DNA of 64,000 bases from Sphingorhabdus sp. M41 (GTDB lineage: Bacteria > Pseudomonadota > Alphaproteobacteria > Sphingomonadales > Sphingomonadaceae). The position numbers and the translations under genes are program-made. Each line of letters opens with the position of its first letter. Positions within the stretch are counted from its first letter, which is position 1. This document shows, piece after piece, positions 1-64,000 of the stretch. Under the pieces are notes generated by a model. It searched no databases. It was not told where the DNA came from and was given only the letters and a program-made list of their open reading frames with translations. The stretch lies in contig NZ_CP014545.1 of assembly GCF_001586275.1 (NCBI RefSeq), positions 2,878,501-2,942,500 on the forward strand, given 5' to 3'.

Positions 1-749
1 ATGCTGGCCGCGCCATTTTCCGCCGAACGGGCACGAATCACAATATCATCCTTGAACCGGAACAGAGAGATCGTGTCGGTCGCTTCCAGATTGCCGGATG
101 CGGGATCGACGCTGACAATTTTCCAGCCGCGATCTTCTGCCAGCCTTTTGGCTTTCTCGATCACTTCGGCGACCGGCTGGTCGATACGAACGGAGCGGAT
201 GTCCGGATAGGCATCCTGATGCGCCGTCGCCCATCGCTGGCGGGGATTCATGCCGCGCATGTCACCGTCATCCGCACCCGGGATATTGTCCCAATTATCG
301 GCCCGCAGGGTAAGCGCGGTAAACTCCGGCGGATCGGCGAGATCGGTGGTAATGTCATGAATCGCCGGGAGCGTAAGAATCGCCACGACATAAGGTATCC
401 AAAACCCCAGAAAGGCGAGCGTAGCAACCATCCCCAGACCCAGCAGTGGCCAGCGCGTCTTGCGACCTTTTCGCCGGTTCAGCACGATAAAGACAATCGC
501 CAGAAGCAATGTGAGCAAGGCCACCAATATGATCCATGGTATCGCTGCCAGACCAGCTTGCCAGCCCCACAGACCAATGCCTCCGCCAACAGCGGCAATG
601 ACAAATGCCAGCGGCGCGCCCAGGCCGAGCAGCAGAATGAGCCAGCCTTTGGGGTCGCGGCGCAGCGAACCCCGTCTTGCCGGCTTGGCTGGTGCAGCGG
701 CCGGTGGCGTATCGCCAGTCGATGGTTCGGTTGGCTTGTTCTGGTCCAT
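1..749 (-). CDS. DUF1499 domain membrane protein, C-terminus cut by window edge
   Basis: 249 codons are visible and the frame stays open to the window edge, so the C-terminus is missing. The start is the ATG at 749. The N-terminus (about residues 1-34) is rich in Pro and Ala. Three hydrophobic segments follow at about 35-58, 64-90 and 101-125, so the protein sits in the inner membrane. From about residue 130 the chain matches the DUF1499 pattern: an HDITTD stretch, then a soluble alpha/beta part with an AYPDIR motif. The family has no assigned biochemical role. The next gene, a GNAT enzyme at 882, is divergent, so the 130 bp between them should carry both promoters. Family assignment is from motif recognition. 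Confidence 0.8.
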   Translation of the reverse strand, partial: MDQNKPTEPSTGDTPPAAAPAKPARRGSLRRDPKGWLILLLGLGAPLAFVIAAVGGGIGLWGWQAGLAAIPWIILVALLTLLLAIVFIVLNRRKGRKTRWPLLGLGMVATLAFLGFWIPYVVAILTLPAIHDITTDLADPPEFTALTLRADNWDNIPGADDGDMRGMNPRQRWATAHQDAYPDIRSVRIDQPVAEVIEKAKRLAEDRGWKIVSVDPASGNLEATDTISLFRFKDDIVIRARSAENGAAS

Positions 750-881
750 CACGCGCAAACTCCCTTAACAGATCAATCTTTTAGCTGGCGCTTCGCGATC
801 ATGCAATTGCAACCTATGCGGCTCGACATTTACCGCAAAGCGGAGTAGCGCGCGCTTTTCCTGATATACGAGACCAACGCC

Positions 882-1394
882 TTGACCAGCATCATTCCTC
901 TCGCCGAAATCGATCCGCAACTGGTCGAAGCCCTGCTCGACTCTGCCTTTGGCAAGGATCGGCACGACCGCACTGCCTACAAGCTGCGCGAAGGCATGGA
1001 CATGCTCGAGGGCCTGTCGCTGGCCGCCGTGGATCAGGAAAAGCACGAATTGCTCGGATCTATTCAATGCTGGCCCGTGGCTCTGACCGATGAGGAGGGA
1101 CAGATGCACCCCATGATTATGGTTGGTCCGGTGGCGGTTTATCCGGACTTTCAGCGCGAGGGTATCGGCCGGGCGATGATGGCGGCCCTGCTGAAGGAGA
1201 TTCAGCCGGATGATCCGCTGCCTCTGGTAATGATCGGTGACCCTGAATATTATGAGCGGTTCTTCGGATTTACAGCCGAAGGCACCGGCGGATGGACGCT
1301 GCCAGGGCCTTGGGAACCTTCACGGTTACTCGTCCGCGCTAATCCGGCGCAGACATTGCCGAAGACCGGCACACTCGGCCCCTGGACAAGATAG
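882..1394 (+). CDS. GNAT family N-acetyltransferase
   Basis: A 170-residue single-domain acetyltransferase of the YhbS-like type. The acetyl-CoA binding loop QREGIG is at residues 91-96, after a hydrophobic strand (IMVGPVAVYPDF) as in GNAT motif A. The GDPEYYERFGF-like segment near residues 119-130 is the conserved GDPxYY motif of this subgroup. The substrate cannot be told from sequence. The first available start is a TTG at 882 with no clear Shine-Dalgarno; no ATG occurs before residue 39, which would cut the first helix, so TTG is the best choice but uncertain. Confidence 0.8.
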   Translation: MTSIIPLAEIDPQLVEALLDSAFGKDRHDRTAYKLREGMDMLEGLSLAAVDQEKHELLGSIQCWPVALTDEEGQMHPMIMVGPVAVYPDFQREGIGRAMMAALLKEIQPDDPLPLVMIGDPEYYERFFGFTAEGTGGWTLPGPWEPSRLLVRANPAQTLPKTGTLGPWTR

Positions 1395-1441
1395 CGAGTC
1401 TAAGCCTTTACAGAAATGGCGCCGGGCAATAGTCCGGTTGC

Positions 1442-2002
1442 ATGCCCTATACGCCACCACCCGAACTTGCCTCGCTCTCCATCGCGGAAATCGCGGAATT
1501 GGCCGACGCGCAGAAGCTGCCACCGGTCGATCAATGGGATCCGCAAGAGACTGGCGACAGCGAAATGCGTATCGCGGCAGACGGGACCTGGTATCATCAG
1601 GGTGACCCGATCAAGCGTCCCGCCATGGTGCGCGCCTTTTCCAGCATCTTGCGGCGCGAGCCCGATGACAGCTATGCACTGGTCACACCCTATCAGAAGC
1701 TCAGCATCATCGTCGAAGATGCGCCGTTCGTCGCGGTGGAACTGGAAAGCGAAGGCAGCGGTGCCGATCGCACGCTGGCCTTCCGGCTCAACACCGACCA
1801 TCTGGTGGTCGCCAATGCCGAACATCCACTACGATTTGGCGCGGACAAGCCGCAGCCCTATCTGCAAGTGCGCAAGGGATTGGAAGCAGTGCTGGCCCGG
1901 CCGGTTTACTATGGGCTCGCGGAACTGGCACTGGAAGAAGACGCCGATCCCGTTGGTATCTGGTCTGCCGGCACCTTTTTCCCCATCGCGACCGATATAT
2001 GA
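1442..2002 (+). CDS. DUF1285 domain-containing protein
   Basis: A 186-residue soluble protein matching the DUF1285 family, whose members have no known reaction. A conserved TWYHQGDPIKRPAMVRAF block lies near residues 49-66 and a PYQKLSIIVEDAPF block follows. There is no signal peptide or membrane segment. It is first in a tightly packed unit: its TGA overlaps the ATG of the NUDIX gene (ATGA at 1999-2002), which in turn overlaps the CCA-adding enzyme gene. The same trio occurs widely in alphaproteobacteria, so a housekeeping or RNA/nucleotide-related role is possible but unproven. Confidence 0.85.
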   Translation: MPYTPPPELASLSIAEIAELADAQKLPPVDQWDPQETGDSEMRIAADGTWYHQGDPIKRPAMVRAFSSILRREPDDSYALVTPYQKLSIIVEDAPFVAVELESEGSGADRTLAFRLNTDHLVVANAEHPLRFGADKPQPYLQVRKGLEAVLARPVYYGLAELALEEDADPVGIWSAGTFFPIATDI

Positions 2003-2598
2003 CCCTGCGCGACCGGCTAGAAAAGGCGCTGGTGAAAGGGCATGAAAATGATCTCGATCATTTGCTCTACAACGAACGCGACCATATCGATGACCTGAAG
2101 GTCTTGCGCGATGCAGCCGTGCTGATCGCAGTAACCGATCGTCCGGATCCGGGTGTTATTTTCGTCCAGCGGCCGCAGCATATGCGCAACCATCCCGGGC
2201 AGGTTGCTTTCCCCGGCGGCAAGATCGATCCGGGCGACATCGATCCGATCGATGCCGCATTGCGCGAAGCCCATGAAGAAGTCGCGCTCGATCGCGGCCA
2301 TGTCGACATTATCGGCATGACCGACAGTTTCCAGTCTGGCAGCGGCTATAATATCCAGCCCGTGCTGAGTGTTATCCCGCCCGACCTGCCCTTTGTTGCA
2401 GACCCGGACGAGGTAGAAAGCTGGTTCGAAGCTCCGCTCGAGTTTCTGCTCGATCCCAAAAACCGCACCATACATGAAGGCACATGGAACGGGCGCAAGC
2501 GGCATTATTATGAAATCTACTGGCAGGATTATCGCATCTGGGGAATTACCGCAGGTATCTTGAACAATCTTGGCAAAAGGCTGGACTGGAAATCATGA
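1999..2598 (+). CDS. NUDIX hydrolase, coenzyme A pyrophosphatase type
   Basis: A 199-residue NUDIX enzyme expected to split coenzyme A or acyl-CoA into phosphopantetheine and 3',5'-ADP. The Nudix box starts at about G73 and carries the REAHEE core (R89-E94), which binds the divalent metal. Just before it, HMRNHPGQVAFPGG matches the extra motif that marks the CoA pyrophosphatase subgroup. Translation is coupled on both sides by 4-bp ATGA overlaps with the DUF1285 and CCA genes. The subgroup call rests on the pre-Nudix motif; other nucleoside diphosphate substrates cannot be excluded. Confidence 0.85.
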   Translation: MTLRDRLEKALVKGHENDLDHLLYNERDHIDDLKVLRDAAVLIAVTDRPDPGVIFVQRPQHMRNHPGQVAFPGGKIDPGDIDPIDAALREAHEEVALDRGHVDIIGMTDSFQSGSGYNIQPVLSVIPPDLPFVADPDEVESWFEAPLEFLLDPKNRTIHEGTWNGRKRHYYEIYWQDYRIWGITAGILNNLGKRLDWKS

Positions 2599-3824
2599 AA
2601 ATGCCGCCGGCAGAATGGACAGAAAGACGCGGGCTCGCTGCTTTGATCGCGGCGCTGGATGGCAAGGCCCGCTTTGTCGGCGGGGCCGTACGCGACACAT
2701 TGCTGGAGATCGAGGTCAAGGATGTGGACATCGCCACACCATTGCTGCCCGAGGATGTGATGCAAAGGCTAACGGCGGTGTCGATCAAGGTCATCCCTAC
2801 CGGTATCGCCCATGGCACCGTCACCGCCGTGCTGCCCGACGGTCCAGTCGAAATTACCACCCTTCGCCGCGATGTCTCCACCGATGGACGGCGCGCTACG
2901 GTAGCGTTCAGCGATGACTGGCAGGAAGATGCGGCGCGCAGGGATTTCACCATCAATGCGCTTTTCGCCGATCCCGAAACGCTGGAAGTTTTCGACTATT
3001 TTGGCGGACTGGCCGATCTCGAAGACCGACAGATCCGCTTCATCGGTTCGGCCGTAGAACGGATTGCCGAAGATCATCTCCGGATCATGCGCTATTTTCG
3101 GTTCCTGGCCCGCTTCGGCAAGCAGGAGCTTGAACCGGAAGCCTTCCGTGCTTGCGTCGACGCAGCGCCCAAACTGGAACAACTGTCACGGGAAAGAGTA
3201 GCGGATGAACTGCTGAAATTGCTCGCAACGGAGGATCCCCGCCTGGCTATCGGCAAGATGCTGGATGGAAAAATATTCCAGCATATCATCGCCGAGACCG
3301 ACGAGCAGGCGACGACCATTCTAGGCCAGCTTATCACCCGCGAACAGGCCTATGCCATCATGCCCGATCCGGTGCGGCGTCTGGTAGCCCTGCTTCCCAA
3401 GGATCGGGATAAATCAGGCGCGATAGCCAAAAGCCTGAAGCTATCGAAGAAATTGCAGCGAGCGATTGCCGAGCGTTCACCAGCGCAGGCGAACGGCAAG
3501 ACGCAAGTTGCACCTCGCCTGTTTCACAATGCGGAGAACATCCGTGCCCTCGCCTATCGCACCAGTGTCGAGACCGCCCGTGATGTCGTCCTGCTTTTCG
3601 CCGACGATAGCGAACTGCCCGAAATGCTGGCTCAGCTCAAAAACTGGCAATCGCCGGTTTTTCCGCTGACAGGCGGGGATTTGATCCAGCGCGGCCTCAA
3701 ACCCGGCCCGATTGTCGCCCGGACTCTGGCAACAATCGAACAGGCGTGGATTGATAAAGGCTTCCCGGAAGAAAAATGGGTGACAGAATTTGTCGCCGGT
3801 CTTGATTTCAATGGCCGGACGTGA
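2595..3824 (+). CDS. cca: CCA tRNA nucleotidyltransferase
   Basis: A 409-residue class II nucleotidyltransferase that adds or repairs the 3' CCA of tRNAs. The N-terminal palm has GGAVRD at residues 29-34 followed by the metal-binding DVD at 43-45. The RRDFTINAL motif and RYFRFLARFG (head/neck, RNA binding) follow at the expected distances. The C-terminal third is the helical body and tail typical of the alphaproteobacterial enzyme, with no HD phosphohydrolase domain apparent. The gene overlaps the NUDIX gene by 4 bp and closes the operon. Some close relatives act as poly(A) polymerases, but length and context favour CCA addition. Confidence 0.88.
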   Translation: MKMPPAEWTERRGLAALIAALDGKARFVGGAVRDTLLEIEVKDVDIATPLLPEDVMQRLTAVSIKVIPTGIAHGTVTAVLPDGPVEITTLRRDVSTDGRRATVAFSDDWQEDAARRDFTINALFADPETLEVFDYFGGLADLEDRQIRFIGSAVERIAEDHLRIMRYFRFLARFGKQELEPEAFRACVDAAPKLEQLSRERVADELLKLLATEDPRLAIGKMLDGKIFQHIIAETDEQATTILGQLITREQAYAIMPDPVRRLVALLPKDRDKSGAIAKSLKLSKKLQRAIAERSPAQANGKTQVAPRLFHNAENIRALAYRTSVETARDVVLLFADDSELPEMLAQLKNWQSPVFPLTGGDLIQRGLKPGPIVARTLATIEQAWIDKGFPEEKWVTEFVAGLDFNGRT

Positions 3825-3905
3825 GCAAAGTCGGGTAGCGATACGGACGATATTTGCAGAACAATATAAAGCCGCAATCGGGCAAGCATATGAGAGAGGA
3901 AACAG

Positions 3906-5861
3906 ATGACTGAGGCTCCGGGAAAAAATGATCTGGTGGATTTAATTGCATCCCCGCGCAGCGATGATGCCACTCATTGTACCGCTGCGGACTATGACCG
4001 GTTGTACAAGGAAAGCATCGCCGATCCCGATAGCTTCTGGTCCCGTCAGGCCGAACGGCTGGACTGGAACAAGGCCCCCGGCAAAATCGCCAACTGGTCC
4101 TTCGATCCGGTGTCGATCAAATGGTTTGAAGATGGCGCGTTGAACATCTGCCACAACGCGGTCGACCGCCATGTCGCCGCCGGCAAGGGCGATGTCACCG
4201 CGCTGATTTTCGAACCCGATGATCCGAAGTCGCCCGGCCGCACGATCAGCTATGCCGACCTGCTGGCAGAGGTCATCAAAATGGCCAATTGCCTGAAGAA
4301 ACTGGGCGTCCAAAAGGGCGACCGGGTCACTATCTACATGCCGATGATCCCCGAAGGGGCGATTGCCATGCTCGCCTGCTCCCGTATCGGCGCGATTCAC
4401 AGCGTGGTCTTTGGCGGCTTTTCCCCCGATGCGCTGGCCGGCAGGATCGAGGATTGCGACAGCAAGTTCGTGATCTGTGCGGACGCGGGTCGGCGCGGCG
4501 GCAGGCCGGTGCCCCTGAAAGCGAATGTCGATGCGGCGCTGGAAAAGGTGTCGGTCGATGCCGTTCTCGTGATCAACCATACGGACAGCGATATTGTGAT
4601 GACCGCCGGACGCGACCATTATTATCACGAGCTCAAGATTGATGTGCCGGCGGACTGCCCCTGCGAGCCGATGAACGCCGAGGATCCCTTGTTCATTCTC
4701 TATACGTCCGGATCGACGGGCAAGCCCAAGGGCGTGCTCCACACGACCGGCGGCTATGCGGTCTGGGTAGCAACGACCTTTCACTATGTCTTCGACTATC
4801 AGCCCGGAGAGGTTTTCTGGTGCGGCGCCGATATCGGCTGGGTCACCGGGCACAGCTATATTGTCTATGGCCCGCTGATCAACGGTGCCACCGAGCTGAT
4901 GTTCGAGGGCATCCCCAATTATCCCGATTTTGGCCGCTTCTGGGAAGTGGTCGAAAAGCACAAGGTGAACATTTTCTATACTGCGCCAACCGCCATCCGC
5001 GCCCTGATGCGCGAGGGGGACGGGCCGGTCAAAGCCCATGACCGGTCTTCGATCCGCCTGCTCGGTACAGTCGGCGAACCGATCAATCCGGAAGCCTGGC
5101 TCTGGTATTATAATGTCGTCGGCGAAGCCAAGTCGCCGATTGTCGATACCTGGTGGCAGACCGAGACGGGAGGCATCATGATCACCACCCTCCCCGGCGC
5201 CCATGGCATGAAGCCGGGCAGCGCCGGAAAGCCGTTTTTCGGCGTCCAGCCGCAACTGGTGGATGGCGACGGCAAGATACTGGAAGGCGCGACCGACGGC
5301 AATCTGTGCCTCACTGGTAGCTGGCCCGGACAGGCGCGCAGCGTCTATGGTGACCACGAGCGGTTCATCCAGACCTATTTCAGCACCTATAAGGGCAAAT
5401 ATTTCACCGGTGATGGCTGCAAGCGCGATGCGGATGACTATTACTGGATCACCGGCCGCGTTGACGATGTGATCAATGTTTCGGGCCACCGCATGGGAAC
5501 GGCGGAAGTCGAATCCGCTCTCGTCTCTCACCCCAAGGTCGCCGAGGCAGCGGTGGTCGGCTATCCGCATGACATCAAGGGTCAGGGCATTTACTGCTAT
5601 GTCACATTGAATGCGGGCGAGGAACATTCGGACGAATTGGTGGCCGAACTGCGCATCCATGTCCGCAGTGAAATCGGCCCCATCGCCACGCCCGACCATT
5701 TGCATCTGACACCCGCCCTGCCGAAAACCCGGTCCGGCAAGATCATGCGCCGGATCCTGCGCAAGATTGCCGAGAATGAACATGGCGCCCTGGGCGACAC
5801 ATCGACGCTGGCCGATCCGAGCGTTGTCGATGCATTGGTCGAGGGGCGGCTGAACAGATGA
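3906..5861 (+). CDS. acs: Acetate--CoA ligase (AMP-forming acetyl-CoA synthetase)
   Basis: A 651-residue full-length enzyme that activates acetate to acetyl-CoA through acetyl-AMP in the cytosol. The ATP loop [12 protein letters not shown] lies near residues 265-276. TWWQTETGG, the adenine-binding motif, is about 150 residues later. The C-terminal RSGKIMRR near residue 613 carries the catalytic lysine that is acetylated to switch the enzyme off in this family. The start ATG follows a GAGAGGAA Shine-Dalgarno. The acetate permease genes actP and DUF4212 lie about 1 kb away on the other strand, so the region is an acetate uptake and activation module. Confidence 0.96.
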
Positions 5862-5863
5862 AT

Positions 5864-5942
5864 GTGCTCCGCACTCGATGCGGAGCTCCGGCGACGAGAA
5901 CTATTCTTTGTAGCGCAGGGCTCCGCATCAAGTGCGGAGCAC
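5864..5942. repeat. Dispersed palindromic repeat family A, copy 1
   Basis: About 79 bp with GTGCTCCGCACTCGATGCGG on the left and an inverted CCGCATCAAGTGCGGAGCAC on the right, around a unique 35-bp centre. Each arm is itself a small palindrome. The same arms recur at 30905-30979 and 39892-39971. This copy sits 2 bp after the acs stop and 4 bp before the stop of the convergent nitroreductase gene, so it could act as a bidirectional hairpin terminator. Confidence 0.8.
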
Positions 5943-5946
5943 AAGC

Positions 5947-6624
5947 CTAGCCGTCAAAACCGACAAACACGGCGGCCTCGTCAATCGGCTTGCGCGTTGA
6001 TACCACCGCGTTGGCGGGAAAGCTCTCATCCGGCCAGCCGAGCGCGATACTTTTCATGATCACTTGATCATCGGCGATCCCTGCATGTTCGCGTACCACT
6101 GGCGACTGCATGATGCCCTGGCTGTTGATCACCGTACCCAGTCCCCGCGACCAAGCCGCATTGACCAACGCGGTTGCCACGGCGCCACAGTCAAAGGGCG
6201 TATCGTCACTGCCGTCCACCGCGCGGTCATAGGTGATGATCACGCATACCGGCGCGTCAAATTGCCGGAAACCCCGCATCACCCAGTCCTGCCGCGCTTC
6301 CTTGTCGTCGCGCTCGATCCCCATTGCCGAGAAAAGCTGTTTCGCCACCCCGATCTGCCGCTCGCGGTGCGGTCCGGCAAAGGCCTCACCGGTCCGGAAT
6401 TCGCGCGATTGCGGCACGCCAGCCAACATCCGTTCGGTGTTTCCTGCCCGGATTTTCTCCAGCGGTTCACCGGTGATGACGTAGAAACTCCACGGCTGCG
6501 TATTCATCGACGATGGCGCGCGCATCGCCAGTTCGAGGATCTCCTCGATCAGTTCTTTCGGTACGGGTTCCGGCTTGTAGCCGCGTATGCTGCGGCGGCC
6601 GAGGACTACTTCGTCAAACTGCAT
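5947..6624 (-). CDS. Nitroreductase family protein
   Basis: A 225-residue FMN-dependent nitroreductase-type oxidoreductase. The RRSIRGYKPEPVP motif near the N-terminus and RAPSSMNTQPW at about residues 34-44 are the FMN-phosphate and flavin contacts of the family. A C-terminal ALGWPDE segment with an N-x-x-x-S-T-R-K end is also typical. The natural substrate is unknown. The ATG at 6624 is preferred because GGAG lies 7 nt upstream; the longer frame to 6729 has no ribosome site. It is convergent with acs and separated from it by a family A repeat. Confidence 0.88.
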   Translation of the reverse strand: MQFDEVVLGRRSIRGYKPEPVPKELIEEILELAMRAPSSMNTQPWSFYVITGEPLEKIRAGNTERMLAGVPQSREFRTGEAFAGPHRERQIGVAKQLFSAMGIERDDKEARQDWVMRGFRQFDAPVCVIITYDRAVDGSDDTPFDCGAVATALVNAAWSRGLGTVINSQGIMQSPVVREHAGIADDQVIMKSIALGWPDESFPANAVVSTRKPIDEAAVFVGFDG

Positions 6625-6758
6625 GAATGACTCCATCTGTAAATACTGATCGGGGCTAGCGGACAAATGGCGCTGTGCAAAGCCCGCTATTGCCAGCGGC
6701 CGAGCGTGCGGAATTCTTATTGGGTGCACGCTCCCAATAATCTGCTAGACCGAAAGCC

Positions 6759-6938
6759 ATGAAAGACCATTTCGAACGCCACAAGCAGACCTGGACCAGC
6801 GAAGAAATCCAGAAGCTTCACGCCTTTGCGAAAAAGGGCATGACCCTAAAGGCCATTTCCAAGGCGCTGACGCGCAGTGAAGAATCGATCCGCACACGGT
6901 CCAAGCTGGACAAGCTGAAAATTGCCAAGAAGCGCTGA
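6759..6938 (+). CDS. Small SANT/Myb-like helix-turn-helix protein
   Basis: A 59-residue basic protein. The pattern W-T-S-E-E-I-x-x-L-x-x-F-A-x-K-G-M-x-L-K-x-I-S-K-x-L-x-R-S-E-E-S-I-R-x-R fits a single SANT/Myb-like three-helix DNA-binding fold, with W12 and I33 in core positions and a run of Lys/Arg at the C-terminus. This kind of small protein is common in alphaproteobacteria but has no known targets. It is divergent from the nitroreductase gene and convergent with actP. Coding status rests on the clear fold pattern and the well-placed ATG. Confidence 0.7.
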   Translation: MKDHFERHKQTWTSEEIQKLHAFAKKGMTLKAISKALTRSEESIRTRSKLDKLKIAKKR

Positions 6939-6976
6939 TTTTCGCGCGTCATTAACCCGCGATATTCAGCTCAAGC

Positions 6977-8731
6977 TCAAGCTCTCGGCACCCGAATCTT
7001 GTCGACCAGCCAGCCGATCTCCTTCGGTGGCGCGCTGGTATATTTCGCAACGACAATTGCCACCGCGAAATTGAGCAGCATCCCGATCACGCCAATGCCT
7101 TCCGGTGAAATCCCGAACAGCCAATTGGCCTCGACATTGCTGTCCGGTGACCAGAGCTTGAACCAGCCGATATAGAGGAAGGTAAAACTCAGGCCGGTCA
7201 GCATGCCTGCAATAGCGCCTTCACGGTTCATCCGTTTGGAGAATATACCCATGAAGATCGCCGGGAACAGCGAGGCCGCGGCAAGTCCGAAAGCGAAGGC
7301 GACCACCTGCGCCACCCAGCCGGGCGGATAGATGCCGAGATAGCCGGCTACAACAATCGCTGCCGTGGCGGCCAGTCTGGCAGCCCGTAACTCGCCTTTT
7401 TCGGTGATCTGCGGCCGGAAGGTCCGCTTGAGCAAATCATGGCTGATCGAGGATGAGATCACCAGCAACAGTCCCGCCGCCGTCGACAACGCCGCCGCCA
7501 GCCCGCCGGCGGCGACCAGCGCGATCACCCAGCCCGGCAGATTGGCAATCTCCGGATTGGCGAGCACCATGATGTCGCGGTCGACATAGACCTCGTTGGG
7601 ATTGTCGTCAGCGGCTTCGTTCTGAACAATTCGCTCGCCGTTTGCGCCCGCATTCTCGGCAAACAGAGGTGCGCCCTTGAATGCGTCGCCTTTACCGAGC
7701 TGCATCTTGCCATCGCCATTTTTATCGCGCCAGGCGATCAGGTCATTGCTCTCCCAATTCTTGAACCATTCGGGGGCCTCGGCATATTCGACATTGTTTA
7801 CGCTATCGATGAAATTGAGCCGCGCAAAGGCCCCAACGGCAGGCGCGGTCGTGTAGAGCAGGGCGATAAACACCAGCGCCCAGCCCGCGGACTTGCGCGC
7901 ATCCGATGCCTTGGGCACGGTGAAGAAGCGGACAATCACATGCGGCAGACCGGCCGTCCCGACCATCAGCGCCGCAGTGATGCAGAATACGTCGATCATC
8001 GACTTGCTGCCATCGGTATAGGCGCCAAAACCCATGTCCTGCAGCACCAGATCGAGCTTCTGCAGCACATAGAGGCCGGAGCCGTCATTGACCGTCGATC
8101 CCAGCCCCAGTTGGGGCACCGGATTGCCGGTCACCAGAAAGCTGATGAAGAAGGCCGGCACCATATAGGCAAAGATTAGCACGCAATATTGCGCAACCTG
8201 CGTATAGGTGACTCCCTTCATTCCGCCGAGCACGGCATAGACGAAGACAATGGCCATGCCGATGATGACACCAAGCGTGATCGGCACATCGAGAAAGCGG
8301 GAAAAGACGATGCCGACGCCGCGCATTTGCCCGGCGATATAGGTGAAGCTGATGAAGATCAGGCAGATCACCGCGACCACCCGGGCGGCCTTGGAATAGT
8401 AACGTGTGCCAATAAAGTCGGGCACCGTATATTCCCCGAATTTCCTGAGATAGGGCGCGAGCAGCAGCGCCAGCATCACATAGCCGCCGGTCCAGCCCAT
8501 CAGGTAGACCGAGCCGTCATAGCCGGAAAAGGCGATAATCCCCGCCATCGAGATGAAGCTCGCCGCCGACATCCAGTCCGCGGCTGTTGCCATGCCATTG
8601 ACGATCGGATTGACCCCGCCGCCGGCGACATAGAATTCCTTGGTCGAGCCCGCGCGCGAGGCGATCGCAATGCCGATGTATAGCGCGAAGGACAGGCCGA
8701 CGAAAATATAGATGAGTGTCTGGGTTGCCAT
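6977..8731 (-). CDS. actP: Cation/acetate symporter (sodium:solute symporter family)
   Basis: A 584-residue inner-membrane transporter with about 13 hydrophobic helices, expected to import acetate with a cation. The first helix is followed by AGGGVNPIVNGMATAADWMSAASF, the family signature around the substrate site (given here in part; residues about 36-60). A long hydrophilic insert (about residues 315-395, with a DKNGDGKMQLGKGD stretch resembling an EF-hand loop) sits between transmembrane segments and is known in VC_2705-type permeases. It lies 9 bp downstream of the DUF4212 gene, with which it forms a pair. Confidence 0.93.
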   Translation of the reverse strand: MATQTLIYIFVGLSFALYIGIAIASRAGSTKEFYVAGGGVNPIVNGMATAADWMSAASFISMAGIIAFSGYDGSVYLMGWTGGYVMLALLLAPYLRKFGEYTVPDFIGTRYYSKAARVVAVICLIFISFTYIAGQMRGVGIVFSRFLDVPITLGVIIGMAIVFVYAVLGGMKGVTYTQVAQYCVLIFAYMVPAFFISFLVTGNPVPQLGLGSTVNDGSGLYVLQKLDLVLQDMGFGAYTDGSKSMIDVFCITAALMVGTAGLPHVIVRFFTVPKASDARKSAGWALVFIALLYTTAPAVGAFARLNFIDSVNNVEYAEAPEWFKNWESNDLIAWRDKNGDGKMQLGKGDAFKGAPLFAENAGANGERIVQNEAADDNPNEVYVDRDIMVLANPEIANLPGWVIALVAAGGLAAALSTAAGLLLVISSSISHDLLKRTFRPQITEKGELRAARLAATAAIVVAGYLGIYPPGWVAQVVAFAFGLAAASLFPAIFMGIFSKRMNREGAIAGMLTGLSFTFLYIGWFKLWSPDSNVEANWLFGISPEGIGVIGMLLNFAVAIVVAKYTSAPPKEIGWLVDKIRVPRA

Positions 8732-8740
8732 CAGCCGCGC

Positions 8741-9043
8741 TCAATCATCAAGATCATATTGGCGCTCGATCTGCTTCATCCGGACGCTGTAGAAGACGAT
8801 CAGCAGGATGAAGAAATAGATCGCGCCCTGTTGCGCAAACCAGAAACCAAGCGGATAGCCGCCGAGGGCAAACTGGTCGAGAAAGTCGCGGAATAGGATC
8901 CCCGCGCCAAAGGAAACGACGAACCAGATCGTCATCAGCGTCCACAGCAACCGGATATTCTGCGACCAATAGGCCTTTTCATTATCGCTCGTGTCCGACC
9001 GTGGCGGATCCCGCTTCACGTCGTCCATGCTGTCATCGGACAT
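8741..9043 (-). CDS. DUF4212 domain-containing membrane protein (acetate permease partner)
   Basis: A 100-residue protein with a hydrophilic N-terminus (about 1-26) and two membrane helices at about 33-53 and 66-86. The YWSQNIRLLW motif before helix 1 and FWFAQQGAIYFF in helix 2 are hallmarks of DUF4212. Such proteins are the small partner encoded just upstream of VC_2705-type sodium:solute symporters, as here. By analogy with YjcH-ActP they probably help assemble or regulate the permease; that role is inference. Confidence 0.9.
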   Translation of the reverse strand: MSDDSMDDVKRDPPRSDTSDNEKAYWSQNIRLLWTLMTIWFVVSFGAGILFRDFLDQFALGGYPLGFWFAQQGAIYFFILLIVFYSVRMKQIERQYDLDD

Positions 9044-9438
9044 GCTGTCTCCTCCCCTTTATATTCTTGCAGATCAAACTAGGGGGCGAGGCGGGATAGC
9101 GCAAACAGGTTGTGATATTTTGATCATTGGACGGCAGAGCCGGCCTCGCTCCTGCCGTCAACAGTTCGGCTTTAATTGAATAATCCGTCAGACTATCGCC
9201 AGCAGCAGTCGCCGAGCATAGCGCTTGATCCAGACCAACGCCCCTCTTTGTCGGACTAGCTGGCCTGTATGTTCATAAGCGCCGAGTCGCCATTCTTACC
9301 GCGCGCATCGCGCGCCAAAGCTGACAATGTAAAATGTCCTACAGCCGACCCTTTACTTAAGTATATTTGTTAACCTTAATTGACTAGCAACGGATCGGTC
9401 GATACGGCTAAAGTGTCGAGTATGTGACAGGAGTAAAA
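9044..9438. other. Divergent intergenic region, no gene seen
   Basis: 395 bp between the divergent DUF4212/actP pair and the winged-helix gene. The 100 bp next to the winged-helix gene are AT-rich (around 9350-9400, with TTAA twice), suggesting its promoter lies there. No ORF with a ribosome site, hairpin terminator or RNA gene was recognised. Confidence 0.5.
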
Positions 9439-9906
9439 ATGCGTGAGTATAAGGATACACATTTTTCCGATAATGATATTGGAGATTTGACCGATCACTC
9501 ACTCAAACAATTTAATATGTCAGCTTCAGATATACAGTTAGACGAGGGTCGGCACATCGATCTCGCGAGAACCGCTGCGTTCTTGTTGAAAAGTCGCGCC
9601 ATCCGCGCGGAGCAATTCGGAAATGGCAAAGCTGATATCGATGATGTCTCCTGGCACATTTTGCTGCACTTGATCATTTCGACAGACACGAAAAAAGCCG
9701 TCACAGCGCTTGATCTTGCGCACACTCTCAATCTGGCGACAAGCACGACGATTCGCTATGTTGAGTATTTGATAGCGACGGGGCTGGTCGACAAGCAAAT
9801 CGAAGCTGAAAATTTGGAAACGGTGACGTTAAAATTAACCCAATCCGGCGATGCCCTGACCAGCGACACTCTTCGCAGAATCGGCCAGGATCTGATCAAT
9901 ATCTGA
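9439..9906 (+). CDS. Winged helix-turn-helix (MarR-like) transcriptional regulator
   Basis: A 155-residue protein. The central part (about 40-145) has the winged-helix pattern: helix with VSWHILLHLI, then ALDLAHTLNLATSTTIRYVEYLIATGLVDK as helix-turn-helix plus recognition helix, then a wing (LETVTLKLTQSGDAL). It resembles MarR-type regulators of sphingomonads; ligand and targets are unknown. The start at 9439 is chosen because AGGAG ends 5 nt before that ATG; a GTG at 9424 lies before the ribosome site. The gene is more AT-rich than its neighbours, which may mean later acquisition. Confidence 0.72.
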   Translation: MREYKDTHFSDNDIGDLTDHSLKQFNMSASDIQLDEGRHIDLARTAAFLLKSRAIRAEQFGNGKADIDDVSWHILLHLIISTDTKKAVTALDLAHTLNLATSTTIRYVEYLIATGLVDKQIEAENLETVTLKLTQSGDALTSDTLRRIGQDLINI

Positions 9907-9925
9907 TCCCATTTTTTCGGCGAAA

Positions 9926-10099
9926 CTAGGCGGCCTTTATTGTCTTTTCCACTCGTTCGATATCCGCCAATTGGCAAAGTTCGACAATCGCGGTATCGAC
10001 ATGGATGGCGGCAATGCTAGCCTGGATGGAATCGAGCTGCGATAAAATCTGCTCGAGCTGGTCGATCCATTCACGCAAGGCCTCTGTTTCATTGCTCAT
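9926..10099 (-). CDS. Small acidic helical protein, unknown function
   Basis: 57 residues from the ATG at 10099. The chain is almost all predicted helix with heptad-like hydrophobics (L-x-x-W-I-x-x-L-E-x-I-L-x-x-L-D-x-I), so a short coiled coil is likely. No family is recognised. A longer frame to 10174 exists, but its first 25 residues look non-coding. No strong Shine-Dalgarno is seen; an AGGAAG lies 15 nt upstream. It is convergent with the winged-helix gene and 19 bp from its end. It may be a false gene. Confidence 0.4.
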   Translation of the reverse strand: MSNETEALREWIDQLEQILSQLDSIQASIAAIHVDTAIVELCQLADIERVEKTIKAA

Positions 10100-10293
10100 T
10101 GGCTTAGAAAATTCTTCCTGCTTAACATAAAGGCATAAAATGAGACCGCCCGTATTTGACTCTTGTGACTGCACCGAGTCAACTATTCACGTGAACGAGC
10201 GGAAACTAATGCGAATATTATAACATTTTCACTTGCTTTGACAATGGTGGAATTCGGAGCAATTTTAAGGGGCCTTCATCCTTGGCCAATGGA

Positions 10294-10311
10294 GGGTTTA
10301 CCGGTAAACCC
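10294..10311. repeat. Perfect 18-bp palindrome downstream of parC
   Basis: GGGTTTACCGGTAAACCC is its own reverse complement. It lies 19 bp beyond the parC stop. With no loop it is an odd terminator hairpin; a dimeric protein site is the alternative. Confidence 0.5.
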
Positions 10312-10329
10312 GCCCACTCGCCAGTCAGC

Positions 10330-12603
10330 TCAGTCAAATTTGCCGCTCTTTGGAAATCCCGTCGGCGGCAGGCGCCCGGCCGCCCCGCGTGCCACGCGCC
10401 ACATGGTCAGATCATTCTCGGTCCGTGTTCGTCCGCTTTCACCGCCCATTGCCCAGCTCAGCCCTTCTTCCAGTCTGAACACAATCGCATCGGACAAGCC
10501 GCCGTCCTTGTAACGCTGCAACATTACCCCCTGCCCCTTGGCCATTTCGGGCATTTCGGAAAGAGAGAAGACGACCAGCTTACGATTCTCGCCAATAGCT
10601 GCGACATGGTCGGCCTCTTCGGGAACCGGCCGGACTACGATCAGACGCGCATCGCCCTTCAGATTGACGACCTGACGGCCTTTCTTCGTTTCAGCGACGA
10701 CATCCGCGATCTTCGCAACGAAGCCGCGACCCCAGGTGGAGGCAAGCAAAAGCCTGGCCTTCATATCGGCAACCATCAGCGCAATGGGTTCGGCACCGGG
10801 TTCCAGATCAACCATTGATCCCACCGGCTCGCCAAAGCCGCGCGCGCCGGGCAGCTTGTCCGCGCCAATCGTGTAGAAACGCCCGTTGTCACAGCACATC
10901 AGCAGCTTGTCGGTGGTCTGGGCGTGGAAGGCATATTTCGGGCCATCGCCTTCCTTGAACTTGAAACTGTCCGGAGCAGAGAGGTCCGCATGCCCTTTCA
11001 TCGCCTTGATCCAGCCGCGCTGCGACATGATCACGGTGACCGGCTCTTTCTCGATAAAGGCTTCGAGAGAAATTTCCCGCGCGGGTGCGGCCTCGATCAG
11101 CATCGTGCGCCGCGCGCCCAGCGCGGTGTCCTCGGCATAGAGCTTGCGCAGTTCCGCGAGATCCTTCTTCAGCCGGGTCTTCTGCCGCGCCGGGCTCTCG
11201 ATCAGCTTTTCCAGCCCTTCCCGTTCCTCGAGCAGCTTGTCGCGCTCGGTCCGCAATTCCATTTCTTCCAGCTTGCGCAACGACCGCAGGCGCATGTTGA
11301 GGATCGCCTCGGCCTGACGGTCGGTCAGCTTGAACTCGTCCATCAGCATCGGCTTGGGTTCGTCATGGTTGCGGATTATCTCGATCACCCGGTCGAGATT
11401 GAGATAGGCAATGATATAGCCGCCGAGCAGCTCCAGCCGGGCATCAATCTTGTCGAGCCGGTGCTGCGACCGGCGCAGCAGCACTTCAATCTGGTGGACG
11501 ATCCATTGTTTCAGCACTTCGCTGATACCCATCACCTTGGGCACGCGATCCTTGTCGAGCACATTCATGTTGAGCGAGAAGCGGTTTTCCAGATCGGACA
11601 TGCGGAACAGCGCGTTCATCAGGTCTTCCGGGTCGACGGCACGGCTCTTCGGCTCCAGGACAATCCGTACCTGCTCATCCGATTCATCGCGGATATCGGC
11701 GAGAATGGGCAGTTTCTTGTCGGCAATGATCTGGGCGATCTGCTCGATCAGCTTGCCCTTCTGCACCTGATAGGGAATTTCGGTAATAACGATCTGCCAC
11801 GCACCGCGCCCCTCGGCGTCTTCCTTCTCCCATTTGCACCGCACCCGCATCGCGCCGCGGCCGCTCTCATAAGCGGCATCGATCACCGATTTCGGGTCGA
11901 CCAGCGTACCGCCAGTCGCGAGGTCCGGCCCCTTGATGATCGCCATGATCTCGGCATGCTCGGCCTTGGGACTGTCGATCAGCAGCGTCGCCGCGTCGAT
12001 AATCTCGTGAACATTATGCGAGGGTATGCTGGTCGCCATGCCCACGGCGATACCGCTTGCACCATTGGCAAGCAGGTTCGGGAACAATCCGGGCATGACC
12101 TCGGGCTCTTCATCCTCGCCATTATAGGTCGGCTTGAGATCGGCGGCATTCTCGTCGAGCCCGCTCATCAGCTCGATCGCCGTGCGGGTCAGACGGGCTT
12201 CGGTATAGCGATAGGCAGCGGCATTATCGCCATCGATATTGCCGAAATTGCCCTGCCCGTCGACCAGAGGATAGCGCAGCGAGAAAGTCTGGGCGAGGCG
12301 GACCATCGCGTCATAGACCGACTGGTCGCCGTGCGGGTGATATTTACCGATGACGTCACCCACCACCCGGGCACATTTCTTGTACCCCTGCGACGGATCA
12401 AGCTTGAGCAGCCGCATCGCCCACAGGAGGCGGCGATGCACGGGCTTCAGCCCGTCGCGCAAATCCGGCAAGGACCGCGCAGTGATCGTCGACATGGCGT
12501 AAATCAAATAGCGTTCGGAAAGCGCCGCATCAAAGGGCGCTTCGACTATCGCATCAAATTCATCTTCGGGAGCCGCTTCGGGCGCATCGGTTACATCACT
12601 CAT
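10330..12603 (-). CDS. parC: DNA topoisomerase IV subunit A
   Basis: A 757-residue type IIA topoisomerase subunit that cuts and rejoins DNA to decatenate chromosomes. The catalytic tyrosine is Y133 in RYTEARL. The region matching the quinolone-resistance segment reads [10 protein letters not shown] (89-98), so Gln takes the place of the usual enterobacterial Ser. The ParC versus GyrA choice rests on the shorter C-terminal domain and the lack of a clear GyrA box. The following [16 protein letters not shown] coiled coil (about 425-480) and a reduced beta-pinwheel C-terminus fit ParC. Start ATG at 12603, preceded by a GGAG-like site. Confidence 0.92.
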
Positions 12604-12687
12604 GGCAGGAGCGATAGCAGGGTGGATTCAGGGTTGGTAGGGGGAAAGTAGCGGAATGATGATCGCGCTTGCACAGGTGACACGATT

Positions 12688-13470
12688 TTATGTCACGGTC
12701 CGCTCGCTGCGATAATAGAGAAAGGCAAACCATAATGCGCCCGCGCCGAGGAGGTGCCAGACGGCATGCCCCTGCCACAAACTCTCCGGCGCGCAAAGCT
12801 GACCGCGCTGGTCAAGATTCCAGATCGTGAAGGCAACGATATTGGCGACAAGCCCAGCGATATAATAGCCGGTCCGGACTTGCCGGCGCAGCGGTCTAGC
12901 TAAGGCTAGCTCCAGGATGATAGCCGCCAGCAGGATAACGGCAAAAAGCCAGCGGCGGACGTCCGGGAGCACATAAAGAATTGCAACAAGAACGGCGCAG
13001 AGCAAAGCATAATAGATTATGGCACGCTGGTCCGGGATATCCCGCCATTTGGCCAACGCGCTGATCAAAAAGAACCCGCTGATCAAATACATTCCGAGCA
13101 CATCGAAAAACTGCCCCCATAATGTAAGCGTCGCGTGGAGCAGGACGGATCCGATGCCGACGATGATCGCGGCTCCTCCCAGCACGCTTGCCGACAGCGG
13201 TGGAAAAGCCGACACCCAGTCACGCGACCGGGCCAACAGGATCATTAGAAAACCGGCAAAGACAAAGCCCAGTGACGACAGGCTGTTTACCGGCTGCAAC
13301 AACAGCGCGCCGGTCCGCGGCATTTCGCAAAAGCACCTGGTTTCGGTGCAGCTCGCTGGTACATGGAGCGACCAGTCAGGCCCAATCAGGTTGAGCAAGG
13401 CGATTGTCATTGCCGCAGCCACCGCCGTCAGTGCGAGCGCAACGAATAGCTTTGGCGCGATGTAGGTCAT
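12688..13470 (-). CDS. Ceramidase-like seven-helix membrane protein
   Basis: 260 residues with about seven membrane helices and conserved polar residues of the alkaline-ceramidase/CREST hydrolase group: E and C residues near the N-terminus (TETRCFCEMP), LLHATLTLWGQFFDVLGMY in the middle and QGHAVWHLLGAGALW near the end, whose His and Asp could hold a zinc ion. The family hydrolyses amide bonds of lipids, which would suit a sphingolipid-making sphingomonad, but the substrate is inference. The ATG at 13470 overlaps the stop of the preceding gene (ATGA); an ATG 12 nt earlier is possible. Confidence 0.75.
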   Translation of the reverse strand: MTYIAPKLFVALALTAVAAAMTIALLNLIGPDWSLHVPASCTETRCFCEMPRTGALLLQPVNSLSSLGFVFAGFLMILLARSRDWVSAFPPLSASVLGGAAIIVGIGSVLLHATLTLWGQFFDVLGMYLISGFFLISALAKWRDIPDQRAIIYYALLCAVLVAILYVLPDVRRWLFAVILLAAIILELALARPLRRQVRTGYYIAGLVANIVAFTIWNLDQRGQLCAPESLWQGHAVWHLLGAGALWFAFLYYRSERTVT

Positions 13471-13931
13471 CCCGTCAGCCATTGCTCCGGCAGATCCAGG
13501 CCTTCCCGCTCATTGTCCCAGATGATCCCCATGATCCACCAGCGACCATCGGGCTTGCCGTCATGGCCCATATCGTCGTTCCACAGATGAATCATATTGA
13601 CGCCGCGGAACTGGATTTCGGGATGGTCAGGCGTCTCACGGGCTTCATATGCCGAATAGACATGCGCGACCTGGCCAAAAACATCCGTCTTGCGGCCAAT
13701 CTCGATCTCGTAAAATGACTTGCCTTCGAGCAAAGGGATCGTCGCTTCGACAAATTCATCATAGCTGAAGGGATAGGCGACCGGCTTGTCATTCTCGATC
13801 CGGGTGCGGACCAGCATACAGCGCGGATGATAGATTTCGCGGTCCCGCTCCCAATCCTGTCCGCCCGGGGGTCCCGAGATGCACTCATAAAGCGTTTCCA
13901 TGACTTCATCGATGGTCGTATATTTGGTCAT
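13467..13931 (-). CDS. NTF2/SnoaL-like fold protein
   Basis: A 154-residue soluble protein with the cone-shaped NTF2-like pattern: N-terminal helix with a YECISGPPGGQDWERDREIYHP stretch (in part), then alternating beta strands ending in RGVNMIHLWNDD and RWWIMGIIWDNE. Aromatics line the expected pocket. Such proteins serve as enzymes or small-molecule binders, and no function can be assigned. Its stop overlaps the start of the ceramidase-like gene, so the two are co-translated and may act on related substrates. Confidence 0.72.
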   Translation of the reverse strand: MTKYTTIDEVMETLYECISGPPGGQDWERDREIYHPRCMLVRTRIENDKPVAYPFSYDEFVEATIPLLEGKSFYEIEIGRKTDVFGQVAHVYSAYEARETPDHPEIQFRGVNMIHLWNDDMGHDGKPDGRWWIMGIIWDNEREGLDLPEQWLTG

Positions 13932-14105
13932 CGCGACGACATTCTTTCGGTTGGTTCAGATGTCCACCATGAAACGGGATTGTTTGCGCCGCAAGTCGCT
14001 TTCGCATATAGGAAGGCTCGGTTGCCCCGGTCCGTTCAATCCGCCATGATTCGAACCATCGGGGCATGATTTTTTGTCGCTCTCTTTGCGAAGTGGAACC
14101 AAGCA

Positions 14106-14885
14106 ATGTCCCGTCGCCGCCAGATTTACGAAGGCAAGGCCAAGATTCTTTACGAAGGCCCTGAGCCCGGCACTATCATCCAATATTTCAAGGACGATGC
14201 CACCGCATTCAATGCCGAGAAAAAGGGTACGATCAACGGCAAGGGCGTGATCAACAACCGCATTAGCGAGCATATTTTTCTGTTGCTCGGTCATATCGGC
14301 ATTCCCAGCCACTTCATCCGTCGCCTCAATATGCGCGAGCAGCTGGTCAAACAGGTCGAGATCGTTCCGATCGAAGTGATCGTCCGCAATGTCGCCGCCG
14401 GGTCGCTTTCCAAGCGCCTCGGTATCGAAGAGGGCACGCCGCTTCCTCACACTTTGCTGGAATATTGCTACAAGGATGATGCGCTCGGCGATCCGCTGGT
14501 TGCAGAAGAGCATATCGCCTGCTTCGGTTGGGCCAGTCAGGAGGAAATGCAGGATATTTCCGCCATGGCCATCCGGATCAACGACTTCATGGCCGGAATG
14601 TTCGCTGGAATCGGCATCAAACTGGTCGATTTCAAGCTCGAGTTTGGCAGAATTTTCGAAGGTGATTTTTCGCGGATAATCCTGGCTGATGAAATCAGCC
14701 CGGACGGTTGCCGTCTTTGGGACATTGAAACCAACGAGAAACTGGACAAGGATCGTTTTCGTCGTGATTTGGGCGGCGAAGCCGAAGCTTATCAGGAAGT
14801 TGCCAGGCGTCTGGGATTGTTCCCGGAAGGCGGCGTCAGCGAAGTCGCTGATCTGGATAGCGAACGGAAGAAGCGCGGGAAATAA
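14106..14885 (+). CDS. purC: Phosphoribosylaminoimidazole-succinocarboxamide synthase
   Basis: A 259-residue SAICAR synthetase, joining CAIR and aspartate with ATP in purine synthesis. The N-terminal [15 protein letters not shown] and the [14 protein letters not shown] loop bind [14 protein letters not shown] and the C-terminal DFKLEFG and LADEISPD motifs are family signatures. Length is standard. It is followed after 192 bp by purS and purQ on the same strand, so the three form a purine cluster. purL, the usual partner, is not in the window. Confidence 0.96.
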
Positions 14886-15077
14886 CAACATATGGATTGT
14901 CTGTAGCTCTGCTCACCGGGCGTATCCCTCAACCGGGTCGTGCCTCACCAGTGCAATGCCGGCTTTCCGATCCCTACCAACGCCGGCCTGTTTCAATTTT
15001 CCTTCTTACTCTTGCCCCGGCAAATCTTGGCGCTATAGCATGGCGATATTGGCGGCGGAACAACGCGAGGACGCAGC

Positions 15078-15332
15078 ATGAAAGTCAGAATATTTGTAAC
15101 GCTGAAAGATGGCGTATTGGATCCCCAGGGAAAAGCCATCCATCATGCTCTCGAAAGCCTGGACTTTTCCGGGGTAAACGATGTGCGTGCAGGCAAGCTG
15201 ATCGAACTCGATGTCGACACATCCGTCAGCCGGGAAGAGATTGAAAAAATGTGCGACAAACTGCTCGCCAATACCGTCATCGAAAATTACGAAATTGAGT
15301 TGCCGGAATCGGCGCTCGGAACGACCTCCTGA
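15078..15332 (+). CDS. purS: Phosphoribosylformylglycinamidine synthase subunit PurS
   Basis: An 84-residue subunit that bridges PurL and PurQ in the FGAM synthase complex. The pattern [15 protein letters not shown] and [12 protein letters not shown] is characteristic. Length is standard. The TGA overlaps the A of the purQ start (TGATG at 15330-15334), so translation is coupled. Confidence 0.95.
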
Positions 15333-15988
15333 TGCAATCTGCGGTAATCGTCTTTCCCGGCTCAAATTGCGACCGCGACATGGCGGTCGCCTTGGAAACG
15401 GTTTCGGGCCAAAAACCTCATATGGTCTGGCACGGGGACAGCGAGCTTCCACCGGGACTGGATGTCATCGCGATACCAGGCGGCTTTTCCTACGGCGACT
15501 ATCTGCGATCGGGCGCCATGGCTTCTCGTTCCAACATCATCCAACCGGTCATTGAAGCAGCACAGCGAGGCGTCAAGATATTGGGCGTGTGCAACGGGTT
15601 TCAGATCCTCACCGAAACCGGCCTGTTGCCAGGGGCGCTGATGCGCAACAGCAATATCCATTTTGTCTGCAAGGATGCCGAGCTCGACGTTACCAATACG
15701 AATACCATCTTCACATCTCGCTATGCGGAACACACGTCCATATCGATCCCGGTTGCTCATCATGACGGCAATTTCTTTGCCGACAATGAAACGTTGGACA
15801 GGTTGGAAAAAGACGACCGGGTGGTGTTTCGCTACCGCAACGATATCAACGGTTCATCGCGCAACATCGCCGGTATCATCAATGAAGCGGGAAATGTCTT
15901 GGGCATGATGCCTCACCCTGAGCGGGCTATCGACAAGAAGCACGGCGGGACTGACGGGCTGGCCTTGTTTGAAAGCCTGCTGGGTTAA
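15332..15988 (+). CDS. purQ: Phosphoribosylformylglycinamidine synthase, glutaminase subunit PurQ
   Basis: A 218-residue class I glutamine amidotransferase that supplies ammonia to Pur[11 protein letters not shown] near residues 50-59 is the PurQ signature, the nucleophile is the Cys in [11 protein letters not shown] (about 86-96), and the His-Glu pair is in MMPHPERA near the C-terminus. It overlaps purS by one base. The cluster ends here; purL must be elsewhere in the genome. Confidence 0.95.
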
Positions 15989-16339
15989 AGATCAGCAAGC
16001 AACTTTTGCACATGGCTAGCAATTCCGGGTTGGCAGCCGTCTGATTCACCGAATCCTCTCGGATTTCGGCATATATCACGCAACGTCTGCGGCAATTTCG
16101 ACACCCTACCGGACGGATACCAGTCTATCAGCAGAGTGCCCGGTTAATATCGATCGGCAGCAAAGTCGTGCGAATAAGAGAATACGCACAGCGTTGCAGC
16201 AAGCGGAACTGTGTCTTGTCGTCCGGCAAAATTTCTGAATTTTCCAAATCCAGAATATCACCCAACACAAAACCCTGCCGGTGCGGACGTTGCTGCGAAC
16301 AATCGCCTCCGGTGCAATCATGCCTCAGAAGCGCAAACG
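15989..16339. other. Intergenic region between convergent purQ and ompA-like gene
   Basis: About 350 bp with no ORF that has a ribosome site and no repeat related to the others in the window. It is followed by the hairpin terminator of the ompA-like gene at 16340-16370. Confidence 0.5.
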
Positions 16340-16370
16340 AAAAAGGGCCGGTCCGAAGACCAGCCCTTTT
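16340..16370 (-). terminator. Rho-independent terminator of the ompA-like gene
   Basis: On the minus strand AAAAGGGCTGGTC and GACCGGCCCTTTT form a GC-rich stem around a TTCG tetraloop, ending in a T run (A run at 16340-16344 on the plus strand). It lies 23 bp beyond the stop of the OmpA gene. The A run on the other side would also allow some termination of plus-strand transcripts from purQ. Confidence 0.88.
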
Positions 16371-16393
16371 CCCAATTGGTATGTGTGTTGGTA

Positions 16394-17503
16394 TTAGTTA
16401 CCCGAACCAGGTCCGTACATAACTTCAACACGACGGTTCTGAGGCTCACGAACGCCGTCTGCGGTTTCAACGCGAGGACGCGATTCACCAAAGGCTTCAC
16501 TCGAGATAACGCCGCTGCCGATGCCGCGCGATTCAAGATACGCACGAACAGCAGTGTTGCGACGCTGGGACAGACCGACGTTGTAGCTGGCAGAACCAGA
16601 TTTGTCAGCGTGACCAGCCAGCATGACCTGAGCCGAACCACAATCACCATATGCGGTAACCGCATTGTCGAGAACCGAAGCCGCTTCTGGCGTGATATCT
16701 GACTGATCCCAGTCAAAGAACACGATGTAAGGGCCAGGCGCACATACAGCCGGTGGTGGCGGTGGTGGCGGTGGTGGTGGCGGTGGTGGCGGTGGTGGTG
16801 GCGGTGGTGGAGGTGGTGCCGCTGGTTCGCCGCCGAAGTTGTAGATCAGGCTACCCAGAACTGAGTGGCTACGCAAACGCGTATCAGTCGTACGTCCGAG
16901 CTGGTCTACAAGATTGACTTTATCAGCATTGAAGAAGCGGTATTTCAGACCCACATCCCAGCTGTCGCTCAATGGAGCGCGAACGCCTGCAAGCAACTGC
17001 CATGCAAAGCCAGTGTCCGAATCATTAAGATAAGGTCCAGCAAAGATATTGGTCACTTCGGTCCGTGCAACGCCGACGCCGCCGCCAGCAAAGCCCTGGA
17101 TGCCGTCATCGTCGCCAAAGTCGAGCAAGCCGTTCAGCATGAAGCTGAGCGCATTTACATCGCCATTGATCGGGAATACACCAGTTGTCGTTCCACCAGC
17201 GCCATTCGCCGCGTTTGGAAGTCCAGGTGCACCAGCTTGTACACGATTGGCAGCAGCTGATTTATAACCAACTTCGGCTTCCAACCGGAAACCTCCGAAA
17301 TCATAACCAACGATGCCGTCTACGTCGTAACCAGCATCATGATCTACTTCAAACGCGCCATTGTTGCCGGCAACGTTCATCGACAGATCTTCAGCGATCA
17401 TTGCACCGCCCTCGACACCAACATACCACTGGCCATCACGAGCCAGTGCAGGTGTAGCGAGCGCTGTGGAGGCAAGCGCCATTCCTAAGGCAAGCTTCCG
17501 CAT
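16394..17503 (-). CDS. OmpA family outer-membrane protein with poly-proline linker
   Basis: A 369-residue outer-membrane protein. Residues 1-21 are a signal peptide ending ALA-RDGQW. Residues about 22-225 form an eight-stranded beta-barrel (alternating strands such as WYVGVEGGAMI and VGLKYRFFNAD). A run of 22 consecutive prolines then leads into the OmpA-like peptidoglycan-binding domain (VFFDWDQSDITPEA, then MLAGHADKSGSASYNVGLSQRRN with the conserved Asp and Arg). It anchors the outer membrane to the cell wall. A strong ribosome site (GAAGGGGA) precedes the ATG, and promoter and terminator candidates are visible, so it looks monocistronic and highly expressed. Confidence 0.93.
   Translation of the reverse strand: MRKLALGMALASTALATPALARDGQWYVGVEGGAMIAEDLSMNVAGNNGAFEVDHDAGYDVDGIVGYDFGGFRLEAEVGYKSAAANRVQAGAPGLPNAANGAGGTTTGVFPINGDVNALSFMLNGLLDFGDDDGIQGFAGGGVGVARTEVTNIFAGPYLNDSDTGFAWQLLAGVRAPLSDSWDVGLKYRFFNADKVNLVDQLGRTTDTRLRSHSVLGSLIYNFGGEPAAPPPPPPPPPPPPPPPPPPPPPPAVCAPGPYIVFFDWDQSDITPEAASVLDNAVTAYGDCGSAQVMLAGHADKSGSASYNVGLSQRRNTAVRAYLESRGIGSGVISSEAFGESRPRVETADGVREPQNRRVEVMYGPGSGN
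16751..16816 (-). repeat. Proline-codon microsatellite in the OmpA-like gene
   Basis: 66 bp of near-perfect CCA/CCG codon repeat, mostly in 9-bp units, encoding 22 consecutive prolines between barrel and periplasmic domain. Slippage in units of 3 or 9 bp would change linker length without loss of frame. Confidence 0.85.
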
Positions 17504-17543
17504 TTATATTCCCCTTCTCAATTAGGTTCTAAATTCACGCCGC

Positions 17544-17572
17544 TTTCTAACCTTTCGCTCCGATCAGTGCAA
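17544..17572 (-). promoter_or_regulatory. Candidate sigma-70 promoter of the ompA-like gene
   Basis: On the minus strand TTGCAC (17572-17567) and TAGAAA (17549-17544) are 17 bp apart, which would start the transcript about 35 nt before the ATG at 17503. The -35 fits well and the -10 poorly. No mapping data. Confidence 0.4.
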
Positions 17573-17595
17573 GCCGCCAAATCGCATAACTGTTG

Positions 17596-17615
17596 CGAAA
17601 ATGTCGCCATTTTCG
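17596..17615. promoter_or_regulatory. Inverted repeat upstream of the ompA-like gene
   Basis: CGAAAATG and CATTTTCG form a perfect 8-bp inverted repeat around TCGC, 24 bp upstream of the candidate -35. It could be an operator for a dimeric regulator or a weak end signal for the GTA transcript. No T run follows on either strand. Confidence 0.45.
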
Positions 17616-17693
17616 GCATTTAGCCCAAAAAATGGCTTTCAAACTCCGCGGATTCGAGCAATTATGCGTGCGAATATCTCCGGGAACTTGGAT

Positions 17694-18143
17694 TCAGGCG
17701 CCGGATTGCAGAATGCCTTGCGCTTCAAGTGCGGCCAATATCGATTCGATGACGTTCCGTGCTTCAACATCGATAACAGCGCCTGATTGCGGCCCCCCGA
17801 TCGTCGGTGCCATTTGCCATGAGCCGCGATAAACCGCGACACTATCGATAGATTCAACATAGATGCGCATCGACACAACCGGCGCAATGAACTGCCACCC
17901 ATTTCCCGTCCAGCCGGCGATGTGATCATCATGACCCAGCCATTCGCCTGCAGCGCCAGATCCAACAAGCCAGCACTGACCAGCAGCCGGTACAATAGCG
18001 GCGGGATCTGTCGCAATCGCCTGCACGACCGGATGGATCAGAAAGTCGATCCGCGCGAGGGCTTCGTTGTGGAACAGTTCTTTATGCGCCTGACCTACTG
18101 CCAGTAGCGGTATTTCAAAGCGTGCGGTTTCCAATATGGCCAT
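17694..18143 (-). CDS. DUF2793 domain protein at the end of the GTA cluster
   Basis: A 149-residue protein with the DUF2793 pattern: GQAHKELFHNEALARIDFLI near the N-terminus (in part) and a VPAAGQCWLVGSGAAGEW middle, ending in a short helix. DUF2793 proteins are common at the tail end of phage and GTA clusters and probably sit on the tail tip or act as a receptor-binding part; that is inference. It lies 45 bp after gp15 on the same strand and is the last gene of the GTA block. Confidence 0.82.
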   Translation of the reverse strand: MAILETARFEIPLLAVGQAHKELFHNEALARIDFLIHPVVQAIATDPAAIVPAAGQCWLVGSGAAGEWLGHDDHIAGWTGNGWQFIAPVVSMRIYVESIDSVAVYRGSWQMAPTIGGPQSGAVIDVEARNVIESILAALEAQGILQSGA

Positions 18144-18188
18144 ATCCTGCTCTTTCGGGAAATGTTGCGGAGATAAAATGTGATAGAT

Positions 18189-20414
18189 TCAAAGCGGTAT
18201 TTGAAAGTCCAGCGGCTCGGACAGCCCATAGGCTCCGATTTGATAGACCTTGACGACTAACTGACTGTTGTCGTTCTCGCGAAATGGTTCGACTTGTGCT
18301 TGCGATACAATGACTTGTGGCTCGGCCGTTTCCGCTGAAACAGATAGTTCCGAACCGTCGCCTGCCGCCAGTTCAACCCGATATCTTTCGGTTTCCTCGG
18401 CCAGCGGCACTTCGACATGATCGGACCAGACTGTTCCCGCCCGGGACCGCCGAGTCCAGCCGATCACGAGATCAGCTCCATCGAGAAAATTCCATCGCGG
18501 GTGAACCGGCGACCAGGGCATCAAGGCTCGTCCCGGTGAGGCGATCCCTGCGGAAACCGGAGCGAGGTCATCTCGTCCCAGCGCAAAGACCTCGACCGGT
18601 GTAAAAGCTGCATAAAAATTGGGAGCAATTTCCAGCAGAGAACCAACGTCTATCAGGACAAAATCCTCATCAGCGGCATGGCGCGCCGCTTCGATCTCGG
18701 TACCGCCCAGCCCGCGGATCAGACGGGAGAGGCGGAAAAGCCGGTCTCCCAGAGACACGGCCTTCGCAAACTGGATAATTTCCCGGCCGATCATTGCAAC
18801 ATTGCTACCGGCCAGCAATTGAGCATCATTGGCATGAGACAATGCCATCGCCGGATTATGCAGTTCCACGTCGATGTAATTCATGCGATCGATCAAAGCG
18901 GGATTGGCGGATGCGAGCGATCCGGATGCGGTGCCGATGATCGTTGGCGCCGCTATCTGGCCGATATAGGCACCCGGCGAACCATCGGCTCCGGACGCAA
19001 AAAGCTGGGCATTTCGCCATCCGGAATCACCGGCAGCAACAGCATATAGTCGGGGCGAATCCGAAACTGCGCTAGGCGCATCAATTGCGAAGGGCAGATC
19101 AACCAGCACCAGACGGGTCAATCCGGCACGAAGATCGGGATCCGCTATATTTCTGCCCTGGTCCGATAGGCCCGGAGCGATATGATGGACAGGGTTGGAC
19201 CGTGTCAGCGAAAGCTGCGCAAAACCGGATCCAATCTCGCATTCCCGGATGCACCAAATTCCGTCACATGACCCGAATTTGACGAGCATTGAAGGTCGAT
19301 ACGGACAGCTATCCAAGGGCAGGGAAACATGAATAGTCGCACGTTCCTCATATTTCGTCCACAGGTTGGTCGCGGAGAGCGCCCTAGCTTCATTTGCCGC
19401 TATCGTCGCGGGAAAGTCCCGAATGATCGATATGCGTCCGGCCCCCGGACGAAATGCTGACTGGACGCCTGGTTGATAATCACGCAACGGGTCATAATAG
19501 CGGATCGACAATTGTCTCGGGACCGCCGCCACCGGAGCCGTGCGCATTTCTGGCGAGGCAATTTCCTGCTTTCCTGCGACACGCGCAAAATCGCTCTCCA
19601 TTTCCAAGGCATGCGCCGGATCTGCAGCGGATCGCGCGCGGGCATCGATGCGATCAAAAGCGCTCGGATCGGCCGAAAAAGACAGCGGGATGGCATCGGT
19701 CAGTGACCGCAAACCAGCCTGCCGGTCTTCACCGCCCGCCGCATATCCAATGACCGTATCAGCCGGCGGCATGACAATCCGCTGGGCCGAAACATCCTCT
19801 ATAATATCGGAAATTGTCACCGCCCCGTCATCGGCAATCACTTCGAATGTCAGAGACGGAATTCGATTGCCATATTCGGTCAAGTCCATGTCTTCGAAAA
19901 CGGCCAGCGCCAGACCGCGATAGGCTGGCGTGCCCCCATCGGCTTCAGCACTGGCCATCAGGCCGTCGGCAGCCTGTTCCTCGGTACCGGGATGAAAGGC
20001 AAATCGGGTATCGGTTTTGAAATCTCCGGCGACGCCGCGGAAGATTTTCCCGTCCGCCCAGATCCGTCCGATGCCATTGATCCGTCGGCTGGACAAGGCC
20101 ACCGCGAAACAGGCAGAATAGCTGTAGATTGTCGTGCTCGGCCGTCCCTTTCCGCCGCCTTCGCGACTGCGGCTCTCCTTGATATCCGTCGCCCAGATCA
20201 CCGTTCCCGCGACACGCATCCTGCCGAATATGCGGGGGACCTGGGCCCCGTAGCTTGACGTCTGAACCGCCAGTTCCTGCAGGTGCGGGCCTTCGCGCCC
20301 TTTCGGCCTGAACAGGACATTCTGATCAATCTGCTGGCCGATAACGGCCCCGATGGCGCCGCCAATCGGTCCACCGAATGCAGTGCCCACGGCGCTCAAA
20401 ACCAATGTCGCCAT
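18189..20414 (-). CDS. GTA baseplate/host-specificity protein, gp15-like
   Basis: A 741-residue tail-tip protein. The glycine-rich hydrophobic N-terminus (GTAFGGPIGGAIGAVIGQQID), YGAQVPRIFGRMRVAGTVIWATDI and the FEVIADDG segment match the N-terminal part of RcGTA gp15 and related phage baseplate hub proteins. RcGTA gp15 is about 1300 residues and contains a glycoside-hydrolase-like TIM barrel; this one is much shorter and I see no such barrel in it. The role would be hub and contact with the recipient envelope. The ATG at 20414 lies one base after the preceding stop. Confidence 0.85.
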   Translation of the reverse strand: MATLVLSAVGTAFGGPIGGAIGAVIGQQIDQNVLFRPKGREGPHLQELAVQTSSYGAQVPRIFGRMRVAGTVIWATDIKESRSREGGGKGRPSTTIYSYSACFAVALSSRRINGIGRIWADGKIFRGVAGDFKTDTRFAFHPGTEEQAADGLMASAEADGGTPAYRGLALAVFEDMDLTEYGNRIPSLTFEVIADDGAVTISDIIEDVSAQRIVMPPADTVIGYAAGGEDRQAGLRSLTDAIPLSFSADPSAFDRIDARARSAADPAHALEMESDFARVAGKQEIASPEMRTAPVAAVPRQLSIRYYDPLRDYQPGVQSAFRPGAGRISIIRDFPATIAANEARALSATNLWTKYEERATIHVSLPLDSCPYRPSMLVKFGSCDGIWCIRECEIGSGFAQLSLTRSNPVHHIAPGLSDQGRNIADPDLRAGLTRLVLVDLPFAIDAPSAVSDSPRLYAVAAGDSGWRNAQLFASGADGSPGAYIGQIAAPTIIGTASGSLASANPALIDRMNYIDVELHNPAMALSHANDAQLLAGSNVAMIGREIIQFAKAVSLGDRLFRLSRLIRGLGGTEIEAARHAADEDFVLIDVGSLLEIAPNFYAAFTPVEVFALGRDDLAPVSAGIASPGRALMPWSPVHPRWNFLDGADLVIGWTRRSRAGTVWSDHVEVPLAEETERYRVELAAGDGSELSVSAETAEPQVIVSQAQVEPFRENDNSQLVVKVYQIGAYGLSEPLDFQIPL

Positions 20415-20807
20415 TCAATCCTCCGTCAGTCTGAATATCGCGACAATCGGCCAGGGCGAGTCACCGGGACAATATACGACCTTGCCCAGTCCGGCGTGGG
20501 CGTGCACAAAACCATCCTCGGCCCGGATCAGGAAATGCCACTGGACCGGACTGGGCCTGACCAGAATAATATCGCCTTCGCACAGCTCTGATTCCGGCGG
20601 GAAGCGGGTAAATCCGGTCTCCGCCATGAATTTGTTGATCGACTGTTCGCACCCGCCGCGGATCGAATAGCCGTTGGGCGCGTCGCACTCGAAATCGCCA
20701 GCCAGCAGGCATTTCTGCGCAAGGCCGATGCAATCGAGCCCGGTTTCTTCGTCGCGGCCATGCAGGCAAAAACGCGCACCGCAAAGGGCCATAGCCTTGT
20801 CTGCCAT
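20415..20807 (-). CDS. GTA NlpC/P60 cell-wall peptidase, gp14-like
   Basis: A 130-residue peptidase with the NlpC/P60 fold. The catalytic Cys is in GLDCIGL and the His in VQWHFLIR; an acidic or polar third residue follows in VHAHAG. In GTAs this tail-tip enzyme opens the recipient's peptidoglycan. The start at 20807 is chosen because GAAGGA lies 9 nt upstream and it matches the domain start. An ATG at 20837, overlapping the stop of the DUF2163 gene (ATGA), would add 10 residues. Confidence 0.85.
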   Translation of the reverse strand: MADKAMALCGARFCLHGRDEETGLDCIGLAQKCLLAGDFECDAPNGYSIRGGCEQSINKFMAETGFTRFPPESELCEGDIILVRPSPVQWHFLIRAEDGFVHAHAGLGKVVYCPGDSPWPIVAIFRLTED

Positions 20808-20833
20808 TTTTCGTGATCCTTCTCTCGGTGGAA

Positions 20834-21652
20834 TCATGCGCCGGGATATCTGGTGAGCAGATCATTCCCTGGCAAATAGGGTTCGCCGCGAAAATTGATG
20901 CTGTTGGCAAAGCGGTCCCGGCAGGTTGCGAAATTCTTGTTACAGCCCTCGGTGAGCAGCACCCTTGTGCCTGGAACAACGGGTTGTGCAGGCCGGTCCG
21001 CCAGCCTGACAACAGCCGCTTCCCCGTCGACAATCGCATAGCTGAGCCCGCAATTCGGACCGTCGAGAAAACGCAGGGAGCCGAACGCAAAATCGGCAGC
21101 CGTGTCATTCAGCCCATCAACTCCAATCCCATCGGCGCTGACCGTTATGATCCGCCCTTCCCGCTGATGACGGTGCAAGCTCAGCTTGCATAGGCGATCC
21201 CCAAATTCGGCTCGGCATGTAGGTGACGTCAGCGGTGCGACGGGTTCGTCAAGAAAGCTTGTTGCACCCAGCATCTCGACGGTGAAACTGTCACCCGACC
21301 GCACAATTTCTCCAAATTCTCCGCAAATCAACGGCAGTGGTTCGGCCTCGGGCTGCTCCCAGTCGACCAGCGAAATATAGAGCAGCGCGCCATCCCAGCG
21401 CCCGGCATCCAGATCGCTTTCGGCAATCGCGGCGCTGGTCATGACGCCTGAAATTTCGACATTGTCGATATCCAGACTGTCGGACAGCGCAATCGTTGAC
21501 GGCACCATGCCCGGCGCCGCCCGATAGCGAAACGCATCGACGAACAGATCACGGTCATGCGAGGTAAAGCCGAGCGCAATGCCGTCCGGACGTTCGAGAC
21601 GCCACAGATAGGCGCTGGTGGTGACCGCGCGGTCGAGCCAGTCGAGGCTCAT
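20834..21652 (-). CDS. GTA hub protein with DUF2163, gp13-like
   Basis: A 272-residue protein with the DUF2163 N-terminal domain (TSAYLWRLERPDGIALGFTSHDRDL) and the short C-terminal FAD/FMN-binding-site-annotated BR0599 domain, including CNKNFATCRDRF near residue 240-253 with its paired Cys residues. In RcGTA the equivalent gp13 is a baseplate hub that binds an iron-sulfur cluster. The four Cys of the C-terminal half (in CRAEFGDRLC and CNKNFATC) are consistent with that. Overlaps DUF2460 and NlpC genes by 4 bp each. Confidence 0.9.
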   Translation of the reverse strand: MSLDWLDRAVTTSAYLWRLERPDGIALGFTSHDRDLFVDAFRYRAAPGMVPSTIALSDSLDIDNVEISGVMTSAAIAESDLDAGRWDGALLYISLVDWEQPEAEPLPLICGEFGEIVRSGDSFTVEMLGATSFLDEPVAPLTSPTCRAEFGDRLCKLSLHRHQREGRIITVSADGIGVDGLNDTAADFAFGSLRFLDGPNCGLSYAIVDGEAAVVRLADRPAQPVVPGTRVLLTEGCNKNFATCRDRFANSINFRGEPYLPGNDLLTRYPGA

Positions 21653-22530
21653 GCCGCTTCCCGGACTTCGACGAGCAGCACCTCGGGGATATCGCCAGCG
21701 AGGAAGGTCGCGTGGCTGACTGTCAACTGGTCGCTGGCGAAGCGGACCGGCACATCGAACAGAAATCCGGCGGTGATATCGCTATTTTCGGCGGGCGGAC
21801 TGTCGAAGACGATTGTCCCCGCCGGTCCCAGTGACCAGCCGATCGCAATCTGGCCGTTGACGGCCACCTGCAGCGTTTCCGGGTCGGGCCGGCTAATCCG
21901 TCTTTGCTGTGGCTCGTCGGCGGGATCGCCGTAATTTTTTACCAAGAGGAACTCGGTCATTTGGCCATCGCCCGTGCCGAGATATTGGTCGGTCGGCGCC
22001 GGTTCCCCGACCATGTCATGCGAGCTATGGTCGTAGGGATCACGAAAACGAAAGGCTTTCGCGGCTCCCCGGCGCGCGCGGAAGAAAGCGATCAATATCC
22101 GCAATTCTTCCTCGCTGCGGACGCCGGGCCCGACATCAAATTCGAGCCGCGCATCGGCCCAATCGCTGTTGCGTTTCTCGTGACCGGAAATGGTCGTCAC
22201 GATATTGGTGGAAAATCCCGGCGACACGCTGGCCCCCTGGCCGATCACGAGCGGGAATTGCACGTCGTCGAAGGCGTTCACATCCTCCTCCTCTTCCTGA
22301 AAATAGGTGAATCCGTCCCGCGCCACCTGCGGCAGCGCCCAGACGAAAATCTCCGCTGTGCCTCTCGCGCGCGCATCATCGATGGCGTCGACCATATGGC
22401 TCCAGATGAACCGGTCCGCCGGTTGCAGCACGAAACCGGTGAAATATTGCTGCTGTTCGACCGGATAGCCCAGCCTCTGGGTCGCCAGTTCGATCCCGGC
22501 CTTCGTGGCAGAGCGATTGCCGGCAATCAC
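21649..22530 (-). CDS. GTA distal tail protein DUF2460 (gp12-like), 3' part of a gene split by TAG
   Basis: 293 codons from a GTG that directly follows a TAG in the same frame. DUF2460, the whole of RcGTA gp12 (about 210 residues), begins only near residue 85 (FDDVQFPLVIGQGASVSPGF). The first 84 residues (such as RLGYPVEQQQYFTGFVLQP and EIFVWALPQVARDGF) belong to the preceding sheath-like domain. So this is probably the C-terminal 38% of a fused protein of about 780 residues. A GGAGG sits 11 nt before the GTG inside the upstream gene, so restart of translation could still yield DUF2460. Overlaps the DUF2163 gene by 4 bp (ATGA). Confidence 0.8.
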   Translation of the reverse strand: MIAGNRSATKAGIELATQRLGYPVEQQQYFTGFVLQPADRFIWSHMVDAIDDARARGTAEIFVWALPQVARDGFTYFQEEEEDVNAFDDVQFPLVIGQGASVSPGFSTNIVTTISGHEKRNSDWADARLEFDVGPGVRSEEELRILIAFFRARRGAAKAFRFRDPYDHSSHDMVGEPAPTDQYLGTGDGQMTEFLLVKNYGDPADEPQQRRISRPDPETLQVAVNGQIAIGWSLGPAGTIVFDSPPAENSDITAGFLFDVPVRFASDQLTVSHATFLAGDIPEVLLVEVREAA

Positions 22531-23997
22531 CTAGTCATAATCCTCCAACTGCAGGATATCGAAAGCAGGAAACGCCCAGCCCACAGGCAGATTGGCCCGC
22601 TTGGCTTCCGGCGCCTGCTCATCCAGGATCGTCGGCAAATAGGCCAGCAACAGGGTCTCGACCGGCGTCGAACCCGCTTCGTCTTTCACCGCGTCCAGCA
22701 GGTCGGCGGTCGACGCCGCCAATATCGCACCAGCCTGATCCAGCATGGCATTTTGTGCCGCCGTCTTCGGGCCATCAATGCTGGCTATGCTGACCGAATT
22801 CTCGCCAAAAGATGCGCTGGCCGCATCGTCATAAAGACAAATACGTTTGTCCGGCATGATCCACCACCACGGCTCGCCGACCTGAAAACGGATCGCCGCG
22901 CCTGCATCCCGGGCAATGGCGGTAAAGGCCCGCGCGACCGCCTGCAGATAGTTCATGGCGTCACCATTGGCGGGCGAAAGCAGCGCTGACGGCGGCTCCC
23001 AGCCGGTCAGCGCCGGATCGCCATTTTCCGCCCGCTGCTTCCAGTCGCTCCAGCAATGCGCGTCGAACAGTTCGTAGGACAGCGACAATATCACCGAAAA
23101 ACCCATGACTTCGGCGCGCGATATCAGGTCGCGGTGCCAGACCGCCGCCGGCTGGTTGATCGCGGCAAATTCTTCACCAGTCTGGGCCGCCGACAGACTA
23201 ACATAAAGCCCCTCACCGGCCGTCTCCAGCCGGAAATAATGGCTCATCCCCAGATAATGGTTGATCGCCCCGCGATAGCCCAAAGCCCTCGTCATCCGCA
23301 GCAGGCGTTCCGGCGTCTGGTTGAAGCTGTCATCATAGGCGGTGGCCATCGACAGGCCATGTTCCGGCACCATGACGTCACCAATTTCCAGTACCGCGCC
23401 CTGACCGTCGGTCCGGATCGCGCTCATTTCCACCCAGCCGATCTTCGGCGTCAAATAGCGCGTACCGAGATCGTCATATTCGGGCGGAATGATCGAAATG
23501 AACAACCGGTCGATATCCTCGGGAAACACAGGATCGGCCTCTCCCGGCAACAGGAACCCCCCTTCAACCTTTGAAAATTCTATCGAAATATGCGCATCGG
23601 TCGGCGTGCCGCTGGCATAGTTCCACAGCCGGACATACCAGGATTTCGGATCGCCCGCCGCATCCCGCCCCTCGATGGTCAGCGTCGGTCCGTCGACCGC
23701 ATCGAGCGGCATGATCCCGGAAGACCGCCAGCGAAATTCCCATTTGAGCCGCGAATAGTCGCGCTCCGTTTCATAGGCGAGCAGCGGATGATCGAGCCTG
23801 TCCTCGCTCTCCCAGATCAGCCCGGCCAGATCGTCGCTATTGTAAAAGACCGCATCCACACGCAGCGCATCTGCTGCGGTCGTCACCACCGACGCCATCA
23901 TCGGGCGCGGAAAATTGATCGTCCAGAAACGGGGATCGAAGCGCTGGATGAAGCTGCTGCGCTGCCCCGTTCTTTTGTCGGCTAGCCAGAAGCCCAT
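22531..23997 (-). CDS. GTA tail-sheath-like / TIM-barrel-like protein, 5' part of a gene split by TAG
   Basis: 488 residues ending at an amber codon (22533-22531). The N-terminus (MGFWLADKR, then DPRFWTINFPRPMMASVVTT) matches the non-contractile tail sheath-like family that precedes or is fused to DUF2460 in sphingomonad GTAs. Residues about 210-400 alternate strands and helices (MTRALGYRGAINHYLG, EVMGFSVILSLSYELF, IRFQVGEPWWW) like a glycoside-hydrolase TIM barrel, with an acidic residue in VGEPWW. The reading frame continues past the stop into the DUF2460 ORF with matching domain content, so a Trp-to-amber change (TGG to TAG) in one long gene is the simplest reading. Confidence 0.75.
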   Translation of the reverse strand: MGFWLADKRTGQRSSFIQRFDPRFWTINFPRPMMASVVTTAADALRVDAVFYNSDDLAGLIWESEDRLDHPLLAYETERDYSRLKWEFRWRSSGIMPLDAVDGPTLTIEGRDAAGDPKSWYVRLWNYASGTPTDAHISIEFSKVEGGFLLPGEADPVFPEDIDRLFISIIPPEYDDLGTRYLTPKIGWVEMSAIRTDGQGAVLEIGDVMVPEHGLSMATAYDDSFNQTPERLLRMTRALGYRGAINHYLGMSHYFRLETAGEGLYVSLSAAQTGEEFAAINQPAAVWHRDLISRAEVMGFSVILSLSYELFDAHCWSDWKQRAENGDPALTGWEPPSALLSPANGDAMNYLQAVARAFTAIARDAGAAIRFQVGEPWWWIMPDKRICLYDDAASASFGENSVSIASIDGPKTAAQNAMLDQAGAILAASTADLLDAVKDEAGSTPVETLLLAYLPTILDEQAPEAKRANLPVGWAFPAFDILQLEDYD

Positions 23998-23999
23998 AA

Positions 24000-24587
24000 T
24001 CAGCCCCCCTTCGCGCTCAGCACATTGCGCACCGCCCGCGCCACCTGCCGGCTCGACCGGCGCATCTGGTCCGGCGCGCTACCCTGACCGTTGTCGGATA
24101 TATTGATCGTCAAACGGATATTGGGCGCGGCACTGACGGAAGTCGGCTGCTCGATCCGCCCCGAAGCAGTCGGCACGAATATCTCCGGCCCGCGCTCGCC
24201 CACCATATAGGCACGGCCACCACTGACCGGGCCGCCTGTCGCCCGGCCCGGTGCACCCAGAAAGGCGCTCAGCAAGGATGTTCCCAAATTGGGCAGACCA
24301 CCACCGGAGCCGCCCGAACCAATACCTAACAGGCCTTGCAATCCGCTATGGATCGCGGCGCTGGCAATGTCGTTCATCACCGACAGCGCCACCCGGCGCA
24401 AATCCTCGAAACCCAGGGAACCACGCCGGATCGCGCGGCTAAGCGTATTCTCAAGCGCCGAACCTGCCCGCTCCAGACCTGACGCCAAGGGGCCGTCAAG
24501 CTGGCCCTTCATATCGGCCACGTCTTTCGCAAAACCGGCGGTATCGGCGCGCACGCTGACCACCAGCCGTTCGATTTCTTCATCCAT
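24000..24587 (-). CDS. GTA short tail tape measure protein, gp11-like
   Basis: 195 residues, close to RcGTA gp11 (about 220), which fits a short tail since tape measure length sets tail length. The start LVVSVRADTAGFAKDVADMKGQL and LGFEDLRRVALSVMNDIA are family hallmarks, and GGPVSGGRAYMVGERGPEIF is the conserved phage minor-tail/tape-measure C-terminal motif. Its ATG lies 8 bp inside the end of the chaperone gene. The sheath-like gene follows after 2 bp. Confidence 0.9.
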   Translation of the reverse strand: MDEEIERLVVSVRADTAGFAKDVADMKGQLDGPLASGLERAGSALENTLSRAIRRGSLGFEDLRRVALSVMNDIASAAIHSGLQGLLGIGSGGSGGGLPNLGTSLLSAFLGAPGRATGGPVSGGRAYMVGERGPEIFVPTASGRIEQPTSVSAAPNIRLTINISDNGQGSAPDQMRRSSRQVARAVRNVLSAKGG

Positions 24588-24792
24588 CGGGAAAAGCTTC
24601 TTTCAATATTGCTAAAGTGGATTGATCGAGAGGCAAGGCCGTAGCCCCGCCCATCACATGGCCATCGAGAGACCGGAACAGGCCAGTCAGTTCTTCAGGC
24701 GTGGCGCGCCAAAACTGGTCGGGCGTCCAGCCGAGGATCAGCGGCACAAGACCCGCGAGCCGCGACGCGGATGTGCTAAAATTATCGGCCAT
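24580..24792 (-). CDS. GTA small tail assembly chaperone (rcc01693-like)
   Basis: 70 residues. The pattern ASRLAGLVPLILGWTPDQFWRATPEEL is the conserved core of the small GTA/phage tail assembly chaperone family (gp10.1). Its start shares a base with the stop of gp10 (TGATG). Together with gp10 it occupies the place of the frameshifted G/GT chaperone pair of siphophages, but here the two are separate genes. Confidence 0.87.
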   Translation of the reverse strand: MADNFSTSASRLAGLVPLILGWTPDQFWRATPEELTGLFRSLDGHVMGGATALPLDQSTLAILKEAFPDG

Positions 24793-25121
24793 CAGCTATC
24801 GGCAGGCAGACCGGACAAAATCTGTTTCAACAAGATCTTCAGCGCCGGCGTCACCCCGGCAAGACCCAGTTCCATCATTCCCTCGCCGAATTGATAGCGG
24901 GTCAAATGCTCTGGCCGGTCACTGGCAACATGCCAGAACAGCGTGACGATTTCCGACAGCAAAAGCCGTCCATTAGCGGCCCGTTCAACCAGATCGAACA
25001 AAGATCCCAGCTCCTCTTCAGCCGCGACAAGAGCCGCAAAACTGGGCCGCAGGATCAAGCGCGTGCCGTTGATCGTGATCTCTGCCTCGCCCCGCAACGC
25101 ATTGGCGCGCCGCTCAGACAC
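24792..25121 (-). CDS. GTA gp10 family protein
   Basis: A 109-residue protein with the GTA_gp10 pattern: ANALRGEAEITINGTRLILRPSF then LVAAEEELGSLFDLVERA, followed by LFWHVA. The family lies directly before the tape measure genes and acts as a tail assembly chaperone by position. Overlaps the major tail protein gene by 8 bp. Confidence 0.88.
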   Translation of the reverse strand: MSERRANALRGEAEITINGTRLILRPSFAALVAAEEELGSLFDLVERAANGRLLLSEIVTLFWHVASDRPEHLTRYQFGEGMMELGLAGVTPALKILLKQILSGLPADS

Positions 25122-25521
25122 TGGCCACCGCGCCGGAGCTTTCCAGGTTCAGCGTGTAACTGCGCTCGCCGTTATAATCGCCGCTATAGTCCAGCCGCGC
25201 GACGAGAAAGTCACCCTGCATCCGCTCGCCGCCCTCGAAGCTGAGTTCATAGGCATCGATGACGCCGCCGAGCGCATGATTCTTGATCCGCATCTCCGCA
25301 TCAGAGCCGGTAAACACACCCGCGCCGGACACGGACACCGACCGAACCCCCGCACCCGACAGCAATTGCCGCCAGCCGCCGCTATCCTTGCTGGTAATCG
25401 CCACCGGTTCGCCGTTGATCGACATCTGCGTGGTCCGCAGACCCGCGATCGTCGTGTAGCTGACGGGGCTCTCGCCATCGCCGATTTTCAGGAGAAAGGC
25501 GCTGCCTTTTTCTGCTGCCAT
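25114..25521 (-). CDS. GTA major tail protein, gp9-like
   Basis: 135 residues that build the tail tube. The start AAEKGSAFLLKIGD, then TTIAGLRTTQMSINGEPVAITSKDSGGWR, and DAYELSFEGGERMQGDFLVARLDYSGDYNGERSY are the TIGR02126-type phage major tail pattern (shown in part). The ATG at 25521 has AGGAAGGAA just upstream. The frame is open to 25725, but that extension is a translated family B repeat and is rejected. Confidence 0.92.
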   Translation of the reverse strand: MAAEKGSAFLLKIGDGESPVSYTTIAGLRTTQMSINGEPVAITSKDSGGWRQLLSGAGVRSVSVSGAGVFTGSDAEMRIKNHALGGVIDAYELSFEGGERMQGDFLVARLDYSGDYNGERSYTLNLESSGAVASV

Positions 25522-25580
25522 ATTCCGGTTCCTTCCTGTTGTGTTTCTATTGTCTCGCGGCAGTTCGCTGCGCGAACGCC

Positions 25581-25759
25581 TCCGACGGGGCGGGCTTTCG
25601 CCCGGCGCGCGGTCGCGCTTGCCTCGCTTTGCTCGGATTAAATCATGATAATTTGCTGAACTGATACCGACGCGAAGCGGAGGCAAGCGCGACCGCGCGT
25701 CCGCAGCGTAAGCGAGGATAGCCAAGGGCGCGGATGCGCCCGCCCGGCGCCTGAGGTTA
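25581..25759. repeat. Dispersed palindromic repeat family B, copy 1 (inside the GTA cluster)
   Basis: The right module (25668-25759) runs from CCGACGCGAAGCGGAGGC through GGGCGCGGATGCGCCCGCCC to CGCCTGAGGTT. A shorter inverted left module (GCGCGGTCGCGCTTGCCTC) lies at about 25581-25637. Copies recur at 29486-29698 and 37738-37825. It lies between the DUF3168 and major tail genes. Confidence 0.8.
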
Positions 25760-25768
25760 AAATAAATA

Positions 25769-26164
25769 CTATTTCAAAACCCTTGCGCGATATTCGATCA
25801 ACCCGCTCCACGGGCTCACCGCGCTGCGCAGAATGCGCGTGCGGCGGAAATCGAAGGTGACGATCTGCCAGACATCCGGATCGTCCAGCCCCGGCTCGAG
25901 CGCCTCCTCGACCAGCGCCATTATCCGGTGCAGACGCGCCGCCGTCTCACCGTCGTCGTGTACGGTCAGCGCAAGGCTCAACTCGCGGCCGACCCCGCCC
26001 TTGTAGCTCCAGTCGAGCGACGCCCCGGTGGCCAGCGCGATATAGGGAAATGCGGCACGCGGCGGCGGACCGTCGAATATGCCGCTGACCAGGCCGGTCA
26101 GTTCCGCGTGCGCGCTCAGACTTGCGACGAGTTGCTCCTGCACCGCCTCCAGCGCGCTGCTCAT
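25769..26164 (-). CDS. GTA tail completion protein DUF3168, gp8-like
   Basis: 131 residues. DUF3168 pattern: LEAVQEQLVASLSAHAELTGLVSGIFDGPPPRAAFPYIALG-like N-terminus (in part) and LTVHDDGETAARLHRIMALVEEAL. In RcGTA gp8 closes the head-tail interface. It overlaps the small 73-residue gene by 4 bp. The family B repeat follows its stop after 9 bp, separating it from the major tail gene. Confidence 0.88.
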   Translation of the reverse strand: MSSALEAVQEQLVASLSAHAELTGLVSGIFDGPPPRAAFPYIALATGASLDWSYKGGVGRELSLALTVHDDGETAARLHRIMALVEEALEPGLDDPDVWQIVTFDFRRTRILRSAVSPWSGLIEYRARVLK

Positions 26165-26382
26165 CGCACGGCCCGCATCAGAAAGGCGACATCGCGCAGG
26201 CTGCTATTCTCGATCAGCCGCCGCTTCAGCCGCCGGGCTTCAACCCGAATTCCACCAGCCGTTTCGGCGATCCGCACATCGTCTGGCAATTCCTCCGCCA
26301 GCGCCGATTTGATTTCGGTTCGGGCGCGGGCCAGCCGCTGCTCGGCAATCGCCTCGCCGCGCTTCTGCAATTTTTCCATCAT
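26161..26382 (-). CDS. Small GTA head-tail region protein, unassigned
   Basis: 73 residues, basic and helical, with a EAIAEQRLARARTEIKSALAEEL helix and a short strand pair (VRIAETAGGIRVEARRL). It overlaps both neighbours by 4 bp (ATGA), so it is surely translated with them. Its position between the adaptor and DUF3168 matches that of HK97 gp10-type tail completion proteins, but it is only half their length. No family is recognised with confidence. Confidence 0.72.
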   Translation of the reverse strand: MMEKLQKRGEAIAEQRLARARTEIKSALAEELPDDVRIAETAGGIRVEARRLKRRLIENSSLRDVAFLMRAVR

Positions 26383-26708
26383 CGCTTCTCTTCCGCCTGC
26401 AATATCGTTTTCGGGATCAGACGGTGCTCCAGAATCACGCTTGAAACGGTCATTATCCGGTCGCCCCAGACCAGCCGGTCGCCCGGCCTGATCACCTGGG
26501 TTTCGCGCAGAGTGAACCGCCAGCGCGGCATCGCCGAGCGGCTCTCCGCTTCGCTGGTCGTTGCGCCATGCAAGGCTTCGGCAGCCGCCCAGAAGACGCC
26601 CACGGTAAGATATTGCGGTTCGGCGGAGCCCAGCGCATCGCGCCCGACACTCTGCCGCTCGATTGATATGCGTTCGCGCAAGATGCCGGAAAATTCCTGT
26701 CCCATCAT
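26379..26708 (-). CDS. GTA head-tail adaptor, gp7-like
   Basis: 109 residues with the SPP1 gp16/HK97 head-closure pattern: GILRERISIERQS at the N-terminus, then VFWAAAEALHG, WRFTLRETQVIRPGDRLVWGDRIMTV. It forms the head-tail connector ring. The ATG at 26708 overlaps the gp6 stop (ATGA); a longer frame to 26738 would run 30 bases into gp6 and lacks support. Confidence 0.88.
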   Translation of the reverse strand: MMGQEFSGILRERISIERQSVGRDALGSAEPQYLTVGVFWAAAEALHGATTSEAESRSAMPRWRFTLRETQVIRPGDRLVWGDRIMTVSSVILEHRLIPKTILQAEEKR

Positions 26709-27250
26709 GCCATCCTCATTCGGCGAAAGGGTCGCCACAAGGCGGTCACGGCGCTTGGCGGACCACCGGCATCAACGCCGTCGCGATTGGCGTAGAGATA
26801 GCCCGCCATCCGCACGATCCCTTGGCGCAGGCCGGCAGGCAGTTCGTCCCAGTCCGTCGCCAGACCGGCGCTATAGGTCACGCGGATCCGCGAGCCGCCG
26901 TCGCTGCGGTGCAGCCTGATCCAGCCGATACCATCGCTGTCTATGTCGAGCGCATAGTCCTCGACCGCCAGCACCGCCGCAATCCCGTCCGCGCCCATGG
27001 CCTCGACCGAAGCAATCGACTGCACCGGCAGCCGCTTCAGCTTCTGCCATTCACGGCGCGCAGGCAATATATCGGTCACAGACCGGATGATAAGCATCTG
27101 GCCGGTAAAATCCTCGCACAGCGACGCGGCGCTGCGCAGAAACGCATCGATGGCATCATCATCGGCGAGATGATCAATCCGGATAAATTCCCTGACCTCT
27201 GCGATCAGCGCTGCTGGCAAGTCCGGCCAGTCTGCAATGGGGAAGCTCAC
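26705..27250 (-). CDS. GTA head-tail connector protein, gp6-like
   Basis: 181 residues of the phage gp6-like connector family: ADDDAIDAFLRSAASLCEDFTGQM, then ILPARREWQKLKRLPVQSIASVE, and a helical C-terminus (RQGIVRMAGYLYANRD). It links portal and adaptor rings in the particle. 117 bp separate it from the capsid gene; it then overlaps gp7. Confidence 0.9.
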   Translation of the reverse strand: MSFPIADWPDLPAALIAEVREFIRIDHLADDDAIDAFLRSAASLCEDFTGQMLIIRSVTDILPARREWQKLKRLPVQSIASVEAMGADGIAAVLAVEDYALDIDSDGIGWIRLHRSDGGSRIRVTYSAGLATDWDELPAGLRQGIVRMAGYLYANRDGVDAGGPPSAVTALWRPFRRMRMA

Positions 27251-27367
27251 GGTCGCGGCATCCTTTCAATTATGGTTCGAAATATGCGCCCGTGCCGGAT
27301 CGAGAGGGGGAGCAATCGGCACGGGCGCGCTGCGCCGAAGCGCAGCAAGGGCTTCAATCAGGAGGTT

Positions 27368-28540
27368 TTACGACGCGCTGAACTGCATCAGCTTGATCGC
27401 TTCCGAATTCATGATCTGTCCGCCGACCCGCCTGGTCGCGTAGAAATGGACGAACGGCTTGTTGGTGAATGGATCGCGCAGGATGCTGGTCGCGCTGCGC
27501 TCGGCAATCAGATAGCCGGCGCGGAAATTGCCGAAGGCGATCGACAGGCTGTCCGCGGCGATATCCGGCATATCCTCCGCCTCGACCACCGGATAGCCGA
27601 GCAGGGTCGCCGGCTGTCCGTTGGCCAGCGAAGGCTGCCACAGAAATGCGCCATCGGCGGTCTTGAACTTGCGGATATGCGCGAGCGTGCTGCTGTTCAT
27701 CACGAAGGACGCACCCTGCCGGTAGGCGGGACGGAGTGTGTGGACCAGATCGACCAGCACATCCTCGCTGTCGAAACTGCCCGACGCGCCCGACGGTACA
27801 TATTGCAGCGATCCGAAGGCCCGCACTTCATCACTCTCGTCGGTCACCGCCGCATTGAGAAAACCGCGCGGCTGGTTGACGCCGGAGCCGCCGACAAAGG
27901 CCGCCCCTTCCGCCTGGGCAAATTCACGGGCGATTTCATCGGCAAGCCAGGATTCCACGTCAAAAGCCGCGTCATCCAGCATCGCCTGCGAGGCCGCCGG
28001 ATTGGCATAAAGCTCGCCGCTCGGCGGCGCGATCTCGTTGAAATCCGGCGTATCAGTTTCCGGACGGCCCGCGGTCTCGCTGACCCAGCCAGAGGGCGTG
28101 CCGCCGGTGGTGACCAGCTTGCGATAGCCAGCCGTCCCGGTCTGCACGACCGTCGCAATCGACCGGATCGGCGAGATATCCTTCAGCGTCGCTCCGATCA
28201 GCCCGTCGATCTCCTGCGGCACAGCAAAGCCGCCTTCCGGACCGGACGCGCCGGAAAAGCTCTTCAGCTCAACCCCCGCCTGCTCGCCACGGCGGAGATA
28301 TTTGGCCACAAAATCCTGAGCGGCAGCCGAAGAGGGCATCCCTTTCGCGCCATCCAGCACGGGCCGGGCCGCGGCTTTGGAAAAATCGGACATCTGGCCC
28401 TTCAGACCATCAACATCGCCGCGCAAGGTAGCAATCGCCTTGCCATGATTTTCCGTTTCTTCAGCCATCAGCACCGCATCAAAAGATGATTCAAGCGGAT
28501 CGGCCTTGATTTCCAGTGGGGTTTCGGGAGAGCGTTCCAT
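27368..28540 (-). CDS. GTA major capsid protein, HK97 fold, gp5-like
   Basis: 390 residues. The N-terminal delta-like coiled coil (about 1-75) is followed by a linker and the HK97 coat domain from FSGASGPEGGFAVPQEIDGLI onward (in part). GGTPSGWVSETAGRPETDTP, NPAASQAMLDDAAFDVESWLA and IAFGNFRAGYLIAERSATSILRDPF are family hallmarks. The delta region is expected to be cut off by the adjacent protease. The ATG at 28540 follows AAGGAAAGGAA; the frame extends to 28588, but without support. Confidence 0.95.
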   Translation of the reverse strand: MERSPETPLEIKADPLESSFDAVLMAEETENHGKAIATLRGDVDGLKGQMSDFSKAAARPVLDGAKGMPSSAAAQDFVAKYLRRGEQAGVELKSFSGASGPEGGFAVPQEIDGLIGATLKDISPIRSIATVVQTGTAGYRKLVTTGGTPSGWVSETAGRPETDTPDFNEIAPPSGELYANPAASQAMLDDAAFDVESWLADEIAREFAQAEGAAFVGGSGVNQPRGFLNAAVTDESDEVRAFGSLQYVPSGASGSFDSEDVLVDLVHTLRPAYRQGASFVMNSSTLAHIRKFKTADGAFLWQPSLANGQPATLLGYPVVEAEDMPDIAADSLSIAFGNFRAGYLIAERSATSILRDPFTNKPFVHFYATRRVGGQIMNSEAIKLMQFSAS

Positions 28541-28659
28541 AATATTCCTTTCCTTGGGTTTTCCTTCAATCGAACGTGAAAATCGCACGGAGGCACAAAG
28601 CCACGAAACAGGTCGTTCCTCTTCGTGACTTCGCGTCTTCGCGCGAAAAAAAATCAGAG

Positions 28660-29160
28660 CTATTCAACCAGATGGACCCGCGCCAATGCCTGCATAGGAG
28701 ACGTCACCAGCGAAATCTCCGCCACATCCAGATCAAGCAATTCGCGCGGCTGTTCGCCCGCGGCCCGCTTCACGCGATAGCCAAAGCTCAGCCCATTCAC
28801 CGCCGCACTGGACAACAAGGCCGCAGCATCCCGCCCGGCCTTGGTCGCGGTCGACACCGTCCCGATCACCCGCAACCCGCGCCGGTCTTCGCGGACAAAA
28901 TCGATGCTGCCGATCCGCCGCATAGGGTCATGTTGCCACAACAGCGGCAAGGACTTGCCTCCCGGGAACGCACCAAACGCGCCGGGCCTTATGATATCCC
29001 CGCCCTTGTCGATCCGGTCAAAGATCGCAGCATAGCCAGCGAAGCGCAGGGCACCGGGAATCACTGAAGGAGAATCCGTTCGCCCTGAGCCTGTCGAAGG
29101 GCTCTTCCCGGCAAGAGGTGCTTCGACAAGCTCAGCACGAACGGGTTTGTAAACGCTCAC
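28660..29160 (-). CDS. GTA prohead protease HK97 family, gp4-like, with repeat-derived N-terminus
   Basis: 166 residues from a GTG that overlaps the DUF6127 stop (GTGA at 29160-29157). The protease core starts with LRFAGYAAIFDRIDKGGDII, then LPLLWQHDPMRRIGSI with the catalytic His, and VNGLSFGYRVK containing the Ser. It matures capsid proteins. The first about 30 residues (such as RAELVEAPLAGKSPSTGSGR) are a translated palindromic repeat (29145-29076) and not part of the family. A GTG at 29064, just after the repeat, is the other possible start but has no ribosome site. Confidence 0.85.
   Translation of the reverse strand: MSVYKPVRAELVEAPLAGKSPSTGSGRTDSPSVIPGALRFAGYAAIFDRIDKGGDIIRPGAFGAFPGGKSLPLLWQHDPMRRIGSIDFVREDRRGLRVIGTVSTATKAGRDAAALLSSAAVNGLSFGYRVKRAAGEQPRELLDLDVAEISLVTSPMQALARVHLVE
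29076..29145. repeat. Palindromic repeat family C in frame at the 5' end of the prohead protease
   Basis: 70 bp with CCGTTCGCCCTGAGCCTGTC and its imperfect inverse GACAAGCTCAGCACGAACGG around a short centre. The type is widely scattered in sphingomonad and other proteobacterial genomes. Here it lies inside the reading frame, with no stop codon in that frame. Confidence 0.85.
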
Positions 29161-29465
29161 GACACCAGGTGCCCCAACCCCAGCCGCATCGCGATCCCGA
29201 CCAGCAGCAAGGCCAGCACCCCCCGAATTATCCAGCGGATCGCCGCCTTCCACGCGCTCGCCTTGGCGTCGCGCCAGGCGCGGAGCAGTTCGCGCAGCTC
29301 GTCAATATCGTCCTGCGCCGTCGGATCGGCCAGCCCGAGCCGGTCGAGCACCCGCACCGCGCCGCTGTCCGTCGCCTCCTCGACAATCGCCCGCAATGTC
29401 ACCAGATCAGCCCCATCGCCTTCCGCCTGCGCCATCAGGCGGGCAAGCATTTCGTCGTTTTGCAT
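29157..29465 (-). CDS. DUF6127 family GTA protein
   Basis: 102 residues. ARLMAQAEGDGADLVTLRAIVEEA and LRELLRAWRDAKASAWKAAI are the DUF6127 hallmarks, and the C-terminus holds one membrane helix (about 77-97). Members sit between portal and protease in sphingomonad GTA clusters; the role is unknown, and membrane attachment of the prohead or a holin-like part are both only guesses. The stop overlaps the GTG start of the protease. Confidence 0.82.
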   Translation of the reverse strand: MQNDEMLARLMAQAEGDGADLVTLRAIVEEATDSGAVRVLDRLGLADPTAQDDIDELRELLRAWRDAKASAWKAAIRWIIRGVLALLLVGIAMRLGLGHLVS

Positions 29466-29485
29466 TTTTTTTAAAACTCCGTTTT

Positions 29486-29698
29486 AACCTCAGGCGCCGG
29501 GCGGGCGCATCCGCGCCCTTGGCTATCCTCGCTACGCTGCGGGCGCGCGGTCGCGCTTGCCTCCGCTTCGCGTCGGTTTGAACCTAACCAACAGTTGGAT
29601 TGCCGAACCGACGCGAAGCGGAGGCAAGGCCGACCGGCCGCCGCGCCTTATGGCGCGAAAGCCAAGGGCGCGGATGCGCCCGCCCGGCGCCTGAGGTT
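29486..29698. repeat. Dispersed palindromic repeat family B, copy 2 (full inverted pair)
   Basis: Two full modules face each other: AACCTCAGGCGCCGGGCGGG at the left end and CCCGCCCGGCGCCTGAGGTT at the right, each about 90 bp, around about 27 unique bases. The transcript would fold into a very long hairpin between the portal and DUF6127 genes in the GTA block. It accounts for most of the 277-bp gap there. Confidence 0.85.
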
Positions 29699-29742
29699 CA
29701 ATAAAAAACCCGCGCAGCGAACTGCCGCGAGACAAAATAGCG

Positions 29743-30879
29743 CTACACCCCCAGCATCGCCCGTTTCTCTTCCGGCGACAGAAAATCCGCCTCGCACACC
29801 TGTTTCCACAGCCGCTCGCGATCTTCGGACAGCGCCGGGATCTGGTCGCGGTCCACCGCCAGCGCAACTTCCGGCCACCACGCACCCAGCGCACCCGACA
29901 AGCCATCCAATATCTTCCCCGCCAGCGGCAGGATCATCAGCCGCCACAGCGCCCGGTTGGCCTCGCGATAATTGGCGTAACTATTGTCGCCGGGCAGTCC
30001 AAGCAGCATCGGCGGCACGCCAAAGGCCAGCGCAATCTCCCGCGCCGCCGCCTCTTTCAACGCGACAAAATCCATATCCGCCGGGGTCATGCTCATCGAC
30101 TGCCATTTCAGGCCACCTTCGAGCAGCATCGGCCGACCGGCATTGCCCGCCCCCGCAAAACTTGCATCCATTTCGGCCTTCAGCCGGTCGAACTGCTCCC
30201 CGGTCAGCGCCGATCCATCCGCGCCCGGATCATAGACCAGAGCGCCCGAAGGCCGCGCCGCATTGTCCAGGATCGCCTTGTTCCATTTCGCCGCCGCATT
30301 GTGGACCGCGACCGCTTTCGCCGCCGCGCCGAGACAACCGAGACCATAATGATCATCGGTCGGGTGAAAGCCCTTGAGATGCACAATCGCCGGTCGCCCC
30401 GTCGCATCCTGCGCCGCAAAGCGCGTGCGATGCTCACCGGCGCGGTAATTATAGGCCACCGGCCAGCCCTTGGCATCCGGCTCGACGGTTATGCGGTCCG
30501 GACGAAGCGCGTAGAGCTCCGCCGGCTGATCCTCGTCCCCGAGAATGACCTGCACATAGGCATTGCCATGGAGCAGCAGATGCGCCGCAATGGTCTCCAG
30601 CAGTGACTGGCTCGCGCCCGGTCCACCGACCAGGGCCGCAACCTTTTCATCCACCGGCAGCAGCGGCGCACCACCAACTCCCTCGGCAACAATCCGCACC
30701 GCGCGCTGGGCAATGGCATTCTCGACATAGGCCTCGCGCACCCTTCCTTCATAAGAAAAAGGCGCGTCCCCCGAAAGAGCCGCGCCACCATAAGTGCCGA
30801 TATAGGACCGCCCCAAAGGCGGCCGCGCTGGTCCACCCCCGCCCTTGAAGGCGAGCGCGATATTTTCCCAGAATGTCAT
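29743..30879 (-). CDS. GTA portal protein, HK97 family, gp3-like
   Basis: 378 residues. MTFWENIALAFKGG start, then AYVENAIAQRAVRIVAEGVGG, LLHGNAYVQVIL, LKGFHPTDDHYGLGCLGAA and the C-terminal AFGVPPMLLGLPGDNSYANYREANRALW are textbook HK97 portal motifs (in part). Twelve copies form the DNA gate and motor dock. The ATG at 30879 has AAGGAAC 5 nt upstream; the frame open to 30948 runs into a family A repeat and is not used. Confidence 0.95.
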   Translation of the reverse strand: MTFWENIALAFKGGGGPARPPLGRSYIGTYGGAALSGDAPFSYEGRVREAYVENAIAQRAVRIVAEGVGGAPLLPVDEKVAALVGGPGASQSLLETIAAHLLLHGNAYVQVILGDEDQPAELYALRPDRITVEPDAKGWPVAYNYRAGEHRTRFAAQDATGRPAIVHLKGFHPTDDHYGLGCLGAAAKAVAVHNAAAKWNKAILDNAARPSGALVYDPGADGSALTGEQFDRLKAEMDASFAGAGNAGRPMLLEGGLKWQSMSMTPADMDFVALKEAAAREIALAFGVPPMLLGLPGDNSYANYREANRALWRLMILPLAGKILDGLSGALGAWWPEVALAVDRDQIPALSEDRERLWKQVCEADFLSPEEKRAMLGV

Positions 30880-30904
30880 GTTTGTTCCTTGGTTTTGTAA
30901 AATA

Positions 30905-30979
30905 TGCTCCGCACCTGATGCGGAGCCCTCTCGGCGTTCAGTTCCCAACCTCTAGAGCTCCGCATCAAGTGCGGAGCAC
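30905..30979. repeat. Dispersed palindromic repeat family A, copy 2
   Basis: 75 bp: TGCTCCGCACCTGATGCGGA on the left, inverted TCCGCATCAAGTGCGGAGCA on the right, unique centre. It fills the gap between the terminase stop (30988) and the portal ribosome site, both read on the minus strand. Confidence 0.8.
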
Positions 30980-30987
30980 ATAAATCT

Positions 30988-32379
30988 CTACCGAACCCGT
31001 GGCTCCCGCGCCTTGCCCAGCATCAGTTCCGTCAACGCCCAGACCAAAGCATCCGCCCGATCCGGCGACCGCCCCGGCCCTTCATAGCCGCCGCCGACCA
31101 GCAGCCCGCACATCTCGTCTTCCAGTTGCGGGAACGCACCGGCATGATGGACGCGGCCATTTTCATAGAGCGCCGCCACCGGTTCCGCCCGCGCGACCTT
31201 GCCGCGCGAAGCGTGGACCAGCTTCACCGGCAGCGAAATCTTCGCCGCCTGCAGCACCGATTTAACCATCGCCCCGCCTTGATTGGCTTCGGCAATGACG
31301 CGGTCGGCATCATAGCGGTCCGCCGCATCAGCCACCTTGCGTGCCCATGTTTCGGGGCTGGCCTTTTCCACGCTGCAATCGGCCAGCACATAAGCTTTAC
31401 CATCCGCGCCCAGTCCGGCGACAATGATCCCGCAAGCGTCTCCATTTTTCGATGCCGGCGGGTCGACGCCGATTACGATGCGGGCAAAACCAATCTCCCG
31501 TTCGTCTCGAGCGCAGTCGAGAGACCGGTTCGCGCTATCCAAAGTGTCTCGACTTCGCTCGACACGAACGGCATCGCGGCCAACCCGGCACTCCTCAATC
31601 ATCGCCCTTGTCCACAGCGCGCCCTCGACATCCTCGATCAGCTCGCCATCCAGCTCCTGTCGCCCCAGCCTTGTGCCGCCATAATCCGCCGTCATCGCGG
31701 TGAGAAAAGCCACCGGCAAATGCAGATCATTATCCAGAGTCCGGCCTGACGTGATCGCCACCTCTCCACTCACCAACGCCCGCACCAGCGGCACCGGCCG
31801 CGGCGTTGTGGTCGCCACCAGTTGCGGCCGGTACCCAAGACGCAAACCCATTTTCAGATTGTCCCAGGCCGCTTCCGCCTGTCCGGCATTGTTCATCCAT
31901 TTGGCAATCTCGTCGCACCAGCCGTGGCTGTGCTGCGGTCCGCGCAGGCCCTCCGGCTCGGCGGCGGAATAGAGATGCGCCTGCGCGCCATTATCCCAGG
32001 TTAGCCGCTTCAGCGACGGTTCCCAGACCGGCCGCTGCTTGGGTGGCGCGATCGATAGCAGACCGCTTTCCCCTTCGACCATCACCGTGCGGGTTTCGGC
32101 ATAATTGGCCCCGACCAGCGCGAAGCGGGCGCTGCCATCGCCTTCGGCAATGTGGCGCACCCATTCCGCCCCGGCCCGGGTCTTGCCAAAGCCGCGCCCG
32201 GCCATGATCAGCCAGACCGACCAGTCCCCTTCGGGCGGCCTCTGTCCGGGTCGCGCCCAGAAATGCCAGCGGTAGAATAATTGCTCCTGTTCCTGCCGGC
32301 TCAGCGAAGAAAAAAATATGTTGCGCTCCCGCGCGGTCCATTGGGCAAATAGCTCCGCCTCGGAGATATCATTCATCAT
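30988..32379 (-). CDS. GTA terminase large subunit, gp2-like, with in-frame repeat insertion
   Basis: 463 residues: ATPase and nuclease that package DNA into GTA heads. Walker A is GRGFGKTRAGAEW (about 59-71), the Walker B-like acid pair is in HGWCDEIAKW, and the C-motif is VATTTPRPVPL. The RuvC-like nuclease has D in VIGVDPP, E in VIAEANQGG and D in DRADALVWAL. Residues 270-294, between the two domains, are translated palindromic repeat (31571-31498). Overlaps the small terminase by 11 bp. All key residues are intact. Confidence 0.93.
   Translation of the reverse strand: MMNDISEAELFAQWTARERNIFFSSLSRQEQEQLFYRWHFWARPGQRPPEGDWSVWLIMAGRGFGKTRAGAEWVRHIAEGDGSARFALVGANYAETRTVMVEGESGLLSIAPPKQRPVWEPSLKRLTWDNGAQAHLYSAAEPEGLRGPQHSHGWCDEIAKWMNNAGQAEAAWDNLKMGLRLGYRPQLVATTTPRPVPLVRALVSGEVAITSGRTLDNDLHLPVAFLTAMTADYGGTRLGRQELDGELIEDVEGALWTRAMIEECRVGRDAVRVERSRDTLDSANRSLDCARDEREIGFARIVIGVDPPASKNGDACGIIVAGLGADGKAYVLADCSVEKASPETWARKVADAADRYDADRVIAEANQGGAMVKSVLQAAKISLPVKLVHASRGKVARAEPVAALYENGRVHHAGAFPQLEDEMCGLLVGGGYEGPGRSPDRADALVWALTELMLGKAREPRVR
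31498..31571. repeat. Palindromic repeat inside the terminase gene
   Basis: 74 bp: CCGTTCGTCTCGAGCGCAGT on the left and inverted CGACTTCGCTCGACACGAAC(GG) on the right. The ends CCGTTCG/CGAACGG match those of the element in the protease gene. In the terminase frame it reads VRVERSRDTLDSA then LDCARDERE and contains no stop. Confidence 0.85.
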
Positions 32380-32857
32380 TGTCGGACGTCGGCTGCTTTC
32401 CCTCTCCTTCGGCCAGCGCCCGCCGGCGCAGCAGCTTCATCCGCATGTCTCCCAGTTTGCGGTCCAGATCGATGCGCACCTGCTCGGGATTGATATCATC
32501 CTCGATCGCGCGGGCCAGCGCCACCATCTGCTTGTGCGCCAGCAATAATTTGACGCCGATACCGTCATTATATTGTCTTACCGTCGCCACTTGCTTGCCC
32601 TCATGGAACACAGGTTTGTCGACGCCATTGCGGGCGCGGTCGAGCAGATCCATTTCAAGCAGCTCATAGCCGGCGGCGAGCGAACGCATCCATTGCCGGA
32701 AAAACTCCGGATCCCGCTCACGCCAGCTATAAACAGTCGACACCGCAACACCGGCAGCCTTCGCCGAATTCGCCACATGCGAGCTTATCGCAAGCTCTTT
32801 CAGGAACTTCAGCTTGCGCCTGTTGTCATAACATCCCCTGACTTCTGATTTTGGCAT
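32369..32857 (-). CDS. GTA small terminase-like DNA-binding protein, gp1-like
   Basis: 162 residues from the ATG at 32857. The N-terminus has a helix-turn-helix (FLKELAISSHVANSAKAAGVAVSTVYSWRERDPEF) typical of small terminases that choose DNA for packaging, followed by a helical oligomerisation part and a charged tail. It is first in the GTA cluster. The frame is open to 32899, but the ATG at 32857 matches the domain. Only about 40 bp separate it from a terminator of the upstream gene. Confidence 0.82.
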   Translation of the reverse strand: MPKSEVRGCYDNRRKLKFLKELAISSHVANSAKAAGVAVSTVYSWRERDPEFFRQWMRSLAAGYELLEMDLLDRARNGVDKPVFHEGKQVATVRQYNDGIGVKLLLAHKQMVALARAIEDDINPEQVRIDLDRKLGDMRMKLLRRRALAEGEGKQPTSDNDE

Positions 32858-32897
32858 AATATACTCCGCACCGGATCGACGCGAACCGTCCGACCAC

Positions 32898-32927
32898 AAA
32901 AAAGGGCCTTCCGGTCAGAACGGCCCC
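32898..32927 (-). terminator. Rho-independent terminator of the patatin-like gene
   Basis: Minus strand: GGGGCCGTTC and GGAAGGCCC pair around TGACC, followed by TTTTTT (A run 32898-32903). It lies about 115 bp after the phospholipase stop and 41 bp before the small terminase start. Confidence 0.75.
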
Positions 32928-33041
32928 GCCTGTCCGGTGGGGTCATTCAGAGCCGGTCGGCCCGAATCACAATTTCGCGATGTTCCTGATATGTACCTAA
33001 ACAGCGTGACGATGTCAAGCTATTTTAACCTGTTTGGTAAA

Positions 33042-34823
33042 TTACTCCCCGAGATCCATGGTCGGAATGACCTGTTCGCCGATATAATCCGCCGCCATAT
33101 CCGCCAGTTCCCGGCCAAGATGCCAGTCGAGTATCTGCATGTCGGCGATGATCGGCGGATTCACCAATATATCCTGCTCGCCGAGCATTTCCTTCGATGC
33201 CATCCGGCTGGCGACCACCATCGAACGCGACATGATCTCGACAATCGACGGGAATTCCACAGCTCGCTTGCGGCGCAGTATCACGTCGCGCAGCAGGCTC
33301 CAGCGCCCGCGGATATCATCATAAAGAGCATCGGTGCGCCAGACCTCGTTCGGGTCACCCAGAGACACCACGATATTCGGCCCGGCCTTGAGCCCGTGCA
33401 TCACCTTGACCGGGACATTGTCGAGCACGCCGCCATCGACCAGAATATTGCCGTCACTATCGATAAATGGTGGCAATATGGTCGGCAGGGAACCCGAAGC
33501 CCGGACACATTCCCACAACGGCCCCCGCCGGTGGACATGCAGACCGTTGGTCGAGAGATTGGTCGAGACGCCGAAGAAATTGATCGGCTGGTCGGCAATA
33601 TCCCTGGTGCCGTAACGGGTTCTCAGTTCGCTGTCGAACACCGTCGGATCGAGCAGCGAGTAGATCGGCAGGGTCAGCCGCTTCATCGCCTTGGCATGGA
33701 TGAACATCGCCTCCATCTGGTCGAGCGTTTCGTCGACCGACATGCCGCGCGCAATCGCTCCGCCCATCGCCGCGCCAGCACTGGCACCGCCGATAAAGTC
33801 GATCGGAATCTCGGCCTGCTGCAGTGCCTTGATCACGCCGAGATGGGCACAGCCCAGGGCGCCACCACCGGCCAGCACCACGCCAACTGCCCTGCCGGTC
33901 AGGAACCGGGCGACCTTGGTAAAATCCGCATCATTGTCGAGCGCGACATGATGGTGCAGCTTGGGAGCGCGCGGATCAATCCAGTCACCACTGTGGCTGA
34001 TCGTCTTGCCGCCGTTCGAACGGAGCAGCAGCAACGTGCGTTGCGGTTCCGCAATCCAGCGCATCGCCGATATTTCCATCGCATTGGGCTCGGGATCCGC
34101 CCGGCCGGACCGCCCCACCATCACCAGCGCATCGGCATTGCGGCAGACCATCTGACCCCAGTCGTCCGAGCCACTACCGTCGATCAGCACATAGGCACCC
34201 TTGGCTTCCTGATCCGCGAGCCATGACTGATATTCATGAGCATCCGCTGCCTCGCTCGTCGCCCGGTCGATCGGCACCACCGGTGTTTCCGCCCGGACCA
34301 CGGCTTCAAAGGCGCCCGCCAGCCGCGCCAGAAAACCGTCGGGCAATTTGCTGTTTCCGGCTGGCAATAAGGCAATTACACGAGGGTTTTTTGATAAGAT
34401 GGAAGATGTCCGTGCCGTCGCCACTGCCAGCCGTTCTGAAACCAGCTTGAGCATGGCCACGTTCAGCTGGGGATGGCGCAGAGCAATCTCGTCAAAGGCC
34501 TGCCGCGATACGTCCAGCACCGAAGAATCGCGCATGGCGATGACATCGGCGGTGCGCTTGCCGCCAGCAAAAAAGGCCAGCTCACCCACCGCTTCGCCGG
34601 TTTCGATATGCGCGACAATCCGCTTCTTGTTGACCACCACCCGGAACCGGCCGGATTCGACAAAATAGAGCGCATCGGCGTCTTCACCCTGACGCACCAG
34701 CGCTTCGCCGCCGGCAATTCGCCGCATCTCCGAGACCGATTGCAAAGCCTCCAGAGCCTCTGGCGCCACCCCGTCAAAAAGAGCGTGTCGGCTCAGGTCC
34801 GGCTTTTCAGTTGGTTCAGCCAC
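33042..34823 (-). CDS. Patatin-like phospholipase with N-terminal cyclic-nucleotide-binding domain (NTE type)
   Basis: 593 residues. Residues about 10-125 form a cNMP-binding-like beta roll (FVESGRFRVVVNKK, then ETGEAVGELAFFAGGKRTADV with the phosphate-binding cassette). The patatin domain starts at about 300: oxyanion loop GGGALG, nucleophile Ser in GGASAGAAMG, and the catalytic Asp in LVDGGVLDNVP. This is the neuropathy-target-esterase arrangement, a lysophospholipase at the membrane. No signal peptide. Its own terminator lies at 32898-32927. Confidence 0.92.
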   Translation of the reverse strand: MAEPTEKPDLSRHALFDGVAPEALEALQSVSEMRRIAGGEALVRQGEDADALYFVESGRFRVVVNKKRIVAHIETGEAVGELAFFAGGKRTADVIAMRDSSVLDVSRQAFDEIALRHPQLNVAMLKLVSERLAVATARTSSILSKNPRVIALLPAGNSKLPDGFLARLAGAFEAVVRAETPVVPIDRATSEAADAHEYQSWLADQEAKGAYVLIDGSGSDDWGQMVCRNADALVMVGRSGRADPEPNAMEISAMRWIAEPQRTLLLLRSNGGKTISHSGDWIDPRAPKLHHHVALDNDADFTKVARFLTGRAVGVVLAGGGALGCAHLGVIKALQQAEIPIDFIGGASAGAAMGGAIARGMSVDETLDQMEAMFIHAKAMKRLTLPIYSLLDPTVFDSELRTRYGTRDIADQPINFFGVSTNLSTNGLHVHRRGPLWECVRASGSLPTILPPFIDSDGNILVDGGVLDNVPVKVMHGLKAGPNIVVSLGDPNEVWRTDALYDDIRGRWSLLRDVILRRKRAVEFPSIVEIMSRSMVVASRMASKEMLGEQDILVNPPIIADMQILDWHLGRELADMAADYIGEQVIPTMDLGE

Positions 34824-34885
34824 GCAAAACTCCCCCCGTTGGTGCGACCCATCAGAGAAACGTATCCAGTCTTATTTCACCATAA

Positions 34886-35965
34886 TCAAGCCTGCGCCTG
34901 ATCCATCTGGCACATCAAGCCGCGACTGGGTGCAACCTCATTGGCGAGCATCGCGAGATAGGCAGATTGCAGAGCCTCCGGTCCCGCAATATCCTCGATC
35001 GTCAGATAGGCGCTCGCCCCTTTGACGAATGCAGAAAATTGCTCATCGACCCGCGCCCGAAACGCCGCCGGACCGATTTCCTTCATCAGGCTCTCGGCTG
35101 CGGTAGGCGCAAAGAAAAGCTCGGCTTTCGGCCCCGGCAGATCACTGGCACCCCCGCGTTCTTCGACATGGGTCGCGCCAACCAGCGAACTATATTTCAG
35201 ATTGTCGCCCCAGTGCGCATGGATAGCGGCGAGCAACTGACCGTTACCGGCAAAGTCGACCGACACGGTCGGCGTACCCGCATCGGCGGCCGAGAGATCA
35301 TCATAGGTCAGAACCTCGTCATAAAGCCCCGATTTCTCGACAAAAGCCTTGTTCCCCGTCGAGGTCAGGCCAATGCGCCTGATCGTCGGACTCAGGTTTT
35401 TCGCAACCATGGCCAGACCCAGTGAGGTTTTCGAAGACGCACTGGTCATCAGCAATGCCTCTGCCCCGAACCAGTCGTTCGACCGCATGAAATGTTCGAT
35501 CAGGAAGCTGGTGGTGAACAAAGGCTGGAAGATCGCGCGCTCCGCTTCAAGCGGACTCTCGTCCGTTCCCAGCCGGTGATATTGATTATAGATGATCGCC
35601 AGTCCCTGCCGGTGCGCCGCGCCGTCGATGAAGCCGCCATCCTGGACATTGGCTGGCGTCACCAGCAAATGGCTCGCCATCGGCAAATAGCCGTAAACCC
35701 GTTCACCCACGGCAATATCGGCATTTTCCGAAGCGACGACCTTGGCAAAGCCCCAGACCGGAACAATGCCCCATTGGTCATCGCCGGTAGGAAAGAAATT
35801 CCAGTAGCCAAAGCCGTCACCGACCACGGCATAAGTGATATTATTCGCCGTCAGCGCATATTTTTCAACGGCGAGCAAAATCTGGCCATCTGCCAGAACC
35901 GGTGCCTCGCTGTCGTGCCATTGCGTTTGCGCCAGATCATTTTTCTTCACCCACAGGCTTTGCAT
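34886..35965 (-). CDS. DUF2855 family protein (MDR/quinone oxidoreductase-like)
   Basis: 359 residues. DUF2855 features: N-terminal GroES-like part (ILLAVEKYALTANNITYAVVGD) and GFGYWNFFP, then a Rossmann-like part without a clean GxGxxG (LLMTSASSKTSLGLAMVAKNL). It resembles medium-chain dehydrogenases of the quinone reductase type, but the reaction is unknown. The gene stands alone, divergent from the alanine symporter gene. Confidence 0.85.
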   Translation of the reverse strand: MQSLWVKKNDLAQTQWHDSEAPVLADGQILLAVEKYALTANNITYAVVGDGFGYWNFFPTGDDQWGIVPVWGFAKVVASENADIAVGERVYGYLPMASHLLVTPANVQDGGFIDGAAHRQGLAIIYNQYHRLGTDESPLEAERAIFQPLFTTSFLIEHFMRSNDWFGAEALLMTSASSKTSLGLAMVAKNLSPTIRRIGLTSTGNKAFVEKSGLYDEVLTYDDLSAADAGTPTVSVDFAGNGQLLAAIHAHWGDNLKYSSLVGATHVEERGGASDLPGPKAELFFAPTAAESLMKEIGPAAFRARVDEQFSAFVKGASAYLTIEDIAGPEALQSAYLAMLANEVAPSRGLMCQMDQAQA

Positions 35966-36113
35966 CTTTCAGACTCCATCCGATTTTCCGGTTTCAGGCC
36001 AGCATAAGGGCTCGCGGCCATTTGGCAAAAGCATTTGCCAAAAACCGCCCGCCTGCTAATCCTGCCCCCGATTATGGAATTTGCGCGTCCACGCGCCATC
36101 GGGGAGAATTTTT

Positions 36114-37670
36114 GTGAGTGCAGCACCGGCTTTGATTGATCAAGTGACCGCGGTGTCGGATTTAATCTGGCTCGGAATGTGGAACGACCAGCCGGTCTTG
36201 CCGGTAATGGGCCAGCCCATTCCTCCGATGGTCATCATCCTTCTCGGTGCCGGGCTATATTTCATGATCGGCCTGAAGGGCTATCCGCTGCGCAACCTGT
36301 TCCCCGCCATGGCCGGCTTGTTCAAGAAGTCCAAGGTCCCGGGCGCCGGTGAGATATCTCCCTTTGCAGCCCTGTCCACAGCGCTCTCCGGTCAGGTCGG
36401 CACAGGCAATCTGGCCGGCGTCGCCACAGCCATCACGCTGGGTGGGCCAGGAGCGATCTTCTGGATGTGGATCACGGCCCTGTTCGGCATGGCACTGGCT
36501 TTTGCCGAAGGTTCGCTGGCGGTACGGTTCCGCTCGCAGGCAGCGGACGGCACCTATCGCGGTGGCCCGATGACCTATATCACTCTTGGCCTTGGTCCGA
36601 AATGGATCTGGCTGGCGGTTCTGTTCTGCCTCGGCGCCCTGTTTTCGGCTCTGGTAACCGGCAACGGAATTCAGGCGCAAAGCCTGGGGACATCAGCCAA
36701 CCAGCTATTTGGCGTAGAACCATGGGTCGGCGGCGTCGTCGCGGCGGTTGCTGTTTTCACCGTCATCATCGGCGGCGTAAAGTCGATTGGCCGGGTAGCA
36801 GAAACCATCGTCCCGTGGATGGCCGGCGCTTATTTGCTGATGGCACTGATTGCCATCATATTGAACATTGGTGACATGCCCGAAACATTTTCGCGCATTT
36901 TTGCTGGTGCCTTCGGCTATGACGCAGCGTCTGGCGGCTTTCTTGGCGCGATGATCATGATCGCGATCCGCTCCGGTGTCGCGCGCGGCCTGTTCTCCAA
37001 CGAAGCCGGTCAGGGTTCGACCCCGATTGCCCATGCCGTCGCGCAAACCAATGATCCTGCCGCCCAAGGCCGCTTCGCGATGATGGGTACATTCATCGAT
37101 ACCATCGTCATCTGCACGATGACGGCTCTGGTCATGCTCACGGTCGAAGGAAGCTTTGTCCACACGCTTGAAAATGGCACGACGGAAATTGTCAAACATG
37201 CGTGGCAGTCGGATCTGAACGGTTTTGAAATGACCTCGGGCGCGTTCGCCGCGGCTTTCTCACCCGAATTGCTGGGCGTTCCCATCGGCACGCTCATCGC
37301 CTCGATCGCGCTGATCCTGTTCGTCTTCACAACCTTGCTCACCTGGAGCTATTATGGCGAACGGGCGATCACCTATCTCTATGATCTGGTGCCCGGTTCG
37401 TCGCTGCAGGGCGAGAAAGTCCTGCACGTCCTGTGGCGGATTCTCTGGTGCATCGTCATCTATTTCGGTTCCTTTGCGGATCTCGAAACCGTCTGGCGTC
37501 TGGGCGACATTTCCAACGCAGTCATGACTCTCCCCAATATCGTTGCTCTGCTGGCGCTGTCCGGTGTGGTCTTCGCGCTGGCAAAAGGCGATCGCGCCGC
37601 CGGCACCGACCATGGCCGCGAGACTCCGAAGGAATTGCTGGAAGAGATCACCGGCGCACCCGGTCACTAG
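36114..37670 (+). CDS. Sodium:alanine symporter family protein (AGCS)
   Basis: 518 residues from a GTG at 36114 that has GGGGAGAA 8 nt upstream; the longer frame to 36081 has no ribosome site. About ten to eleven membrane helices. The AGCS signature FAALSTALSGQVGTGNLAGVATA lies near residue 90 (in part), with GGPGAIFWMWITALFGMALAFAEG following. It imports alanine or glycine with Na+. A family B repeat follows the stop. Confidence 0.92.
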   Translation: MSAAPALIDQVTAVSDLIWLGMWNDQPVLPVMGQPIPPMVIILLGAGLYFMIGLKGYPLRNLFPAMAGLFKKSKVPGAGEISPFAALSTALSGQVGTGNLAGVATAITLGGPGAIFWMWITALFGMALAFAEGSLAVRFRSQAADGTYRGGPMTYITLGLGPKWIWLAVLFCLGALFSALVTGNGIQAQSLGTSANQLFGVEPWVGGVVAAVAVFTVIIGGVKSIGRVAETIVPWMAGAYLLMALIAIILNIGDMPETFSRIFAGAFGYDAASGGFLGAMIMIAIRSGVARGLFSNEAGQGSTPIAHAVAQTNDPAAQGRFAMMGTFIDTIVICTMTALVMLTVEGSFVHTLENGTTEIVKHAWQSDLNGFEMTSGAFAAAFSPELLGVPIGTLIASIALILFVFTTLLTWSYYGERAITYLYDLVPGSSLQGEKVLHVLWRILWCIVIYFGSFADLETVWRLGDISNAVMTLPNIVALLALSGVVFALAKGDRAAGTDHGRETPKELLEEITGAPGH

Positions 37671-37737
37671 ATGGTGGGTTTTTGGCGCGACGGCGAATTG
37701 GCTGTGCTTCACTTCGCTCGATATCATCTCCAACAAA

Positions 37738-37825
37738 CCGAGCGAAGCGAGGCAAGCGCGACCGCGCGCCCGAGCTTATGCGAGGGAAGCCAAGGGCGCG
37801 GATGCGCCCACCCGGCGACTGAGGT
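37738..37825. repeat. Dispersed palindromic repeat family B, copy 3
   Basis: One right module: CCGAGCGAAGCGAGGCAAGC through GGGCGCGGATGCGCCC to CGACTGAGGT. Its last bases (TGAGGT) lie 8-13 nt before the ATG of the YqaA-like gene and probably serve as the ribosome site. Confidence 0.8.
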
Positions 37826-37833
37826 CTAAAAAA

Positions 37834-38415
37834 ATGCTCAAACGCCTATACGAATGGATGCTCGACAAGGCCGCGCATCGGCAGGCCCCGAAATGGCTGG
37901 CCGGAATCAGCTTTGCCGAATCCAGCTTCTTCCCGATCCCGCCCGATGTCATGCTGGCCCCCATGTGTCTGGCAAAACCCGAGCGCGCCTATTGGTACGC
38001 GCTGGTCTGCACCGTCGCCTCGGTTCTCGGCGCACTGCTCGGCTATGCCATCGGCTATTTTGTCTTTGAGACCGTCGGCATGCCGATCCTCGAATTTTAC
38101 GGTGTCACCGAAAAATTCGATATTTTTGCTCAGAATTTCAACGAACAGGGCTGGGTCGTCGTCCTGCTGGCCGGCTTCACGCCACTGCCGTTCAAGGTGA
38201 TCACCATCGCTGCCGGCAGCACCGCCATGCCGCTCCATATCCTGATCGGCGCCGCCATTATCGCCCGTTCTGCTCGCTTCTTTCTGGTCGCTGCCCTGCT
38301 CCGCTATTTCGGACCGCCGATGAAGGACTGGATCGACAAGAATTTCGCTCTCGCCACCACTGTCGTCGGCATCCTCTTCGTCGGCGGCTTTGCCGCCGTC
38401 AGCTGGTTCCTGTGA
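37834..38415 (+). CDS. YqaA family (SNARE-associated/DedA-like) membrane protein
   Basis: 193 residues with four to five membrane helices. FAESSFFPIPPDVMLAPM near residues 28-45 is the YqaA/DedA signature with the E and the FxxPxP loop, and FTPLPFKVITIAAG near residue 122 is the second conserved loop. DedA-like proteins act in lipid carrier flipping and membrane homeostasis; the exact substrate is unknown. The upstream frame to 37543 is an antisense-free extension through a repeat and is rejected. The only ribosome-site-like stretch is the end of the family B repeat. Confidence 0.88.
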   Translation: MLKRLYEWMLDKAAHRQAPKWLAGISFAESSFFPIPPDVMLAPMCLAKPERAYWYALVCTVASVLGALLGYAIGYFVFETVGMPILEFYGVTEKFDIFAQNFNEQGWVVVLLAGFTPLPFKVITIAAGSTAMPLHILIGAAIIARSARFFLVAALLRYFGPPMKDWIDKNFALATTVVGILFVGGFAAVSWFL

Positions 38416-38423
38416 CAAGGAAC

Positions 38424-38451
38424 AAAAGCTTTCAGCGGAACAGCTTTTTTT
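38424..38451 (+). terminator. Possible terminator after the YqaA-like gene
   Basis: AAAAGCT and AGCTTTT pair around an 11-nt loop (TTCAGCGGAAC), and the T run continues to 38451. The stem is short and AT-rich, so strength is doubtful. Confidence 0.4.
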
Positions 38452-38486
38452 CAGTAGCCCAGCCGCTGATCATTTTCTAAGGCTGG

Positions 38487-39863
38487 ATGATGAGCACAAG
38501 ACAGGTTTCCGACAGCAACGATCCCGTGATCGAAAATATCGACCAGTTGATCGAACCCATGGTCCAGGGCGAAAAGCCGAAGGACCGCTGGCGGATCGGC
38601 ACCGAGCACGAGAAATTCGTCTATTCCACCACCGACCATCATGCCCCCAGCTATGATGAACCCGGCGGCATCAGGGACCTGTTGCTGGCGATGCAGGAAT
38701 TTGGCTGGAAGCCGGTCGAAGAAGGCGGCAAGGTCATCGCCATGTCCGGCAGTGACGGCGCGATCAGCCTGGAACCCGCAGGCCAGCTGGAACTCTCCGG
38801 TGCGCCACTGGAAAACCTGCACGAGACCTGCAACGAAACCGGTCGCCATTTGCAGCAGGTGAAGGCGATTGGCGAGAAGACCGGTACAGGTTTCCTCGGC
38901 ATGGGCATGTGGCCGGACAAGACCCGCGCCGAATTGCCGATCATGCCCAAGGGCCGCTACCAGATCATGCTCAATCACATGCCGCGCGTCGGCAATCTCG
39001 GCCTCGACATGATGCTGCGCACCTGCACCATCCAGGTCAATCTCGACTATGGTAGCGAAGCCGACATGGCGCAGAAATTCCGCGTCGGTCTCGCGCTGCA
39101 GCCGCTGGCCACCGCGCTGTTCGCCAATTCGCCCTTCACCGAGGGCAAGCCCAACGGCTACCAGAGCTTCCGCAGCCATATCTGGTCGGACACCGACCCG
39201 CACCGCACCGGCATGCTGCCCTTCGTGTTCGAAGAGGGTTTCGGCTACGAACGCTATGCCGAATATATGCTCGACGTACCGATGTATTTCGTCTTCCGCG
39301 ACGGCAAATATATCGACGCCGCCGGCCTCAGCTTCCGCGATTTTCTCAAACGCAATCTCTCGGTTCTGCCCGGCGAGAAACCGACCATGTCCGACTGGAC
39401 CGACCATCTTTCCACCGCCTTCCCGGAAGTGCGCCTGAAAAGCTTCCTCGAGATGCGCGGCGCCGATGGCGGCCCCTGGAACCGGATCTGCGCCCTGCCA
39501 GCCTTCTGGGTCGGCCTGCTCTACGACCAGACCGCGCTCGACGCCGCCTGGGACAGGGTCAAGGGCTGGAGCATGGAAGAGCGCGAGGCGCTGCGCAACG
39601 CCGTACCCAAGCTCGGACTCGATACGCCGATCCCCAATGGTCAGACGTTGAAGGACCTGGCCAAAGAAATCCTCGACATATCATCGGCTGGCCTGACCGC
39701 GCGCAACCGCCTGAACACCAGCGGCGACAATGAAAGCGGCTTTCTCGATCCGCTGCGCGAAGTGGTCGCCAAAGGCAAATCACCGGCGGCGCAACTGCTC
39801 GAGCGCTATCACGGCGAATGGAACGGCGATGTCAGCCGGGTCTATGACGAGATGAGTTTCTGA
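38487..39863 (+). CDS. gshA: Glutamate--cysteine ligase (plant/alphaproteobacterial type)
   Basis: 458 residues, the length of the alphaproteobacterial/plant enzyme that makes gamma-glutamylcysteine, the first step to glutathione. WRIGTEHEKFVY, then SDGAISLEPAGQLELSGAPLENLHET (in part), and RTCTIQVNLDYGSEADM are signature blocks; the Glu and His residues bind metal-ATP and glutamate. It starts at the first of two ATGs. A family A repeat lies between its stop and convergent dinB. Confidence 0.93.
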   Translation: MMSTRQVSDSNDPVIENIDQLIEPMVQGEKPKDRWRIGTEHEKFVYSTTDHHAPSYDEPGGIRDLLLAMQEFGWKPVEEGGKVIAMSGSDGAISLEPAGQLELSGAPLENLHETCNETGRHLQQVKAIGEKTGTGFLGMGMWPDKTRAELPIMPKGRYQIMLNHMPRVGNLGLDMMLRTCTIQVNLDYGSEADMAQKFRVGLALQPLATALFANSPFTEGKPNGYQSFRSHIWSDTDPHRTGMLPFVFEEGFGYERYAEYMLDVPMYFVFRDGKYIDAAGLSFRDFLKRNLSVLPGEKPTMSDWTDHLSTAFPEVRLKSFLEMRGADGGPWNRICALPAFWVGLLYDQTALDAAWDRVKGWSMEEREALRNAVPKLGLDTPIPNGQTLKDLAKEILDISSAGLTARNRLNTSGDNESGFLDPLREVVAKGKSPAAQLLERYHGEWNGDVSRVYDEMSF

Positions 39864-39891
39864 TCACCCTCACTGCGCGTCGCACAGGTTT

Positions 39892-39971
39892 GTGCTCCGC
39901 GCTCGACGCGGAGCCCTGCCGGCAAAAATGCGCTCGTTGAAACGAAGAACTCCGCATCAACTGCGGAGCAC
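39892..39971. repeat. Dispersed palindromic repeat family A, copy 3
   Basis: 80 bp with GTGCTCCGCGCTCGACGCGG and inverted CTCCGCATCAACTGCGGAGC around a unique 40-bp centre. It sits between the convergent ends of gshA and dinB, 5 bp from the dinB stop. Confidence 0.8.
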
Positions 39972-39976
39972 AGGCG

Positions 39977-41083
39977 CTAAAATTCGAACGCAGGCTGATC
40001 GTCGCTTTGCTCAGACACAGCCGCTGCCTCCGCGCCTTCCAGATTGCCGAGCGTCAACCCAAGCAACCGTACGCCATTTTCCACAGGCATGATACTCGCC
40101 AGCAAGTCCCGGCCGATCTTCGCGAATTCATTCTTGTCCGCGACATAATGATCCACTGAATGCGACCGGGTGACCTGCCGGAAGTCGGCATATTTGGCCT
40201 TCAGCGTCACCGTCCGCCCGCGCGCCTCGCATTTCTCGATACTGTTCCAGACGATATCAATGATCGTCTCGAACGCGTCGTGCATATCGCTGTCGCTGAC
40301 CAGATCATCGCCATAAGTCCGCTCGCCGCCGACCGATTTGCGAATCCGGTTGGACCGCACTTCGCGATGATCGACGCCACGCGAGGCGCGAAATAGATAG
40401 CCCGCCGACTTGCCGAAATGCTGACTGAGGAAATCCTGCGACTGCGCGCGCAGATCGGCGCCGGTGTGAATATCCAGCTTCGCCATCCGCTCCGCCGTCT
40501 TCGGACCAACGCCGTAGAAACGCCGCACCGGCAGCCCGGCGACAAAATCCGCACCCTGATGCGGCTTGATCACGCAAATTCCGTCCGGCTTGTTCTGGTC
40601 GGAAGCAATCTTGGCGATGAACTTGTTATAGCTCACCCCGGCGCTGGCGGTGAGACCGGTCTGTTTTTTGATCTCGGCCCGGATCATCTCGGCGATCCTT
40701 GTGGCATTGCCGATCCCCATCTTGTCCTCGGTGACGTCGATATAGGCCTCATCCAGCGACAGCGGCTCGACCAGATCGCTGTGCATGCGGAATATCGCCC
40801 GGATCTGCTGCGACACCTCGCGATAGACCTCGAACCGGTGCTTGACGAAAATCAGATCGGGACAGCGCCGCTTGGCAGTGACCGAAGCCATGGCCGATCG
40901 CACCCCATATTTGCGCGCTTCATAGGAAGCCGCCGCGACAACGCCGCGCTTCGACGAACCGCCGACCGCCACCGGTTTGCCGCGGAGTTCGGGAAAATCC
41001 CGCTGCTCGACGCTGGCGAAAAACGCATCCATGTCGATATGGATGATCTTGCGCTGAAGCAGATCGGGCGTGGAATCGGACAT
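39977..41083 (-). CDS. dinB: DNA polymerase IV (Y family)
   Basis: 368 residues, a translesion polymerase. IIHIDMDAFFASVEQRDFPELRGKP (in part) holds the first catalytic Asp, and LSLDEAYIDVTE the second acidic pair. The helix-hairpin-helix GLPVRRFYGVGPKTAERMAKL and the little-finger domain follow. The C-terminal end (DDQPAFEF) resembles a sliding-clamp-binding tail. No LexA box was seen upstream. Confidence 0.93.
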   Translation of the reverse strand: MSDSTPDLLQRKIIHIDMDAFFASVEQRDFPELRGKPVAVGGSSKRGVVAAASYEARKYGVRSAMASVTAKRRCPDLIFVKHRFEVYREVSQQIRAIFRMHSDLVEPLSLDEAYIDVTEDKMGIGNATRIAEMIRAEIKKQTGLTASAGVSYNKFIAKIASDQNKPDGICVIKPHQGADFVAGLPVRRFYGVGPKTAERMAKLDIHTGADLRAQSQDFLSQHFGKSAGYLFRASRGVDHREVRSNRIRKSVGGERTYGDDLVSDSDMHDAFETIIDIVWNSIEKCEARGRTVTLKAKYADFRQVTRSHSVDHYVADKNEFAKIGRDLLASIMPVENGVRLLGLTLGNLEGAEAAAVSEQSDDQPAFEF

Positions 41084-41122
41084 GGCCTCATTCTAGCGCC
41101 TGTTTCGCCACTTGGGGAGCGA

Positions 41123-41839
41123 CTACATTTCCTCGTTCAGCGATTTCCGATAGCGTTCGACCAGCGCCTCGCTGACATTGGCGCGGATGGTCTCGCCAAA
41201 ACTGGCGCGCATGCCGCAGCTCATATAATCTCCTGCCTCGGGATATTTTTCATAATCCGGCCGGCCATCCGCAAATATCTCCAGCCGGCCATCCAAGATC
41301 CGGAAAATCGGGATAGCGGCGCCTTCCGATACCGGGATATACCAGCCCGATTTCCTGTCGAAATAGAGATGCGAGGCGTAGATGCTGCACAAATGCGCAT
41401 TGGCCCCCACCGCGCTGGCCCTGATCGCGTAAAGCCCGTCATCCCCGCGCTCGATCAAGATCTCGGTCATCGAGGCACCAACGAGGGAGGGGGCGATTTT
41501 GTCGAACAGGCCCGTCTGGACGAATGCAGCGGGGAGCGGCAGCACATCGTCAACAAACAAGCTTGCCTCGCCGCGCGCCAGCCAGTCTTGTTCGCCCAGC
41601 AGAGCGAGCAGCTGCCCCTTGCGCAAGCTGTAGCTTTCGCGGATGCAATCCACCGGATATTCTGCCGCACTGCAAAGATTGCGCTGTTTCATCCAGGTTC
41701 GCTGGCCTGCCTTGCTTCCGGCATCAATTGCCTTTGCGCGCTGATACAGGGTTGCAATTTCCCGATCCGCGGCACGCAGTTCACTGGCATGTTCGCCGCA
41801 AATTTCCTGCTCGACCCTGCTCGCCCTTGCCGCAGTCAA
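41123..41839 (-). CDS. LprI/DUF1311-like domain, 3' part of a frameshifted gene
   Basis: 238 codons from a TTG that overlaps the preceding ORF by 59 bp. The start of the domain is split: SRVEQEICGEHASELRAADREIATLY is in this frame, while the conserved FDC just before it is in the frame of the pentapeptide ORF. Removing one G from GGG at 41826-41824 joins them as FDCGKASRVEQEICG, the normal DUF1311 pattern. The rest (about 90-238) is unassigned beta-rich sequence. DUF1311 proteins are periplasmic and some inhibit lysozyme. Likely the C-terminal half of a broken secreted protein. Confidence 0.7.
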   Translation of the reverse strand: MTAARASRVEQEICGEHASELRAADREIATLYQRAKAIDAGSKAGQRTWMKQRNLCSAAEYPVDCIRESYSLRKGQLLALLGEQDWLARGEASLFVDDVLPLPAAFVQTGLFDKIAPSLVGASMTEILIERGDDGLYAIRASAVGANAHLCSIYASHLYFDRKSGWYIPVSEGAAIPIFRILDGRLEIFADGRPDYEKYPEAGDYMSCGMRASFGETIRANVSEALVERYRKSLNEEM

Positions 41840-42692
41840 ATGACGGGCGCGCCTCCACCATCTTTTGTGCGGCGTTTCCGACCACCAGTTGCCGCGCTTC
41901 TTCGGCGGTCAGGCTGACATCGCTGTCGCCCCCGCGCAGGATCACGGTGCCGTCAAAATCGCTTTTCGCCAGATAGGGCAATTGGCGGGGCCCGATAATC
42001 GTCTGGTCGATCCGGGCACCGGCGAGGTCGACAGCGTGCAGACCAAAGCTGTGCAGCGTGGCATCGGTGAAATCCGCGCCCCTGGCGGTCATCTTTGCGC
42101 CGCCCTTATAGACCGGACAGCCGTCCTCCACCGTGATCCCGCATGCAAAGGTGAAGCCGTTCATATGGGCACCGTCGAGATCCCATCCCTCGATGCTGCC
42201 ATCGAACCAGCCGCCATCGAAACGGCCATGGGAAAAATCGGCACCCTTGGCCGTGACATTTTTCAAGCCGGCGTTGCGGAACAGGACGCCGGGCATGATT
42301 GCGCCGCTCATATTGGCACCAGTCAGATCGGACTTGATGAACCCGGCCCCGGGTGCATGCGCGCCGGCGAAGCTCGCACCCGCCAGTGCACTCTCTTCAA
42401 AGCAGATGCCGGCCAACATGGTCCCGGCGAAATCCCAGCCGGTAAAATTGCCGCCCTTGACGATCAGGACATCCACTGTCCGCTGGTCGATCATGCGCAA
42501 GAAACCGGACAGCGATTTTATTTGCTGGCCGTCGATTTCACGCGGGGCAATGTCCGGCTTCTCCTCGCCCCATATATCACCCGACACCGAAATGCAGCTG
42601 GGCGATACCGGCGCGGTTTCCGCCCGCACAGCGGCTGTCCCCGCCAGCGCCAAGCCAATCAGTGCAAGCTGGGAAACCCATAGCTTGATCAT
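41781..42692 (-). CDS. Secreted pentapeptide-repeat protein, 5' part of a frameshifted gene
   Basis: 303 codons. The ATG at 42692 has GAGGG 8 nt upstream and begins a signal peptide (LWVSQLALIGLALAGTAAVRA). Residues about 85-250 are pentapeptide repeats of the A(D/N)LxX type (GASFAGAHAPGAGFIKSDLTGANMSGAIM in part), which fold as a square beta-helix. After ARPSFDCG the frame runs out of conserved sequence and stops 17 codons later. With one base less at 41826-41824, the frame would continue into the LprI-like ORF, giving a secreted protein of about 520 residues. Confidence 0.75.
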   Translation of the reverse strand: MIKLWVSQLALIGLALAGTAAVRAETAPVSPSCISVSGDIWGEEKPDIAPREIDGQQIKSLSGFLRMIDQRTVDVLIVKGGNFTGWDFAGTMLAGICFEESALAGASFAGAHAPGAGFIKSDLTGANMSGAIMPGVLFRNAGLKNVTAKGADFSHGRFDGGWFDGSIEGWDLDGAHMNGFTFACGITVEDGCPVYKGGAKMTARGADFTDATLHSFGLHAVDLAGARIDQTIIGPRQLPYLAKSDFDGTVILRGGDSDVSLTAEEARQLVVGNAAQKMVEARPSFDCGKGEQGRAGNLRRTCQ

Positions 42693-42783
42693 CCCATTTT
42701 CCCTCGATTTCGGAGCCCGGCAGAGGCGCAAGCTTTTCATTTATACTATAGCCACACTCGCCTGATCTTGCCATAGGCCACCG

Positions 42784-44043
42784 GTGCAACGCAAAGCTCT
42801 CCCATTTCCGATTGGCCGTCTCGAACTCACCTTCCTGATGGCGAGCCTGATGGCCCTGAACGCGCTGGCCATCGACATCATGTTGCCCGGACTGGGTTTC
42901 ATGTCCGATGACTTCGCGCTGCCGTCGGTCAATGACCGGCAATGGGTCATCACCTCCTATATATATGGCATGGCTATCGGTTCGATCCTCCACGGTTCGC
43001 TCGCCGATCGCTTCGGACGCAAGCCGGTCCTGCTGGTGTGCACCCTGATATATGTGGCCTTCGCCATATTCTGTGCATTTGCCTGGGATTATCAGCTGCT
43101 GCTGATCGGCCGCTTCGTCCAGGGGCTGGCCGCATCGGCAATGGGCGTGCTGGTCAACAGCATCATCCGCGATCGCTATGAAGGCGACGAGATGGCGCGA
43201 TCCATGTCCACCATCATGATGGTGTTCATGATCGTGCCAATCACCGCGCCGCTGCTCGGGCAAATGGTGCTGCTGGTGGCGCCGTGGAACGGAATATTCG
43301 TCGTTCTCGCAGCAGCCGGGCTGGCGGCCTTTCTATGGGTATTGTTCCGACTGCCCGAGACATTGCACCCCGACGACAAGACGCCGATCCATCCGAAGGC
43401 GATCGGCTCGGCATGGTATCAGGTCATCTTCAATCGCAACAGCTTTGGCCATGTCCTGGCGAGCGGCCTGATGATGGCCCCACTGTTCGCCTATATCGCT
43501 TCGGCGCAGCAGATATTTTTCGACATTTTCGATGCCGGGGATATTTTTGTCTTCGTCTTCGCACTCAATGCCGCCGCCATGTCGCTCGGAAATTTCGCCA
43601 ATAGCCGGATCGTCATGCGTTTCGGCGCGCGGCGGGTGTCGCAATCGGCGCTGATATGCTTCATCCTGGTCTCGATCATCCACTTCATCCTCGCGATGAC
43701 GGGCGGCATCAATATCTGGACCTTCTCGGCCCTGCTGGTGCCATCCATGGCCATGGTGGGTCTGACCGGCGCCAATTTCAGTTCGATCGCAATGCAGCCC
43801 TTCGGCAAGATCGCCGGAGTCGCTTCATCCTTCCAGAATTTCGCCCGATCCACTCTGTCGGCGGTGATCGGCGCATCGATCGGCCTGCAGTTTGACGGCA
43901 CGGTGCGGCCGATAGCCATCGGCTTTCTGGTCTGCGGTATTGCATCGCTAGCGCTGATTTTCTGGGCCGAGGAAGGCCGATTATTCCGGCGCGTTCAGAT
44001 TGGCGTAACCCGGGACGCTCTAGCAAAGATTGACAGTCTATAG
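42784..44043 (+). CDS. MFS drug efflux transporter, Bcr/CflA family
   Basis: 419 residues with 12 membrane helices. The Bcr/CflA signature NALAIDIMLPGLGFMSDDF follows helix 1, and MFS motif A is GSLADRFGRKPVLL near residues 75-88. It should export drugs or metabolites with H+ antiport; the substrate is unknown. The start is a GTG at 42784 without a clear ribosome site. Divergent from the pentapeptide gene. Confidence 0.88.
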   Translation: MQRKALPFPIGRLELTFLMASLMALNALAIDIMLPGLGFMSDDFALPSVNDRQWVITSYIYGMAIGSILHGSLADRFGRKPVLLVCTLIYVAFAIFCAFAWDYQLLLIGRFVQGLAASAMGVLVNSIIRDRYEGDEMARSMSTIMMVFMIVPITAPLLGQMVLLVAPWNGIFVVLAAAGLAAFLWVLFRLPETLHPDDKTPIHPKAIGSAWYQVIFNRNSFGHVLASGLMMAPLFAYIASAQQIFFDIFDAGDIFVFVFALNAAAMSLGNFANSRIVMRFGARRVSQSALICFILVSIIHFILAMTGGINIWTFSALLVPSMAMVGLTGANFSSIAMQPFGKIAGVASSFQNFARSTLSAVIGASIGLQFDGTVRPIAIGFLVCGIASLALIFWAEEGRLFRRVQIGVTRDALAKIDSL

Positions 44044-44085
44044 GCGAAAGCTGGTAATATCGGCTGCGCGCAAAGGAGCCCGACC

Positions 44086-44520
44086 ATGTCGATACTAACC
44101 CCCGCTAAAATAGCCGCCTGCCTGATCCCCGCCGCGATGACCTTCGCCACCCCCGCGCTGGCTGCGGATTCGATTCACGGCGACTGGATCACCCAGGAAC
44201 GGGACGCCATCATAAAGATCTCGAAATGCGGAACGACCGTTTGCGGCCGCATCTACAAATATCTGGTCACTCCGCCCAACGGCCCCGGCCAGAAGGACAT
44301 CAACAATCCCGACAAGAAACTGCGCAATCGCACCCTGCTCGGCATGGCGATATTGACCGGCTTCAAGCCCGATGGCGATATCTGGCGCGGCAAGGTCTAT
44401 GATCCGAAAAGCGGCAAGACCTATCGTTCGGAAGTCAGCCTCAACTCTCCCAACAAGCTGAAGATGAAAGGCTGTATCGCCTTTTTCTGCCAGGGCCAGG
44501 ACTGGACCCGGGCGAAATAG
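44086..44520 (+). CDS. DUF2147 domain secreted protein
   Basis: 144 residues. A signal peptide (cleavage likely at ALAADS, about residue 26) precedes a DUF2147 domain: HGDWITQERDAIIKISKCGTTVCGRIY, PDGDIWRGKVYDPKSGKTYRSEV and a KGCIAFFCQGQDWTR end with paired Cys (in part). The fold is a lipocalin-like barrel and the function is unknown. AAGGAG lies 7 nt before the ATG. It follows the MFS gene by 42 bp. Confidence 0.88.
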   Translation: MSILTPAKIAACLIPAAMTFATPALAADSIHGDWITQERDAIIKISKCGTTVCGRIYKYLVTPPNGPGQKDINNPDKKLRNRTLLGMAILTGFKPDGDIWRGKVYDPKSGKTYRSEVSLNSPNKLKMKGCIAFFCQGQDWTRAK

Positions 44521-44529
44521 ACCTTCCCT

Positions 44530-44952
44530 TCATTCCGCAACCTTCGCGCCGCCTCGACCCTCTAACCACCGATCCTTGGCGGGGACATCAACCCACTGGT
44601 GCCGTTCGCTCTCCCAGACGCTGCGCGACGGGGCTGGCAGATCATCTCCTTCAAAGCAGCCGGTCGCGATACCAATACCATCTGGATGAAAAGGCGTCAG
44701 CCAATAGACCGTGGTACCGCAATCCGGACAAAAACGGTTCTCAAACGGCGAACCACTCGCACCCGTTCTCACATAGGGGTTTGATTTTCCTGCAATTTTG
44801 TAGTCACTCAGCTTGAAATAGGCACCAACGCCGAAGGGCGCACCGGTCCGCTGCTGACAGCCGCGACAATGGCACATCACCACCGCATAAGGTTCACCGC
44901 TCGTTGTGATCTGCAATTGGCGGCAATGGCAATGGGCGATTCTGCTGGTCAT
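44530..44952 (-). CDS. GFA family glutathione/zinc-binding protein
   Basis: 140 residues. The zinc ligands are in AHCHCRQLQ, VMCHCRGCQQRTG and FCPDCGTTVYW, the CxC...CxxC...CxxC pattern of the GFA (glutathione-dependent formaldehyde-activating) family. Most members have unproven activity, so the role is open. It is 9 bp after the cytochrome gene on the same strand. Confidence 0.9.
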   Translation of the reverse strand: MTSRIAHCHCRQLQITTSGEPYAVVMCHCRGCQQRTGAPFGVGAYFKLSDYKIAGKSNPYVRTGASGSPFENRFCPDCGTTVYWLTPFHPDGIGIATGCFEGDDLPAPSRSVWESERHQWVDVPAKDRWLEGRGGAKVAE

Positions 44953-44961
44953 TGACTGTCC

Positions 44962-45972
44962 CTATTCCATCTCCGCGATCCACTGACTCAGCAACGCCAC
45001 GCCCTCTTCATGCACCATTGTCCGCCCCACTTCCGGCATGGAGATCCCCGCCTCAAGGCTGTTCAGCCGGTAGATCATGATGCTGCCATCCGGGTCACCG
45101 GGGGCAATGTCGAAATCATGGGTGCCGCTCCCCCGCCCCGCCGCAACCGGGCGCTTGTGGATGCCGACGCGGACCGGCATGCTCTCTTCATAGGTCAGGA
45201 ACAGGCCGGAGTTGCTCGCCGAGCCGTTGATATTGTGACAATGGGCGCAATTGACATCGAGATAGCCGCGCGCGCGGTCTTTCAATGGCGCGCTGGTCTC
45301 ACCCCAGACTGGCACGCGGTAATCCACTTCGGGAACCGCGTCGATCAGACCCAGCCGGGCAAATTCCGCGAGCTGCCCGTCATGGGTCAGATTACGCGCC
45401 TTCGGCCCGATCGGCGTCACCGCTCCCGACAAGGCATGGCATTCCTTGCACTGGTTCTTGTTGGGCACACCGTAATTTATCGAACGCTCCTGCCCCGAAG
45501 GGTCGGTGAAGGTGACCGGAATGCGCGCGCCCGCAATTTTCAGCGTCGCTTCGGTCTGCTCTGCATTCCACACATAAGGCAGCGCCAGCCAGCCGTCGGC
45601 GCGGTGCAGCAGCACTCTGGTCTCGAGCAGCATTGGCTTGCCGTCACGCTCATAGCCAAAGCTCTTGATCAGCGCCGATCCCACCGGGAAATCGAGCAAC
45701 CCGTCGCCACTGGCCTTCGCCTGCTGTCCTTCCGGCACATAGATGAACCGGTATTTTTCCGCATAGTCGGTAAACAGCGGCATGTTCAGCCGATAGGCCA
45801 CAACCCGGTCATTGGGCCGCCAGCCGGAGGCATCCCTGAAAAAGCGATAGTCTGACAGAACCCGCGGCAAGCCGTCGGACAGGATCACATCGTCCGCAAC
45901 TCCCGCCGGTTCGCGCGCACCCGCCGAAAAGGCGAGAACCACTATCGCGCACGCAGAAACCAGCCAGCGCAT
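44962..45972 (-). CDS. SO2930 family di-haem c-type cytochrome
   Basis: 336 residues. Signal peptide at 1-19. Two haem c motifs: CKECH (about 174-178) and CAHCH (about 236-240), with Met ligands likely in the C-terminal AGISMPEVGRTM. The protein is periplasmic or surface-exposed. Such proteins pair with beta-helix proteins, as here: the beta-helix gene ends directly upstream (stop at 45973, start at 45972). The pair is probably a redox or lyase-type unit of unknown substrate. Confidence 0.88.
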   Translation of the reverse strand: MRWLVSACAIVVLAFSAGAREPAGVADDVILSDGLPRVLSDYRFFRDASGWRPNDRVVAYRLNMPLFTDYAEKYRFIYVPEGQQAKASGDGLLDFPVGSALIKSFGYERDGKPMLLETRVLLHRADGWLALPYVWNAEQTEATLKIAGARIPVTFTDPSGQERSINYGVPNKNQCKECHALSGAVTPIGPKARNLTHDGQLAEFARLGLIDAVPEVDYRVPVWGETSAPLKDRARGYLDVNCAHCHNINGSASNSGLFLTYEESMPVRVGIHKRPVAAGRGSGTHDFDIAPGDPDGSIMIYRLNSLEAGISMPEVGRTMVHEEGVALLSQWIAEME

Positions 45973-47433
45973 CTATTTGATCGCGTCTTCCATCGCCTGC
46001 GGCAGAGTGATCGGCTTAAGCTGCCGACCGTCAAACGGCTCGCTGGCTCCCGCCACCAGTGTTGGCCTCGCTTCGGTCAACGGCTGCCCGGCCTTGGTCA
46101 GACCCAGGGACAGGATTGCGACATCATCGCCGATCAGGATATTCTCACCCGTACCATCCTCGATAATCGGCGGAATCGCGCCACCAAATGCGGCCTTCAG
46201 CTCGGCGCCACCGGGGAAGACCGGCTTGTAGCCCGCGCGGCCATGATCATTTTCAAACACCCGCACACCAATCGGCTTCGGGTTATAATTGGGGTCCTTC
46301 TGCTCCTTGCTATAGGAGACGATCAGGATATTGCCGGTGCCATTTTCAGCAAAGCGGTTTTCGAATACTTCCACTTCATAATGCGACATCACCATGACGC
46401 CCATGCCAGCGGGGACCTCGGCGACGATATTGCCTGCGGGAGCGAAATTGGGGGTATTATTGTCGACCACGATATTGTCGAACACCCGGACATTGCGGCC
46501 ACCCTGTTTCGGAATATTCGGCAGATCGAACACCAGGATGCCACCGGTGTTATTGACCGCGACATTATTATAGACGTCCGCGCCGATACTGTTCTCGATC
46601 TCGATCCCGGCAACATTGAACCTGGCCACGCTGTTGCGGACAATGATATTTTCCGACTGGCCGACATAAATCCCGGCATCGGAAGAGCCGATCGTGATCA
46701 CGCTGTCGACCAGAACATTGCTGCTTTCGACCGGATAGATCGCATAAGCACCATTTTCGGCATGCGGCCCGCGGGTCCATTCGACCCGGACCTTGTAATA
46801 GACGATATTGTCCGCGCCCTTCGACTTGATACCATCGCCCTTGCTGTCCTCGATCGCGAAATCGCGCAGCACAACATGATCCGATGTCACCAGCAGGCCT
46901 TCGCCTGCGCCCAGCTGCCCGGCGAAATTCAGCACCGTCTGGTCCATGCCGGCGCCGCGGATAGTGACATTGTCAACGTCGAGAGAGAGACCATCGACCA
47001 GGTCAAAGCGACCGGCGCCCAGTTCCACCACATCGCCCGGTTCGGCGAGGATCAGTGCTTCCTGCAGTCTTTCCTGCGCATCGGCACCAGGGGCGACAGT
47101 GACGGTTTTTGCGAGTGTCGGGGCGCTAAGGCACAGCGCGGTGGCGAACAAAAGACCTTGTTTCAGCCATTTGGAAGCATCGGCACGGAGCCGAGTTTGG
47201 CTCGGCGCGAGGCGCGAGGAGGGAGCAATGTCATACATTGTGACCGACGAGCAACGCTGCGCCGGGCCAAACTCGGCCCGCCCCTTCGGGGTCGTGGTGG
47301 GAAGCCCGCTGGCGGCGTCGCGACGATTGCACGGGCAACCAGCCCGCGCTGCCCGCCGTTCCTTGCCAGCGGGCTTCCCACCACGATGACGACGTTTCCA
47401 AATGGCTGAAACAAGGTCTAAACTGCGGATCAT
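45973..47433 (-). CDS. Parallel beta-helix protein (TIGR03805-like) with insertion between start codon and signal peptide
   Basis: 486 residues. From about 110 the chain is a right-handed parallel beta-helix of about 20-residue turns (VIRNSVARFNVAGIEIENS, VYNNVAVNNTGGILVF). The signal peptide (WLKQGLLFATALCLSAPTLA) lies at about 89-108, not at the N-terminus. The ATG at 47433 has the best ribosome site in the area (GGAGGAG, 8 nt), but codons about 5-93 lie in a 267-bp inverted-repeat element (47153-47419). Secretion may then depend on an inner start such as the ATG at 47238, which has no ribosome site. The partner di-haem cytochrome follows at once. Confidence 0.8.
   Translation of the reverse strand: MIRSLDLVSAIWKRRHRGGKPAGKERRAARAGCPCNRRDAASGLPTTTPKGRAEFGPAQRCSSVTMYDIAPSSRLAPSQTRLRADASKWLKQGLLFATALCLSAPTLAKTVTVAPGADAQERLQEALILAEPGDVVELGAGRFDLVDGLSLDVDNVTIRGAGMDQTVLNFAGQLGAGEGLLVTSDHVVLRDFAIEDSKGDGIKSKGADNIVYYKVRVEWTRGPHAENGAYAIYPVESSNVLVDSVITIGSSDAGIYVGQSENIIVRNSVARFNVAGIEIENSIGADVYNNVAVNNTGGILVFDLPNIPKQGGRNVRVFDNIVVDNNTPNFAPAGNIVAEVPAGMGVMVMSHYEVEVFENRFAENGTGNILIVSYSKEQKDPNYNPKPIGVRVFENDHGRAGYKPVFPGGAELKAAFGGAIPPIIEDGTGENILIGDDVAILSLGLTKAGQPLTEARPTLVAGASEPFDGRQLKPITLPQAMEDAIK
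47153..47419. mobile_element. MITE-like inverted-repeat element in the beta-helix gene
   Basis: 267 bp bounded by perfect 24-bp terminal inverted repeats (AGACCTTGTTTCAGCCATTT... at 47153-47176 and its reverse complement at 47396-47419). Inside is a second perfect 21-bp inverted repeat (47293-47313 and 47365-47385, CGTGGTGGGAAGCCCGCTGG...). No transposase is encoded. Length divides by three and the gene frame stays open through it. Confidence 0.75.
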
Positions 47434-47541
47434 ATCTCTCTCCTCCAGGAAAGAGCCATGATGCCGTAAAATCAGGCGGATGCCAAGAGCATTGACATGA
47501 ATGTCAGTAGATTGGGAAAAGTCGAAGTTTAGGCCGGAATT

Positions 47542-48237
47542 CTAGGCCTCTGCGAGAACCCAATCGATCGCCGCATCGGCATGAATTTCGGTGCTGTCGT
47601 AGATCGGCAGGATATTCGCCTTGGTATCGATGATCAGGTCCAGTTCCGTAGAGCCCAGGACCACCGCCTCGACATCGCCCTTGGCGATATTGGTGATATA
47701 GGTTTTCATTGTCCGTTCGGATTCGCGCTTGGCCTGATTGAACATCAGCTCTTCGTAAATGATCCGGTCGATTTCCTCGACCCGCTCGTCATCCGGCGGA
47801 GTCAGGGTTATGCCCTTGCCGACGAGGCGCTTGCGGTAGAAACCCTCGGTCATCACATTGCGGGAACCGAGCAAGGTCGCCGTCTTTATGCCATCGGCGA
47901 CCATCTTGTCGCCCACGCAATCGGCAATATGAAGGATCGGCACGCCCACTTCCGGCTGCACCTGATCATAAATTTTGTGCATCGCATTGGAACAGATCAG
48001 CACCGCGGTCGCGCCGCTATGCTCCAGCCGCTTGGCTGCTCGGGTCATCAGGCCAGCCGCCGCATCCCAGTCATCATCCGACTGCAACCGGGCATAGTCA
48101 CTGAAGTTCACGCTTTCGATCAGCATGTGCGGGCTGGAAAAACCACCCAGCCGCTTTTGCACGATACTGTTGATCCGCGTGTAATAGCTGGCGGTCGATA
48201 CCCAGCTCATCCCGCCAATCAGGCCAATTTTACGCAT
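47542..48237 (-). CDS. Aspartate/glutamate racemase family protein with one catalytic Cys replaced
   Basis: 231 residues. The N-terminal IGLIGGMSWVSTASYY is the YgeA-type signature and the first active-site Cys is in LICSNAMHK. The second Cys, normally in a GCTE motif, is Ser here: VVLGSTELDLI near residue 196. Two-base racemases need both thiols, so racemisation may be lost or changed; members with one altered residue often act as hydrolases or isomerases. It stands alone between the beta-helix gene and pntB. Confidence 0.85.
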   Translation of the reverse strand: MRKIGLIGGMSWVSTASYYTRINSIVQKRLGGFSSPHMLIESVNFSDYARLQSDDDWDAAAGLMTRAAKRLEHSGATAVLICSNAMHKIYDQVQPEVGVPILHIADCVGDKMVADGIKTATLLGSRNVMTEGFYRKRLVGKGITLTPPDDERVEEIDRIIYEELMFNQAKRESERTMKTYITNIAKGDVEAVVLGSTELDLIIDTKANILPIYDSTEIHADAAIDWVLAEA

Positions 48238-48274
48238 TGAAATTACAATCCCCGAAAATATTCGAAATCGGCGT

Positions 48275-49747
48275 CTAAAGCGCCTTTACGATTTCCTCGC
48301 ACATTTTCTTCGCATCGGAAAGCAACATCATGGTCTGGTCCATATAAAAGACCTCGTTGTCGACCCCGGCATAGCCGACGCCGCCCATCGAACGCTTGAC
48401 GAAGAAGATGGTCTTGGCCTTTTCGACATCGAACACCGGCATCCCGTAAATCGGCGACCCCTTGTCGGTTTTCGCCGCCGGATTGACCACGTCATTCGCG
48501 CCGATGATGAAGGCTACATCGGCCTGGGCAAATTCGCTGTTGATATCTTCGAGCTCGAAAACCTCGTCATAGGATACATTGGCTTCGGCGAGCAGCACAT
48601 TCATATGACCCGGCATACGGCCGGCCACCGGGTGGATCGCATATTTGACGCTGACACCCTGTTCTTTCAGCATGTCGCCCATTTCACGCAAGGCATGCTG
48701 GGCCTGCGCCACGGCCATGCCATAGCCTGGAATGATGATCACGCTTTCGGCCTGTTTCATCATATAGGCAGCATCTTCTGCCGAACCACGCTTCCACGGA
48801 CGGTCGATCTTGGCCGCGCCATCGCTGCTCGCCGCTTCCGCGCCAAAGCCGCCGGCGATCACGCTGATGAAGCTGCGGTTCATCGCCTTGCACATGATAT
48901 AGGACAGGATCGCGCCGGACGAACCGACCAGAGCGCCGGTAATGATCATAGCGGTATTGCCAAGCGTGAAACCCATCGCTGCCGCCGCCCAGCCGGAATA
49001 GCTGTTCAGCATCGACACCACGACCGGCATGTCGGCGCCGCCGATCGGGATGATCAACAGGAAGCCGATCAGGAAGCTCAGCCCGACAATAGTCCAGAAA
49101 ATCGCGCCCGTACCGACGGTCGGCGCAATGGCGAAATAGGCAGTCAGTCCGATGATCCCGGCGAGCACGCCGAGATTGATGACATGACGCAGCGGCAGCA
49201 TGATCGGCGCGCCCGACATATTGCCGTTGAGTTTCAGGAAAGCGATAACCGAACCGGAGAAGGTGATCGCACCAATGGCAACGCCAAGGCCCAGCTCGAC
49301 ACGGCTGACGGTCAATATTTCACCCGTCGCATCCAGGATGCCGAATGCACCGGGATTGAGATAGGCGGCGATACCGACCAGCACGGCGGCCATGCCGACC
49401 AGCGAGTGGAAAGCGGCAACCAGCTGCGGCATATCGGTCATCGCAATGCGGCGCGCGGTAAAGAAACCGATCGCGCCGCCAATGGCGATCGCGCCGGCAA
49501 TTTCCGGCAGGCTGGCAATGCTGTGGGTCCACAGGGTCGTGACCACGGCAATCAGCATACCGGCCATGCCGAAACGGTTGCCCGTCCGGCTCGATTCTGG
49601 CGACGACAGGCCGCGCAGGGCGAGAATGAAAAGCACGCCCGCAATCAGATAGGCCGCTGCGACCCAGGGGTTTACCGGTTCACCGGACGAAGCAAGCGCC
49701 GGAGTCGAGAAGAGCAGCGCGGCGGCGCCAATCAATGCGTATCGCAT
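48275..49747 (-). CDS. pntB: NAD(P) transhydrogenase subunit beta
   Basis: 490 residues. Inner-membrane helices (about the first 270 residues) carry the proton channel, and the C-terminal NADP(H) domain III follows, with GYGMAVAQAQHAL and HPVAGRMPGHMNVLLAEA. Together with the alpha subunits it makes NADPH from NADH using the proton gradient. The ATG at 49747 overlaps the stop of the small membrane subunit gene (TAATG). The longer frame to 49852 lies inside that gene and is rejected. Confidence 0.95.
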   Translation of the reverse strand: MRYALIGAAALLFSTPALASSGEPVNPWVAAAYLIAGVLFILALRGLSSPESSRTGNRFGMAGMLIAVVTTLWTHSIASLPEIAGAIAIGGAIGFFTARRIAMTDMPQLVAAFHSLVGMAAVLVGIAAYLNPGAFGILDATGEILTVSRVELGLGVAIGAITFSGSVIAFLKLNGNMSGAPIMLPLRHVINLGVLAGIIGLTAYFAIAPTVGTGAIFWTIVGLSFLIGFLLIIPIGGADMPVVVSMLNSYSGWAAAAMGFTLGNTAMIITGALVGSSGAILSYIMCKAMNRSFISVIAGGFGAEAASSDGAAKIDRPWKRGSAEDAAYMMKQAESVIIIPGYGMAVAQAQHALREMGDMLKEQGVSVKYAIHPVAGRMPGHMNVLLAEANVSYDEVFELEDINSEFAQADVAFIIGANDVVNPAAKTDKGSPIYGMPVFDVEKAKTIFFVKRSMGGVGYAGVDNEVFYMDQTMMLLSDAKKMCEEIVKAL

Positions 49748-50043
49748 TATTTGCGCTCCTTTTTCTTGTACATCGCGAGCATCCGCTCGGTCACGGCAAA
49801 GCCGCCAAAAATATTCACGCTCGCCAGCACCACCCCGACCAGACCCAGCCATTTGGCGGTCTGCCCGCCATCAGCCTGCGATCCCGCCGCCGCCGCAATC
49901 AGCGCCCCGACAATGATCACCGAGCTAATCGCGTTGGTCACCGCCATCAGCGGCGTGTGTAGGGCCGGGGTCACCGACCAGACGACATAATAGCCGACAA
50001 AACAGGCCATCACGAAAATTGATAAAATTGAAATAAAGTCCAT
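49747..50043 (-). CDS. pntAB: NAD(P) transhydrogenase subunit alpha, membrane part (alpha 2)
   Basis: 98 residues with three membrane helices: FISILSIFVMACFVGYYVVW, then LHTPLMAVTNAISSVIIVGALI with the conserved SVTPALHTPLM motif, and a helix ending before a basic tail. This is the separate membrane piece of the alpha subunit in alphaproteobacteria. Overlaps both neighbours by one base (TAATG), so translation of the operon is coupled. Confidence 0.95.
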   Translation of the reverse strand: MDFISILSIFVMACFVGYYVVWSVTPALHTPLMAVTNAISSVIIVGALIAAAAGSQADGGQTAKWLGLVGVVLASVNIFGGFAVTERMLAMYKKKERK

Positions 50044-50402
50044 TATCGTTCCAGTTTGTCTGCCATTAATTTTTGCATCGCATCTACATCGGAATTTCGT
50101 CCGATTTTAAATTCAATCGGGTTCCGGCCCGAAAGATAGATTTTGATTTCGGCGTCGAGGTCAAAAGTTCCAGCACTTTCAATCGAATATGCAGTGATCG
50201 ATCGATAAGGCACCGTCAGATATTCTTTTTTGCTGCCGGTGATCCCTTGCACGTTCACGTAAATCACCCTCCAAGAGGTGAATGCAATCCAGTCCCGGAC
50301 AGTTTTGAAAACTACTACCACATCTTCGGCATCGGTGAGCGCATGTCCGTGCTTCGCGATAAAATCTGCCGGATCACCGGTTGTTGCGTTGAGTAGCCCC
50401 AT
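50043..50402 (-). CDS. PH domain-containing protein inside the pnt operon
   Basis: 119 residues with the bacterial PH-like fold (YvbH/bPH type): VFKTVRDWIAFTSWRVIYVNVQG, YLTVPYRSITAYSIE and a terminal helix with DVDAMQKLMADKL. The family binds unknown ligands and forms rings. It lies between pntAA and pntAB, with one-base overlap to pntAB and 10 bp to pntAA, so it is made with the transhydrogenase. No functional link to transhydrogenases is known to me. Confidence 0.85.
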   Translation of the reverse strand: MGLLNATTGDPADFIAKHGHALTDAEDVVVVFKTVRDWIAFTSWRVIYVNVQGITGSKKEYLTVPYRSITAYSIESAGTFDLDAEIKIYLSGRNPIEFKIGRNSDVDAMQKLMADKLER

Positions 50403-50412
50403 AGCTATTTCC

Positions 50413-51540
50413 TCACCCCAGCAACCGCTCGTTCACGACCTTGCCATCCTTGGTAAGCCGTATGCCAATCGTCACTTCATCGTCATCGGGCAGCACCGGC
50501 CTTTTGGCCTCTTCATCCCAATAGGCGCTGAGGAAATTATAAAGATTGCGCGAAAATAGTGCCGAGCTGTCTGCTGCCATCATCGCCGCGATATTGCTCG
50601 CGCCGATGATCTTGACGCCATGTTTCTCTACCACTTCGCCGGCGACAGCGCCTTCGACATTACCACCTTGCTCCGCCGCAAGATCAACGATCACGCTACC
50701 GGTCCGCATGGTCGCGATCTGCGCGTCCGAAATCAGCCGCGGCGCGGCGCGGCCGGGGATCAGCGCGGTGGTGATCACGATATCCTGCTTGGCAATATGG
50801 CTGGACACCAGTTCGGCCTGCGCCTTCTGATATTCCTCGCTCATTTCGGTGGCATAGCCGCCCGAGCCTTCGCCCTCGATGCCTTCGACCGATTCAACGA
50901 AGATCGGTTTCGCGCCAAGCGACTGGATCTGTTCCTTGGTGGCGCTGCGCACATCGGTCGCGCTGACCTGTGTGCCAAGACGCCGGGCCGTGGCAATCGC
51001 CTGCAATCCGGCGACGCCGACACCCATGACAAAACAGCGCGCGGCCGAAACCGTGCCCGCTGCGGTCATCATCATCGGGAAGACCCGGCCATATTCATTC
51101 GCGGCCATCAGCACGGCCTTGTAACCCGACAGATTGGATTGCGAGGAGAGGATATCCATCGATTGCGCGCGGGTGATCCGCGGCATGAATTCCATCGCCA
51201 GCGCATCAATGCCCAGCTTTGCATATGCGTCGACCCGCTCGCGCTCGCCAAAGGGATTGAGGCTGGCAACCAGCCATGCGCCTTTCTTGATGCCCTTCAG
51301 AGATTGCGGTGAAGGACCCTGCACTGCCAGAACAATGTCGGCATCCTTCAGAACGGCGGCGCGCGTTCCGATTGTCGCACCCATGTCCTGATAATCCTTG
51401 TCAGCAACAGCGGCAGATTCGCCCGCACCCTTTTCAACCGCCATGGTGGCGCCGAGAGCTATGAACTTCTTGACCGTTTCAGGCGACGCACTGACGCGCG
51501 CTTCGCCGTCGGCGAGCTCCTTCAATACCGCAATTTTCAC
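50413..51540 (-). CDS. pntAA: NAD(P) transhydrogenase subunit alpha, NAD-binding part (alpha 1)
   Basis: 375 residues. Domain I with alanine-dehydrogenase-like halves: KIAVLKELADGEARVSASPETV at the N-terminus, the NAD-binding GVGVAGLQAIATARRLG, and the RQD-like loop in ATDVRS. It hands hydride from NADH to domain III of PntB. The GTG at 51540 is preferred over the TTG at 51552: a GGA lies 7 nt upstream and KIAVLKE is the standard N-terminus. Order with the following genes is typical of alphaproteobacteria apart from the PH gene. Confidence 0.93.
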   Translation of the reverse strand: MKIAVLKELADGEARVSASPETVKKFIALGATMAVEKGAGESAAVADKDYQDMGATIGTRAAVLKDADIVLAVQGPSPQSLKGIKKGAWLVASLNPFGERERVDAYAKLGIDALAMEFMPRITRAQSMDILSSQSNLSGYKAVLMAANEYGRVFPMMMTAAGTVSAARCFVMGVGVAGLQAIATARRLGTQVSATDVRSATKEQIQSLGAKPIFVESVEGIEGEGSGGYATEMSEEYQKAQAELVSSHIAKQDIVITTALIPGRAAPRLISDAQIATMRTGSVIVDLAAEQGGNVEGAVAGEVVEKHGVKIIGASNIAAMMAADSSALFSRNLYNFLSAYWDEEAKRPVLPDDDEVTIGIRLTKDGKVVNERLLG

Positions 51541-51556
51541 ACTAGATTCCAATTCG

Positions 51557-51679
51557 TTAGGAAATGAGTATAACCACCAATATTGCTACAATAGCGGTTA
51601 GGATCGTTCCGACCTTCAGCATCGACAGGAATTTCGCGTAGGTTTCCTGTGCCGTGCCCAAATTATTATTCGCTGTCAT
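51557..51679 (-). CDS. aa3-type cytochrome c oxidase subunit IV-like small membrane protein
   Basis: 40 residues: a short polar N-terminus with QETYAKFLSMLKVGT, then a single membrane helix (about 24-40). This matches the tiny aa3 oxidase subunit IV family found just upstream of pnt genes in alphaproteobacteria. It helps hold the oxidase complex together in the inner membrane. The gene ends 17 bp before the pntAA start and probably leads the operon. Confidence 0.82.
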   Translation of the reverse strand: MTANNNLGTAQETYAKFLSMLKVGTILTAIVAILVVILIS

Positions 51680-51847
51680 GATTTCCCCAAATTTTCATTC
51701 TGAACTGACGCGAGGTGTAACCCTATATGTGCGACTGCTCAAGTCCTACCCACCGTCATTTTCGATAGAATATTTATCCATCCCTTAATCGGCTCTTTAC
51801 CGGTTGCCGCTATGAAAATGCTTCATTGTGGGACAATCGGGACAAAA

Positions 51848-53275
51848 ATGGCACAAAACGGCACAAAATTACTGCTGCTTATCGATGATGAGCCGGCGCA
51901 ATGCCGGTTGATTTCGGCACTGGCCTCTCGAGCCGGATTCCGCACCATCTATGCGCGCGACGCGGAAACCGCGATAGCGACGCTCGGCACGCAGGACGGG
52001 ATGATGCTCGATGCGATCATCCTCGACCATTGGGTGCCGGGTTCGGAAGCCACCGAACTGATCACCGAACTGAAAGCCCGCCGCCCCGCCCTGCCAATCC
52101 TGATGCTGACAGCGGTCGGATCGATAGCCGAAGCCGTTGATGCCGTTCGCGCCGGCGCCACCGATTATCTGATCAAGCCAGTTGCCCCCGAACTGATGCT
52201 CAAGGCGCTCGACGCCGCGGTCGAATCGTCAAAGGATGACGGGGAACTGCGACCGCTCACCGAAAAAATATCGGCACCGCTCGAATTTGAAGAAATTGTC
52301 GGGGCTGCCCCCGCCTTCCGCGCCGCACTGGCAATTGCCGCCAAGGCTGCCCGCGCTCGCGTCCCGGTATTGATCGAAGGCGAAGGCGGGGTTGGCAAGG
52401 AAGTCATTGCCGACGCCATTCACGCCGCCAGCCCGCGTTCAAAATTGCCGATGTTGAAGCTGAATTGTGGCGCCATTACCGGAAATCTGCTCGATTCGAT
52501 CCTTTTCGGTCATGAAAAGGGTGCTTTTACCGGTGCCTTTGACCGCAAGATCGGCCTGCTGCAGCAAGCCGAAGGCGGCACGATTTTCCTCGACGAAATC
52601 GACCGAATTCCCCCGGAAACCCAGGTCCGCCTGCTGCGCTTCCTGAAACATGCGGATATCCAGCCGCTTGGCAGCCTGAACAGTTTCCAGCTCGACGTCC
52701 GGATCATCGCCGCAACCAATCGCAAGCTTGAACGCGAAGTCGAACAGGATAATTTCCGGGAAGACCTCTATTATCAGATGAACGTCGTGCAGCTGACCAT
52801 TCCGCCGCTGCGCGACAGGACCGGGGATATTCCGGCACTGGCACGGCATTTCCTTGCCCGCCTCGCGCACCAGCCCGGCCTGCGCAGCCTTGGCATTACC
52901 GATGAAGCGCTGAATCTGTTGCGCAGCTATCGCTGGCCCGGCAATGTTCGGCAGCTGCAGAGCGTTCTCTTCAGGGCCGCCGTCATGTGCGACCACAATG
53001 CCCTGAGCTGCGACGAATTTCCGCAGATCGCCTCCTTTGTCGCCGAATCCGGGGATGCTGACCCGCATCTGATGAACAGCCCGGAAGGCATTGGCATCAC
53101 CCTCTATTGCGAAGACGGCAATTTGCGGCCGCTGGAAGATATCGAAGCCGATGTGATCCGTCTCGCCATCGGCCATTATCGCGGCCGGATGACCGAAGTC
53201 GCCCGGCGCCTGGGCATCGGGCGCTCGACGCTCTACCGCAAGCTGGCCGATCTGGGCATTGATAACGCAGCATAA
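51848..53275 (+). CDS. Sigma-54-dependent response regulator (NtrC type)
   Basis: 475 residues. Receiver domain: LLLLIDDEP acid pair, phospho-acceptor Asp in AIILDHWVPG, Thr in MLTAVGS and Lys in DYLIKPV. AAA+ domain: Walker A-like GEGGVGKEVIADAIH and the sigma-54 contact loop GAFTGA in HEKGAFTGAFDRK. C-terminal Fis-type helix-turn-helix (MTEVARRLGIGRSTLYRKLADLG). The Walker A reads GEGGVGKE, not the usual GESGTGKE. No kinase gene is adjacent. The ATG at 51848 fits the domain start; an ATG at 51812 would add 12 residues. Confidence 0.9.
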   Translation: MAQNGTKLLLLIDDEPAQCRLISALASRAGFRTIYARDAETAIATLGTQDGMMLDAIILDHWVPGSEATELITELKARRPALPILMLTAVGSIAEAVDAVRAGATDYLIKPVAPELMLKALDAAVESSKDDGELRPLTEKISAPLEFEEIVGAAPAFRAALAIAAKAARARVPVLIEGEGGVGKEVIADAIHAASPRSKLPMLKLNCGAITGNLLDSILFGHEKGAFTGAFDRKIGLLQQAEGGTIFLDEIDRIPPETQVRLLRFLKHADIQPLGSLNSFQLDVRIIAATNRKLEREVEQDNFREDLYYQMNVVQLTIPPLRDRTGDIPALARHFLARLAHQPGLRSLGITDEALNLLRSYRWPGNVRQLQSVLFRAAVMCDHNALSCDEFPQIASFVAESGDADPHLMNSPEGIGITLYCEDGNLRPLEDIEADVIRLAIGHYRGRMTEVARRLGIGRSTLYRKLADLGIDNAA

Positions 53276-53402
53276 TTTTTCTGCATTTTGTTGGAATTTG
53301 ACATTTTCGGCCATTTCCAACAGCCGCGAGTCCAACGCGAATCCGACCCGAATCCAACATCGCCATTGATGTTTCGCCTCGCTGGTCTTAAGTCTGGCTG
53401 AT

Positions 53403-54008
53403 ATGAAAAACATGCTTCCAAATCTTCCATTCGGTGCCGCCCTGACGCTTGCACTGCTCCTTTCAGCCTGCGGAAAACAGGAAGCGGTCGGCGATGTTCC
53501 GTCGAGCGAAGAACTCGCCAAGCAGGCGGATGCCGCGAGTCAGGCAATCCGCGATGAAGCGGCTGCAGCAGATGGCAATGGAGCGAAAGCCGCCATCGAC
53601 CTGACCAGCATGGAAAGCTATGCCAACGCCTTGCGCGGTTACACGATCATGGTGCCCAGTGGCTGGACGGTTGATCAATCAGCCAGCGATGACAATGGCC
53701 GTGTGTTCACCGAAACGGTGAGCGGCACGAAACTGGCCGTCAGCTGGGTGGAAAATCGCGAAGATGCAGCCTGGAGCAAAGCGGTTCAGGCTATCGAAGA
53801 TGGCAACGAGGCCATGGAAGGCGCACCGGTTGGCAAGAATGAATATCGCGCTTCCGGCGTTTTGACCAATGGCCTCAAATCGGGCCAGCGACTGTTACGC
53901 AAGCCCGATGGCACGATGGTACAGGCTGAAGTAACCTATGCCGCTGACCAGTCAAAAACGACTGACCCATTGGCGACAGCGATCCTCGACAGCCTGACTC
54001 TCCAATAA
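53403..54008 (+). CDS. Lipoprotein of unknown function
   Basis: 201 residues. Lipobox LLLSAC at about residues 18-23 marks a lipoprotein after a hydrophobic signal peptide. An Ala/Glu-rich helix follows (about 32-58), then a compact domain with GYTIMVPSGWTVDQS and VFTETVSGTKLAVSW, resembling PsbP/Mog1-like folds. No named family is recognised. It is convergent with the DEAD helicase gene, 7 bp away. Confidence 0.75.
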   Translation: MKNMLPNLPFGAALTLALLLSACGKQEAVGDVPSSEELAKQADAASQAIRDEAAAADGNGAKAAIDLTSMESYANALRGYTIMVPSGWTVDQSASDDNGRVFTETVSGTKLAVSWVENREDAAWSKAVQAIEDGNEAMEGAPVGKNEYRASGVLTNGLKSGQRLLRKPDGTMVQAEVTYAADQSKTTDPLATAILDSLTLQ

Positions 54009-54015
54009 TAACGCT

Positions 54016-55407
54016 CTAGCGGTTTAGCTTGGCACCCAGAAAGCTCGGCATCGGGCCATTCCAGCCGTCATCGGCTTCATTGTCGTCCCGAACCACAGGT
54101 GGCTTTTTCTCTGGAGCCTTGGCAGCAGGTGCCGGTTTCTTCGGCGCATCGCTCTGCCGCGGCTTCTTCGGCCGGTCATCCTGGCGCGCCCGCTTTGGCG
54201 CATCATCCTGTTGCGGAGCCTTCGCCTTTTCAGGTTTCGACGGAGCAGGTTTCCCGGCAGCCTTTTCAGCCGGCTTTCCGCCAGCCTTGGCCTTGCGTTC
54301 CTTGCGGACCGCGATTTTCATACCGGTCAGCTTTTCGATACTTTCGACATGCTCGGCATCGCTGCGGGTTATAAATGTAATGGCTACACCGGTTGCACCA
54401 GCACGGCCGGTACGACCAATCCGGTGGATATAATCATCCGGATGCCAAGGGATATCGTAATTGATGACGTGACTGACGCCTTTGATATCCAAGCCGCGCG
54501 CAGCAACGTCGGAGGCGCATAATATGTTGATTTCACCCGACTTGAACCGGTCCAGTTCCGCCAGACGCGAGCTCTGATCCATATCGCCATGAATCTGCCC
54601 GGCATCAAAGCCGTCCTTGCGCAAGCTCTCGCAGAGGTCGCGCACTTCGGTCTTGCGATTGCAGAAGATGATCGCGGTTTCGACGCCTTCATTGTCCAGT
54701 ATGTCGACGATCAGCTTGCGCTTGGCCTTGGGAGCAACCTCAATCAGGGATTGATCAATCGAGGTATTGGCCGTTGCCGGGCGTGACACCTCGATATATT
54801 TGGGATTGTTGAGAAACTGGTCCGACAATTTCTTGATCGGCGGCGGCATCGTCGCCGAAAACAGCATTGTCTGCCGCGTTGCCGGCAATTTCGAACAGAT
54901 TGATTCGATATCGGGAATGAAGCCCATGTCGAGCATCCGGTCCGCTTCATCGATGACCAGCAATTCGCAGCCCGACATTAAAATCCGTCCGCGATCGAAC
55001 AGGTCCATCAAACGGCCAGGCGTAGCGATCAAGACATCGACGCCTTTTTCCAACGCCTTGATCTGGTCTCCCATCGAAACACCGCCAATGAGAAGCGCCA
55101 TGCTGAGATTATGGTTCTTGCCATATTTCTCGAAATTCTCGGCAACTTGTGCCGCCAGTTCGCGGGTCGGCTCGAGAATGAGCGACCGCGGCATCCGCGC
55201 ACGCGAGCGGCCATGCGCCAATATATCGATCATTGGCAGCACGAAGCTTGCTGTCTTGCCAGTGCCGGTCTGGGCAATGCCGATGATATCTTTCATCATC
55301 AATACGGGAGGTATGGCCTGTGCTTGAATCGGCGTCGGTTCGTCATAGCCAGCCTCGGCTATGGATTTCAACAGTTCTTCAGACAGGCCGAGATCGGCAA
55401 ATTTCAT
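54016..55407 (-). CDS. DEAD/DEAH box RNA helicase
   Basis: 463 residues. Q motif FADLGLSEELLKSIAEAGYDEPTPIQ (in part), Walker A AQTGTGKT, DEAD in VIDEADRMLDMGF, SAT in LFSATMPPP, and HRIGRTGRAG at motif VI. The C-terminal tail (about 375-455) is rich in Lys, Pro, Ala and Asp and is probably disordered, serving RNA binding as in RhlE-type helicases. The ATG at 55407 precedes KFADLGLS; the frame to 55443 adds an unlikely extension. Confidence 0.93.
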   Translation of the reverse strand: MKFADLGLSEELLKSIAEAGYDEPTPIQAQAIPPVLMMKDIIGIAQTGTGKTASFVLPMIDILAHGRSRARMPRSLILEPTRELAAQVAENFEKYGKNHNLSMALLIGGVSMGDQIKALEKGVDVLIATPGRLMDLFDRGRILMSGCELLVIDEADRMLDMGFIPDIESICSKLPATRQTMLFSATMPPPIKKLSDQFLNNPKYIEVSRPATANTSIDQSLIEVAPKAKRKLIVDILDNEGVETAIIFCNRKTEVRDLCESLRKDGFDAGQIHGDMDQSSRLAELDRFKSGEINILCASDVAARGLDIKGVSHVINYDIPWHPDDYIHRIGRTGRAGATGVAITFITRSDAEHVESIEKLTGMKIAVRKERKAKAGGKPAEKAAGKPAPSKPEKAKAPQQDDAPKRARQDDRPKKPRQSDAPKKPAPAAKAPEKKPPVVRDDNEADDGWNGPMPSFLGAKLNR

Positions 55408-55515
55408 AGTGGTTCCGGAAAAATATAGGATGCACCCTTGCATCCTGTCTTAGCCTCTCGGGCTGTGCCGGGCAATGGTCCCATATCCGGGATTTGTCAA
55501 GCTTTCTCGCTTGAT

Positions 55516-56016
55516 CTAGCGATCCGGGACAAGTTCGCGAAACCTTTCGATTTCGCATTTGGCCCCGGTGCGAGAGTGCAGGATATCGCGGCCTGCGCAC
55601 ATCTTGCCATCCCCCGTTTTTTCGACATAGAAACCGGAATAGAAACTACGCGCCTGGCATTTATCCTCGAGCCGGGCCCGGATTCTCTTCCGGTCTTTTG
55701 TAACCAGGTCGAGATAGCGATCCGCAAACATCTGCACGCCGAGAATATTGTTCATCGGCAGACATTTGCCGATTTTCTTTTCGCGATAGGTCTGCCGCGA
55801 GGCATCCTGGGAAAGATCTGCCATCGGCGCCAGCGGAGTCGGTCGACTGCGGGGCACCCGGATGATCACCCGCTTTTCGATTCGCACCTGTGCAAAGACC
55901 AACGGTCGCTCCGAGACAAAGATCATGGCCGAGTCTGCCGACGAAATATCCGCCGGCTGCATCTCGCGCATATCTGGCACAGAGAGCAGCAATATCGCTG
56001 TAAGTGACAGGCTCAC
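55516..56016 (-). CDS. Hypothetical protein, likely exported
   Basis: 166 residues from a GTG at 56016 with AAGGGA 6 nt upstream. A short hydrophobic stretch at residues 2-13 may be a signal peptide or anchor, though the basic N-terminus is missing. The middle (SERPLVFAQVRIEKRVIIRVP) and the Cys-containing end (KCLPMNNILGVQMF, CAGRDILHSRTGAKCE) recur in sphingomonad hypothetical proteins. No function is known. It lies between the helicase and the divergent FAD oxidoreductase gene. Confidence 0.68.
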   Translation of the reverse strand: MSLSLTAILLLSVPDMREMQPADISSADSAMIFVSERPLVFAQVRIEKRVIIRVPRSRPTPLAPMADLSQDASRQTYREKKIGKCLPMNNILGVQMFADRYLDLVTKDRKRIRARLEDKCQARSFYSGFYVEKTGDGKMCAGRDILHSRTGAKCEIERFRELVPDR

Positions 56017-56192
56017 TATTATCCCTTAACTAACCTTGGTCGTCGTTATATCAGCGTCGATTGAATATTGCATGAACTGAGAATTTTCCATCTATTATCA
56101 TCGTGAGGCAAATTGCATGTCGCAGGTACCTCATATAGTGGATTTGACGACTGGATAGCGGGTAATTGGCACCATCGCGCAGGAGAAAAAAT

Positions 56193-57641
56193 ATGCCAGA
56201 AAAGGCAAATTGGCTGGCACAGATGCAATCGGTGGTCGGTGCGAAGGGATTTACCAGCGCAAGCGATGACATGAAACCTTGGCTGACCGATTGGCGCGGC
56301 CGCTATACCGGTGCAGCAGCCGCTCTGATCTCGCCGGCGACCACGCAAGAGACGTCGCAAATACTCAAGATTGCAAATCAGCATGCTGTGGCCATCGTTC
56401 CGCAAGGCGGCAATAGCGGGATGGTCGGGGGAGCAACCCCTGATACCAGCGGCCAGGCCGTTATCTTATCGCTCCGCCGGATGAATAGCATCCGTTCGAT
56501 CAGCGCGGACGACCAGTTGGTCGTGTGCGACGCCGGCGTGGTTCTCCAGAATCTGCACGAAGCGCTGGCAGCCGACGGGCAGAGATTCCCGCTGACTCTT
56601 GGCGGCAAGGGGTCCGCAACGGTCGGCGGACTCATTTCCACAAATGCCGGAGGCACCCAGGTTCTCCGCCACGGAACGATGCGTTCGCTAGTCGCCGGGA
56701 TTGAGGCAGTGCTGCCCGACGGCAGTATCTACGATGGGCTCGCAGCGCTAAAAAAAGACAATCGCGGCTATGATCTGAAACAATTATTCGTGGGCGGCGA
56801 AGGCACTCTGGGCGTTGTCACAGCCGCGACCCTGAAAACCGTGCCCGCTCTGGTGGACCGCTGCGTCGCATGGGCCGCTGTTGACAGCACAGACGCTGCC
56901 TATCAGCTATTCCGATTTCTCAACAAACGGACATCGCAATCGCTGGAAGGTTTTGAAATTGTTCCGGATAGCTGCCTCAAGTCGGTACTGCGCCATATTC
57001 CCGACACCCGTTCACCGCTGGAAGGCGCTCATCACTGGCACGTGCTCATTGAAATTGTGCGCGATCAGCCGGATGCGCAAGACCCAGGAGCCGTTACCGA
57101 AACGCTGCTCGCCGAGGCCCTGGAACGGGATTTGATCGAAGATGCAACCCTTGCGACCAGCGAACAACAAGCCGAGGATTTCTGGAAAATCCGCGATTCC
57201 ATTTCCGAAGCGGAGCGCGCCAGCGGCCCGGCCTTGCAGCATGACATCAGCGTCCCGGTGCCTGGAATGGCCAGGTTTATCAACGAAGCTTCACCGATCA
57301 TCGAAGCAAAATTCCCAGGCACCACAGTGGCCGCATTCGGCCATATGGGAGATGGAAATGTTCATTTTCATGTCAAGGCACCTCCCGGTGCGCATGCAGC
57401 AAACTGGATGCGGGATTATAGCAGCCAGATCACACCGCTGGTCCATGATCTGGTCATTGCGGCAGGCGGTTCGATTTCGGCCGAACATGGAATCGGCCAA
57501 AACAAGCGCACGGAACTGGAGCGACTGTCCTCCCCCGCGCGACTCTCCCTGTTGCGCGCAATAAAAACTGCGATTGATCCCAAGAACATTATGAACCCGG
57601 GCAAACTCGTTCCCCTTGCGTCCGGCCATTCAGGCTCTTAA
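56193..57641 (+). CDS. FAD-binding oxidoreductase (D-2-hydroxyacid/D-lactate dehydrogenase type)
   Basis: 482 residues. The FAD_binding_4 domain has VPQGGNSGMVGGATPD and GGKGSATVGGLISTNAGG contacts. The C-terminal FAD-oxidase domain has FGHMGDGNVHFHV (metal-binding His) and SISAEHGIGQNKR. This is the D-2-hydroxyglutarate/D-lactate dehydrogenase layout, giving electrons to quinone or a flavoprotein. The exact substrate is not determined. The ATG at 56193 has AGGAG 8 nt upstream. Confidence 0.92.
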   Translation: MPEKANWLAQMQSVVGAKGFTSASDDMKPWLTDWRGRYTGAAAALISPATTQETSQILKIANQHAVAIVPQGGNSGMVGGATPDTSGQAVILSLRRMNSIRSISADDQLVVCDAGVVLQNLHEALAADGQRFPLTLGGKGSATVGGLISTNAGGTQVLRHGTMRSLVAGIEAVLPDGSIYDGLAALKKDNRGYDLKQLFVGGEGTLGVVTAATLKTVPALVDRCVAWAAVDSTDAAYQLFRFLNKRTSQSLEGFEIVPDSCLKSVLRHIPDTRSPLEGAHHWHVLIEIVRDQPDAQDPGAVTETLLAEALERDLIEDATLATSEQQAEDFWKIRDSISEAERASGPALQHDISVPVPGMARFINEASPIIEAKFPGTTVAAFGHMGDGNVHFHVKAPPGAHAANWMRDYSSQITPLVHDLVIAAGGSISAEHGIGQNKRTELERLSSPARLSLLRAIKTAIDPKNIMNPGKLVPLASGHSGS

Positions 57642-57692
57642 AGCGCAAGACAACTATTCGGTTTCAACAGTAATATTTCGGAGAATCTGACC

Positions 57693-58478
57693 ATGGCGAG
57701 CACGCCGCAAGCACAAGCACTGCCAATGTTCTACAAGGACCTTGTCCCGCTCAATTCCAACGAGCATGCAAAATGGAAAGTCAAAGGACTCGACAATGCG
57801 TCCTTCATGCAGTCGCAACACGCCATTCCGATCACCACTGATGAATTCGCCAATGCTGCTCGCAATTACCCGATCGTGTTCTCTGTGGGTGACAATAGCG
57901 TTCCCCTGATTCTGATGGGCCTGAACGAAGGCGTGAACACCTTCATGAACGAAGAAGGTCATTTCAGCGAACCCGCCTATGTTCCGGCCTATGTTCGTCG
58001 CTATCCCTTCATGCTCGCCAAATTGCGTCCGGATGCAGAAGAACTCTCGCTCTGCTTTGACCCGACGACCGATGCTATCGGCGAATATAAAGACGGAGAC
58101 GCCCTGTTCGACAAGGATCAGCCGACCGAAACCACAAAGAATATCCTGGATTTCTGTGAACAGTTTGAACAGGCAGGCCAGCGAACCGGTCAGTTTGTCC
58201 AGGAGCTCGAAAAAATGGGATTGCTGATGGATGGCGAAGTCTCCATCCAGCAGACCGGCGTTGAAAAACCGTTTGTCTACCGCGGATTCAAGATGGTCAA
58301 CGAAGAGAAACTGCGTGACATGCGTGGCGACGAACTCCGCAAGATCAACCAAAACGGAATCTTGCCGTTGATCTACGCCCATCTCTTCTCGCTTCAACTG
58401 ATGCGTGATCTGTTTGCAAGACAGGTAAGTGCAGGCAAGATGCCACAGGTAACCGAAGCACCTTCCGTACAGATTTGA
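57693..58478 (+). CDS. SapC family protein
   Basis: 261 residues. SapC pattern: FYKDLVPLNSNEHAKWKV near the N-terminus, then NYPIVFSVGDNSVPLILMGL and RRYPFMLAK. SapC proteins were named from an S-layer-linked gene, but in sphingomonads they lie near TonB receptors or halogenases and their role is unclear. There is no signal peptide. A strong hairpin follows at 58485-58527. Confidence 0.9.
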   Translation: MASTPQAQALPMFYKDLVPLNSNEHAKWKVKGLDNASFMQSQHAIPITTDEFANAARNYPIVFSVGDNSVPLILMGLNEGVNTFMNEEGHFSEPAYVPAYVRRYPFMLAKLRPDAEELSLCFDPTTDAIGEYKDGDALFDKDQPTETTKNILDFCEQFEQAGQRTGQFVQELEKMGLLMDGEVSIQQTGVEKPFVYRGFKMVNEEKLRDMRGDELRKINQNGILPLIYAHLFSLQLMRDLFARQVSAGKMPQVTEAPSVQI

Positions 58479-58484
58479 CCTTTA

Positions 58485-58541
58485 ACGCCTACCTGCTTCG
58501 TCCGACTTGGCTGAAGCGGGTAGGCGTGCCTGATAATTTTT
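58485..58541 (+). terminator. Hairpin terminator after sapC
   Basis: A 15-bp stem with one G-T pair (58485-58499 with 58513-58527, ACGCCTACCTGCTTC and GAAGCGGGTAGGCGT), then TTTTT about 10 nt further. It lies 7 bp after the sapC stop. The gap between stem and T run makes it imperfect. Confidence 0.65.
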
Positions 58542-58690
58542 CGGCCTTGGGGACTTGCAACCGATCCTCACAAGGCCCACATCACTGATGTATTGGTCCG
58601 TATCCCCCGATCGGATCGATATAGGCGTTCCTTTGGAATGCCACCTCCCTGAACCTTGGCCACCTCGCCGAAATGGCGAGGTGGTTTTTT
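58542..58690 (+). ncRNA. Candidate structured small RNA ending in a strong terminator
   Basis: There is no ORF here, yet three stems line up: GGCCTTGGGGA with TCCTCACAAGGCC (58543-58553 and 58565-58577), GGCGTTCC with GGAATGCC around TTT (58624-58642), and a classic terminator CCACCTCGCC-GAAAT-GGCGAGGTGG followed by TTTTTT (58660-58690). The sapC transcript already has its own hairpin at 58485, so a second terminator 130 bp later suggests a separate short transcript. No match to 6S, SRP or other known RNAs was recognised. No promoter has been defined. Confidence 0.4.
58660..58690 (+). terminator. Strong rho-independent terminator
   Basis: A perfect 10-bp GC-rich stem (58660-58669 with 58675-58684), 5-nt loop GAAAT, then six T (58685-58690). 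Confidence 0.88.
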
Positions 58691-58702
58691 ATTGGGAGAC
58701 CC

Positions 58703-59590
58703 TCATTCTGCTGCTTCAAGCAGATGGCTGCCTGACATTTGCTCGGCGAGCATTATGCAGCAATTTCCGATCAATTCCGAAATCGACCGTGTCGCAGCAA
58801 GCGGCTCTCGCATATTCTGGTCGAGATATAACGATCGATTCACTTCGAGTTGAAATGCATGGATATTGCGTGCGGGCTTGCCATGCCGCTCCAGAATATA
58901 GCCGCCAGAATAAGGGTGGTTTGTCTGAACATGGTAGCCGTGCATCCGGTAATGAACCGCAGCCAGTTCTGCATATCGTGATTCGCAACTCCTTCCGAAG
59001 CGGTCTCCGATAACAAAGTCGATTTGCTTGCCGTCCTCGTCAAATACCGATGGCATGCTGTGTAAGTCCAGGAGCAGCGCACATCCATATCTAGCCCGAA
59101 TGCGATCGAGGAGCTGCTCCACCATTACATGATAGGGCTCGTGATCTAGCTCGATCCGATCAATGACATGCTGATGTTGCCATTTTTCACGCCAAAGATT
59201 GCCGACGCCGTGCAGACGACGCGGCAATATCCCCAAACCGCCTCTCACCTTTTTGCTTATCTGTGGTATATGGGCCGGGTCCATTCCATCCACCATATCC
59301 GGATCAATTTCCGAACGACTGCGGTTGAGATCCACCCAAGCTCTCGGTTTTCGCGCAACGATTGATGGAAATCCGGTGGATATAGCCGATGCGGCAAGCC
59401 GGTCTGCATAACGATCTTCCAATCGAAGCAAATGGGTTGCTGGAACATTCAAATTGTCGAGAAGCTCATCCGGATATTCCCGGCCCGAATGGGGGACGCT
59501 GACCAGCAGAGGGAAGTTGAGCGCCGAAACATTGGACAGGGTATAAGTCGCCACTGAGGACGGTGTCTGGGGGGAATGAGAATTGGTCAA
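58703..59590 (-). CDS. N-formylglutamate amidohydrolase
   Basis: 295 residues of the HutG-type family that cleaves N-formylglutamate to formate and glutamate. LLVSVPHSGREYPDELL, then LEDRYADRLA and ARKPRAWVDLNRSRSEIDP are signature blocks. DLHSMPS and SNHPYSGGY-like (TNHPYSGGYI) provide metal ligands. No hut genes are near. It is divergent from cpdR, a pairing common in alphaproteobacteria, and the real substrate may differ. Confidence 0.88.
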   Translation of the reverse strand: MTNSHSPQTPSSVATYTLSNVSALNFPLLVSVPHSGREYPDELLDNLNVPATHLLRLEDRYADRLAASAISTGFPSIVARKPRAWVDLNRSRSEIDPDMVDGMDPAHIPQISKKVRGGLGILPRRLHGVGNLWREKWQHQHVIDRIELDHEPYHVMVEQLLDRIRARYGCALLLDLHSMPSVFDEDGKQIDFVIGDRFGRSCESRYAELAAVHYRMHGYHVQTNHPYSGGYILERHGKPARNIHAFQLEVNRSLYLDQNMREPLAATRSISELIGNCCIMLAEQMSGSHLLEAAE

Positions 59591-59729
59591 AGACGTCCCT
59601 CGAAAAGCTCAGCGCTTTCTGTCAAAAAAACCTTGGCCTTCGGGAAAAAATTAACCGGTTTGCACTTACTAGATGCCCTCGGCATAATAGCCCGTCTGTT
59701 TTCAGACATATTCAGGAAGGCGCGACAAT

Positions 59730-60107
59730 ATGATTCGGATTCTCCTCGCGGAAGATGAACGGGCGATGCGTGAGCATCTTACACGGGCTCTGGAGAAAGC
59801 CAACTATGAAGTTGTCGCTGTAGACCGCGGAACCGCAGCAGTACCATTGCTCGACGCGCAAAAATTCGATCTGCTTTTGACCGACATCGTCATGCCGGAG
59901 ATGGATGGAATCGAGCTGGCACAGCATTGCGCCGCCGTCTGCCCGGAGACCCAGGTCATGTTTATTACCGGCTTTTCCGGCGTAACCTTGCGCGCTGGAC
60001 AATCTGTTCCGAAGGCAAAAATATTGTCGAAGCCCTTTCATTTGCGGGATCTGGTTCTGGAGGTTGACCGGCTGTTCGAACCAGACTGTATCAGTGACCT
60101 GAATTAG
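59730..60107 (+). CDS. cpdR: Cell-cycle response regulator CpdR
   Basis: 125 residues, a stand-alone receiver domain. The acid pair is in LLAEDERAMREHL, the phospho-Asp in LLLTDIVMPEMDG, Thr in FITGFSG and Lys in ILSKPFHLRDLV. The SKPFHLRDLV end and the tRNA/N-formylglutamate amidohydrolase neighbours mark it as CpdR, which in Caulobacter primes ClpXP for degradation of cell-cycle proteins. AGGAAGG precedes the ATG by 9 nt. Confidence 0.92.
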   Translation: MIRILLAEDERAMREHLTRALEKANYEVVAVDRGTAAVPLLDAQKFDLLLTDIVMPEMDGIELAQHCAAVCPETQVMFITGFSGVTLRAGQSVPKAKILSKPFHLRDLVLEVDRLFEPDCISDLN

Positions 60108-60150
60108 GCCTTGCGCCAGCCGAAGCGGCTGGCTAGACGGCCTCCAGCGT

Positions 60151-60225
60151 GGGCGTATAGCTCAGTGGTAGAGCACTTCGTTGACATCGAAGGGGTCGGG
60201 AGTTCAACTCTCTCTACGCCCACCA
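60151..60225 (+). tRNA. tRNA-Val (anticodon GAC)
   Basis: The acceptor arms GGGCGTA and TACGCCC pair perfectly. The D arm has AGCTCAGTGGTAGAGC, the anticodon stem CTTCG/CGAAG holds the loop TTGACAT with GAC at its centre, and the T arm is GGGAGTTCAACTCTCTC. A CCA end is encoded (60223-60225). It lies 43 bp after cpdR. Confidence 0.96.
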
Positions 60226-60246
60226 TTTTCCGGCATATTGGAATAT

Positions 60247-61287
60247 TCAGGCCGCAAGGGCCGTGGCCGAGCCAGTGTCCTGGCTTGGTGGATGGCCGTA
60301 CCAGCTTGTATAGGCACGAGTGAATGCACTCAGTTCGCTATAGCCCAGCTTGGCGGCGATTTCAGAGAGATTCCGGGTGCCCTCCAAAAAATAGAGATGG
60401 CAGGTATCCCGCCTGACCTGCTCCAGTAGCTGCCGGTAGGACATGCCTTCGGCTACCAATTTGCGCCGCAATGTTCGTTCCGCCATGCCAAAGGTGATGG
60501 CAGCCGCATCAAGGCTGAGCCCGGACTTGTCTAAAAGATATAATAGATATTCGTAAGTCAGTTTCGCGAGATTCTCCCGTTCGAATCGGGCTCGAGCAAA
60601 AAAGGCTTCTTGCCTCCGTGTCGCTGAAATAATCGCTGGATTGTAGCGTGATATAGGATTGGCCATAACTAGCCGATGATATTCGAGATAGGTGGACGGT
60701 CTATTGAAATAGCAGGGAATCGGCGACTTGGTCGAGCCTCCATCGGGAAACCCCCTGAATCCGTCAGGCCGGGGATGTGCGAAATGTGCCGCCTTGACGG
60801 TATTGAAGCGACCATCCGCCAGCAATTCTCCGCAATGATAGACCAGGGCGAAGACGATATGTACGAGATCGGGCGAAACCGCTTTATCCTGATTCCATAC
60901 CAACCGGTCTCCGGAAGAGAGCGGCATGAGTTTCACGATGGGTTTATCGCCACCCAATCTCTGTTCTGCGACAAGCTGGATTAAAGCTTCGCCAAAACTG
61001 GGCTGGAAAAAAGCAGAAAAGCCAAGGTCGGAAAACCCCCGTGGCACCATATTCTGGCCGATCGCAGAATGGATATCCGGCCAGTTGAGTTCTTCCTGCG
61101 CCGCAGCGCAAAGACTTGCAATCGATTCGTCACCAAGTTGACAACCGGGATCTCGCAATTGCGATTCGGAACATTGTAAAGCGTTCAAAAGCTGCGGCTT
61201 GCGGGCCTGAAGCGCGTGGCAACTGAGATAGGCGCGGTACAGAAACTGAGCCGAGATCTTCAAACTTGTAAATGCCGGATAGTTCAT
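60247..61287 (-). CDS. AraC family transcriptional regulator
   Basis: 346 residues. The N-terminal arabinose-binding-type domain covers about 1-220, and the AraC helix-turn-helix pair is at the C-terminus: TFGMAERTLRRKLVAEGMSYRQLLEQVRRD and LSEIAAKLGYSELSAFTRAYTSWYGHPPSQ (in part). This layout is the OruR/PhbR-like type that senses metabolites. No target gene is next to it. It is convergent with the tRNA. Confidence 0.88.
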   Translation of the reverse strand: MNYPAFTSLKISAQFLYRAYLSCHALQARKPQLLNALQCSESQLRDPGCQLGDESIASLCAAAQEELNWPDIHSAIGQNMVPRGFSDLGFSAFFQPSFGEALIQLVAEQRLGGDKPIVKLMPLSSGDRLVWNQDKAVSPDLVHIVFALVYHCGELLADGRFNTVKAAHFAHPRPDGFRGFPDGGSTKSPIPCYFNRPSTYLEYHRLVMANPISRYNPAIISATRRQEAFFARARFERENLAKLTYEYLLYLLDKSGLSLDAAAITFGMAERTLRRKLVAEGMSYRQLLEQVRRDTCHLYFLEGTRNLSEIAAKLGYSELSAFTRAYTSWYGHPPSQDTGSATALAA

Positions 61288-61398
61288 GGCACCAAGCTAG
61301 GGGCCGAAATGCGTTCCGCTCAACCGACTTTCGACAAGGATGTAAAATCGGCGACGAAAATGACGATTTTGGTTATTGAGTCGATGAGCGAAGCAGAT

Positions 61399-62367
61399 TC
61401 AATATCGAATGACCGACGCGCCCCATGTAAATCCGCCGCCCATCGCTTCGAGAACCAGCAGGTCTCCCGCCTTGATGCGGCCATCTCGTACGGCGGTATC
61501 CAGAGCCAGCGGGACAGATGCTGCCGAAGTATTGGCGTGCATGTCGACGGTTTTGATCACCTTCTCCGGAGCCAGATTCAGCTTTTTGGCAGTGGCATCC
61601 AATATCCGGGCATTGGCCTGATGCGGGACAACCCAGTCGACATTGTCGATCGATTCGCCAGCTTCATCCAGAACTTCTTTCAAAACCGAAGACAGATTGA
61701 CGACCGCATGGCGAAAAACCTCGCGACCTTTCATGCGGAGCTTGCCGACCGTCCCTGTAGTGCCGGCGCCGCCGTCTACATATAATAGCTGATTATGCGC
61801 GCCATCGGCGTGCAATCGGGTCGCAAGGATACCATTCTCGCCCTGCTCAGCCGCCAGCACAATCGCGCCGGCTCCATCACCGAACAGCACACAGGTTCCG
61901 CGGTCTTCCCAGTCGAGTATCCGGCTGAAAGTTTCTGCGCCGATAACCAGCGCATTTTGCACGCTGCCGACACGGATCATACTGTCCGCTACCGAAAGCG
62001 CATATAGAAATCCCGAGCAGACCGCAGCGACATCAAAAGCCACGCAACCATTGCTTCCCAATGCATCCTGAACAATGGTGGCGGTTGCGGGAAATGTCTG
62101 GTCGGGAGTTGCAGTTGCAACGATGATCAGATCAATATCTGCGCCGCTGATACCAGCCGCTTTCATGGCCTTGTCTGCAGCTTCGATGGCAAGACTGGAT
62201 GTGGTTTCGTCATCCTCGGCAATATGGCGGAATTTTATGCCGGTGCGCTCAACGATCCATTCGTCGGTGGTATCCACGCGCTTGGCCAGATCGGCATTGG
62301 AAACCCGAGTGCGTGGCAGGGCCGAACCGGTGCCCTTTATGACAGAACGTCTGGTGGAGGCGCTCAT
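61399..62367 (-). CDS. fabH: Beta-ketoacyl-ACP synthase III
   Basis: 322 residues. It starts fatty acid synthesis by joining acetyl-CoA and malonyl-ACP. The catalytic Cys is in [11 protein letters not shown], His in [12 protein letters not shown] and Asn in [13 protein letters not shown]. Length is standard. The ATG overlaps the stop of plsX (ATGA), giving the conserved rpmF-plsX-fabH order. Confidence 0.96.
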
Positions 62368-63413
62368 TTTGCCACCTCTGAGACGGGTGCGGCTTCGCTG
62401 ATTTTCTTCAAATCTTCACTGATACGTTCAAGAATACTATCCTCGACCAACCGAGCGGCCACTTCAACAGCATTGGCCACGCCTTTTGCATCCGCGCCGC
62501 CGTGGCTCTTCACCACCACACCATTCAGACCCAGAAACACGGCGCCGTTGTGATTATTGGGATCGAGTTGATCGCGCAACATTTCCGTGGCCGGCCGGGA
62601 TATCAGGAAGCCGATTTTGGAACGAAGGCTGCTGAGAAAACTCTGTTTTAGCAGATCGGTGACAAACCGCGCGGTTCCTTCCAGCGCCTTGAGCGCGACA
62701 TTGCCGGAAAAGCCATCGGTCACGATCACATCGACTTCGCCGGTAGATATCTTGTCGGCTTCGGTGAATCCGAGAAAATTCATATGCAGGCCGGCGGCGC
62801 CTTTCAGCGTCGCAGCCGCTTCCTGAATCGTACCCGTGCCCTTGGCCTCTTCGGTCCCGATATTCAGCAGCTTCACCTTGGGGCGATCGAATCCGTGCAT
62901 GATCCGGCTGTACGCCGCACCCATCACCGCGAACTGCACCAGATTCCGGCTATTGCATTCCGTATTGGCGCCCAGATCGAGCATCACTACATCGGTTTCT
63001 TTCATCGTCGGCAGCAGCGCCGACAATGCCGGCCGGTCGATACCCGGCATGGTGCGTAGCGCCAGCTTGGCGATGGCCATCAGGGCGCCGGTATTGCCGG
63101 CACTGACAGCAGCGCTGACTTCGCCGGTTTTCACAGCATTTACTGCCATGCCCATGGATGTTGTTTTCGAACCGCGCAGCGCCTGCCCCGGCTTGTCATC
63201 GCCGGAAACGACGTCCGGCGCGTGCAATATCTCGGATGCTGCGCTGAGATTGGGATGATCCTTGAGCGCTTCGCGAATCAGCGCTTCATCACCGACGAAA
63301 AGAAACTGAAAGCCGGCATGACGGTGGCGCGCGAGTGCTGCGCCTGCAACCATAACACGCGGGCCTTCATCTCCGCCCATCGCATCAATCGCGATTCGCG
63401 GCCTCATTCCCAC
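62364..63413 (-). CDS. plsX: Phosphate acyltransferase PlsX
   Basis: 349 residues. It makes acyl-phosphate from acyl-ACP for phospholipid synthesis. The N-terminal [19 protein letters not shown] and the [25 protein letters not shown] motif are diagnostic, as is [15 protein letters not shown]. Co-transcribed with rpmF and fabH. Confidence 0.96.
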
Positions 63414-63459
63414 CGGTTATTCCCCTTGATTGCGCGTCAGAAGCCGAAAGACTAGCCGA

Positions 63460-63639
63460 TTAAAGATCGGCGGCCAAGACTTCTCGGCCATTATAATGGC
63501 CGCAAGCGCCACATAAATGGTGCGGGCGCTTCAATTCTCCGCAATTCGGGCATTCCTGATAAGCTTCGACTTTCAAAGCATCATGAGACCGACGCATACC
63601 GCGTTTTGACGGTGTAGTTTTTCTTTTTGGTACAGCCAT
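63460..63639 (-). CDS. rpmF: 50S ribosomal protein L32
   Basis: 59 residues. [19 protein letters not shown] at the N-terminus and the zinc-type [22 protein letters not shown] (two CxxC pairs, 21 residues shown here in the order CPNC...CGAC) mark L32 without doubt. It is first in the rpmF-plsX-fabH operon, with 46 bp to plsX. Confidence 0.96.
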
Positions 63640-63835
63640 TGCTAAGCCTGTTCTATATTTTTAATATCAAATGCCTGCGTCAAAGCCAAACAATCCAGTC
63701 TCCGGATTTTGGAGAATCACCTGGTTGGGGTTCAGCAGATTGCACGCGAAGTGGCGCGTATAATGAATTTCCTGTGCGTTGCAAGCATTGTGCTTCTATA
63801 GCAGCCCTATAATTTTCACATATTTGGGGGACAAG

Positions 63836-64000
63836 ATGATTTTACCAATAACATTGACCGTGGTGGGCACGGCGGCGTTGATAAATATCTGGCTGATGAT
63901 CCGCGTGGGACAGGTCAGGACCAGCGAAAAAATAAGTGTCGGTGACGGCGGTAACGAGAAAGTCATCCGCCGCATGCGCGCGCACAGCAATTATATCGAA
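63836..64000 (+). CDS. MAPEG family membrane protein, C-terminus cut by window edge
   Basis: 55 codons are visible from the ATG at 63836, which has GGGGGA 6 nt upstream; the frame runs to the window edge. A first membrane helix (ILPITLTVVGTAALINIWLMI) is followed by RVGQVRTSEKISVGDGGNEKV and RRMRAHSNYIE. The RxRAxxN(Y/F)xE motif is the hallmark of MAPEG proteins, such as microsomal glutathione transferase-like enzymes. Divergent from rpmF. Confidence 0.85.
   Translation, partial: MILPITLTVVGTAALINIWLMIRVGQVRTSEKISVGDGGNEKVIRRMRAHSNYIE

Follow-up and report, generated by a model that had tools for sequence, protein, structure and literature searches.

The gene for the large terminase subunit (terL) of Sphingorhabdus sp. 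M41 carries in its reading frame a 74-bp palindromic element, and the reading that we favour, at a probability of about 0.8, is that multicopy coding palindromes, of the kind described as Rickettsia palindromic elements (RPEs) and intragenic REPs, land in the linker between the two domains of TerL and are tolerated there as peptide, with turnover across four families (A-D). The linker looks like a tolerated spot that is repeatedly filled by mobile repeats, because relatives have either nothing or other hairpin repeats at this joint. Positions below are those of the window, the whole stretch of 64,000 nucleotides that was analysed, and the features under study are the following:

30988..32379, minus strand: terL, large terminase subunit, 463 aa (ORF; Pfam Terminase_6N at residues 57-261, Terminase_6C at 303-450)
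31483..31584, minus strand: interdomain linker (landing site), residues 266-299, bounded by conserved CR and RIVIGVDPP; about 8-10 residues in empty orthologues
31498..31571, no strand assigned: 74-bp palindromic element of Family A, read in the terL frame as residues 270-294, missing in relatives
31544..31571, minus strand: arm 1 (28 bp), the one read first in coding order
31526..31543, minus strand: variable loop of the element, 18 bp
31498..31525, minus strand: arm 2 of the element, 28 bp, with 25 of its 28 positions paired to arm 1

The earlier note had described an inverted repeat of 74 bp with CCGTTCG...CGAACGG ends at 31498..31571, and the letters match at exactly these positions. Folded computationally as RNA, the element reaches -43.5 kcal/mol (z = -6.3), a stability equalled by none of 200 shuffles; a chance palindrome is ruled out by this energy together with the copy number given below. 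Nothing in Rfam attains the gathering score within 30900-32500, and an RNA family was therefore rejected as the identity of the element. No target site duplication (a criterion for MITEs) is readable at TerL, where the flanks are too diverged. The consensus of the A arm is free of stops in all six frames, which is unexceptional, being attained by 13% of shuffles. Families A and C have a common start, CCGTTCGT, and may be related.

The roughly 25 residues were also said to stand at the border of the ATPase and nuclease domains with all catalytic motifs preserved, and both points agree with the protein sequence: residues 270-294 fall between the two Pfam matches, and residues 61-67 (GRGFGKT), 156-157 (DE) and Asp 306, 440 and 443, the presumed catalytic residues of this family, are invariant in 89 aligned TerLs, that of the window included. 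The sole structure prediction for TerL is poor (mean pLDDT 64.6) and places the insert as a low-confidence coil between a helix at 258-263 and the strand that opens the nuclease domain, 298-306; pLDDT falls below 50 at residues 273-295 of the insert, which proves little because other stretches (52-65, 140-164, 167-226 and others) are equally low. The model is thus compatible with a flexible linker and is no proof of one, and a sequence search for a solved relative gave no chain at E <= 0.01.

The neighbours of terL are a portal gene (PF04860) and a prohead-protease gene (PF04586), and of 149 genomes sampled from the family 119 have a match to TerL, which suggests that this head cluster is GTA-like. 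Other repeats occur around it. A Family C inverted repeat at 29076-29144 lies in frame with the ORF of the prohead protease (28660-29253, minus strand), just ahead of the conserved portion of that gene; it is probably in a spacer, since the true start of the protease may be further downstream. A further palindrome family (TGCTCCGCA..TGCGGAGC) is found between the portal and terL genes, at 30902-30929 and 30954-30981, and again at 5856-5948 and 39886-39975, and in other species a similar palindrome occupies the spacer ahead of hisF. Further repeats, long, rich in GC and arranged both inverted and direct, with as much as 52 bp at 100% identity, are placed at 25604-25766, 29482-29735 and 37735-37834.

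Empty and filled linkers among relatives

A TerL match was obtained in 38 of 40 genomes, the own genome included, that in G004 being confined to the peptide of the insert itself. Thirty TerL loci (again with our own) comprise 10 whose linker is filled by A, B or C (L029-L038), 18 with an empty linker and two with a truncated TerL. When TerL is aligned with these relatives, as the earlier note had proposed, orthologues without the repeat are also without residues 270-294, so the opposite case that it had named, the same residues in homologues devoid of the repeat, was not found. The filling peptides are VERSRDT..LDCARDER for A, RHAELDSAS..RIKSGMT for B, RPEPVEG for C and PPLQGRGSGGG or SPSLSGEG for D. 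In close relatives the linker holds A, B, D, what looks like a remnant of A or no insert, and C appears farther out; more A, B and C, as well as D, come from further loci (family genomes, named genomes and IMG/VR), the named records with D being Citromicrobium and an Erythrobacter sp. (L106, L147, L161, L113). In four composites (L060, L070, L209, L245) additional palindromes are nested inside the linker insert. The linker pattern was unmatched in 6 of 219 loci, four of them short linkers without insert and two truncated TerLs. In genomes G005 and G011 (L049 and L055) the truncated TerL runs on into a different reading frame, as would follow from a deletion of most of the head cluster, with the upstream neighbours kept.

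The restriction to the linker is strict. Across 170 distinct TerL loci (227,067 coding bases, starting at most 252 residues ahead of the linker motif, of which the linkers make up 19,020), 49 matches to the core motifs were found, all in the linker and in 32 loci (A 20, D 17, B 8, C 4, the families being assigned with our own short motifs or peptide patterns), and none in the remaining TerL coding sequence of about 208 kb. The distance from GALW to DPP is at most 35 residues in 131 loci, 36-40 in seven and at least 41 in 32, with the frame kept, and none of the 170 linkers contains a stop codon. No frameshifted insert was seen either, among loci recruited by whole-TerL similarity, which disfavours broken genes. 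With flanks added, 116 of these loci (1.03 Mb) contain 101 core matches, of which 26 belong to the linker; the other 75 are outside TerL, many of them in apparent spacers that follow terL and precede the protease gene.

Copies in other genes and the exchange of families

The 3.34-Mb genome (G000) gives 34 BLAST matches to the element, corresponding by our count of the rows to 24 distinct places. Among the 22 places inspected, four are inside genes and flanked on each side by conserved sequence, namely TerL, LigA (twice) and GlyS (glycyl-tRNA synthetase beta). The search for further in-frame copies that had been proposed was therefore successful. The earlier note had set the copy in TerL against the usual position of such elements between genes; here it is not unusual, as in-frame copies are also present in LigA and GlyS of this genome and the TerL site takes several families in different TerLs. 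Two more copies are N-terminal of conserved domains, in an FeS-assembly protein and an aminotransferase class V protein, whose true start may be downstream. Family A is matched in 18 of 32 genus genomes, including this one, and B, C and D recur elsewhere in the genomes searched, the fewest being two matches of B in G002, counting the one in TerL; the extra copies of B and C are mostly single arms, and a D composite is multicopy in the genus. The RAYT transposase (Y1_Tnp, PF01797) has no match in G000 and is present in 13 of the 30 genomes searched, a set that includes our own. Selfish DNA tolerated as a peptide insert had been the initial interpretation; the tolerated insert is supported, as an in-frame palindrome at a domain border that is empty in relatives, and the word selfish is not, as no mobilising enzyme was identified.

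In samples of 30 genus orthologues each of LigA and GlyS, core matches are limited to two internal places in LigA and three in GlyS, besides D in an N-terminal extension of LigA. The first LigA site holds A, C and D and the second A alone, while the GlyS sites hold A and C, A, B and D, and D alone, so that at least two families are found at three of the five sites and a single family at two. Compared with the solved ligase 2owo_A (presumably E. coli LigA), both LigA inserts fall between chain-adjacent residues, at about 162 and 542. Family A is seen at the second LigA site in 13 of the 30 orthologues (L251-L263), some of them with adjoining extra partial copies (LDTNG repeats), and the glycyl-tRNA synthetase beta ORFs (L281-L310) extend in the genus to 935 aa (some others end at contig ends), with in-frame repeat insertions and a fast-changing region. 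The spacer upstream of hisF was resolved in 10 of 14 loci, with A in four and other palindromes in six (the remaining four were unresolved by flank match), and it is empty or near-empty in some further genomes, as the match rows suggest. To judge by these sequences, the TerL linker is one case of a wider habit and not unique, because LigA, GlyS and the hisF spacer also take repeats at fixed places.

Turnover is also apparent on TerL trees, both of which rest on a single, possibly recombining gene. A tree built from the DNA of 41 TerLs, with the linker excluded, places L170 (D) as sister to L030 (A) with 96% support, L169 (empty) joining both at 98%, and L032 and L172 (B) among carriers of A, some branches being weak. 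A quick protein tree, with many weak branches, was made from 112 of 120 listed proteins (out of 7,999 matches; six were dropped for want of a linker match and two for having fewer than 400 residues), whose linkers are empty in 54, A in 27, B in 10, C in 7, D in 7, other in 4 and A remnant in 3. These seven states require at least 34 changes among the 112 listed TerLs, against a mean of 53 in shuffles, and the well-supported branches alone force at least five changes (gains or losses) for A, six for B, four for C and four for D. P0020 and P0050 miss 19 residues of A relative to P0002 and P0013 and retain the ARDER end, which looks like an in-frame partial loss of A; the remnant was seen in proteins only (P0020, P0036, P0044, P0050), with no pattern match to its DNA in viral_contigs.

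A locus-fixed exchange of cassettes, in which a repeat's position is inherited while one family replaces another (by copying from a genomic repeat, by hairpin-driven template switch or by transfer of the linker between species), would account for the neighbouring D and A of L170 and L030, for the nested composites, for the mixed occupancy of the hisF spacer and for the D inserts of L170 and L178, which are identical at 115 of 124 bases between flanks of only 77% and 83% identity. We nevertheless consider it unlikely. Shared transfer is not needed for these two inserts, since the D composite occurs in multiple copies across the genus, and this, together with the empty sites of close relatives (L169, L175), makes separate insertions possible; moreover, no swap was found between near-identical strains, and two of the five LigA and GlyS sites hold a single family. 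It is accordingly quite doubtful that the TerL linker, one LigA place and two GlyS places are heritable docking sites where families are exchanged in frame like cassettes, in place of random insertion followed by selection.

Constancy of the repeat DNA

The 11 TerLs that bear A differ at codon positions 1, 2 and 3 by 0.097, 0.076 and 0.321 over the gene, and by 0.020, 0.074 and 0.034 in the A arms (55 dependent pairs in each case). The arms are therefore far steadier than the silent sites of TerL and lack a codon pattern, and the loop is variable. The same contrast is found at the second LigA site, where 13 orthologues give 0.071, 0.051 and 0.314 for the gene and 0, 0.031 and 0 for one 28-bp arm. 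What is kept constant is the DNA repeat and not the peptide, which itself seems to lack a conserved role.

Conservation of the arms at silent positions could also be expected from a selected hairpin or longer linker, by which an mRNA hairpin would slow translation at the domain boundary or the linker would tune packaging; the strength of the hairpin and its location at a domain border fit this proposal, as does one usually unpaired arm position at which a pair has arisen in 3 of the 11 TerLs. Compensatory evolution of the hairpin is rejected, however, since nine pair positions vary in the TerL arms, none of them with a two-sided change, seven with pair-breaking changes and one with a wobble. 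The insert is, in addition, missing in many close relatives, and its place is taken by families differing in length and sequence, so that selection of this kind appears improbable, and we read the arms as young or renewed copies of a repeat.

LigA and GlyS are expected to be essential, and their inserts stand against a decaying gene, the suggestion that GTA genes under relaxed selection gather repeats, for which the truncated TerL within a shortened cluster in two genus genomes (L049, L055) could be cited. Decay is further disfavoured by the third-position excess in insert-bearing TerLs, which points to purifying selection on TerL in the genomes that carry the insert, and by the stop-free linkers, and we regard it as very improbable. 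Stable hairpins are a known feature of bypass sites, and it can hardly be credited that the repeat is skipped, by ribosomal bypass or excision from RNA, since an open frame and frame-keeping lengths in all 170 linkers would then be unneeded.

Relation to known coding palindromes

Wolbachia palindromic elements (WPE) are palindromic repeats of an alphaproteobacterium, and they resemble the present elements in this respect, by description only. RPEs are reportedly the subject of papers by Ogata and Claverie. WPE are named in the same paper (PMC3733652) in which RPEs are described as multicopy palindromes encoding short in-frame peptides in unrelated genes. Family A shares with RPEs that it is a multicopy palindrome read in frame; here, by contrast, a single gene site takes several families in different TerLs, and the host is a sphingomonad. 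According to the published description RPE-4 and RPE-6 belong to the CGTC repeats and end in a CGTC tag (PMC3733652), and, compared by eye with that description, family A is without it, ending in CCGTTCG/CGAACGG, so that a terminal CGTC tag for A was rejected. The tag is not evident in families A and D, unlike CGTC REPs, whereas family B, at the TerL site of other species, matches the description of these REPs (a CGTC tag, a stem of 8-9 bp that begins with AT, a loop of 4-5 and a CCA tail, with head-to-head dimers; inserts of L032, L037 and L038 compared by eye with PMC3733652). With REP/BIME elements that have a RAYT, family A shares its 28-bp arms in inverted pairs, and it differs from them in that this genome has no Y1_Tnp match.

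Di Nocera et al. 2013 described CGTC and GTAG REPs, as singles and dimers, inside genes of many species, the hosts including a DNA ligase and tRNA synthetases of Sphingopyxis alaskensis and Erythrobacter litoralis; different REPs were found at about the same recB site in two Xanthomonas species, and flexible linkers or loops were proposed as harmless sites (PMC3733652). Because of this description of intragenic REPs, coding palindromes are already known, including in this bacterial order. Recurrence, as described there, concerns one gene in two species, in contrast to four families in dozens of distinct TerLs here, and neither terminase nor phage occurs in the main text of that paper, whose supplementary list of target genes is outside this statement (PMC3733652). 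A literature search, mostly at the level of titles and starts of abstracts, found no other paper on palindromes of several families at one such coding site and none on in-frame insertion of a palindromic repeat in sphingo- bacteria. As far as we have seen, what is apparently new is the terminase host, the count of families at a single codon-level site, the series of empty, filled and remnant linkers, and the contrast with silent sites. Family A has the properties of a protein-coding palindromic element, being a multicopy palindrome that lies in frame and free of stops in a conserved gene and is missing in orthologues.

The favoured reading, that coding palindromes are tolerated in the linker, can then be set out as follows. 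A copy of family A, with two inverted 28-bp arms resembling a REP dimer, would have landed in the linker DNA between the ATPase and nuclease domains and would have persisted as a peptide of 25 residues, because the arm is open in all six frames and the joint tolerates added residues. The same joint would be a recurrent landing site, having received A, B, C and D in different TerLs with the frame open every time, and in the simplest reading the DNA repeat stays steady since its copies are young or are renewed from other copies in the genome. Insertion would be random and then filtered by selection, the arms would be renewed through copying, and a TerL with the insert would still work.

Coding palindromes count as curiosities. 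Since one linker offers across related bacteria a natural series of empty, A, B, C, D and apparent remnant states, survival of repeats by tolerance becomes testable against repeats that are directed or exchanged. It also means that conserved repeat peptides in annotated proteins may mirror renewal at the level of DNA and not a function of the protein.
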